Source: Oscillospiraceae bacterium
GTDB lineage: Bacteria; Bacillota; Clostridia; Oscillospirales; Ruminococcaceae
Length of the DNA stretch: 32,942 nucleotides
Assembly (NCBI GenBank): GCA_017533485.1
Contig: JAFXIC010000040.1
Coordinates: 1-32,942, forward strand
Direction: 5' to 3'
Shown here one piece after another: positions 1 through 32,942 of this stretch (position 1 is the first letter of the stretch; each line of letters begins with the position of its first letter). The position numbers were made by a program, and so were the translations under genes. The notes below the pieces were generated by a model. It did no database searches and was not told where the DNA came from. It worked only from the letters and a program-made list of their open reading frames with translations.

Positions 1-19
1 CAACAACAACAACAACAAC
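1..19. repeat. (CAA)n microsatellite at the window edge
   Basis: Six CAA units and a partial one lie at the very start of the window. In the frame of the LRR gene they are ACA codons and encode a run of Thr just before the repeat domain. Unit changes of three bases would alter linker length without changing frame. The tract probably extends to the left of the window. Confidence 0.8.
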
Positions 20-1339
20 GCCGGAGCCGATCTCAAAAATTTCGTATTCGGATGGGGAAGATGGCATTACCATAGATGCCTACCGCTGGACAGATGAAAT
101 GACGGTCACAATCCCCGACCAGATTAACGGACGTCCGGTCACGAAAATTGCGCCTGAGGCCTTTCGCTACTGCTATGCAGACGAGGTTTTGCTCCCCGAT
201 ACCATCACGGAAATCGGTGCGGATGCATTCAAGGGCTGTCGGTATCTCAAAAAGATCGTGATCCCAAAAGGTTGTCTGCTGATCGGGCGCGGTGCGTTTC
301 AGGACTGTACACAGCTCGATACGGTGGAATTTCCGGAAACTGCACCCGAAATCGAACCCTCTGCCTTTGACCGTACCGCATATATCACACGGCTGACCGA
401 TACGCTGGTCATCATCGGAAACGGACTCCTTTATGCCTACCACGGGACTGCCGCAGAGGTCACACTCCCTGATACCGTCAAGCAGATCAATGCCAATGCT
501 TTTGCGAATCATACGGAGCTGACCGCGATTACAATTCCCGAATCGGTCACACGGATTGATACGAATGCATTTCTCGGCTGTACCGGCCTTTCTTCGATTA
601 CACTCCTCGGTACGCCCGAACGGATTGCAAAGGATGCTTTTACCGATACCGCGTGGGCGCGTGACAGCAAGGAAGATCTCCTCGTGCTCGGTGCGACAGT
701 CCTCTCTTACCGCGGCAATCAGACAGTGCCGGAAATTCCCGATGGTGTCACGGCAATCGCCAGCGGTGCAGCTCCGATCATCCTGGGGTTACAACCATCA
801 AGCTTCCGGATTCTGTCCGCAAAATTCAGCCCGACGCATTCCGCGGCTGCACCTCGCTTCAGGTTGTGACAATGGGCGATCAGATGGAAGAAATCGGGGA
901 TCGGGCATTCTACGGCTGTACAACACTTTCCTACCTCCGCCTCGGCCATGCGCTGCATACGGTTGGTACAGAAGCCTTTACCGGCTGTAACGCGCTGACA
1001 GAAATCTATCTTCCGGATACGCTGATGACAATCGGCGCTGACGCAGTCGGCTGGAAGCTGGAGCCGGAAACGAATCAGCGTGTGAAAAATGACGCACTGA
1101 CGATGTACTGCAATTCTAAGCCGGCAATGTCCTATGCGGAAACGCTCGGCATCCGCCGGAAAGCACTTCCGGACGCGGAAAATACAAAGCCTGCGCCCGA
1201 AGTAACCGAACAGCCAAAGCATAAATCCGGAAGCTTTCTGTTCTCAGATCCTGCCTATCGCGCGGGACTGATCGGAACGGGGCTATCCTCCCTCCTCGTA
1301 CTTTCCGCCCTCATCTTCCGAAAAAAACGCAAAGGATAA
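1..1339 (+). pseudogene. BspA-like leucine-rich-repeat surface protein, 5'-truncated by the window and frameshifted
   Basis: The reading frame is open from the window edge (codons starting at position 3), so the gene begins upstream. It reads a Thr tract (TTTTTTPEP), then LRR_5/BspA-type repeats of about 23 residues with the recurring pattern LPDTV..I...AF.GC..L. At about 768-780 the LRR pattern stops in this frame and continues perfectly in the next one (SDHPGVTTIKLPDSV), so one base appears missing there. The first frame runs on to a stop at 867-869, and the second carries at least three more repeats to a stop at 1337-1339. The C-terminus is a single hydrophobic helix followed by RKKRKG, a membrane anchor without an LPXTG motif. 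BspA-like proteins are generally surface proteins involved in adhesion. The shift may be a true mutation or a sequencing error. It converges on the operon that also encodes an LRR protein. Confidence 0.85.
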
Positions 1340-1362
1340 GAAATCCCAAAAAAGAATCCGAC

Positions 1363-1420
1363 AAAAAAACCATTCCGACCGTACACATCTCGGTACAATC
1401 GGAATGGTTTTGTCTTTTTG
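1363..1420. terminator. Bidirectional rho-independent terminator between convergent genes
   Basis: The arms AAACCATTCCGA and TCGGAATGGTTT enclose a loop of about 20 nt that contains two GTAC blocks. On the minus strand the stem is followed by seven T residues (1363-1369 read in reverse). On the plus strand it is followed by TTTTGTCTTTTT. It therefore serves both the LRR gene ending at 1339 and the minus-strand operon ending at 1445. Confidence 0.9.
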
Positions 1421-1444
1421 TATGCGCAGTTGGAATCGGGCTGA

Positions 1445-2278
1445 TTAACGGTAAGACGCAATGATTTCTTCTTTCTGCGTACCGACTCTCCCGTTACAGT
1501 CATATTCTTCATAGAACAGGCGCGTCGGGGTATTCATCGAAACCGTATGTCTGCCGCCTGCCTGTGTATAATTGGTGATACGGAAGCTGATACTTTCGCC
1601 GCTCACCGCGTCCAGTATGATAGACATTTCATCGGAAGTCTGTTCCGTACCGATGAGCCGCGGTGCAGCACAAAACTGGAAAATCCGCGGAAGGCTGTAA
1701 GAGGTGGTGTGCATAATCGTCAGCACCGGCTTTCTCTTTTCCGCAATCTCCTCCTGATACGGGGTATCCTGAAATGCGTCGATGGCGATCATATCCGGAA
1801 ATACCGGCATTTCGAGTGTTTTCAGCCGCGCACAGCCGGCAAAAGCACCACTATGGATCGCAGTAATCGTCTTCGGCAGTATCACGTGCTCCAGCGCCGC
1901 ACAGTTATGAAACATATGCGCCGGAATCACCGAAATGCCATTCGGTATCGTAATTTCCCTCAGCAGTCCGCAGCCCTCAAAACATCCGATGCCAAGCGAA
2001 CCGGCAGAACCATCCGGATATCGCATCTCTCCCGGCATCAGAATGTTTTCCAGCGCGTCACAGTCCCGGAATGCATATGCCCCCAGTTCGCAGAGTGTAT
2101 TGGAGAGTGTTGCCTGATGGAGCTTCCGACATTCACGGAATCCGCTCTCTCCGATAATCCGCATGGTATCCGGCATTACAAGGTCTGCGATCTCATGTCC
2201 GCGGAATTCTCCGCGTTCGACCATTTCCTTATTGCGGTACTTCAGCCTGTCACCGCTTTTTCTTGAGAAAATGCCCAT
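1445..2278 (-). CDS. BspA-like leucine-rich-repeat protein without signal peptide
   Basis: This 277-residue protein has LRR_5-type repeats from about residue 30 to 170 (for example LVMPDTMRIIGESGFREC, then ITIPNGISVIPAHMFHNC and VILPKTITAIHSGAF). These are followed by a roughly 100-residue non-repeat C-terminal domain of unknown function. No signal peptide or membrane segment is visible; the N-terminus (MGIFSRKSGDR) is basic and polar, so it is either cytoplasmic or exported by another route. The start is supported by GAGGGG six bases upstream of the ATG. It is the last gene of the dlt-like operon, 38 bp after the lipoprotein gene, and ends just before a strong terminator. The LRR kinship with the convergent neighbour suggests local duplication. 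Its link to envelope acylation is positional only. Confidence 0.85.
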   Translation of the reverse strand: MGIFSRKSGDRLKYRNKEMVERGEFRGHEIADLVMPDTMRIIGESGFRECRKLHQATLSNTLCELGAYAFRDCDALENILMPGEMRYPDGSAGSLGIGCFEGCGLLREITIPNGISVIPAHMFHNCAALEHVILPKTITAIHSGAFAGCARLKTLEMPVFPDMIAIDAFQDTPYQEEIAEKRKPVLTIMHTTSYSLPRIFQFCAAPRLIGTEQTSDEMSIILDAVSGESISFRITNYTQAGGRHTVSMNTPTRLFYEEYDCNGRVGTQKEEIIASYR

Positions 2279-2316
2279 ACTGTTCCCCTCATTTCATCTA
2301 TTCTGATTTTGTATCA

Positions 2317-2910
2317 TCAGCCGACGTGGTAGGTATAAACAATCGAAGATACTGTGCCATCCTCTAAGAAAAATTGTAAATCCACGCCCTCGCCGTTGTA
2401 TACCAGGAATGCATCCGACTCGACATCCGCAGCACCGCAAGCCGCTGTCACATCTGCTACGGATGCGCCAACAGCAACTCCCTCTTTTGTTTTGGCAGCG
2501 GCATCGGTCAGGGTGACTGCATATACACGGTTCACGCCCTGATCCGGATAGGTTTCGACGGTAAATCCGTCATAGGTATAGGTATAGCTTGTGCCCTCGA
2601 ATGCACAGGACGGTGCTTCAAAGGTCTGGGACGGTTCGCCGAGCTGTGCGACGAGCGGATCACATTCCGCGTTGATTACCAGCTCGATGCCGCCTGTGGT
2701 GGTATAGGAAAAGCTTGGTGCGCCGCTCTGATTTTCTGTTGCAGCACCGTTTTGGTCTGAAGCGGCGGTATCGTCCGCAGATGTTGGTGTTGTAGCAACA
2801 GGTGATGTCTGTGCGGTATCAGCGCCGCCCGGGACTTCTTCACAGCCTGCCAGTACGGTCATAGCTGCAAGGGATACGGCAGCGGCGATCATCAGTTTCT
2901 TAAAGTTCAT
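2317..2910 (-). CDS. Putative lipoprotein of unknown function
   Basis: The 197-residue product starts with a clear type II signal peptide, with lipobox LAGC and the lipidated Cys at residue 23. A low-complexity Ala/Thr/Ser/Gln linker follows (about 24-65). The rest is a small beta-rich region with two similar-looking halves. The first contains LGEP...SCAFEG..YTYTYDGFTVETYP. The second contains GVAVGASVADVTAACG, which resembles the Gx(S)xxxVxxxxG pattern of small SmpA/OmlA-type or PepSY-like folds, but I cannot assign a family. A GGAAG ribosome binding site precedes the ATG. It lies 22 bp after the SGNH gene, so it is very likely co-transcribed with the acylation genes and its product would sit on the outer face of the membrane with them. 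Confidence 0.85.
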   Translation of the reverse strand: MNFKKLMIAAAVSLAAMTVLAGCEEVPGGADTAQTSPVATTPTSADDTAASDQNGAATENQSGAPSFSYTTTGGIELVINAECDPLVAQLGEPSQTFEAPSCAFEGTSYTYTYDGFTVETYPDQGVNRVYAVTLTDAAAKTKEGVAVGASVADVTAACGAADVESDAFLVYNGEGVDLQFFLEDGTVSSIVYTYHVG

Positions 2911-2932
2911 GGTGTTATACTTCCTTTCTCAG

Positions 2933-4033
2933 TCATTCTTTCGGGGTTCCGTTTTCTTCTTCTTTTTCAGGTATACCCTTTACATTTCCATATATACGGA
3001 GGTTTTCTTTTTGCTTTTCGAATTCGGTATGGTATCGTACACAGATATCGAGCCAATATGCGGCAAGTTCCGGTTCTTTTCTTCTGTCCTCCAGCGAAAA
3101 TTCTTCGCTGAGATATTCTCCGAGCCAGACCGATAATTTTTCTGCGCCATATACATTCATATGCAGACCGCCGTCATAGGTATCGGTTGTAAAATCAATC
3201 CCGACTTCCGCAATGCGCTTCTCGTCCAGAAAATTGAGGTAGGGAAGGTTATGCGCCGCGGCATATTCGGTAATTTGTGCGTCCCATTCGTCATACCAGT
3301 ACGGATAGAGTGACGGTGCTTTGATCAGCAGGAGTTTGACATCATTCTCCTCACACAGCACCCGCATCTTCTCCAGATATTCCCAGCAGGTTTCTCCGAA
3401 GCTGTAATCGGTCAGCGGCCGTCCTTCCGGTACATTTTCTGCGGCTTTGATATCGGCACGCAGATAATATCCGCTGAAGAAATTGGGCTTCGCACCAAAA
3501 TAGTATCGGAAATCTTCTGCCGTCAGCTCATTCCATCTGGAATGGTAGCGCAGAATCGGGAATACATAGGACAGGAAGCTTTCTTCTTCTGTCATAGACG
3601 CGCGGATACAGTCAGCTTTTGATTTTGACCAGCGCATTCCTTCGATAGACATCCGGTTATAGGCTTCATTCTGTGGGGTATCATATTTCATCGACAGCAC
3701 ATTAAAGACTGCGACATCGGGCTTTTCATACCGCAGGGTATCCTCCAGCAGATAATAGGACTGCCAGATGAGCTGCTGTGCCGAACCACGAATCGCAGAG
3801 GAGATGCCATTTTTCTCCCAGAGTGTCACAGGCGAGAAATTCTCGTAGCATTCACAGTCTCCGACAAATACCACATCATGGTCAAAGCCGCTCTTATAAT
3901 AATCTGCGATGAGGTTTCCCTCGACCACATCCGCCATATATTTCGGCTGTACGAGGCGTTGGGCTGCTGCGGTCAGCACCGCTGCGGAAACTGCCATCGC
4001 AACGCCCGATTGGACAACTTTTTTCTTTGTCAT
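2933..4033 (-). CDS. Membrane-anchored SGNH/DltD-like protein (Cys at the nucleophile position)
   Basis: The 366-residue protein has one N-terminal hydrophobic segment (about 9-28), so its body faces outward. The SGNH-like block I reads VVFVGDCECYENFSP, which puts Cys60 where GDSL enzymes have Ser. The C-terminal catalytic block is DGGLHMNVYG, with Asp287 and His291. A charged tail of about 60 residues follows. In dlt and alginate-type systems the SGNH partner (DltD, AlgJ/AlgX) acts with the MBOAT protein in the last step of acyl transfer to the extracellular polymer; that role is inferred here from position, 65 bp after the MBOAT gene. An AGGAG sequence lies ten bases before the ATG. The Cys may be a functional thiol nucleophile or mark a non-catalytic partner; I cannot tell which. 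Confidence 0.8.
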   Translation of the reverse strand: MTKKKVVQSGVAMAVSAAVLTAAAQRLVQPKYMADVVEGNLIADYYKSGFDHDVVFVGDCECYENFSPVTLWEKNGISSAIRGSAQQLIWQSYYLLEDTLRYEKPDVAVFNVLSMKYDTPQNEAYNRMSIEGMRWSKSKADCIRASMTEEESFLSYVFPILRYHSRWNELTAEDFRYYFGAKPNFFSGYYLRADIKAAENVPEGRPLTDYSFGETCWEYLEKMRVLCEENDVKLLLIKAPSLYPYWYDEWDAQITEYAAAHNLPYLNFLDEKRIAEVGIDFTTDTYDGGLHMNVYGAEKLSVWLGEYLSEEFSLEDRRKEPELAAYWLDICVRYHTEFEKQKENLRIYGNVKGIPEKEEENGTPKE

Positions 4034-4098
4034 GAATCATTGGCTCCTAGAACATGGAGATTCGAAATCGGGAGTCAGCACATTGCTTTGCGCTGTAC

Positions 4099-5691
4099 TC
4101 AGAACTGGTTATAGATAAACTGGCTCGAATCATAGCCGATTCCGTATGCGCCGAAGATCAGCACTGCCAAAAACATTGCCACCGTCAGCACACAGCTCAG
4201 CACCGGCGAACGGTCAAGCACCATTTTCCGCACACTGCCTCTCCGTCCGAGCAGACTCGCCGTCAGCAGTATGCCGGTTCCGATCAGCAGTATCATATAA
4301 TCCCAGCCCGTCAGCGAAAGCTTCATCAGACTTCCGTCCCACAGGACATGGAAATTAAACGATGTAAACATCGAGCTGAACATTTTAAATGTCATCGGTA
4401 CATCCCGATAACAGTCGAACATTCTCAGACAGCCCATCAGCAGGGTTGTGCGGACAGCCTGGAATCCATCGTATGCACGGGTATTGCTCCACTTGTACTT
4501 CGCATGGAATTTCTCATACAGCGGTGTCATACGTTCTGAGATGAGGATAACGACAGCGTTCATCAGACCCCAGACGATAAAGTTCCATGCCGCGCCGTGC
4601 CAGAGACCGGTTAAGAACCAGACTGCGATGGTTGCGACATAGACCGGCACATATTTTCCGATGGTTTTTCCGAGCTTTTCCCTGCTCCATTTCGACAGGT
4701 TCAGCATCGGCTTACAGACGCTCAGCGGATAGAACAGGTAATCCTTGAACCATGTATTGAGGGTGATATGCCATCTCCGCCAGTATTCGGTGATATTCTT
4801 CGAGAAGAACGGCCGCTCAAAGTTTTCTGCGAGCGGAATTCCGAGCACCTGACCGATACCGATGGTGATGTCGATACCGCCGGTGAAGTCCGCATACAGC
4901 TGGAGCATATAGTAGAGGATGCCGAGGAAGGCATAGACGCCGTAATACTGTTCCGGATCGGAGATCAGCACGGTGACAGCCGGCAGAATCCGGTCGGCAA
5001 GAATCATTTTCTTGCAGTAGCCCCAGAGAATCCGCTGGGTTCCGAACAGCACACGCCGCGGCTGGAATCCGTTTCCGGCATACAGCGGCTCCGAGAGTTC
5101 ATCATAACGGCTGATCGGGCCCTGAATGAGCTGCGGGAAGAACGAGACGAAAAGACCGAGTTTTGCGATATTTTTCTCATGCGGATATTTCTCGCGGTAG
5201 ACATCAATCGCATAGCCCATGGTCTGGAACGTATAGAACGAGATTCCCATCGGGAGCAAAAACTGGGGGATCGGGAACGCATTGTCATTCCCGAACAGCC
5301 CTGCCAGCGCATTCATATTCCGCATCGCAAACGCACCGTACTTAATGACAGCGAGGATGCCGAAGTTCAGCACCAGCAGCCCCACCAGCAATCGGAACCG
5401 CCGTTTGTTTGCAGCTTCCTTATATGCCTTTTTCTCCTCACGCTTCATCTCGGATTTATGTGCGGCAAGATATTCTTTTCTCGCACCGGCCATCGCGTCC
5501 AGCTTACGGGTCACAAAATAGGTGCTGACGGTTGTCGCGGCGATATAGAGCAGGTTGCTGAGCCCCGAATATGCATAAAACAGCACACTCGCCGCCAGCA
5601 GCAGCATCCAGCGGAATTTTTTCGGAATCAGAAAATAGGTGACACAAAGCACCACCAGACCGATAATAAACGCGGAATCGGTAAACAGCAT
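4099..5691 (-). CDS. MBOAT-family O-acyltransferase (DltB/AlgI-like)
   Basis: The 530-residue polytopic membrane protein has the family signatures: LIQGPISRYDEL (about 188-199), WRRWHITLNTWFKDYLFYPL with His308, and LTGLWHGAAWN with the conserved catalytic His365. The N-terminal region (residues 1-60) and the C-terminal third are strongly hydrophobic; a charged cytoplasmic-type loop spans about 66-100. DltB/AlgI proteins take acyl groups from a cytoplasmic donor across the membrane to extracellular polymers. The protein ends in FIYNQF. This resembles the C-terminal Tyr-containing motif of DltX, proposed as an acyl relay, and in other MBOAT systems it is carried by the MBOAT protein itself. 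No separate dltX-like small gene is visible. The ATG overlaps the stop of the carrier-protein gene (TGATG), implying translational coupling. Confidence 0.92.
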   Translation of the reverse strand: MLFTDSAFIIGLVVLCVTYFLIPKKFRWMLLLAASVLFYAYSGLSNLLYIAATTVSTYFVTRKLDAMAGARKEYLAAHKSEMKREEKKAYKEAANKRRFRLLVGLLVLNFGILAVIKYGAFAMRNMNALAGLFGNDNAFPIPQFLLPMGISFYTFQTMGYAIDVYREKYPHEKNIAKLGLFVSFFPQLIQGPISRYDELSEPLYAGNGFQPRRVLFGTQRILWGYCKKMILADRILPAVTVLISDPEQYYGVYAFLGILYYMLQLYADFTGGIDITIGIGQVLGIPLAENFERPFFSKNITEYWRRWHITLNTWFKDYLFYPLSVCKPMLNLSKWSREKLGKTIGKYVPVYVATIAVWFLTGLWHGAAWNFIVWGLMNAVVILISERMTPLYEKFHAKYKWSNTRAYDGFQAVRTTLLMGCLRMFDCYRDVPMTFKMFSSMFTSFNFHVLWDGSLMKLSLTGWDYMILLIGTGILLTASLLGRRGSVRKMVLDRSPVLSCVLTVAMFLAVLIFGAYGIGYDSSQFIYNQF

Positions 5692-5933
5692 CAGTCTTCC
5701 TCAAGCGATTCGATGAGGGCAGCCAGTGCTTTCGCGGAATTGAAGTTTTCGGGGATAATCTTATCCGCAGGAATCGCAACATCAAATTCATTGCTGATTT
5801 CGGTGATGACGGTAATGATATCGAACGAATCGAGAATCTTGTCGTCGATCAGTGTTTCACAGGTCTCAAAGTCCACATCCTCATGCAGATCCTTCAAGAT
5901 TCCAACTAAGGTTTCATAGGTTTCGCTCATCAT
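5691..5933 (-). CDS. Acyl (aminoacyl) carrier protein, DltC-like
   Basis: This is an 80-residue acidic protein with the phosphopantetheine attachment block DDKILDSFDII, where Ser36 is the expected prosthetic-group site, followed by the typical helices EISNEFDVAIP and SAKALAALIESLEED. I chose the start at the ATGATG pair (5933 or 5930) because GGAGG lies 5-8 bases upstream. A longer reading frame from 5975 would place this ribosome binding site inside the gene and overlap the ligase. It sits between the adenylating ligase (28 bp gap) and the MBOAT gene (1-base overlap). It is therefore the expected carrier of the activated amino acid, as DltC is for D-Ala. It could not be a fatty-acid ACP by context, since no fatty-acid genes are nearby. 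Confidence 0.9.
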   Translation of the reverse strand: MMSETYETLVGILKDLHEDVDFETCETLIDDKILDSFDIITVITEISNEFDVAIPADKIIPENFNSAKALAALIESLEED

Positions 5934-5961
5934 TGTTTCCTCCATAACATAATTTCTGTAT

Positions 5962-7473
5962 TTATGCGTGATCATAGATCTCCTTTAACGCCTTTCTGTC
6001 AAGCTTTCCGTTTGGTGTATGCGGCATCTCGTCGAGTTTTCGGATGAGATTGGGCTGCATATACCGCGGCAAGCGCTGTTTGAGATAGGCTGCGAGTGCG
6101 GGCTTTTCGACATCTCCCGTATAGAACAGTACGATCTTGCTTTTTGCCTTATCGTAGATACAGCCGACTGCTTCCACACCGTCATACAGACCGCAGTTGA
6201 TTTCGATTTCACCGAGCTCGATGCGGTGACCCATATGTTTAATCTGATAATCCTTACGGGATACGAAAACCAGGTCTCCGTCCGCATTATAATGGGCAAT
6301 ATCACCGGTACGGTAAATCAGCTCCGGGAATCGGGTCTGGAGCGGGTTTTCGGTAAAGACCTCTGCGGTTTTATCGGGCTGGCCGAAATATCCCATCGTC
6401 AGACAGGTTCCGCGGATGCAGATCTCACCCGGCTCACCGAATTTCGCCTCATGGTTTTCCTCGTCCAGCAGCAGAATTCCGGTATTGCGGAAGGGTTTTC
6501 CGATCGGGATTGCTTCCGTTTCCCCGAATTCACGCTCCACATGATAATAACAGCTCATACCGGTTGCTTCGGTCGGGCCATAGAGATTGGTAAACTTCGC
6601 GTCCGGAAGCACCTCTCTCCACATCCGGAACTGTTTGACCGGAAATACCTCGCTGCCGAATGCAATCGTATGGAGTGTTTCGGGGCGGACGGTTTTGAAG
6701 GTACCGGTTGCGGAGATCATGGTCAATGCGGATACGACCCAGCAGATGGTATTGATTTTATGGGTATTGAGATATTCAACGAGTGTAATCGGGAACGAGA
6801 AGCACTGTTTCGGGATCAGGTAGGTTGTCGCACCGAATTTCAGTGTCGGATAGAGCTCTTTCAGACAGGCGTCAAAATAAAGCGGTGTCTGGTTTCCGAA
6901 GACAGTATCCTCTCCGAAGCCGAGTGTTTCGGAAAGATTCTCGATATAGTCGATGACGGATCTGTGACAGGCGAGAATTCCCTTCGGCACACCGGTCGAA
7001 CCGGATGTAAACACAATATAAATCGGGTCAATATCGAGCTGCTTTGCACGGATTCTGCTGAGTGCTTCGGCATCCTCCGCCGTTTCAATCATTTCATCGA
7101 ACAGATAGCTTTTTGCGGTACAGCCAAACTGTGAGAGCAGCGGTTTCGTTGTCGCGTCACAAATGACCGCACGGGGCTTGAGCTGTTCGAGAATCATCTC
7201 AATCCGGAATGCCGGCATCTCCACATCCAGCGGTACATAATAACAGCCGCCGTACAGCACACCGAAGAACGCATTGATTGCGGCAGGGGATTTCTCCATA
7301 AATACCACAACCGGTTCTCCGTACAGCCCATCTTCTGCGAGTGCCGAGCCGATGGCGCGTGCATTCTTCGAAAGCTCGGAAAACGTAAGGCTTGTATGGT
7401 CGTCAGCGAATGCGGTCTTATCCGGCACACGCTGCACGGTTTGTTCTAAGTATTCCAACACATTGGTCTGCAT
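5962..7473 (-). CDS. Amino-acid adenylating ligase, DltA-like (AMP-dependent synthetase family)
   Basis: The 503-residue ANL enzyme has cores A3 (YIVFTSGSTGVPKG, 152-165), A4 with Asp201 (LYFDACLKEL), A5 (NLYGPTEATG), A7 (YRTGD, 387-391), A8 (KHMGHRIELGEIE) and A10 Lys490 (NGKLDRKAL). Its size matches DltA, which activates D-Ala with ATP and loads it on DltC. The conserved Asp201 is the residue that holds the alpha-amino group of amino-acid substrates in A-domains and DltA, so an amino-acid substrate is likely. By hand alignment, the Cys that DltA uses for D-Ala selection corresponds to Ser254 (SALTMISAT), so the substrate may not be D-Ala. It starts 2 bp after the racemase gene, which suggests the racemase supplies its substrate. 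Confidence 0.9.
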   Translation of the reverse strand: MQTNVLEYLEQTVQRVPDKTAFADDHTSLTFSELSKNARAIGSALAEDGLYGEPVVVFMEKSPAAINAFFGVLYGGCYYVPLDVEMPAFRIEMILEQLKPRAVICDATTKPLLSQFGCTAKSYLFDEMIETAEDAEALSRIRAKQLDIDPIYIVFTSGSTGVPKGILACHRSVIDYIENLSETLGFGEDTVFGNQTPLYFDACLKELYPTLKFGATTYLIPKQCFSFPITLVEYLNTHKINTICWVVSALTMISATGTFKTVRPETLHTIAFGSEVFPVKQFRMWREVLPDAKFTNLYGPTEATGMSCYYHVEREFGETEAIPIGKPFRNTGILLLDEENHEAKFGEPGEICIRGTCLTMGYFGQPDKTAEVFTENPLQTRFPELIYRTGDIAHYNADGDLVFVSRKDYQIKHMGHRIELGEIEINCGLYDGVEAVGCIYDKAKSKIVLFYTGDVEKPALAAYLKQRLPRYMQPNLIRKLDEMPHTPNGKLDRKALKEIYDHA

Positions 7474-7475
7474 TT

Positions 7476-8213
7476 TTATTTGTCTCCTTTTGCCGGCCGC
7501 GGCATCCGTTCTTCCCGGACGCGATAGCCGCAGGCTTCGAGTGCGGAGGCGGCGAGCACCTCCATCATATCTAAATATCCGCCGCTAAGGGGCTGCATCT
7601 GTTTTACGACAGAAAGCTCGGTGCATCCGAGCAGGGTGATTTCCGCACCGGATTCCGCGAGATGTGCCCGTACAGCTTCAAAGGTTCCGAGATCAGCGGG
7701 TCTGCCGCATTTGACCTGACGGTAGATGATCTCCATCACCATTGCCTGATGTGCTTCATCGGGAAGGATCGGCCGGATGCCGTTCGATCTGAGCGCATTC
7801 ACAAAAATCCCAGACTGTAAGCTTCCGTCCGTCGCCATAATACCGGCGGCACGCACATCATATTTTTTTAACAGCTCCGCAGTTTTGAGAATCGGATGAA
7901 TGAGCTTGGCTTGAAACGCGTCCGCCAGCGCGTCATAAAATCCATACGCAGTCATACAGGGAATCGCAAGCACCTGTGCGCCGAGGCGTTCGAGTTTTTT
8001 TCCGGAATCTATGAGATCCGGAAGCGGATTCTCGGTACTGTTCCGGAGCAGGAATGCAGTCCGGTCCGGGGTCTGGGGTTTGCTGTAAAGAATCGTTTCG
8101 ATATGGTCCTGATCGGCTGCGGCATCCGTCATTGCAGTCAGCAGTTCTAAAAACTGTGCGGATGCCATCGGCCCTAAGCCGCCGATAATTCCGAGTATTT
8201 TTCTTTGTTCCAT
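7476..8213 (-). CDS. Aspartate/glutamate racemase-family protein
   Basis: The 245-residue protein belongs to the PLP-independent two-cysteine racemase family. The N-terminal block KILGIIGGLGPMAS is typical of aspartate racemases, and the two catalytic Cys lie in IPCMTAY (Cys86) and LLGCTELS (Cys197). Canonical enzymes usually read CNTAH or CNTAS in the first motif, so Met87 and Tyr90 replace residues that help bind the substrate carboxylate, and the substrate may differ. The family interconverts L- and D-Asp or L- and D-Glu in the cytoplasm. It lies between the transglutaminase-like gene (22 bp) and the adenylating ligase (2 bp). A plausible reading is that it makes the D-amino acid that the ligase activates; this is inference from gene order. 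Confidence 0.85.
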   Translation of the reverse strand: MEQRKILGIIGGLGPMASAQFLELLTAMTDAAADQDHIETILYSKPQTPDRTAFLLRNSTENPLPDLIDSGKKLERLGAQVLAIPCMTAYGFYDALADAFQAKLIHPILKTAELLKKYDVRAAGIMATDGSLQSGIFVNALRSNGIRPILPDEAHQAMVMEIIYRQVKCGRPADLGTFEAVRAHLAESGAEITLLGCTELSVVKQMQPLSGGYLDMMEVLAASALEACGYRVREERMPRPAKGDK

Positions 8214-8235
8214 GTCTGTTGTCCCCTTATCCGGT

Positions 8236-9747
8236 TCAGGCGGTCGGGGTTGCGGGGTACAGGCTCTTATCGCGCTTAAAGCAGTTTCCGTTTTTCGCGG
8301 AATAATTATCCATCCATGCGTCGGTTTTCATAAAGAAGTTCGAGATTCCGACACGCGGCGTCGGGTCGGCGTGCCACCACTCGCCGTCAATTTTAATCAT
8401 ATTCCACCAATGTCTGTCGGCATTCGCCGTATTCGCGGGGTGGAATACCATCAGGTTCTCGATTCCCGCACAGGTATAGAGCAGTCTTGCAAAGCCATAG
8501 TAATTCCGGCAGTCGCCATATTTCTGACGGATTGCAAGCGCAGCAGGATACATCCACTGCGTATCCAGATCTTCATATTCATTCTTATTATCCACGAAAT
8601 ACATATGATCCTGCACATAGCGGTAGCACTTATAGGCACGGTCTTTTTCGCTCATATCGGGATCTGCGTCACGGAACAGCTCGTCCGTAATGGCATATCC
8701 CATCAGCATATACATTTCCTGGTCGATTTTCGTGAGGTCGGTATCCTTCGGGAGTACCGTCAGCTTTACAGTCTTTGTACCGGTATTTCCGGAAGAATCG
8801 GTTGCGGAATAGGTGATCTCATATTCACCCGGCGTTTTGATATTCAGACCGTTCGATTCGGTTGCAGTCACCGCAACCTCGCCGTCCACATCATCAATCG
8901 CCTTGGCATTATGCGTATAGGATATCGCAACACCCTCGATGGTTGTCAGGTCCACACAGCCCTCGAATACCGGTGCAACGCCATCGCCCGTCACCTCATA
9001 TGCGGCATCCAGCGTGGTCGCATTTCCGGCGGCGTCAGTGATAATCAGCCGCGCCATTTTCACGCCGGTCACAGTCGTATCCGGTTCATTCTCAAACATC
9101 ACGGCAACCTCGGATGCATCCGTACAGGATTCCACAAAATCGTCCGGTGTGAGCATCTGATTGACGCTGAACGAAAGGGGCTGTCTGAGCTGTACAACGG
9201 GCTTGATCGTATCCTGAACCAGCAGCGTAAAGGGGAATGTTCCGCTTGGAAGCGTCACATTCACGGAAAATGTTCCGGTTTCGGCAAAATCAGACGGCTT
9301 TGCCGCAAGCTGTGCATCTGCATAGGCTTCACCGAGGAGCGCGGAAGCTGAAAAATCCGTACCTTTTTCCCAGCTGAGGACAGCTTCCTTGACGTCGAAC
9401 ACCACATTCTCGGTGCGGACGGTACCATCGGAAAGACGAAGCATCACGGCAACGGTCTGTCTTCCGAGCGTTTCGGCAGGCTCCACCGCATATTTTACTT
9501 CGCGCACGGAATCTGCTTTTTCGGGATTCAGAAGCTCCTGTGCAGTAGGTGTCGGCTCAATACTCCAGAGTATTTTTTCCGCCACAACATAACCTGTGGA
9601 GGCGGCGGCAGTGCCGGAGGAATTTTCATCCTTCCGCGACACAAGCCATGTAAACAGGAGGATTAACATTGTAATGACCAGCAGCCCCGAAAGGCTGTAG
9701 GAAAGTGTAAGCAAAACCTGACTTCTGGATTGTTTTTTCTGATTCAT
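8236..9747 (-). CDS. Membrane-anchored transglutaminase-like protein with Ig-like domains
   Basis: The 503-residue protein has one N-terminal membrane segment (about 11-36) and an extracellular part. That part contains Ig-like modules around 155-255 and 258-333; the latter includes GEYEITYSATDSSGNTGT, the HYR/DUF5011-like pattern. The C-terminal transglutaminase-like domain has the triad Cys413 (KYGDCRNYYGFA), His446 (DRHWWN) and Asp461 (WWHADPTPR). Such domains act as proteases, amidases or protein cross-linkers at the cell surface; the reaction here is unknown. The start at 9747 is chosen because GAGGG lies nine bases upstream. An in-frame GTG at 9807 is too close to the predicted transcription start. 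It is the first gene of the dlt-like operon. Confidence 0.88.
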   Translation of the reverse strand: MNQKKQSRSQVLLTLSYSLSGLLVITMLILLFTWLVSRKDENSSGTAAASTGYVVAEKILWSIEPTPTAQELLNPEKADSVREVKYAVEPAETLGRQTVAVMLRLSDGTVRTENVVFDVKEAVLSWEKGTDFSASALLGEAYADAQLAAKPSDFAETGTFSVNVTLPSGTFPFTLLVQDTIKPVVQLRQPLSFSVNQMLTPDDFVESCTDASEVAVMFENEPDTTVTGVKMARLIITDAAGNATTLDAAYEVTGDGVAPVFEGCVDLTTIEGVAISYTHNAKAIDDVDGEVAVTATESNGLNIKTPGEYEITYSATDSSGNTGTKTVKLTVLPKDTDLTKIDQEMYMLMGYAITDELFRDADPDMSEKDRAYKCYRYVQDHMYFVDNKNEYEDLDTQWMYPAALAIRQKYGDCRNYYGFARLLYTCAGIENLMVFHPANTANADRHWWNMIKIDGEWWHADPTPRVGISNFFMKTDAWMDNYSAKNGNCFKRDKSLYPATPTA

Positions 9748-9815
9748 AAATACATACCCTCTATCGAAAATCTTTTTGGGATATGGATGCGATAAGCATT
9801 CATGCACTCCTTTAT

Positions 9816-9844
9816 ATTATATCGCTTTTGGCAGGCTCTGTCAA
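9816..9844 (-). promoter_or_regulatory. Sigma-A promoter of the dlt-like operon
   Basis: Read on the minus strand, TTGACA (9844-9839) and TATAAT (9821-9816) are separated by exactly 17 bases, a full consensus match. The predicted transcript starts near 9809 and gives a leader of about 60 nt before the ATG at 9747. The rest of 9748-9924 shows no other clear element. Confidence 0.9.
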
Positions 9845-9924
9845 GAAAAAAAAGATGTTCTGAACGCATTCCCGAGAATTGCACGATTCCGGCAGGATTT
9901 TTTGTGCACTTCGCTTTCCTGCGC

Positions 9925-9965
9925 AAAAAACTGCGGACAAGACAGGGTTTCCTGCTTCTCCACAG
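9925..9965 (-). terminator. Rho-independent terminator after cysE
   Basis: On the minus strand the outer stem CTGTGGA/TCCGCAG (one U·G pair) encloses AAG/CTT and CAGG-AAAC-CCTG, and is followed directly by six T residues. It lies 27 bp after the cysE stop and separates the recA-containing gene run from the dlt-like operon. Confidence 0.85.
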
Positions 9966-9991
9966 TTTCTTTTTTCCGATATATTCCCATC

Positions 9992-10612
9992 TTATTTGGA
10001 GCGGCGTTCGAGTGCTTTAATCCGCTGGTTCATCTTCGCGAGTTCCTGTGCAACAGGGTCCGGAATATGGATCTGGTCGAGGTCGGGAACGCGCACACCG
10101 TTCATCTTCACGACTCTTGCCGGAACACCGACTGCCGTTGCATTCGCCGGTACCTCCTTCAGCACAACCGCGCCTGCCGCAATCTTTGCATTATCCCCGA
10201 CAGTAAACGGGCCGAGAACCTTTGCGCCCGCACCGACCGTCACACGATTGCCGAGCGTGGGGTGACGTTTTCCGCGGTCTTTTCCGGTACCGCCGAGCGT
10301 AACGCCCTGATAGAGCGTACAGTTCTCTCCGATGACGGTTGTTTCTCCGATGACAACACCCATACCGTGGTCAATAAAGAGACCTTTTCCGATTGTCGCG
10401 CCGGGATGAATTTCAATCCCGGTAAAGAATTTCGCGAGCTGTGAAACAATTCTCGCGAGCGTCGGAAATCCCGATTGCAAGAGCTTATGGGAAATCCGGT
10501 ATGCCGCAACCGCGTGCAGTCCCGAATAGGTCAGGATAATTTCCAGCGTGCTGCGTGCCGCAGGGTCGCGGTCCCGTATCAGCGCAATCTCCTCGCGCAG
10601 TTCTTTGAGCAT
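9992..10612 (-). CDS. cysE: Serine O-acetyltransferase
   Basis: The 206-residue CysE-type enzyme acetylates serine with acetyl-CoA, the first step of cysteine synthesis from serine. It has the N-terminal helical domain (ALIRDRDPAARSTLEIILTYSGLHAVAAYRI split over residues 10-40). A left-handed beta-helix of hexapeptide repeats then carries the diagnostic blocks IHPGATIGKGLFIDHGMGVV and GGTGKDRGKRHPTLGNRV; the His residues in DHGMG and RHP match the catalytic and binding positions of the family. The size is that of the short bacterial form. An AGGAGGG sequence lies just before the ATG. It is the last gene of the minus-strand run, 26 bp after pgsA, and no cysK is adjacent. No T-box or other cysteine-responsive leader is visible ahead of it. 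Confidence 0.95.
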   Translation of the reverse strand: MLKELREEIALIRDRDPAARSTLEIILTYSGLHAVAAYRISHKLLQSGFPTLARIVSQLAKFFTGIEIHPGATIGKGLFIDHGMGVVIGETTVIGENCTLYQGVTLGGTGKDRGKRHPTLGNRVTVGAGAKVLGPFTVGDNAKIAAGAVVLKEVPANATAVGVPARVVKMNGVRVPDLDQIHIPDPVAQELAKMNQRIKALERRSK

Positions 10613-10638
10613 AAAATCCCTCCTGTAAATTGGGCGGA

Positions 10639-11223
10639 TTACCGGTTCGGATTGATATCCTTCCGATAGGCGATCAGGTATGTCACACCCGAATAAACCG
10701 TCAGTCCTGCTGCAATCCAGAACAGTCCCGACAAAATATATTCCGTCACTGTCCAGACCATATCCGGAACCGCAAGCCCGAACGCATTGAAGTCCACGCG
10801 GAACGAGAGATATACCATTTCCGCGATAATCGCAGCCATCGTAAAGGCAGTTTTGAGTTTTCCGGCGAAACCTGCGGGAACAACCGTCCCCTTTCCTGCG
10901 ACAACCAGCCGCAGTGCATCGACCATGAATTCGCGTGCGATAATCAGCAGGAATACCACAACATTCAGATAATGCTGATGCAGGAGACAGGAGAGCGCGG
11001 CAATGACCAGCACCTTATCCGCAAGCGGATCGAGAAATTTTCCGAAATCGGTAATGAGGTTATATTTCCGTGCCAGCTTTCCGTCTACGGCGTCCGTAAT
11101 TGACGCGATCACAAATACCAGCATTGCCGCGAAATAATGGCCCGGAAACATCAGGTAGAACATCAGCACATACAGCGGTACCATCAGCACGCGTGCAATC
11201 GTCAGCTTATTCGGCGTATTCAT
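10639..11223 (-). CDS. pgsA: CDP-diacylglycerol--glycerol-3-phosphate 3-phosphatidyltransferase
   Basis: The 194-residue integral membrane enzyme makes phosphatidylglycerol phosphate, the first committed step to phosphatidylglycerol and cardiolipin. The complete CDP-alcohol phosphotransferase motif is present: Asp44-x2-Asp47-Gly48-x2-Ala51-Arg52-x8-Gly61-x3-Asp65-x3-Asp69 (DAVDGKLARKYN then DFGKFLDPLAD). The N-terminus MNTPNKLTIARVLMVP is typical of PgsA rather than of PssA. Hydrophobic segments before and after the motif fit a six-helix topology. The gene overlaps the 3' end of rimO by 17 bp, with GAGAGG nine bases before its ATG inside rimO. The rimO-pgsA order is common in Firmicutes, which often also place recA nearby. 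Confidence 0.95.
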   Translation of the reverse strand: MNTPNKLTIARVLMVPLYVLMFYLMFPGHYFAAMLVFVIASITDAVDGKLARKYNLITDFGKFLDPLADKVLVIAALSCLLHQHYLNVVVFLLIIAREFMVDALRLVVAGKGTVVPAGFAGKLKTAFTMAAIIAEMVYLSFRVDFNAFGLAVPDMVWTVTEYILSGLFWIAAGLTVYSGVTYLIAYRKDINPNR

Positions 11224-12553
11224 CGGATACTACCTCTCCCACTAAATCATAATCGAGCATATCGGTAATCTTCACCGGAACATACTGTCCGATCCGGTAG
11301 CCGTCTTCGGGTCTGCCCATGATAAAGAGCTTTCCGTCGATATCCGGCGCATCTGCCGCAGTTCTTCCGAACCAGCATTCGCCCCATTTATCATATCCCT
11401 CAATCACGGCTTCTGTGACAGTTCCGAGGCGGCTTTCCTCATACTGTGCCGCAAAGCTCATCTGCTGTTCCATCAGGATATCGGCACGCTGGCGGCGGAT
11501 TTCCTCGTCCACCTGCGGCGACATTTTCGCTGCCGGCGTATTCTCCTCCTCGGAGTATGCAAAGCAGCCCATCCGTTCAAATTTCAGTTCCGCCGCAAAT
11601 TCCGCAAGCTCCGTAAATGCATCTTCGGTTTCTGTGGGAAAACCAGTCATCAGGGTTGTACGCAGGGTAATTCCCAGAATCCGTTCTCTGAGCTTCCGGA
11701 AGAGTGTCCGCAGACTTTCCGCGTCACCTTCCCGATGCATGGATTTCAGTACCGCGCCGTTGCAGTGCTGAATCGGGATATCGAGATATTTTACAATCTT
11801 TTCTTCCTCGGCGATGACCGAAATCAGTTCATCCGAAATCCGCTCCGGATAACAGTAGAGAATCCGGATCCAATGGAACCCGTCGATCGCACAAAGCTTC
11901 CGGAGCAATTCGGGCAGCAAAGATACACCGTCATTCAGATCTTCGCCATAGCGTGTGGTATCCTGTGCGACGACGACAAGCTCTGTCACACCGTTATCTG
12001 CAAGCCACTGTGCTTCCTTCAGCACCTCGTCCATCGGCACCGAAACATATTTTCCGCGGATCTGCGGAATCGCACAGTACGTACAGCCGTTGGAACAGCC
12101 CTCTGCGATTTTGAGGTATGCAAAGAAGGGGAGTGTGGAAATAATTCGTCCGCCGGTAAGCGGAAGATTGCATTGGGGTGCGAAACGGACAACACGGCTG
12201 CCCTCCGTAATGCGGTCGAGCACCTCGCAGATTTCTGCTTCATTGCCGATTCCGATGACCGCGTCCACCTCCGGAAACAGTTCTGCTGCTTCCTCCTGAT
12301 ACCGCTGTGCAAGACAGCCCGTTACGATAATATGCTGAATCGCGCCTTCCGCCTTGAGCTGACAAAGCTCCAGAATTGTTTCAATGGCTTCTTCCTTTGC
12401 CGCCTGAATAAAGCCGCAGGTATTGACGATCACGATATCCGCATCGCCCGGCTCTACGGTCAGCTCATAGCCTTTTTTGCGAAGCAGGTAGAGCATACGC
12501 TCTGAATCCACCAGATTCTTTGCACAGCCCAAAGATACCATACTGACGACCAT
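11207..12553 (-). CDS. rimO: Ribosomal protein S12 methylthiotransferase RimO
   Basis: The 448-residue radical-SAM methylthiotransferase modifies an Asp of ribosomal protein S12. The N-terminal UPF0004 domain has its three cluster-binding Cys (SLGCAKNLVDSE Cys10, NTCGFI Cys46, TGCLAQRY Cys80). The radical-SAM domain has CxxxCxxC at Cys153, Cys157 and Cys160 (EGCSNGCTYCAIPQIRG). A TRAM-like domain closes the protein (about 375-440). The pattern CAKNLVDSE and the ending favour RimO over MiaB. GGAGG lies 12 bases before the first ATG, which is a long spacing; an in-frame ATG four codons later is an alternative start but would be even further away. The gene is 54 bp after recX, with a stable hairpin in the gap. 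Confidence 0.95.
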   Translation of the reverse strand: MVVSMVSLGCAKNLVDSERMLYLLRKKGYELTVEPGDADIVIVNTCGFIQAAKEEAIETILELCQLKAEGAIQHIIVTGCLAQRYQEEAAELFPEVDAVIGIGNEAEICEVLDRITEGSRVVRFAPQCNLPLTGGRIISTLPFFAYLKIAEGCSNGCTYCAIPQIRGKYVSVPMDEVLKEAQWLADNGVTELVVVAQDTTRYGEDLNDGVSLLPELLRKLCAIDGFHWIRILYCYPERISDELISVIAEEEKIVKYLDIPIQHCNGAVLKSMHREGDAESLRTLFRKLRERILGITLRTTLMTGFPTETEDAFTELAEFAAELKFERMGCFAYSEEENTPAAKMSPQVDEEIRRQRADILMEQQMSFAAQYEESRLGTVTEAVIEGYDKWGECWFGRTAADAPDIDGKLFIMGRPEDGYRIGQYVPVKITDMLDYDLVGEVVSDEYAE

Positions 12554-12586
12554 GGGTATTCGATTCCTCCAAACTCTTATGTGCTC

Positions 12587-12610
12587 TGAGCGGCATCCTG
12601 CTGCCGCTCA
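12587..12610 (-). other. Intercistronic hairpin between recX and rimO
   Basis: TGAGCGGCA and TGCCGCTCA form a perfect 9-bp stem with a 6-nt loop. The minus-strand recX stop codon (12608-12610) is part of the stem. No T tract follows in the direction of transcription, so it does not look like a simple terminator; an mRNA-processing or stability element is possible. Confidence 0.6.
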
Positions 12611-13261
12611 CGTTTCTTCTTCCGAAAAATAATCCTCCAGCGCAAACCGGATATCCCGATAGGAAAATCCGCGCCGCACAAGCGATGCCGTTACTTTCGC
12701 AATCGCCCGGCGGTCATCTGCATCACAAAGATATCTTGCATACTTTTTCCGGAGCAGTTCGGAAAGCTGCTCCGCGATCCGCCCGTCATCCGCATAGGGT
12801 GCGAGCGCGTCTGCAATATCCTCCTGAGAAAGCCCCTTTTGCAGCATCTCATATGCCGCACGTTTCGCACCGTAATGCCGCTGTTCGATATAGGTTCTCG
12901 CGAGCGACTGTGCATACCGCTGATCATCCAGAAGCCCCAGCCGCATCAGCTTTTCGAGTGTTTCCAGCACAGCCGTCTCCTCGACCGGATGCTTCACCGA
13001 CATCAGCTTCCGGTACAGCTCCCGATAGGAATATGCCCGCCGTTCGAGACAGTAAAGTGCATATTCATAGCTGCGGTGGCGTGCGGCGGCACAGGCAATT
13101 TCCTCGCGTTTTTCCGGAGAAATGACTGTCCCCGCCGTCAGGTGCTCCGACAAAAGCAGATCCGTATGCACAAACAGCTCCTCGCCGTTTTCGAGCACAA
13201 TCCGGTTGAGCTTTCCTTTTTCGGGTGTAATCTCTATGATTTTCAGCATCCTGCTGTCCAA
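12608..13261 (-). CDS. recX: Regulatory protein RecX
   Basis: The 217-residue helical-repeat protein limits RecA filament growth. It has the typical arrangement of tandem three-helix repeats: ALYCLERRAYSYRELYRKL (about 68-86), GLLDDQRYAQSLARTYI (113-129), RHYGAKRAAYEMLQKGL and LVRRGFSYRDIRFAL near the end. The preceding N-terminal segment of about 60 residues (IIEITPEKGKLNRIVLENGE) is common in Firmicutes RecX. I placed the start at TTG 13261 because GGAGG lies eight bases upstream; the first ATG (13249) would be about 20 bases away from that site. The TTG begins directly after the recA stop codon, so the two genes are translationally linked. Confidence 0.92.
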   Translation of the reverse strand: MDSRMLKIIEITPEKGKLNRIVLENGEELFVHTDLLLSEHLTAGTVISPEKREEIACAAARHRSYEYALYCLERRAYSYRELYRKLMSVKHPVEETAVLETLEKLMRLGLLDDQRYAQSLARTYIEQRHYGAKRAAYEMLQKGLSQEDIADALAPYADDGRIAEQLSELLRKKYARYLCDADDRRAIAKVTASLVRRGFSYRDIRFALEDYFSEEET

Positions 13262-14452
13262 TCAGGGTTCCTCCGGTGTAAATTCCTCGAAGCTTTCGTC
13301 TTCGCTGCCGACTGCCGCTGCCGCACTGATTGCCGCTGCTGCCTGTACTGCGGATTCTGCCTTTTCCTTTGCCGCCGTCACAGCAGCCGCTTTCTTATTC
13401 TTCTTGGACGCGAGCACAAGGCTTTCCTTCTGGACATGGATTTTCTCCTCGATTTCTGCCGCAAGCTCCGGTTCGCGTTCCAGTAAATCCTTGACGGCAT
13501 CTCTGCCCTGACCGAGTTTCCGTTCGCCGTAGCTGAACCAGGAACCGCTCTTATGGACGATATCGAGTTCTGTTGCAAGATCGAGAATCTCACCGATTTT
13601 GGAGATGCCCTTTCCGTACATCATATCAAATTCACACTCACGAAACGGCGGTGCAACCTTATTCTTCACAATCTTGACGCGTGTACGGTTGCCGATGACC
13701 TCCGCACCGCTCTTGAGTGCTTCACCCTTCCGGACTTCCATACGCACAGACGCATAGAATTTGAGGGCTCTGCCGCCGGTGGTGGTTTCGGGGTTTCCGT
13801 ACATGACGCCGATCTTCTCACGCACCTGATTGATAAAAATCGCGACACAGTTCGATTTCGAAATGACCGAAGTGAGCTTCCGCATCGCCTGTGACATCAG
13901 TCTTGCCAGCATACCGACATGGGAATCGCCCATCTCGCCTTCGATTTCCGCACGTGTGGTCATTGCGGCAACCGAGTCGATGACGATGACGTCGATCGCA
14001 CCCGAACGCACCAGTGCTTCGGCGATTTCGAGTGCCTGTTCCCCACTATCGGGCTGTGATACGAGGAGATTGTCAATATTGACGCCGAGTGCTTCGGCAT
14101 ATACCGGATCCAGCGCGTGTTCGACGTCAATGAATGCAGCTTCGCCGCCTTTTTTCTGTGCCTCCGCGATGACATGGAGTGCGACAGTTGTTTTACCGGA
14201 GCTTTCCGGTCCATAGATCTCAACAATTCTGCCGCGCGGTACACCGCCGATGCCGAGTGCGAGATCGAGCGTCAGCGAGCCGGTAGAAATCGACTGGACG
14301 CTCAGCGTTGTATTCTGACCCAGCCGCATGACCGCGCCCGCACCATACTGTTTTTCGATTTGTGCGATGGCATTTTCGAGTGCTTTCTTACGGTCATCCG
14401 CGGAATTCGGGACTGTCATACCGGATTTTTTCTTGAGTTCTGCTTTTGCCAT
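13262..14452 (-). CDS. recA: Recombinase RecA
   Basis: The 396-residue RecA forms ATP-dependent filaments on single-stranded DNA for homologous recombination and the SOS response. It shows the full core: [20 protein letters not shown], Walker [10 protein letters not shown] (81-89), [10 protein letters not shown] (Walker B) and the signature [13 protein letters not shown]. The C-terminal 50 residues are an unusual Lys/Ala-rich then acidic tail ([15 protein letters not shown] to [11 protein letters not shown]), longer than in E. coli but in the same acidic style. The ATG has AAAGGA nine bases upstream and lies inside the 3' end of prmC (37-bp overlap). No SOS box was recognised nearby, and the gene would be read from the operon promoter far upstream. 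Confidence 0.98.
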
Positions 14453-15267
14453 GTTCCATAATCCTTTCTTGCATCTGCATCGAGATATCCCAGCACCACG
14501 CGCACAATTCCGCTCAGGTCGGGGATTTGTTCAATTTTCGTAAAGCCATGTGCGGAGAGAATTCCGGCAACCGGCTCCGCCTGATGGATTCCAACCTCGT
14601 ATGCCAGCATTCCGCCGCTTCGGAGGGATGATTTCCAGCGTGCTGTAATTTCGCGGTAGAAACGGAGTCCGTCTTCTCCGCCGTCGAGTGCCATTTCAGG
14701 CTCATAGGTTACTTCCGTCTGAAGCGCCGCCATGTCCTTTGCGGTGAGGTAGGGGGGATTGCTCACAATCACATCCAGATTCCGGAACTGCTTTGCTGTC
14801 GCGCTGTCGAGAACATCCGCACCATAAAACGGAACCGAAAGGCCGTTGGTCTTTGCATTCCGAACCGCATATTCTCTTGCCTTCGCGCTCAGCTCCACGC
14901 CGAATATTTTCGTACGGGGAAGTCTGCTTGCGAGCGCGAGCGCGATACAGCCGCTTCCGGCACATAAATCTGCGATCCTGCCGCCGGGGTATTCCCGATA
15001 CCGTTCCAGTACGGCATCCACCAGTGTTTCGGTATCCGCTCTCGGAATCAGCACTCCTTCTCCGACCGCAAACTGCATCCCATAGAATTCCCATGTACCA
15101 AGCAGGTATTGCAAAGGGAAATGTTCTGCACGTTTTCCAGCGATTTCGCGTGCTTGTCCGTCATCCGGAACATCTTCGGCAATCCATTTTGCCTCCAGTT
15201 CCGCATCTTCAATTCCGCCGGCACGGAGAATTTCGGTGAGTGCGCGGATGCGCGAGGGGGTTACCAC
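14416..15267 (-). CDS. prmC: Peptide chain release factor N5-glutamine methyltransferase
   Basis: The 283-residue SAM-dependent enzyme methylates the Gln of the GGQ motif of release factors. The N-terminal helical domain (about 1-70) precedes [14 protein letters not shown], the SAM-binding motif [16 protein letters not shown] (98-113) and the diagnostic NPPY (170-173). The start is GTG at 15267, supported by GGAGG seven bases upstream; that site lies inside the yqhQ-like gene, which overlaps by 7 bp. The 3' end overlaps recA by 37 bp. The usual Firmicutes partner prfA is not adjacent; instead prmC follows yqhQ. Confidence 0.95.
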
Positions 15268-16490
15268 GCGTCATCCTCCAGTGATTCCGGAATACAGGGC
15301 GTAATTGCTGTAATCGCACACTGAATCTGTTCATCATCGGGTTCTTTTGTTGTAATCCGCTGGACCCAGAGTCCGGGGGCGGAAAGAATTCTCGTAAAGG
15401 TATTGTCCGAGCGGCCCGCAATCCGGATCAGCTCATAGGAGATCCCCATCACCAGCGGCAGGAGCAGGGTACTGAACGCGACTCTCTGCCATGTCACATC
15501 AAACGGATTGAAGCAGCCGACAAAGATGCTGATAATCAGCACGAGGAAGATAAAGCTGGTACCGCAGCGCGGATGGAAGCGGCTCTGTTTTCTGACATTC
15601 TCCACCGTCAGCGGCAGACCTGCTTCATGACACGCGATGGTTTTATGCTCTGCGCCGTGGAATTCATAGGTTCTCCGGATACTTTTCATCAGTCCCGTCA
15701 GTGCCATATAGCCGATAAAGAGTGCCATCTTCACAACACCCTCTGCACAGGAACGGATGATTCTGCTTTCGGTCAGCGGCCGGATCCACGACACCACCCA
15801 TCTCGGCAGGTAAAGAAACAGCCCGAAGCAGAGTGCAATACTGAGTACCATCACCAGCACCATCAGGATATTGAAAATCTCATCCCCGAGCTTTTCGTCC
15901 AGCCATTGTCCGAATTTTGACGGCTCCTCGACCTCATAATGTTCGGAAGCCTTTTCGAGATAGGCATATCTGCGTGCTGCCGCTTCGTCATCCGGTTTTT
16001 CATAGGGTGCAAGGGGTTCTTTGGAATCCTTTTGTTTTTTCTGATACTGCTTTTCGTCGTATGCGAAAAACCATTCGGTGAATTTTTCTTTCTTTTCCTC
16101 CTCGGAGAGCTTGTCGATTTTCTCCTTCTTCTTCCAGAGACAGTAATCGTCCAGTTCTTCATCCATCTGTTTTTCCGCCGATTTCATCATACAGCGGTAT
16201 GCGTCAATCATCGACGTCACGAAATTCACACAGCCGCGCACAAGCGGTGTTTTCCGATACCACGGCTGTACAGGCTTTGGTTTTCCTGTTTTCGGGTCGG
16301 TCACAAATTTCGTGGGGATATCCCATGTTTCGAGGTCAATTTCTCCGTTCGGCAGTCGGCACGCCATTGCGCCGCGGAATGCGCCTTTCATCATAATTCC
16401 TTCTACGAGCGCCTGTCCGCCGATTTTGGATTTATGGGCATATTCTGCTTTTGCGGCAGCTTCTGCTGACTTTTTCTGTGCTTCCGGCAT
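15261..16490 (-). CDS. yqhQ: DUF1385 membrane protein (YqhQ-like) with a charged insert
   Basis: The 409-residue protein carries the DUF1385 signatures: IGGQALVEGIMMKG (about 23-36), the motif EFHGAEHKTIACHEAGLPLT and the block SRFHPRCGTSFIFLVL. Several hydrophobic helices lie from about residue 205 to 370. B. subtilis YqhQ is about 320 residues. Here about 90 extra residues, extremely rich in Lys and Glu (roughly 108-195, for example EEEKKEKFTEWFFAYDEKQ), sit between the N-terminal part and the first membrane helix. The biochemical role of the family is not established; the conserved His/Cys residues hint at metal binding. AAAGGGG precedes the ATG. The 3' end overlaps the GTG of prmC, which often follows this gene in Clostridia. 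Confidence 0.9.
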   Translation of the reverse strand: MPEAQKKSAEAAAKAEYAHKSKIGGQALVEGIMMKGAFRGAMACRLPNGEIDLETWDIPTKFVTDPKTGKPKPVQPWYRKTPLVRGCVNFVTSMIDAYRCMMKSAEKQMDEELDDYCLWKKKEKIDKLSEEEKKEKFTEWFFAYDEKQYQKKQKDSKEPLAPYEKPDDEAAARRYAYLEKASEHYEVEEPSKFGQWLDEKLGDEIFNILMVLVMVLSIALCFGLFLYLPRWVVSWIRPLTESRIIRSCAEGVVKMALFIGYMALTGLMKSIRRTYEFHGAEHKTIACHEAGLPLTVENVRKQSRFHPRCGTSFIFLVLIISIFVGCFNPFDVTWQRVAFSTLLLPLVMGISYELIRIAGRSDNTFTRILSAPGLWVQRITTKEPDDEQIQCAITAITPCIPESLEDDAW

Positions 16491-16512
16491 GATATTCCCC
16501 TTTCGGTTTTAT

Positions 16513-17928
16513 TTAAAGTTTCGCCTGCTCCGCAGGGAGTGTAATCGTAACAGTCGTACCGACCTGCTCCTCGGATTCGATTTCGAGTGTTCCGCCGTGC
16601 ATCGCGATAATTTCGTCTGCGACGGCGAGTCCGATTCCGGAGCCGCGGCGCGTATGATTCGGTTTATAGAATTTTGTTTTAATTTTCGGGAGATCGGACG
16701 CCCGGATGCCGCAGCCATGGTCTTTCACGACAATGCGTACTGTCATAGAATCGGGTGCATCGGCGGTAATTTCCACAAGTCCGCCCTTTTCCGAATACTT
16801 AATGGCATTGTCGATGATATTGATAAAGACCTGACGGATACGGTTCTTATCGCCGTATACAAACGGCAGCATCTCCGGCTCGTCATATGTCACAGTAATT
16901 CCGTCCTTTGCGGCACGCTCCATATAAATCAGCACCGCGTCCCCAAGCTCTGCGAGAATATCCATCGTTGCCTGACGGAGGGTAAAATGGCCGCTCTGCA
17001 TCCGGGAAAAGTCCAGCAGCTCCTCGACCATTTGTGAAAGACGTTCGGTTTCGCCGATAATGACGCGCAGACCTTTCTGTGCGGTCATCGCGTCCACGCC
17101 GCCCGTATCGTTGAGTGTTTCCGCCCAGCCCTTGATGGCAGTCAGCGGCGTCCGGAGCTCATGGGATACGGAGCTGATAAACTCGTTCTTCATTTCCTCC
17201 ATATTCGACAGCTCATCCGCCATATGGTTGATACTGACACAAAGCTCTGCGATTTCGTCCTCGCCTCTTGGATTGATCCGCGCAGAAAAATCACCCTTTG
17301 CGAATTTCTCCGTGCTCGCGTTAATTTCACGGATCGGGCGGATAATCGAACGCATGAAATAAAGACCCATGGTTCCCAGAAGCAGCAGAATCGCAACTGC
17401 GATGCCGCTGATAATCAGCATAAATCCGCGCACGGTATCGTCGATTGCCTCCAGCGAGGTTACAACACGAATCGCACTGTACTCGCTGCTGATTTTAGAA
17501 ATCGGGTAGGTAACCGCCATGATATGCTCATGATTTTCCGTATACATCACGCTGTATCCATAGGAATTGCTGCTGCTCATCGCGCTGTCATAGTCCGGCA
17601 TACTGATGAGCTTTTCGGTGGAGAATCCCGAGGATGTCATCACAATCCGCCCCTCATAGTCAATCGCCATCAGCTCCATCCGTTCTTTTTCGGAAAAGCC
17701 CTCCAGCGTTGCACGAAGCTCGGTATTGACATCCGTTCCCGCATCCTCTGCATACCGTGTCAGAAGACCGTTTACGGCATTCAGCTTAGAAACGAGATAT
17801 TGCTGTGCATAGCTGTAATAATAGCTCTGCACCGACGTTACCATTGTCACCGACACCACAAACAGAATCAGGAAGATGATTCCGAGATTATTCGTCAGCC
17901 AACGGCGTGTAATGCTTTTTTTCGCCAT
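16513..17928 (-). CDS. Two-component sensor histidine kinase
   Basis: The 471-residue membrane kinase has a first transmembrane helix at about 15-34 and an extracellular sensor region to about 168 that looks like a compact PAS/Cache-type fold (LMAIDYEGRIVMTSSGFS). The second helix is at about 169-190, followed by HAMP (FMRSIIRPIREINASTEKFAKGDF) and HisKA with phospho-acceptor His256 (ISSVSHELRTPL). The HATPase domain has the N box (FINIIDNAIKYS), the G1 box (DHGCGI) and the G2 box (GSGIGLAVADEI). The ATG lies 5 bp after the stop of the response-regulator gene with only a weak ribosome binding site, so translation is probably coupled. The architecture resembles PhoR/WalK/ResE kinases. The signal is unknown. 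Confidence 0.93.
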   Translation of the reverse strand: MAKKSITRRWLTNNLGIIFLILFVVSVTMVTSVQSYYYSYAQQYLVSKLNAVNGLLTRYAEDAGTDVNTELRATLEGFSEKERMELMAIDYEGRIVMTSSGFSTEKLISMPDYDSAMSSSNSYGYSVMYTENHEHIMAVTYPISKISSEYSAIRVVTSLEAIDDTVRGFMLIISGIAVAILLLLGTMGLYFMRSIIRPIREINASTEKFAKGDFSARINPRGEDEIAELCVSINHMADELSNMEEMKNEFISSVSHELRTPLTAIKGWAETLNDTGGVDAMTAQKGLRVIIGETERLSQMVEELLDFSRMQSGHFTLRQATMDILAELGDAVLIYMERAAKDGITVTYDEPEMLPFVYGDKNRIRQVFINIIDNAIKYSEKGGLVEITADAPDSMTVRIVVKDHGCGIRASDLPKIKTKFYKPNHTRRGSGIGLAVADEIIAMHGGTLEIESEEQVGTTVTITLPAEQAKL

Positions 17929-17933
17929 CTCGC

Positions 17934-18641
17934 TCAGCCGTTTTCATTCCACTTATAGCCATAGCCCCAGATTGTAATAATATATCTCGGATTCGATGGC
18001 TCATCCTCAATCTTCATGCGGATACGCCGGATATTGACGTCCACAATCTTATCGTCGCCATAATAGCTTTCGCCCCAGATATGCGTTAAGATGCTCGCAC
18101 GATCCAGCGCGGTATTTTTGTTGTTGAGGAAGTATTCAAGAATCTGATACTCGACCTGTGTGAGGTCAATCAGCTCGCCGTTCTTTGTGATGGTACGGCT
18201 CTTCAGGTTCAGCACAAACGGCCCTGATTCGAGCACTGTTGTCTTTTCATTCTTCATGAAGCTCATACAGACTCTGCGGTAGATGGCGTCCACGCGTGCC
18301 GTCAGCTCCGAGGGTGCAAACGGTTTTGTGATATAGTCGTCCGCACCGATCATCAGTCCGTTGACCTTATCCATTTCCTGTGATTTGGCTGTGAGCATGA
18401 TGATACCGAGCGTCGAGGATTTTTCTCTCAGCCGCTTGCAGACTGTAAATCCGTCGATACCGGGCATCATGATATCCAGCAGTACAATATCGAAATTTCC
18501 GCGTTCCTTCTCGAACATCTGGAGACAATCCTCTCCGCAGCATACGTCCACGACCTCATAGCCTGCACGCTTTAAGTTAATCACCACAAAATCGCGGATA
18601 ACTTCTTCGTCTTCACATACCAGAACTCGTTTCATTCTCAT
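17934..18641 (-). CDS. OmpR/PhoB-family response regulator
   Basis: The 235-residue regulator has a receiver domain with acidic pocket CEDEE (9-13), phospho-acceptor Asp56 (FDIVLLDIMMPGIDG) and Lys in TKPFAPSEL. The C-terminal winged helix contains LDRASILTHIWGESYYGDDKIVDVNIRRIRMKIED, the recognition-helix pattern of the OmpR family. It is the cognate partner of the kinase encoded 5 bp downstream. AAAGGAC lies a few bases before the ATG at 18641; a second ATG two codons later is also possible. The regulated genes cannot be told from sequence; no obvious direct-repeat operator was recognised at the operon promoter. Confidence 0.94.
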   Translation of the reverse strand: MRMKRVLVCEDEEVIRDFVVINLKRAGYEVVDVCCGEDCLQMFEKERGNFDIVLLDIMMPGIDGFTVCKRLREKSSTLGIIMLTAKSQEMDKVNGLMIGADDYITKPFAPSELTARVDAIYRRVCMSFMKNEKTTVLESGPFVLNLKSRTITKNGELIDLTQVEYQILEYFLNNKNTALDRASILTHIWGESYYGDDKIVDVNIRRIRMKIEDEPSNPRYIITIWGYGYKWNENG

Positions 18642-18672
18642 GCACCGTCCTTTCTCTGTCGGTTTTCGGTTT

Positions 18673-20028
18673 TTAAAAATATCGCATTCCCAATAAAAGA
18701 TCGCTGCGGGTCAGGGAAAGGGGCGTATCCGCCGTCTCGATTTTCCCGTAATAGCGCAGGTCGCCCTTTTGTCTGAGCAGCAGATAGCCTTCGGATTCTT
18801 TGAGCTCGGCGTCTGCCGCATCGCCGGTCACGGAAAGCCGGAGCAGCGGCTCTCCGACCGAGAGTTCGCCTTCCTCCGCAGTTTTTTCTGCATCCAGCGT
18901 ATAAAATACAATCATATCGTCTTCGGAAATCACGGTCACCTTTTTCTCCCACCGCTGCGGCAGCAGAAATACATAACCATTTTTCCCGGAATAATACGAT
19001 GCCTTCTTCCGCATCAGCGAGCCGCCTCTGCACACATACCAGCTTGTCATCGGCATCTGTTCGGATTCTTCCGCATCCGTATAGCCATAAAAGACGGTCT
19101 GGATCGGGATTTCGATTTCGCCGTCCCCGTCAATGTCCATACTCATACAGCCGGCGGTACGATTGGTCGCGGGATAATTTTCGGGGCTGTCCGCATAGAG
19201 AAGCTTCAGCTTCCGGTCAAAATAGCGGATGACCTCCGTCTGCATGGTTGTCGCACCGGTCATCCCATCGAGATAGACGGCAACACCGTTTTCTTCTTCG
19301 GATGGCAGATCGGACGGATAGGTTCCGTAGAGCAGCCGGCTGATATCCGTAAAGGCATCGGGGAGTGCCAGTTCGGACTGATAATAGCTGCCGGACGCAT
19401 CGAGATGATAAACCCTGATACACGCAGCCTCGGATGCTGACGCGGCGGAAACCAGCAGCAGTTCGTTCGTGCCGTCGCCGTCGAGATCCCGTACATCCAT
19501 CACCGTATATTTTTCCGAAAGTGAGTTCTGGAGGCTGCCGTCAGCATAATGGAGAACCTGTACCGCATGAGCGGCGCCGTCCACTGTGCTGTAACAGAGA
19601 AGCAGGTTGTTCCGGTCATGTGCGCCGAGTTTCCGGACGCTGACGCTTTCGATTTCCGCGCCCAGCGTTGTATAGTCCTTGACCGCTGTCCATGCGCCCT
19701 CATACTGGTCGAGGAGACAGACACGCAGCGGATTTTCCTCTGCTGCTGTTCCGGCGATCTCATAAAACACAATCGCCTCGTCATCTCCGTCATCGTCCAG
19801 ATCCGTAAATGTAAACGCAGAAAGATGCTCACCCGATTTGGGATATTTGAGGCTGATGCCGACGCCTGCCGCAGACTGGAGCTTCTGATAAATTTCTTCC
19901 TGCTGTGCGGTAAGGCGCGGCGCGGAAAGCAGCGTATCAATACCTGCCGTCATATTACAGCCGTCCAGCATCGGCAGCACAGTCATCATACAGACCGCAC
20001 ACCGCAGTCCGATTTTGATATGCAGCAT
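18673..20028 (-). CDS. Putative lipoprotein with DxDxDG calcium-loop-like motifs
   Basis: I do not recognise a named family. The product (about 451 residues) starts with a short basic stretch and hydrophobic signal ending in the lipobox-like LDGC. Three well-spaced EF-loop or FG-GAP/VCBS-like motifs follow: DLDDDGDDEAIVF, DLDGDGTNELLLV and DIDGDGEIEIPIQ. Each is embedded in beta-rich repeats, which suggests a propeller-like extracellular domain that binds divalent metal. I prefer the ATG at 20028 because GAAGG is nine bases upstream; an ATG at 20037 overlaps the citrate synthase stop but has the same site directly against it. It precedes the two-component genes by about 31 bp, so it could feed signals to that kinase; this is only positional. 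Confidence 0.8.
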   Translation of the reverse strand: MLHIKIGLRCAVCMMTVLPMLDGCNMTAGIDTLLSAPRLTAQQEEIYQKLQSAAGVGISLKYPKSGEHLSAFTFTDLDDDGDDEAIVFYEIAGTAAEENPLRVCLLDQYEGAWTAVKDYTTLGAEIESVSVRKLGAHDRNNLLLCYSTVDGAAHAVQVLHYADGSLQNSLSEKYTVMDVRDLDGDGTNELLLVSAASASEAACIRVYHLDASGSYYQSELALPDAFTDISRLLYGTYPSDLPSEEENGVAVYLDGMTGATTMQTEVIRYFDRKLKLLYADSPENYPATNRTAGCMSMDIDGDGEIEIPIQTVFYGYTDAEESEQMPMTSWYVCRGGSLMRKKASYYSGKNGYVFLLPQRWEKKVTVISEDDMIVFYTLDAEKTAEEGELSVGEPLLRLSVTGDAADAELKESEGYLLLRQKGDLRYYGKIETADTPLSLTRSDLLLGMRYF

Positions 20029-20033
20029 CGGAA

Positions 20034-21401
20034 TCATCCTTCACGTTCGGCAAGCGGCTGATAAGCAGTTGCTTTTGCGATCGACTTATATGCGGGGCGA
20101 ATAATCCGTCCGCCCGTCAGCATCTCCTCAATTCTGTGTGCAGACCAGCCGGCGATTCTCGATACCGCGAACATCGGGGTAAACAGATCCTCCGGAATTC
20201 CGAGCATCCGATATACCAGTCCCGAATACATATCTACATTGGCACACACACTTTTTGCTGCCGCACGCGCAGATTTCTCCGCGAGCAGCTGCGGTGTCAG
20301 CCGTTCGATTGTTTCCAGCAGCCGGAAATCTGCTTCGATTTCCTTTCCTTTGGCGAGTTCAAACGCCTTTTCCTTGAGCAGCACTGCTCTCGGATCCGAG
20401 AGTGTATAGACGGCGTGACCCATTCCGTAAACGAGGCCTGCGCGGTCATTTGCTTCGCGTCTGAGCACCTTGCGGATCATATCGGCGACCTGACCTTCAT
20501 CTTCGGTATTCTTGATATTCGCCTTGAAATATTCGAGCTGATTAATGACCTTCTGGTTTGCGCCGCCATGCCGGTAGCCCTTGAGTGCGCCGACAGCCGC
20601 GGCATATGCCGCATAGGGATCGGTGCCCGACGAGGTCAGCACACGACAAGCGAATGCGGAATTATTACCGCCGCCGTGCTCGGCGTGGAGCATCATACAG
20701 ATATCGAGCAGATGGGCTTCTTCAGGCGTATACTGTCTGTCGAGCCGCAGCAGTGAGAGGATGGTCTGCGCATTGGACTCCTCCGGACGAAGCGGATGCA
20801 TCACAAGGCTTTCTCCATCAAAATGCTGTCGTTTCACCTGATAGGCGGAGGTCATGATAACAGGAAGGCGCGCGATCATCGAAATTGCAATCCGCAATTC
20901 ATTTTCAAGCGTCTGGGATTCGCATTCCGGATCATAGGAATAGAGTGCGAGCACCGAACGCGCCATCTTATTCATGATATTATTTGACGGTGCTTTTGCG
21001 ATCATGTCGATCACAAAGCCGTCGGGCAATTCCCGATATTCCGCGAGCAGACTGCGGAATTCGGAAAGTTCTGTTTCCGTCGGGAGCTTTCCGAACAGCA
21101 GCAGATAGGCGGATTCCTCATAGCCGAAGCGTTTTTCCTGTTCGACAGCGCGTACAAGATCCGTAATCTGGTAGCCGCGGTAAATCAGCTCGCCCGGAAT
21201 CGGTTCCAGCTCGCCTTCGTTGAGCACATAGCCATGTACGTTACAGACCTTTGTGAGGCCGGCAACGACACCTGTACCATCCGAGCGGCGCAGGCCCCGA
21301 TTGACCTGAAATTTTTCATACAGCTGCGGATCAATTCTGGAATAATCCCGCAGTCCTTCACATAAAGATTGAATCAGAGCATTGGATTCTGTTTCGTTCA
21401 T
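20034..21401 (-). CDS. gltA: Citrate synthase
   Basis: The 455-residue enzyme condenses oxaloacetate and acetyl-CoA, probably feeding 2-oxoglutarate and glutamate synthesis in an anaerobe. The catalytic residues are all present: His242 (MLHAEHGGGNNSAF), His329 (GMGHAVYTLSDPRA) and Asp390 (NVDMYSG). The fold signatures GALKGYRHGGAN and RIAGWSAHRIEEM are also there. The start at 21401 follows AAAGGA by nine bases; a reading frame extending 18 codons further would run into the promoter. A methylcitrate synthase cannot be excluded, but no propionate genes are nearby. It is the first gene of the long minus-strand run, with the lipoprotein gene starting at its stop codon. Confidence 0.93.
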   Translation of the reverse strand: MNETESNALIQSLCEGLRDYSRIDPQLYEKFQVNRGLRRSDGTGVVAGLTKVCNVHGYVLNEGELEPIPGELIYRGYQITDLVRAVEQEKRFGYEESAYLLLFGKLPTETELSEFRSLLAEYRELPDGFVIDMIAKAPSNNIMNKMARSVLALYSYDPECESQTLENELRIAISMIARLPVIMTSAYQVKRQHFDGESLVMHPLRPEESNAQTILSLLRLDRQYTPEEAHLLDICMMLHAEHGGGNNSAFACRVLTSSGTDPYAAYAAAVGALKGYRHGGANQKVINQLEYFKANIKNTEDEGQVADMIRKVLRREANDRAGLVYGMGHAVYTLSDPRAVLLKEKAFELAKGKEIEADFRLLETIERLTPQLLAEKSARAAAKSVCANVDMYSGLVYRMLGIPEDLFTPMFAVSRIAGWSAHRIEEMLTGGRIIRPAYKSIAKATAYQPLAEREG

Positions 21402-21463
21402 ACGCAAACGTCCTTTCAAGATGATGAAATCGGATACATCGTCAACAATGTACACTTATTATT

Positions 21464-21492
21464 ATTATACCTCGTTTTTCACCCTCTGTCAA
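21464..21492 (-). promoter_or_regulatory. Sigma-A promoter upstream of citrate synthase
   Basis: On the minus strand TTGACA (21492-21487) and TATAAT (21469-21464) are 17 bases apart, a full consensus match. The predicted start near 21457 gives a leader of about 55 nt. This is the only strong promoter I see for the eleven-gene run down to cysE. Confidence 0.9.
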
Positions 21493-21497
21493 GAGGG
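21482..21497. promoter_or_regulatory. Palindrome overlapping the -35 box
   Basis: CCCTCT-GTCA-AGAGGG is a perfect 6-bp inverted repeat with a 4-nt centre that covers the -35 element of the citrate synthase promoter. It could be an operator for a dimeric regulator or chance; no protein can be assigned. Confidence 0.35.
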
Positions 21498-21546
21498 AGA
21501 ACACCGCCTGCGTCATGATTTCCGGAGACAGGGAGGAGAATTCTGG

Positions 21547-22608
21547 ATGAAGCAAAGCCTTGGATTTTATTTCTTTACAGCTGCGGCGATGCTGCTGCTG
21601 CCGGCGGCGTCACTGATGCCGCAGGACACGCTGTCGTTTTCGGGGGATACGGACCTGCTGCGCCGGTCGTTTTTCTCCCCCCAGCCGGACAGTTCCGATG
21701 ACGGGGAATCCGGCGCGGCAGCATCGGCTCCGGAATCGGAAGCATCGGCAGAATCCTATCGTGTACTCGATATTTCAACCGGAGAGGTGCTGGAGGTGCC
21801 GCTGAAAACCTATCTGATCGGGGCGGTCTGCGCGGAGATGCCGGCAACCTTCGAGCCGGAAGCCCTGAAAGCACAGGCTGTCGCGGTTCACACCTATGCA
21901 GAGCGCATCCGCCGCCGGAATCAGCATTCACCCGATCCATCCCTTCTTGGCGCGGACTTTTCCAATGACGCCGGAAAGTATCAGGCATATTATACCGAAA
22001 GCCAGCTCCGGACTGCCTACGGGGATGCATATGAAACCTGTTATGCGAAGGCTGCCGCAGCCGTCGAAGCCGTTGCATCCGAGCTGATTTATCACGAGGG
22101 GGAGCCGATTATTGCCGCGTTTCACGCCATCTCCGGCGGAAAAACAGAATCCTCCGAAGCAATCTGGGGCGAACCGCTTTCCTATCTCGTATCCGTTGAT
22201 TCCGCCGCAGATACAGCTGCACCGCGCTATCAGGAAACCGTCAGCTTCTCGCCCGATGACATCAAAGCTTCGGTGCACAAAGTCTTTCCCGATGTGCAGT
22301 TTTCCGATGACGCGGCAGCTTGGTGCAAGGTGCTGACCGTCAGCGACGCAGGGACTGTCCTGACGATGCAGTGCGGAAATACGGTATGCAGCGGCCAGCA
22401 GGTACGGGAAATGCTGGGGCTTCGTTCAGCGTGTTTTACGATAGAATTTTCTGACGGCGTTTTCCGCTTCACCACAAAAGGCTATGGCCATACAGTCGGC
22501 ATGAGTCAGTACGGTGCAAACGAAATGGCAAAAAACGGCGCGTCCTATAAGGAGATTCTTGCCCACTACTATCCCGATACCACCCTCTCTGCGATCTCCG
22601 TGTCCTAG
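21547..22608 (+). CDS. spoIID: SpoIID/LytB-domain protein
   Basis: The 353-residue protein has one N-terminal hydrophobic helix (about 6-24), a Ser/Ala/Glu-rich linker (45-70), and then a SpoIID domain. The motifs are YLIGAVCAEMPATFEPEALKA with Glu97 at the catalytic position known from SpoIID, AFHAISGGKTESSEAIWG, and the C-terminal GYGHTVGMSQYGANEMA. SpoIID is a lytic transglycosylase that cuts denuded peptidoglycan strands during engulfment, working with SpoIIP and SpoIIM. The length is close to SpoIID, and a vegetative LytB-type paralogue is the alternative. The ATG is supported by GGAGGAG eight bases upstream. It is monocistronic, divergent from citrate synthase, and ends at a strong terminator. 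I see no clear sigma-A promoter for it, which would fit a sporulation sigma factor. Confidence 0.88.
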   Translation: MKQSLGFYFFTAAAMLLLPAASLMPQDTLSFSGDTDLLRRSFFSPQPDSSDDGESGAAASAPESEASAESYRVLDISTGEVLEVPLKTYLIGAVCAEMPATFEPEALKAQAVAVHTYAERIRRRNQHSPDPSLLGADFSNDAGKYQAYYTESQLRTAYGDAYETCYAKAAAAVEAVASELIYHEGEPIIAAFHAISGGKTESSEAIWGEPLSYLVSVDSAADTAAPRYQETVSFSPDDIKASVHKVFPDVQFSDDAAAWCKVLTVSDAGTVLTMQCGNTVCSGQQVREMLGLRSACFTIEFSDGVFRFTTKGYGHTVGMSQYGANEMAKNGASYKEILAHYYPDTTLSAISVS

Positions 22609-22651
22609 GAAAATACCGCACAGAGCTTGCTCTGCGGTGTCGCCCCAGAAG

Positions 22652-22689
22652 AATCCCCCGATTCCGTTTTCTCGGAATCGGGGGATTTT
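22652..22689. terminator. Bidirectional rho-independent terminator between spoIID-like and trpB
   Basis: AATCCCCCGATTCCG and its exact complement form a perfect 15-bp stem with loop TTTTCT, followed by TTTT on the plus strand and a T-rich run on the minus strand. A second smaller hairpin (about 22611-22636, ACCGCA...TGCGGT) lies directly after the spoIID-like stop. Confidence 0.92.
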
Positions 22690-22695
22690 GCGCCA

Positions 22696-24069
22696 TCAGC
22701 CAAGCTTCGGCAGCTTTTCCAGTGCTTTTGCAATTTCCTCGTCCGTCGGGACATAGTCCGTCAGGGTACCGCTGTTATGCTTTTCGTAAGCGACCATATC
22801 AAAATAGCCGGTTCCGGTCAGTCCGAATACAATATTCTTTGTCTCTCCGGTTTCCTTGCATTTCATCGCTTCCTTGATTGCGACACAGATCGCATGAGAG
22901 CTTTCGGGTGCAGGGAGAATGCCCTCGATGCGTGCGAAATCCACCGCAGCCTGAAATACCTCTGTCTGTTTCACCGAGACCGCTTCCATCAGCTTCTGGT
23001 CATACAGTTCGGAGAGTGTGCTGTTCATACCGTGATACCGAAGTCCGCCGGCATGGTTGGGTGCCGGGATATAATCACAGCCCAGCGTATACATCTTCGA
23101 CAGCGGACAGATCATACCCGTATCACAATAATCATAGGCATACGCACCTCTGGTCAGTGACGGACAGGATGCCGGTTCTACGGCAATAAAGCGATAATCT
23201 GCTTCTCCGCGCAGCTTCTCGCCCATAAACGGTGCAATCAGTCCGCCCAGATTCGAACCGCCGCCGGCACAGCCGATGATCACATCTGCCTTGATGCCGT
23301 ACTTATCGAGCGCAGCCTTCGTTTCCAGTCCGATGACCGACTGATGCAGCATGACCTGATTGAGCACCGAGCCGAGTACATAGCGATAGCCCTCGTTTGC
23401 CCCCGCACATTCCACTGCTTCGGAGACCGCGCATCCAAGACTTCCGCCCGTACCGGGATGTTCCGCAAGAATCTTTCTTCCGACTGCGGTAGATTCCGAG
23501 GGGGACGGCGTTACGGATGCACCGTATGTCCGCATCACCTCGCGGCGGAACGGCTTCTGTTCATAGCTTACTTTCACCATGAACACCTTGCAGTCGAGGT
23601 CAAAATATGAGCAGGCCATGGAAAGTGCCGTACCCCACTGGCCGGCGCCGGTTTCGGTTGTGACACCCTTCAAGCCCTGTTTCTTCGCATAGTAAGCCTG
23701 TGCGATCGCAGAATTCAGCTTATGGCTTCCGGACGTATTGTTGCCCTCGAATTTATAGTAGATATGCGCCGGTGTTCCGAGCTTTTTTTCGAGACAGTAT
23801 GCACGTACCAGCGGCGCAGGACGGTACATCTTATAAAAATTCCGGATCTCCTCGGGAATCTCGATGAACGCGTCCGTCGTATTCAGCTCCTGTTCGGCAA
23901 GCTCGCGGCAAAAGACTGCCGACAGCTCGTCGAGTGTTGCAGGCTGATGGGTTTCGGGGTTCAGCATCGGCTCCGGCTTTTTCTGCATATCGGCACGCAG
24001 ATTATACCAAGCCTTTGGCATCTCGTCTTCGGTCAGATAGATTTTGTAGGGGATGTTCTGGTGCTTCAT
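22696..24069 (-). CDS. trpB: Tryptophan synthase beta chain, TrpB2 type
   Basis: The 457-residue PLP enzyme joins indole and serine to tryptophan. The length and N-terminus (YLTEDEMPKAWYNLRAD) fit the TrpB2 subgroup, which is longer than classical TrpB (about 400 residues) and usually lacks a TrpA partner. PLP Lys117 lies in NTSGSHKLNSA, the substrate loop in TETGAGQWG, and the phosphate-binding Gly run in GCAGGGSNLGG. No trpA or other trp gene is adjacent, so it may mainly salvage indole. GGAG lies nine bases before the ATG. The gene is controlled by a T-box leader with a Trp specifier, which supports the assignment to tryptophan supply. Confidence 0.95.
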   Translation of the reverse strand: MKHQNIPYKIYLTEDEMPKAWYNLRADMQKKPEPMLNPETHQPATLDELSAVFCRELAEQELNTTDAFIEIPEEIRNFYKMYRPAPLVRAYCLEKKLGTPAHIYYKFEGNNTSGSHKLNSAIAQAYYAKKQGLKGVTTETGAGQWGTALSMACSYFDLDCKVFMVKVSYEQKPFRREVMRTYGASVTPSPSESTAVGRKILAEHPGTGGSLGCAVSEAVECAGANEGYRYVLGSVLNQVMLHQSVIGLETKAALDKYGIKADVIIGCAGGGSNLGGLIAPFMGEKLRGEADYRFIAVEPASCPSLTRGAYAYDYCDTGMICPLSKMYTLGCDYIPAPNHAGGLRYHGMNSTLSELYDQKLMEAVSVKQTEVFQAAVDFARIEGILPAPESSHAICVAIKEAMKCKETGETKNIVFGLTGTGYFDMVAYEKHNSGTLTDYVPTDEEIAKALEKLPKLG

Positions 24070-24139
24070 GTCAATACGCTCCTTTCATATTTGCGGCAGT
24101 CAATGTGTCGGATGCTGCCGCGGCGGCGGTATCGGGGAC

Positions 24140-24182
24140 AAAAAACGCCCGTCCCCGACAAGATTCTTTGTCAAGGACGAGC
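24140..24182 (-). terminator. T-box intrinsic terminator
   Basis: On the minus strand GCTCGTCCTTGACAA pairs with TTGTCGGGGACGGGC (two U·G pairs in the middle) and is followed by G and six T residues. The beginning of the stem lies just after the T-box sequence, as expected for mutually exclusive antiterminator and terminator forms. Confidence 0.88.
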
Positions 24183-24417
24183 GATGCTCGCGGTGCCACC
24201 TTGATTCACGGCGTATGATAAAAAAGCCGTGCGCTTTGCGGAATACATAGCATATTCCCGACAACTGACGTATGTCCTCACGTCGCAGTTTTACCGGCAT
24301 GAAGCAGCCGACTGCGCCCTCGGCGGGCCATTTGATGCGTTGTTTTCCATCCGGCTCTCAGCATTCCGGACTCTCTGTAGGAGCATCGGCATCTTTATCT
24401 CCGCGTCAACGGTTTCT
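24140..24417 (-). ncRNA. T-box riboswitch, Trp specifier
   Basis: The leader of trpB shows the conserved T-box AAGGTGGCACCGCG at 24202-24189. Stem I has AGAGAG and the GCTGAGAG distal-loop region. A specifier loop is flanked by paired GCGG/CCGC and GATGC/GCATC, and its 3' side reads AAATGGC, so TGG at 24330-24328 is the Trp codon. Uncharged tRNA-Trp would stabilise the antiterminator and allow transcription of trpB. The structure was paired by hand. It fills the only gene-free stretch longer than 300 bases (24070-24429). Confidence 0.93.
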
Positions 24418-24423
24418 GCCTGC

Positions 24424-24452
24424 ATTATATCACACGGTTCCGGATTTGTCAA
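24424..24452 (-). promoter_or_regulatory. Sigma-A promoter of the T-box/trpB unit
   Basis: On the minus strand TTGACA (24452-24447) and TATAAT (24429-24424) have a 17-base spacer. The -35 box and spacer lie inside the last codons of comF, whose stop is at 24432-24430. Confidence 0.9.
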
Positions 24453-25158
24453 GGGGATTTTCCAAATTTTTTCTTTGGGGCACGGGGGCTGCGGAACAGG
24501 CACAGACTGCTGCGAGAACGGATGCCGCACCGCATTCCTTTAACAGCCCGATGCATTGCCGCAGGGTATTTCCCGTTGTGACAATATCATCGCAGAGCAA
24601 TATGGTTTTCCCGTCCAGCCGCCGATTGGTATGTACAAAGCGGTCGGAATATTCCTGTCGCTGTGCATAGTTCAGGTGATGCTGGCGGATTTCGCCCTCG
24701 CGCTCCGACAGCAGCTTCTTTTCCACCGGAATGCCGAGGCGTTTTCCGAGCGCGTCCGCAATCAGTTCACAATGCGAATAACCCTGCCGTCTGCGGCGGC
24801 GTTTCGTCACCGGCACGAATGTGATACAGTCGATTCTGATACCGGAAAAATGCTCGGAGATGCGTGTCGAGAGACCGTCCGCCATCGCATTCAGAAAGCC
24901 TTTATGTCCGGTTTTGATGGACAGCACGCCTGTTTTCGCAAGATCGCGGTAGTAATACAGCGCAGCAAAGCCATCCCACGGAAACGGATCGGCTGTATTC
25001 TGCCGCAGCGCCCATACGTCGGGCGGTGTACATTCCAGCTTCCGGAGCTTTTCTTCGCATTCCGCACAGATCCATCGGTCAAAGCGGATCTCCTGCTTGC
25101 AGCAGTCGCAGCGGTTTGGAAAGAAAAGATCCAGAATCTGCATTCCCACCCGGTTCAT
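24430..25158 (-). CDS. comF: ComF-family phosphoribosyltransferase-like protein
   Basis: The 242-residue protein has an N-terminal zinc-finger-like Cys set (Cys17-x2-Cys20 and Cys31-x2-Cys34: NRCDCCKQ, ICAEC). The C-terminal phosphoribosyltransferase-type domain carries the PRPP-loop signature ILLCDDIVTTGNTLRQC. The middle block VPVTKRRRRRQGYSHCELIA is also typical of ComFC. The family supports natural transformation, where ComFC acts with the ComFA helicase and DNA recombination proteins; in many Clostridia it has a wider, poorly known role. It overlaps the recD2 stop by 4 bp (ATGA), so the two DNA-handling proteins are co-translated. No comFA is present in the window. Confidence 0.92.
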   Translation of the reverse strand: MNRVGMQILDLFFPNRCDCCKQEIRFDRWICAECEEKLRKLECTPPDVWALRQNTADPFPWDGFAALYYYRDLAKTGVLSIKTGHKGFLNAMADGLSTRISEHFSGIRIDCITFVPVTKRRRRRQGYSHCELIADALGKRLGIPVEKKLLSEREGEIRQHHLNYAQRQEYSDRFVHTNRRLDGKTILLCDDIVTTGNTLRQCIGLLKECGAASVLAAVCACSAAPVPQRKNLENPLDKSGTV

Positions 25159-27365
25159 GCGAGATCTCCCGTCATCCGGATCAGCATGGTTTCGAGACAG
25201 GAATCCCGTTTTGTGAGATAATGATTCTGTACCATGTCATAGACCTTTCTGGGTGCGCCGATCAGTATCAGGAGTTTTTTTGCACGCGTCACAGCCGTAT
25301 ATAATAAGCTTCGGTAGCTCAGCCGCTCCGTATTCTCCGGAAGCACGAGTATGACCGCTTCGAATTCACTGCCCTGACTCTTATGTACCGTGACCGCATA
25401 GGCAAGCTCCAGATGTTCGAGCTGTTCGGCGGTATACCGCACCATTCTTCCGTCAAAATCCACCTGCATCGTATGGGTGCTCTTATCCACCGCCACAACC
25501 GTTCCCATGTCGCCGTTAAAGATTCCTGCACCGCGCTCGCCGTCTCTTGTCCATTCGGTATCGTACTGATTCTGCGTCTGCATCACCTTATCGCCTTCAC
25601 GGAATGTATAAATCAGGTTTTTGAGAATCGCCTTTCCATATGCAGGCGGATTGACTGTTTCCTGAAGAACCTGATTGAGATTCACCGTTCCCAATACGCC
25701 TTTTCGTGTTGGTGAGATGACCTGAATATCGGTCTGGGGATAGAAGCCATAGGCGTTCGGAAGCCGCTTTGCATACAGTCCGCGCACAAGCTCCAATGCC
25801 TCGCCGGCATCCCGACGGTCAAAGAAAAAGAAATCGCCTTGTTTTTCCTGTAAATCGGGGAGCTCGCCGCTGACAATCCGGTGTGCGCTCCGGATAATAC
25901 AGCTTTCCTGTGCCTGACGGAAGATTTCCGTGAGGCGCACAATCGGGATCTTCTCACATCTCGTCAGCGTATGCAGAAGATTTCCGGCACCCACCGAAGG
26001 GAGCTGATCCTCGTCCCCGACCAGCACCACGCGGCAGGACAGCCGCAGTGCGCGCAGAAGCCCCTCGAACAGCAGGGTATCCACCATCGAAACCTCGTCC
26101 ACAATCACAACATCAGCTTTCAGCGGACTCTGTTCATTGTGCTGGAAAATCAGGTGGCTGTTCTCGTCATAATCCACACCCAGCAGGCGATGGATTGTTT
26201 TCGCCTCGCGCCCCGTCAGCTCTGTCATACGCTTTGCGGCGCGTCCGGTCGGTGCCGCAAGCATCACCGTACTTCCGGCTTTCTGACAGAGATGGATCAC
26301 GCCGTTGAGGGTTGTTGTTTTTCCGGTTCCCGGCCCGCCCGTCAGCACCATGATGCCGCGCGAAAACGCACACGCAATCGCCTGTTTTTGCAGCGCCGCA
26401 TAGGTAATTCCGGTTTCTTCCTCCTCCCGGCGGATGGCGTCCCCGCAGTCAAAATCTTCGGGCGGTGAAAATGCCAGCATTGCCGCAATCCGTGAGGCAA
26501 TAAAATCCTCCGCCCGAAAATATTCTTCGAGATAAATATATGCTTCGTCCTCCGCTTCATAGCGATAGAGCAGATTGTCCTCCAGACAGCCTTCCAGAGC
26601 GGCTTCACAGGCTTCCTGCTGTGCACCGAGCTGACAGACGGCAAGCGGCAGAAATTCCGATTGCCGCATACAGGTATGCCCCTCCAGCGCACGCGTCTGC
26701 AATATCCAGCGGAAGCCTGCGGCAAGGCGGCGCGCATCCGTATTCGGAATCCCGAATGCCTTCGCAAGCTTTTCCGCCTGTTTGAATTCCAAGTCGATGC
26801 CGGCACCGCAGAGGCGGTAGGGATTTTCCCGTATCAGTTCCCATGCGTCCACGCCCCATTTCCGATAGGCACGCATTGCACAGGATGCAGGAAGCTGATA
26901 CGCGGAAAGCTTCGCAATCAGATTCCGAAGCCCGAAGATCTGTTTTGCGGACGCGGCAATTTCTTCACATTTTTTCGGGGAGATTCCCTTGATGCGGCAG
27001 AGCTTTTCGGGGGTTTCCTCCATGACCTGGAGCGTATATTCCCCGAACTCGCTGACAATCCGTTTTGCAAGCGCTCTCCCGACGCCGCGGATGATGCCGC
27101 TTGCGAGATAGCGTTCGATGTTCACACTCGTAGAGGGGAGTGCTCTGACACAGCTCTCGACCTGAAACTGCTGTCCGAAGCGCGGATGGTTGATAAAGGT
27201 GCCCGTGAATTCAAGCTCCTCTCCCGGCTCCAGTGCGCCCAGCTCCCCCACAATCGTCAGCAGCGCTTCTTCGGTTTCCACATCTGCGACAATGTAGCCG
27301 TTCGATTCGTTGTAAAACAGCACATCATCCACCGTTCCGCGCATGGTAAGCATTGGCTGCGGCAT
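25155..27365 (-). CDS. recD2: RecD2-type ATP-dependent 5'-3' DNA helicase
   Basis: The 736-residue SF1B helicase has an N-terminal OB-like region (RGTVDDVLFYNESNGYIV). Helix-hairpin-helix motifs (GIIRGVGRALAKRI 90-103 and RIKGISPKKCEEIAA 124-138) follow. The helicase core has Walker A GGPGTGKT (343-350), Walker B VIVDEVSMVDT, and the C-terminal motif VTVHKSQGSEFEAVILVLP. Its length and long N-terminus mark the RecD2 (YrrC) form that acts without RecBC in DNA repair. The start at 27365 follows AAAGGAG by seven bases; a longer open frame reaches to 27545 but runs across the promoter. It is the first gene of a recD2-comF unit. Confidence 0.95.
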   Translation of the reverse strand: MPQPMLTMRGTVDDVLFYNESNGYIVADVETEEALLTIVGELGALEPGEELEFTGTFINHPRFGQQFQVESCVRALPSTSVNIERYLASGIIRGVGRALAKRIVSEFGEYTLQVMEETPEKLCRIKGISPKKCEEIAASAKQIFGLRNLIAKLSAYQLPASCAMRAYRKWGVDAWELIRENPYRLCGAGIDLEFKQAEKLAKAFGIPNTDARRLAAGFRWILQTRALEGHTCMRQSEFLPLAVCQLGAQQEACEAALEGCLEDNLLYRYEAEDEAYIYLEEYFRAEDFIASRIAAMLAFSPPEDFDCGDAIRREEEETGITYAALQKQAIACAFSRGIMVLTGGPGTGKTTTLNGVIHLCQKAGSTVMLAAPTGRAAKRMTELTGREAKTIHRLLGVDYDENSHLIFQHNEQSPLKADVVIVDEVSMVDTLLFEGLLRALRLSCRVVLVGDEDQLPSVGAGNLLHTLTRCEKIPIVRLTEIFRQAQESCIIRSAHRIVSGELPDLQEKQGDFFFFDRRDAGEALELVRGLYAKRLPNAYGFYPQTDIQVISPTRKGVLGTVNLNQVLQETVNPPAYGKAILKNLIYTFREGDKVMQTQNQYDTEWTRDGERGAGIFNGDMGTVVAVDKSTHTMQVDFDGRMVRYTAEQLEHLELAYAVTVHKSQGSEFEAVILVLPENTERLSYRSLLYTAVTRAKKLLILIGAPRKVYDMVQNHYLTKRDSCLETMLIRMTGDLA

Positions 27366-27414
27366 ATCGGCACTCCTTTCGTTTTTTGATTCCATTTCGT
27401 TCTCAGTCCGTTTC

Positions 27415-27443
27415 ATTATACCGCAAATCCATGGAAATTGCAA
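27415..27443 (-). promoter_or_regulatory. Sigma-A-like promoter of recD2
   Basis: On the minus strand TTGCAA (27443-27438) and TATAAT (27420-27415) have a 17-base spacer. The leader would be about 40 nt. It is arranged back to back with the plus-strand promoter starting at 27469. Confidence 0.8.
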
Positions 27444-27468
27444 GCAGGAAAAAATTACGGGAAACGGA

Positions 27469-27497
27469 TTGAAAAAATCAAAAAATTGTGGTATAAT
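27469..27497 (+). promoter_or_regulatory. Sigma-A promoter of the ylbF-mutS-proBA operon
   Basis: TTGAAA (27469-27474) and TATAAT (27492-27497) are 17 bases apart in a run rich in A. The expected start near 27504 gives a leader of about 60 nt that ends in AGGAAGG before the ATG at 27563. Confidence 0.85.
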
Positions 27498-27562
27498 AAT
27501 ATCTGTATATGCTGCGGCGGAGCGATCCGGCGCAATCCACTGCAAACAGGAAGGAAATTATT

Positions 27563-27979
27563 ATGGAACATTTGATGGAACTCGCAAAATCCCTCGGTAA
27601 GGAAATCCAGAAGGACGAACGCTATCTCGCCTTCCGTAAGGCTTCCGCCGACAACGACAATGATAAGGAACTCCAGAACCTCATCGGTCAGTTCAATCTC
27701 AAGCGGCTTGACCTCGGAAACGAGGAGGATAAGCCCACCCCCGATGCCGCTCGGATTGACGCGCTGAATCACGAAATGCAGGCAATCTATAAGGATATTA
27801 TGGGCAATCCGAATATGCGTGCATATCAGGCGGCAAGAGCAGAATTCGAACAGATGCTCGACGCAGTCAACCGGATTATCGCAATGAGTGCGGCAGGTCA
27901 GAATCCCGATGATTACGACCCGACTGCCGAGCATTCCTGTTCCGGAAACTGTGCGTCCTGCGGCGGCGGCTGCCACTGA
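27563..27979 (+). CDS. YlbF/YmcA-family protein with a Cys-rich C-terminal tail
   Basis: The 138-residue helical protein has the YlbF-type core (LAKSLGKEIQKDERYLAFRKAS, then LIGQFNLKRLDL and a second long helix to about 110). In B. subtilis YlbF and YmcA (RicF, RicA) form the iron-sulfur-containing Ric complex that adjusts mRNA maturation by RNase Y. This protein ends in a Cys-rich tail, Cys126-x3-Cys130-x2-Cys133-x3-Cys137-His138, which could bind a metal or an iron-sulfur cluster. The start at 27563 is chosen because AGGAAGG lies just upstream; a longer frame would begin at 27509 close to the transcript start. It is the first gene of the operon, 8 bp before mutS. Confidence 0.88.
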   Translation: MEHLMELAKSLGKEIQKDERYLAFRKASADNDNDKELQNLIGQFNLKRLDLGNEEDKPTPDAARIDALNHEMQAIYKDIMGNPNMRAYQAARAEFEQMLDAVNRIIAMSAAGQNPDDYDPTAEHSCSGNCASCGGGCH

Positions 27980-27987
27980 ATCCCGAT

Positions 27988-30615
27988 ATGGACGAGAAAT
28001 ATACGTTCGAACAGCTCTCCCCCATGATGCGCCAATACCTCACCATCAAAGAGGCTGCCGGAGATGCCATCGTGTTCTTCCGGCTCGGTGACTTTTATGA
28101 AATGTTCTTTGATGACGCGGTACTGGTCTCGAAGCTTCTGGAACTGACGCTCACAGGACGCGAGTGCGGACTGTCATTCCGTGCACCGATGTGCGGCGTT
28201 CCGTATCATGCGGCAGAGCAGTATCTCAAACGGCTGGTTGCACACGGTCATCGTGTTGCAATCGTCGAACAGCTCGAAGATCCTGCAAACGTCAAGGGGC
28301 TTGTGGAACGCGGCGTCATCCGCGTTGTCACACCGGGCACCATCATCGAATCCACGATGCTGGACGAATCGAGCTGCAATTATCTGGGTGCGGTGCTGAA
28401 GAAAGACGGCGAGATTGTATTCTGTGCGGCGGATATCTCCACCGGCGCGGTCAACCTCCATCATGCGGAGGGAAAACAGGCAGATGACGAGCTGATTTCG
28501 CTCCTCGACCGCTATCAGCCCTCCGAACTCCTCATCACCGATGCGTTTCTGGACAATAAGCCCGTTACGGATTTCCTGAGAACCCGTACCAAGTGTATGG
28601 TAACACTGCGCGACGAAGAATGCTTCTCCCAGTCCGCGCAGCGTGAAATCCTCTTGCAGCAATGCGCAGCAGAATCTTTTTCTGCGCTCGGTCTTTCCGA
28701 AACAGGCTTGGATAGTGCCTGTGCCTGCGGACTGTTCCAGTATATTGCGGAAACCCAGCGTGCCGCCGTAAACCGCTTCACCGGTATCACCATCCACGGA
28801 AAAGACAGCGTGATGGGACTGGATTCGAATGCCAGACGCAATCTGGAGCTGACCGAAACACTCCGTTCGCATGAGAAAAAAGGCTCGCTGCTGGGTGTTC
28901 TCGACCATACCGAAACGGCAATGGGACGACGGATGCTCCGGACATGGATCGAACAGCCGCTGACCTCTCCCGCCCGCATTCTTGAACGCCTCGGCGCTGT
29001 TGATGTGCTGACGAAAAACAGCGTGGCGGCTTCGGATCTGCGGGAGCTTCTCGATCAGGTTTTTGACCTGGAGCGTCTGATGTCACGCGTTATGTTCCGG
29101 AAAGCAACACCGCGCGATATGAAAGCACTCTCCCAGACGGCACTCCGCCTCCCCGAAATCAAAACAATCCTTTCGGGCCTCCCCCAGAGTAAGCTCCTTC
29201 AGGCACTCGAATCCCAGATTTCTCCGCTGAATGAAATTTCCGACCTGATTGAGCGTGCGCTGACGGATGAGCCGCCGCTGGCAGTCAAGGACGGCGGTGT
29301 GATACGGGACGGCTTTGACGATGAACTGGACGCACTGCGCCACGCGATGAACCACGGCAGTTCGCTGATCGAAGAAATCGTGGAGCGCGAACGCGAACGC
29401 ACCGGTATCAAGAACCTGAAAACCGGCTATAATCGTGTATTCGGCTACTACCTCGAAGTCAGCCGCTCCTATTATGAGCAGGTTCCGGAGGAATGGATCC
29501 GGAAACAGACGCTGACGAACTGTGAACGCTATCTCACACAGGAACTCAAGGACGCGGAAAATAAAATCATCGGCGCAAAAGACAAGGCACTCGCGCTGGA
29601 AGCGGAAATTTTCTCGCAGCTTCGTGATTTCCTCGCAGAAGAGCTGGCTGTCGTCCAGCAGACCGCTTCCGCTGTCGCACAGGTTGATGTCCTTTGTTCC
29701 TTCGCAAAGGTTTCCCTCGAAAATCAATACTGCAAGCCGGAAATTGCCGTAGACGGAAAAATCGAAATCCATGACGGCAGACATCCGGTTGTCGAACAGA
29801 TGCTTACAGATACCGTCTTTGTTCCGAATGATGTGCTGCTCGACGGAAAATCCAATCGTCTGGCGATGATTACCGGCCCCAATATGAGCGGTAAGTCAAC
29901 CTATATGCGCCAGACTGCCCTGATTGTCCTGATGGCACAGATGGGCTGTTTCGTACCGGCATCCTACGCGAAAATATCGGTCGCAGACCGTATCTTTACC
30001 CGTGTCGGCGCATCCGATGACCTGACCGCGGGCGAAAGTACCTTTATGGTCGAAATGCACGAGGTTTCAACCATTCTAAAACACGCCACGAAAGACAGCC
30101 TTGTGATCCTCGACGAGGTCGGCAGAGGTACTTCTACCTTCGACGGCATCAGTATTGCGCGTGCGGTCGCAGAACATATCGTGGAAAAAATCGGCTGTAA
30201 AACACTCTTTGCAACCCATTACCATGAGCTGACCATGCTCGCGGAGAGCTGTGACGGCATCAGAAATCTCAGCATCGCCGTGAAAAAGCACGGGGATACC
30301 ATCCGTTTCCTCCGGAAAATTGTCGAGGGCGCAGCGGATGACAGCTACGGAATCGAGGTCGCAAAGCTTGCCGGACTCCCGACAAAGGTCACAAATCGTG
30401 CGAAAGCACTCCTCGCGGAGCTGGAAGCACAAAACAGAGCAGAACACCATGAAAGCGATGAAACCCGTTTGGCACAGCCGCAGGGTCAGTTCAGTTTTTC
30501 TGCTGACGCAGAGTCACAGGTCATCTCCCAGCTCTCCAAAACTCATGTCGGAGAACTGTCTGATGCAGAATGCCGTGAGCTGCTGCTTGACCTCACAAGC
30601 CTTTTACATACCTGA
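27988..30615 (+). CDS. mutS: DNA mismatch repair protein MutS
   Basis: The 875-residue MutS recognises mismatches and starts repair with MutL. The N-terminal mismatch-binding Phe-x-Glu motif is in RLGDFYEMFFDDA (about 32-44), the clamp and lever domains span the middle, and the ATPase has Walker A GPNMSGKST (630-638). Walker B is VILDEVGRGTSTFDG, and the helix-turn-helix end has SYGIEVAKLAGLP. Length and domain order match MutS1 rather than MutS2. There is no clear ribosome binding site before the ATG; it lies 8 bp after the ylbF-family stop, so translation is likely coupled. The usual partner mutL is not in the window; proB follows 41 bp later. Confidence 0.98.
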   Translation: MDEKYTFEQLSPMMRQYLTIKEAAGDAIVFFRLGDFYEMFFDDAVLVSKLLELTLTGRECGLSFRAPMCGVPYHAAEQYLKRLVAHGHRVAIVEQLEDPANVKGLVERGVIRVVTPGTIIESTMLDESSCNYLGAVLKKDGEIVFCAADISTGAVNLHHAEGKQADDELISLLDRYQPSELLITDAFLDNKPVTDFLRTRTKCMVTLRDEECFSQSAQREILLQQCAAESFSALGLSETGLDSACACGLFQYIAETQRAAVNRFTGITIHGKDSVMGLDSNARRNLELTETLRSHEKKGSLLGVLDHTETAMGRRMLRTWIEQPLTSPARILERLGAVDVLTKNSVAASDLRELLDQVFDLERLMSRVMFRKATPRDMKALSQTALRLPEIKTILSGLPQSKLLQALESQISPLNEISDLIERALTDEPPLAVKDGGVIRDGFDDELDALRHAMNHGSSLIEEIVERERERTGIKNLKTGYNRVFGYYLEVSRSYYEQVPEEWIRKQTLTNCERYLTQELKDAENKIIGAKDKALALEAEIFSQLRDFLAEELAVVQQTASAVAQVDVLCSFAKVSLENQYCKPEIAVDGKIEIHDGRHPVVEQMLTDTVFVPNDVLLDGKSNRLAMITGPNMSGKSTYMRQTALIVLMAQMGCFVPASYAKISVADRIFTRVGASDDLTAGESTFMVEMHEVSTILKHATKDSLVILDEVGRGTSTFDGISIARAVAEHIVEKIGCKTLFATHYHELTMLAESCDGIRNLSIAVKKHGDTIRFLRKIVEGAADDSYGIEVAKLAGLPTKVTNRAKALLAELEAQNRAEHHESDETRLAQPQGQFSFSADAESQVISQLSKTHVGELSDAECRELLLDLTSLLHT

Positions 30616-30656
30616 GCGTCCTCTTACCCTTCATGCAGAAAGGAAGTACATTTATT

Positions 30657-31472
30657 TTGGATAACAACAAGGAACAAATGCTGCGGAAGCTCTCGGACTG
30701 CCGGCGCGTCGTCATCAAGCTCGGCACCTCCACGCTCACCCATCCTACCGGACGCATGAACCTCCGCCGCTTCCATAATCTCGTGCGCGTCATGGCGGAT
30801 CTTCACAATGCCGGAAAGGAGCTGATTCTCGTTTCCTCCGGCGCAGTCGGACTCGGTATCGGTAAGCTCGGACTGCGGGAGCGTCCGTCCTCTACCCCCG
30901 CAAAACAAGCCTGTGCTGCGGTCGGTCAGTGTGAGCTGATGTATCTGTATGACCGCCAGTTCGCCAATTACAGCGTCACCGTCGGTCAGGTTCTCCTCAC
31001 GAAGGCTGTCCTCAATCCCGATGGCGGAACGAATGCAGGAAACTGTATCGAGGAGCTTCTGAAGATGGGAATTATCCCGATCGTCAACGAAAATGATACC
31101 GTTGCAATTGATGAGCTGGAGCTGGAGATCGGAGAAAATGACTCGCTCGCCGCAATCGTTGCCGGAATCAGTAAGGCGGATCTGTTGATTCTGATGTCGG
31201 ATATCGACGGACTCTACTCCGCCGATCCCCATAAGGACACCTCTGCAAGCCTGATTCCGATTGTATATGAAATCGACGAATCCATCGAAAAAATCGCGGG
31301 CGGTGCCGGAACGCCCAATGCGCGCGGCGGTATGGCAACCAAGATTTCTGCCGCGAAAATCGCCAACCGTCACGGCATCGACATGGTCATCGTCAATGGT
31401 CAAAGACCGGAAGTTCTCTATGACCTGTTCGAAGATCTGTCAATCGGCACTCGTTTTGTTGCAAATACGTAA
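30657..31472 (+). CDS. proB: Glutamate 5-kinase (no PUA domain)
   Basis: The product of about 271 residues phosphorylates glutamate with ATP, the first step of proline synthesis. The amino-acid kinase core is complete: VVIKLGTSTLTHPTG, ILVSSGAVGLGIGKL, PIVNENDTVAIDEL, DIDGLYSADPHKD and the GTGGMATKI-like RGGMATKISAAKIA. The C-terminal PUA domain of the 370-residue E. coli form is absent, as in other short Firmicutes ProB. I chose the TTG at 30657 because AGGAAG lies ten bases upstream. An ATG at 30633 has no such site, and an ATG at 30678 (AAGGA four bases ahead) is an alternative. The proA gene follows after 15 bp, forming the standard proBA pair. Confidence 0.94.
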   Translation: MDNNKEQMLRKLSDCRRVVIKLGTSTLTHPTGRMNLRRFHNLVRVMADLHNAGKELILVSSGAVGLGIGKLGLRERPSSTPAKQACAAVGQCELMYLYDRQFANYSVTVGQVLLTKAVLNPDGGTNAGNCIEELLKMGIIPIVNENDTVAIDELELEIGENDSLAAIVAGISKADLLILMSDIDGLYSADPHKDTSASLIPIVYEIDESIEKIAGGAGTPNARGGMATKISAAKIANRHGIDMVIVNGQRPEVLYDLFEDLSIGTRFVANT

Positions 31473-31487
31473 GGAGGAATATCTACT

Positions 31488-32741
31488 ATGGAACTAACGC
31501 ATATTGAACAGCTCGGCGCGAATGCAAAAGCTGTCGCACCTACCCTCGCTTCCGCTTCCCCGATGCTGAAAAACAGTGCGCTCGCTGCAATCGCGGATGC
31601 GCTCACAAACAGAGCTTCCGAAATTATGGAAGCCAATCAGACCGACCTTGCAAACGCAGTCGAAAATCATATGTCACAGGCTATGCAGGACAGACTGCTC
31701 CTGAACGAAACCCGGATCAAGGATATTGCCGACAGCGTCCGGAAGCTCATTACACTGGATGAGGTTGTCGGAAAGGTAGACGAGGGATTTGTACGCCCGA
31801 ACGGACTTCAGATCCGGAAAACACGTGTGCCGCTCGGCGTCATCGGCATCATCTTCGAAAGCCGTCCGAATGTCACAGTGGACGCCGCGACACTCTGTAT
31901 GAAAGCAGGAAACTGCGTCATCCTCAGAGGCGGAAAAGAAGCATTCTCCTCGAATCTCTGTCTGACAGGAATCATGCGTGATGCGGTCGCATCGGTCGGG
32001 CTTCCGGCGGATATTATCCAGCTTGTACAGGACACCTCGCGGGAATCCTCGAACCAGCTGATGAAGCTCTCCCGGTATCTGGATGTGCTGATTCCGCGCG
32101 GCGGCGCAGGCCTGATCAATGCAGTCGCGGAAAATGCCACAGTCCCCGTCATCCGTACCGGCACCGGAAACTGTCATGTGTTCGTCGATGAATCCGCAGA
32201 TCTTGCAATGGCAGTCAATATCGTCAACAACGGCAAAACACAGCGGCCTTCGGTCTGTAATGCAGTCGAAAGTGTGCTGATTCACCGCGCCGTCGCACAA
32301 CAGTTCCTCCCGATGATGAAAGCAAAGCTCGATGAACATCAGGTTGCGCTCCACGGAGATGACGATACACGCAGCATCCTCGGAGAATGTGTCCTTTCCG
32401 CAAATGAGGATGACTATGCCGCCGAATATCTGGATTATCAGCTGGCTGTCAAAATCGTGGATAGTATCGACGAAGCGATTGCGCATATTGCTCGCTACGG
32501 CACCAATCACAGCGAATGCATCGTCACAAAATCGCTGGAGAATGCAGAAAGATTCCAGCGTGAAGTAGACGCCGCGGCAGTTTATGTCAATGCTTCGACC
32601 CGATTTACAGACGGCGGTGAATTTGGATTCGGTGCGGAAATCGGTATTTCCACCCAGAAGCTTCATGCACGCGGTCCGATGGGGCTTGCGGAGCTGACCT
32701 CGGTAAAATATCTGATTAACGGCGACGGACAAATTCGATGA
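31488..32741 (+). CDS. proA: Gamma-glutamyl phosphate reductase
   Basis: The 417-residue NADPH-dependent enzyme reduces glutamyl 5-phosphate to glutamate semialdehyde in proline synthesis. Typical blocks are PLGVIGIIFESRPNVTVDAA, NCVILRGGKEA, IPRGGAGLI and GTGNCHVFVD. The catalytic Cys257 lies in QRPSVCNAVESVL, and the NASTRFTDGGEFGFGAEIGIST motif (in two parts) is near the end. The length equals that of the bacterial family. GGAGG lies about ten bases before the ATG. It is the last gene of the operon; the stop at 32739-32741 is followed at once by an A-rich stretch and a terminator hairpin. Confidence 0.98.
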   Translation: MELTHIEQLGANAKAVAPTLASASPMLKNSALAAIADALTNRASEIMEANQTDLANAVENHMSQAMQDRLLLNETRIKDIADSVRKLITLDEVVGKVDEGFVRPNGLQIRKTRVPLGVIGIIFESRPNVTVDAATLCMKAGNCVILRGGKEAFSSNLCLTGIMRDAVASVGLPADIIQLVQDTSRESSNQLMKLSRYLDVLIPRGGAGLINAVAENATVPVIRTGTGNCHVFVDESADLAMAVNIVNNGKTQRPSVCNAVESVLIHRAVAQQFLPMMKAKLDEHQVALHGDDDTRSILGECVLSANEDDYAAEYLDYQLAVKIVDSIDEAIAHIARYGTNHSECIVTKSLENAERFQREVDAAAVYVNASTRFTDGGEFGFGAEIGISTQKLHARGPMGLAELTSVKYLINGDGQIR

Positions 32742-32748
32742 TAAAAAT

Positions 32749-32817
32749 CAAGGGGGAGACGTGAGAGCGGTGCTCGAACACTCCCCCTTGTCCTTGGTTG
32801 TCCCCTTTTCTTTTTTT
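32749..32817 (+). terminator. Terminator region after proA
   Basis: CAAGGGGGAG (32749-32758) and CTCCCCCTTG (32781-32790) form a perfect 10-bp stem with an inner GAGC/GCTC hairpin in the 22-nt loop. The main T-rich tract (TTTTCTTTTTTTATT, 32806-32820) starts about 15 nt later, so an alternative pairing of AAGGGG with CCCCTT at 32802-32807 may be the one that terminates. Confidence 0.65.
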
Positions 32818-32832
32818 ATTCGTGAAAATAAC

Positions 32833-32905
32833 CAAGGGGGACACCCATAGGGGAGGAAAGAGCGCTCCCGCGCATTCTCTCCTCCCCTTCAGGGTTTCCC
32901 CCTTG
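32833..32905. repeat. Long nested imperfect palindrome of unknown role
   Basis: The outer arms CAAGGGGGACACCC (32833-32846) and GGGTTTCCCCCTTG (32892-32905) match at 13 of 14 positions. Inside them AGGGGAGGA (32849-32857) pairs with TCCTCCCCT (32880-32888), and the tip is GCGC-TCCC-GCGC (32862-32873). The outer arms share CAAGGGGGA with the hairpin at 32749-32790. The following bases to the window end are polypyrimidine-rich with further CCCCCTT copies; no gene is seen in 32742-32942. Confidence 0.6.
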
Positions 32906-32942
32906 TACCCCCTTCCAACTCATCCCCTCCTCTCTTATACTA

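What the first reader, a model, noticed from the sequence alone, without database searches (positions are those of the whole stretch)
1445..9844. Variant dlt-like operon with a racemase, a transglutaminase-like protein and an LRR protein
One consensus promoter drives eight closely spaced genes (gaps from a 1-base overlap to 65 bp). The ligase, carrier, MBOAT and SGNH genes match the DltA-C-B-D logic, in the order A-C-B-D. Known dlt operons attach D-Ala to teichoic acids. Here a two-Cys racemase lies 2 bp upstream of the ligase. A membrane-anchored transglutaminase-like protein, a lipoprotein and a BspA-like LRR protein are in the same unit. Inference: the cassette decorates an envelope polymer or surface protein with an amino acid supplied by the racemase, possibly D-Asp or D-Glu instead of D-Ala. 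That would be a distinct envelope-modification system; I cannot say whether it has been described.
Basis: partly seen in the sequence, partly recalled or inferred. Interest (0 to 1): 0.75.

Follow-up and report, generated by a model that had tools for sequence, protein, structure and literature searches.

The report
Dlt-like operon for acidic amino acids
Gut and rumen bacteria carry a relative of the machinery that decorates bacterial surfaces with D-alanine; this version has its own amino-acid racemase, looks built to attach an acidic amino acid instead, and uses a cysteine where the known machinery uses a serine.

Summary
In detail: eight close genes follow a perfect promoter consensus and end at a strong hairpin. 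The core TG-RAC-LIG-ACP-MBOAT-SGNH-LIPO is a conserved unit, found in 34 further loci of Lachnospiraceae, Oscillospiraceae and kin with mostly different flanks. Its ligases form one clade (support 100) apart from DltA. A racemase lies in 24 of these 34 loci and in 0 of 53 loci with other ligases. The ligase pocket is nearly invariant and unlike DltA: Lys where DltA has Val/Leu/Cys, Gly where DltA has its D-Ala-selecting Cys. The racemase keeps both cysteines and the Arg/Lys pair of aspartate racemase. Both predict an acidic amino acid, probably D-Asp or D-Glu. The MBOAT ends in an acyl-shuttle motif, FIYNQF; the SGNH nucleophile is Cys in 32 of 32 clade and hybrid rows, Ser in 22 of 22 others. 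The LRR gene is lineage-specific and lacks an export signal. The transglutaminase/lipoprotein pair is real but not unique: it also accompanies O-acetylation and D-Ala dlt loci. Acceptor, stereochemistry and exact acid are untested.

The parts
9816..9844 (-). promoter TTGACA-17-TATAAT
   Evidence: 12 of 12 consensus match
8236..9747 (-). TG: membrane-anchored transglutaminase-like protein with a surface Ig-like domain; Cys-His-Asp kept
   Evidence: PF01841 36 bits, PF16403 30 bits; triad residues aligned; N-terminal hydrophobic stretch
7476..8213 (-). RAC: Asp/Glu-family amino-acid racemase; Cys86, Cys197, Arg51, Lys168
   Evidence: PF01177 96 bits; TIGR00035 178 bits, above cut-off, and CuyB 183 against cut-off 190; nearest solved relative 1jfl aspartate racemase; these residues kept in all 25 distinct cassette racemases aligned
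5962..7473 (-). LIG: stand-alone amino-acid adenylation ligase, pocket DAKCAGLGMK (Asp201, Lys205, Gly273, Lys490)
   Evidence: TIGR01733 above cut-off; two DltA models 263 and 270 bits against cut-offs 560 and 476; pocket
5691..5933 (-). ACP: carrier protein with LDSFDII phosphopantetheine site
   Evidence: PF00550 21.0 bits against 20.8; Ser site kept in relatives
4099..5691 (-). MBOAT: membrane acyltransferase; C-terminal FIYNQF acyl-shuttle motif at 4102-4119
   Evidence: PF03062, TIGR04091 142 bits against cut-off 375, motif
2933..4033 (-). SGNH: membrane-anchored SGNH-fold transferase with Cys60 (codon 3854-3856) at the nucleophile place, Asp287, His291
2317..2910 (-). LIPO: lipoprotein, lipobox LAGC, modelled tandem alpha-beta fold, invariant Cys102
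   Evidence: Cys in 24 of 24 rows; model pLDDT 80; weak fold matches to YjgB/DUF4309 and BLIP-like proteins, none under E 1e-3
1445..2278 (-). LRR: BspA-type leucine-rich repeat protein, lineage-specific last gene, no export signal
   Evidence: PF13306 96 bits; homologue at this place only in L037, L038, L039; hydropathy
1366..1411 (.). hairpin with A/T runs, probably a two-way terminator
   Evidence: fold of window 1346-1440

Best explanation
The operon is a Dlt-like envelope aminoacylation system for an acidic amino acid, most likely D-Asp (or D-Glu). RAC makes the D-form from the L-form. LIG adenylates it and loads it on the phosphopantetheine arm of ACP. MBOAT moves the aminoacyl group through the membrane onto the Tyr of its own C-terminal FIYNQF tail. 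The tail hands it to Cys60 of the SGNH protein as a thioester, and SGNH places it on an envelope polymer or surface molecule. TG and LIPO are an extracytoplasmic accessory pair that also serves other MBOAT-SGNH systems; LIPO probably works on the SGNH transferase itself. Shown by sequence: the gene set, its conservation, the pocket and catalytic residues, the tail motif, the Cys. Inferred: substrate, stereochemistry, direction of the reaction, ester or amide product, acceptor, role of TG and LIPO.
For: Conserved block with mostly unlike flanks in 34 loci. Ligase clade at support 100, apart from 11 DltA-type ligases. Pocket: 9 of 10 positions invariant in 35 ligases, while 102 of 502 columns overall are invariant. 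Position 239 is Lys against Val/Leu/Cys in 11 DltA-type ligases; position 301 is Gly against Cys in all 11, and that Cys (Cys269) is named as a determinant of D-Ala selectivity (PMC4176424, passages). Racemase in 24 of 34 loci (21 directly upstream of the ligase, 3 at other places of the cassette) against 0 of 53. Arg and Lys at the places of aspartate-racemase Arg48/Lys164 in all 25 distinct cassette racemases. Of ten clade genomes without a seen racemase in the locus, 8 have one elsewhere at E <= 1e-30, one a weak fragment, one none. A racemase-first search of 394 order genomes gave five loci with a window-type ligase next door among 29 non-own loci read; one of the five (L123) has the same racemase as L044. 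Asparagine synthase inside the operon in L047, with a close relative in L051. Acyl-shuttle motif F-x-Y-x-x-F at the end of 31 of 35 MBOATs; two of the other four are cut by contig ends; its function is from PMC12148441 (abstract and passages). A LIPO domain is fused to the C-terminus of an AlgX-type SGNH protein in L199.
Against: No biochemistry. That Lys at 239 marks acidic side chains rests on recalled NRPS codes. Lys239 is also present in 39 of 53 other ligases, many beside decarboxylase-like enzymes, so it does not mark the racemase type alone. Three of the three further cassette racemases scanned (L038, L041, L049) pass the cut-off of NCBI's cysteate racemase CuyB; the window's lies just below. 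Ten of 34 loci show no racemase. One locus of the clade (L057) lacks a window-type MBOAT and SGNH. No acceptor gene was recognised.
Confidence: 0.6

Rival explanations
1. It is an ordinary D-alanylation (dlt) operon with chance neighbours.
For: Order of ligase, carrier, MBOAT and SGNH genes as in dlt; LIG and MBOAT match DltA and DltB models below cut-off.
Against: DltA, DltB and DltC models score far below cut-off, no DltD match; the pocket differs from all 11 DltA-type ligases at 8 of 10 positions, the D-Ala-selecting Cys being Gly; racemase and TG recur over 34 loci; a real dlt operon with DltD exists in a family relative, L194.
Confidence: 0.05
2. Same machine, other acid: the racemase acts on cysteate, or supplies an L-form from a D-form, and a sulfonate amino acid or an L-acidic amino acid is attached.
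For: L038, L041 and L049 racemases pass the CuyB cut-off; an Arg/Lys pair and Lys239 would suit a sulfonate too.
Against: TIGR00035 scores higher than CuyB in two of these three, and the nearest solved relatives are named aspartate racemases; the asparagine synthase in L047 and its relative in L051 point to a carboxylate.
Confidence: 0.2
3. The amino acid is not put on a glycopolymer: the acceptor is a protein or lipid (for example LIPO with its invariant Cys), or the ACP-bound amino acid enters a small secreted molecule.
For: LIPO has an invariant Cys and TG a Cys-His-Asp triad; no flank gene recurs except among close relatives (the flanks were not annotated by family).
Against: LIPO was not found in six loci with room for it: L045, L049, L050, L053, L058 and the atypical L057; TG and LIPO also sit at O-acetylation and D-Ala dlt loci; MBOAT-SGNH pairs that are understood modify polymers (PMC12148441).
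Confidence: 0.15

Closest known systems
dltABCD(X) D-alanylation of teichoic acids
   Same: Stand-alone adenylation ligase, carrier protein, MBOAT, membrane-anchored SGNH-fold protein, in one operon
   Different: Different ligase clade and pocket, own racemase, shuttle motif on the MBOAT instead of DltX, SGNH outside PF04914 with Cys at the nucleophile place
PatA-PatB peptidoglycan O-acetylation
   Same: MBOAT with fused C-terminal F-x-Y-x-x-F tail plus a separate SGNH transferase
   Different: PatA uses acetyl-CoA and no carrier protein (PMC12148441); here ligase and carrier are present, and the nucleophile place holds Cys
Aspartate racemase (1jfl, 5b19) and cysteate racemase CuyB
   Same: Two Cys, Arg and Lys at the places recalled to bind the second acid group
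   Different: Cys-Met/Ile/Val-Thr in most cassette racemases where 1jfl has Cys-Asn-Thr; tied to an ACP-ligase operon
Ligase/PLP fold-III enzyme/ACP/MBOAT/SGNH cassettes (L025, L098, L107 and others)
   Same: Same core, Lys239 ligases, fused shuttle-like tail in many
   Different: LysA-like enzyme in place of the racemase, Ser at the nucleophile place, no TG found; L094, L100 and L103 are hybrids with TG

Membership tests
dlt operon (D-alanylation) | DltA equivalog with Cys269 and D-Ala pocket | tested here: not met
   263 bits against cut-off 559.85; Gly273 at the Cys place
dlt operon (D-alanylation) | DltB equivalog | tested here: not met
   TIGR04091 142 bits against cut-off 375
dlt operon (D-alanylation) | DltC equivalog | tested here: not met
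   dltC models 29 and 18 bits against 68 and 52; it is a carrier protein by PF00550, barely over its cut-off
dlt operon (D-alanylation) | DltD, PF04914 | tested here: not met
   no match at E <= 1, none in the genome; the SGNH fold is shared
dlt operon (D-alanylation) | D-Ala esterified to teichoic acid | not testable with these tools
   needs chemistry
MBOAT-SGNH acyl-shuttle systems | C-terminal F-x-Y-x-x-F on the MBOAT or a microprotein | tested here: met
   FIYNQF at the very end of the window MBOAT; 31 of 35 tails
MBOAT-SGNH acyl-shuttle systems | catalytic Ser in the SGNH partner | tested here: not met
   Cys in 32 of 32 clade and hybrid rows, Ser in 22 of 22 others
Asp/Glu racemase family (TIGR00035) | model cut-off and two Cys | tested here: met
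   178 bits against 93; both Cys; activity not tested
Cysteate racemase CuyB (NF052483) | model cut-off | tested here: inconclusive
   window 182.7 against 190; three relatives 195-204
Transglutaminase-like superfamily PF01841 | cut-off and Cys-His-Asp | tested here: met
   36 bits against 23, residues; activity not tested

The most novel reading that the evidence does not exclude
A separate branch of envelope aminoacylation in gut Clostridia: a racemase-fed ligase puts an acidic D-amino acid on a carrier, an MBOAT with a built-in Tyr shuttle carries it out, and a cysteine-SGNH transferase holds it as a thioester, which could favour amide formation with amine acceptors. The amino-acid supply module is exchangeable (racemase type or decarboxylase type) against one export module, and a transglutaminase-lipoprotein pair works with this and with other MBOAT-SGNH systems.
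Probability: 0.35. Interest if true: 0.78.

Novelty: new variant of a known kind. Interest (0 to 1): 0.62.

Why it matters
Dlt D-alanylation adds positive charge to the surface; a system that adds an acidic amino acid would do the reverse or make a new zwitterion, in gut and rumen bacteria that meet host defences. A Cys in place of the SGNH Ser changes the chemistry of a transferase class whose Ser mechanism has only recently been worked out. A carrier-protein donor together with a fused shuttle tail departs from the statement in PMC12148441 (passage) that MBOAT/SGNH pathways other than Dlt lack a similar carrier protein. Substrate and Cys role can be tested with few purified proteins.

Tried and rejected
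Ordinary dlt with chance neighbours: rejected (pocket, cut-offs, conservation). LRR gene as a core part: rejected, found at this place only in the window and three close loci. TG and LIPO as unique to this cassette: rejected. Twelve flanks of LIPO relatives were fetched and read: TG, LIPO, AlgI-type MBOAT and AlgX-type gene in L190, L195, L196, L198 (the same set stands in the own genome, L033); TG, MBOAT and an AlgX-type protein with a fused LIPO domain in L199; LIPO, AlgX and MBOAT with only a weak, distant TG match in L200; LIPO, two TG genes and a dlt operon with DltD in L194; two TG genes and a DltA-type ligase in L192; DltA-type ligase and MBOAT but no TG in L191; LIPO and TG without MBOAT in L189; no such neighbour in L193 and L197. 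Link of the Cys to the racemase alone: rejected, the hybrids L094 and L100 have Cys with the other supply type. A special likeness of SGNH to DltD: not seen, many SGNH hydrolases score as high or higher. LIPO fold search: nothing under E 1e-3. Repeated recruitment of racemases: not shown; my first count of label changes set apart five rows that are cassettes themselves, and with these merged the starred branches force two changes, not three. RNA families and tRNAs in the window: none. Literature: searches (open-licence PMC library only) listed no paper whose title or abstract start tells of this cassette, of a Cys-SGNH transferase or of TG/lipoprotein genes at MBOAT loci; I read passages in four papers only, of PMC9487903 12 of 18 places, with no Cys nucleophile among them. 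Many subscription papers are not held there. NRPS specificity codes and the PhAspR Arg48/Lys164 roles are recalled.
Full report
What is there. The window is a whole contig (G000:C24, 32,942 bases) of a 2.12-Mb, 88% complete genome. On the - strand eight genes run from 9747 to 1445 behind a 12-of-12 TTGACA-17-TATAAT site and end at a strong hairpin. Families: transglutaminase-like with Ig domain (TG), Asp/Glu racemase (RAC), adenylation ligase (LIG), carrier (ACP), MBOAT, an SGNH-type protein, a lipoprotein without a family (LIPO), a BspA-type LRR protein. LIG, ACP and MBOAT match the DltA, DltC and DltB models but far below cut-off; SGNH has no DltD match. No PF04914 gene and no TIGR01734 match at 1e-100 was found in the genome. 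Four other MBOAT genes lie on other contigs; the one on C76 stands beside an AlgX/DHHW-type gene.

Is it a unit. A scan of one genome per species with the ligase gave 80 loci, the best 80 of 591 confirmed in a capped list. I divided these, with seven family relatives (L025-L031), by ligase pocket and identity. Thirty-four loci plus the window form one group (55-87% identity to the window ligase; L037-L069 and L071) and one clade at support 100; the other 53 ligases are 37-46% identical. L024 is the same contig as L039 and was dropped from counts. In the 34 loci, by tblastn at 1e-4: TG in 32, RAC in 24, LIPO in 23; blastp adds LIPO in L064. The two without TG are L069, which begins inside the ligase, and L057, an atypical locus near a contig end without a window-type MBOAT or SGNH. 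Of the 24 racemases 21 lie directly upstream of the ligase; in L046 it precedes TG, in L061 and L068 it follows LIPO. The flanks share few genes apart from close relatives, so the conserved block is the likely block of function. RAC is in 24 of 34 against 0 of 53 (Fisher 8e-14; related sequences and unequal contig lengths, so the number overstates). Starting instead from the racemase, 83 of 394 order genomes have a hit at 1e-30; of 29 non-own loci kept and read, five have a ligase 59-67% identical to the window's next to it, one of them (L123) with a racemase identical to that of L044. Of ten group genomes without a seen racemase in the locus (L069 is cut there), eight have one elsewhere at 1e-30 or better, one a weak fragment, one none; L038 and L049, given as positive controls, were found. 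In the racemase tree 20 of 25 cassette racemases and those five fall together (support 85), while L046, L061, L057, L062 and L068 fall elsewhere; starred branches force at least two changes of the label and the tree needs five. L046 and L061 sit in a supported set with racemases found elsewhere in the genomes of L058, L059 and L067. Several branches are long and many forks weak, so repeated recruitment is possible, not shown.

Which amino acid. In GrsA numbering the window ligase reads D235 A236 K239 C278 A299 G301 L322 G330 M331 K517. Nine of these ten are invariant in all 35 ligases, while 102 of 502 columns are invariant overall. In 11 DltA-type ligases found in the same order and family, position 239 is Val, Leu or Cys, 301 is always Cys, 322 Thr, 330 Val; they differ from the window at 8 of the 10. 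None of 98 order genomes passed the DltA cut-off, 9 had a match at 1e-100, so these are DltA-type by likeness, not certified DltA. The Cys is Cys269 of Bacillus cereus DltA, close to C-alpha of D-Ala and a determinant of selectivity; Asp197 holds the amino group and Lys492 the carboxylate (PMC4176424, passages); the window keeps Asp201 and Lys490. From recalled NRPS codes, Lys or Arg at 239 goes with Glu, D-Glu or methyl-Asp. The racemase independently points to a second acid group: nearest solved relatives are named aspartate racemases, and the residues aligned with Arg48 and Lys164 of 1jfl (roles recalled) are Arg and Lys in all 25 distinct cassette racemases aligned, as are both Cys. L047 has an asparagine synthase inside the operon (430 bits against 267) and L051 a relative of it at the same place, which suits Asp. 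Against a firm choice: three of three further cassette racemases scanned pass NCBI's cysteate-racemase cut-off, and Lys239 occurs in 39 of the 53 other ligases; 26 of those 53 lie by a fold-III PLP enzyme, of which the four scanned are LysA-like below cut-off. S. aureus DltA had measurable activity with D-Ala, D-Ser, D-Thr and D-Pro and not with the other D-amino acids tried (PMC12071552, passages).

Modules. L094, L100 and L103 have a ligase of the PLP type (inside that clade) together with TG; L094 and L100 also have MBOAT, SGNH(Cys) and LIPO of the window type (L103 ends inside its MBOAT). The MBOATs of L094 and L100 lie inside the window group at support 100. So one export module has been joined to two kinds of amino-acid supply, and the Cys goes with the export module, not with the racemase. 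TG and LIPO go further: LIPO relatives (18 of 119 family genomes at 1e-6, some matching only over the signal region) sit beside TG, AlgI-type MBOAT and AlgX-type genes in the own genome and in L190, L195, L196 and L198, and beside two TG genes and a dlt operon with a 300-bit DltD in L194. In L199 a LIPO domain is fused to the C-terminus of the AlgX-type protein (residues 523-660, Cys kept), which suggests that LIPO acts at the SGNH transferase. Other flanks are partial or lack these neighbours (see Tried and rejected). LIPO has a lipobox and a second invariant Cys in 24 of 24 rows and a modelled tandem alpha-beta fold. I propose that TG and LIPO help MBOAT-SGNH systems in general; how is open.

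Rarity and hosts. Within the window's family only the window and one congener (G108, 81%) of 119 genomes hold a ligase of the group; the seven other hits at 1e-60 are 38-45% identical. By record titles the 34 loci come from Lachnospiraceae (13), Oscillospiraceae (6), Clostridiaceae (2) and less exactly placed Clostridia, many from gut and rumen, among them Pseudobutyrivibrio ruminis DSM 9787 (L049) and Cuneatibacter sp. NSJ-177 (L043), whose records are not labelled as MAGs. One record is labelled Gastranaerophilales (L052) and may be misbinned.

Verdict. A conserved Dlt-like system with its own racemase, an acid-type pocket, a fused shuttle tail and a Cys at the nucleophile place: a new variant of a known kind, of good interest because each inferred step can be tested with a few proteins.

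Noticed in passing
window 99-1339, + strand: A second BspA-type LRR protein with a C-terminal membrane stretch is split over two frames (ORFs 99-869 and 866-1339): frameshift or assembly error.
   Followed up: no
L033 (own genome C76:1-12000), L190, L195, L196, L198: TG (with choline-binding repeats in L033 and L198) plus a LIPO relative plus AlgI-type MBOAT and AlgX-type gene: the TG-lipoprotein pair at probable O-acetylation loci.
   Followed up: partly
L199:4467-6470: LIPO-like domain fused to the C-terminus of an AlgX-type SGNH protein, beside MBOAT and TG genes.
   Followed up: partly
L194:194-6369: LIPO, two transglutaminase-like genes and a dlt operon with a true DltD in one run: the pair also at a D-Ala type locus.
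   Followed up: partly
L025, L027, L087, L092, L098, L104, L107, L108, L115, L116: Ligase / LysA-like PLP enzyme / ACP / MBOAT / SGNH(Ser) cassettes in gut Firmicutes and Collinsella; could make a decarboxylated amino acid on the carrier (inference).
   Followed up: partly
L047:3312-5150, L051:3902-5743: Asparagine synthase gene (L047; relative in L051) inside the cassette, with the gene order changed to ACP-MBOAT-SGNH-AsnB-TG-RAC-LIG-LIPO.
   Followed up: partly
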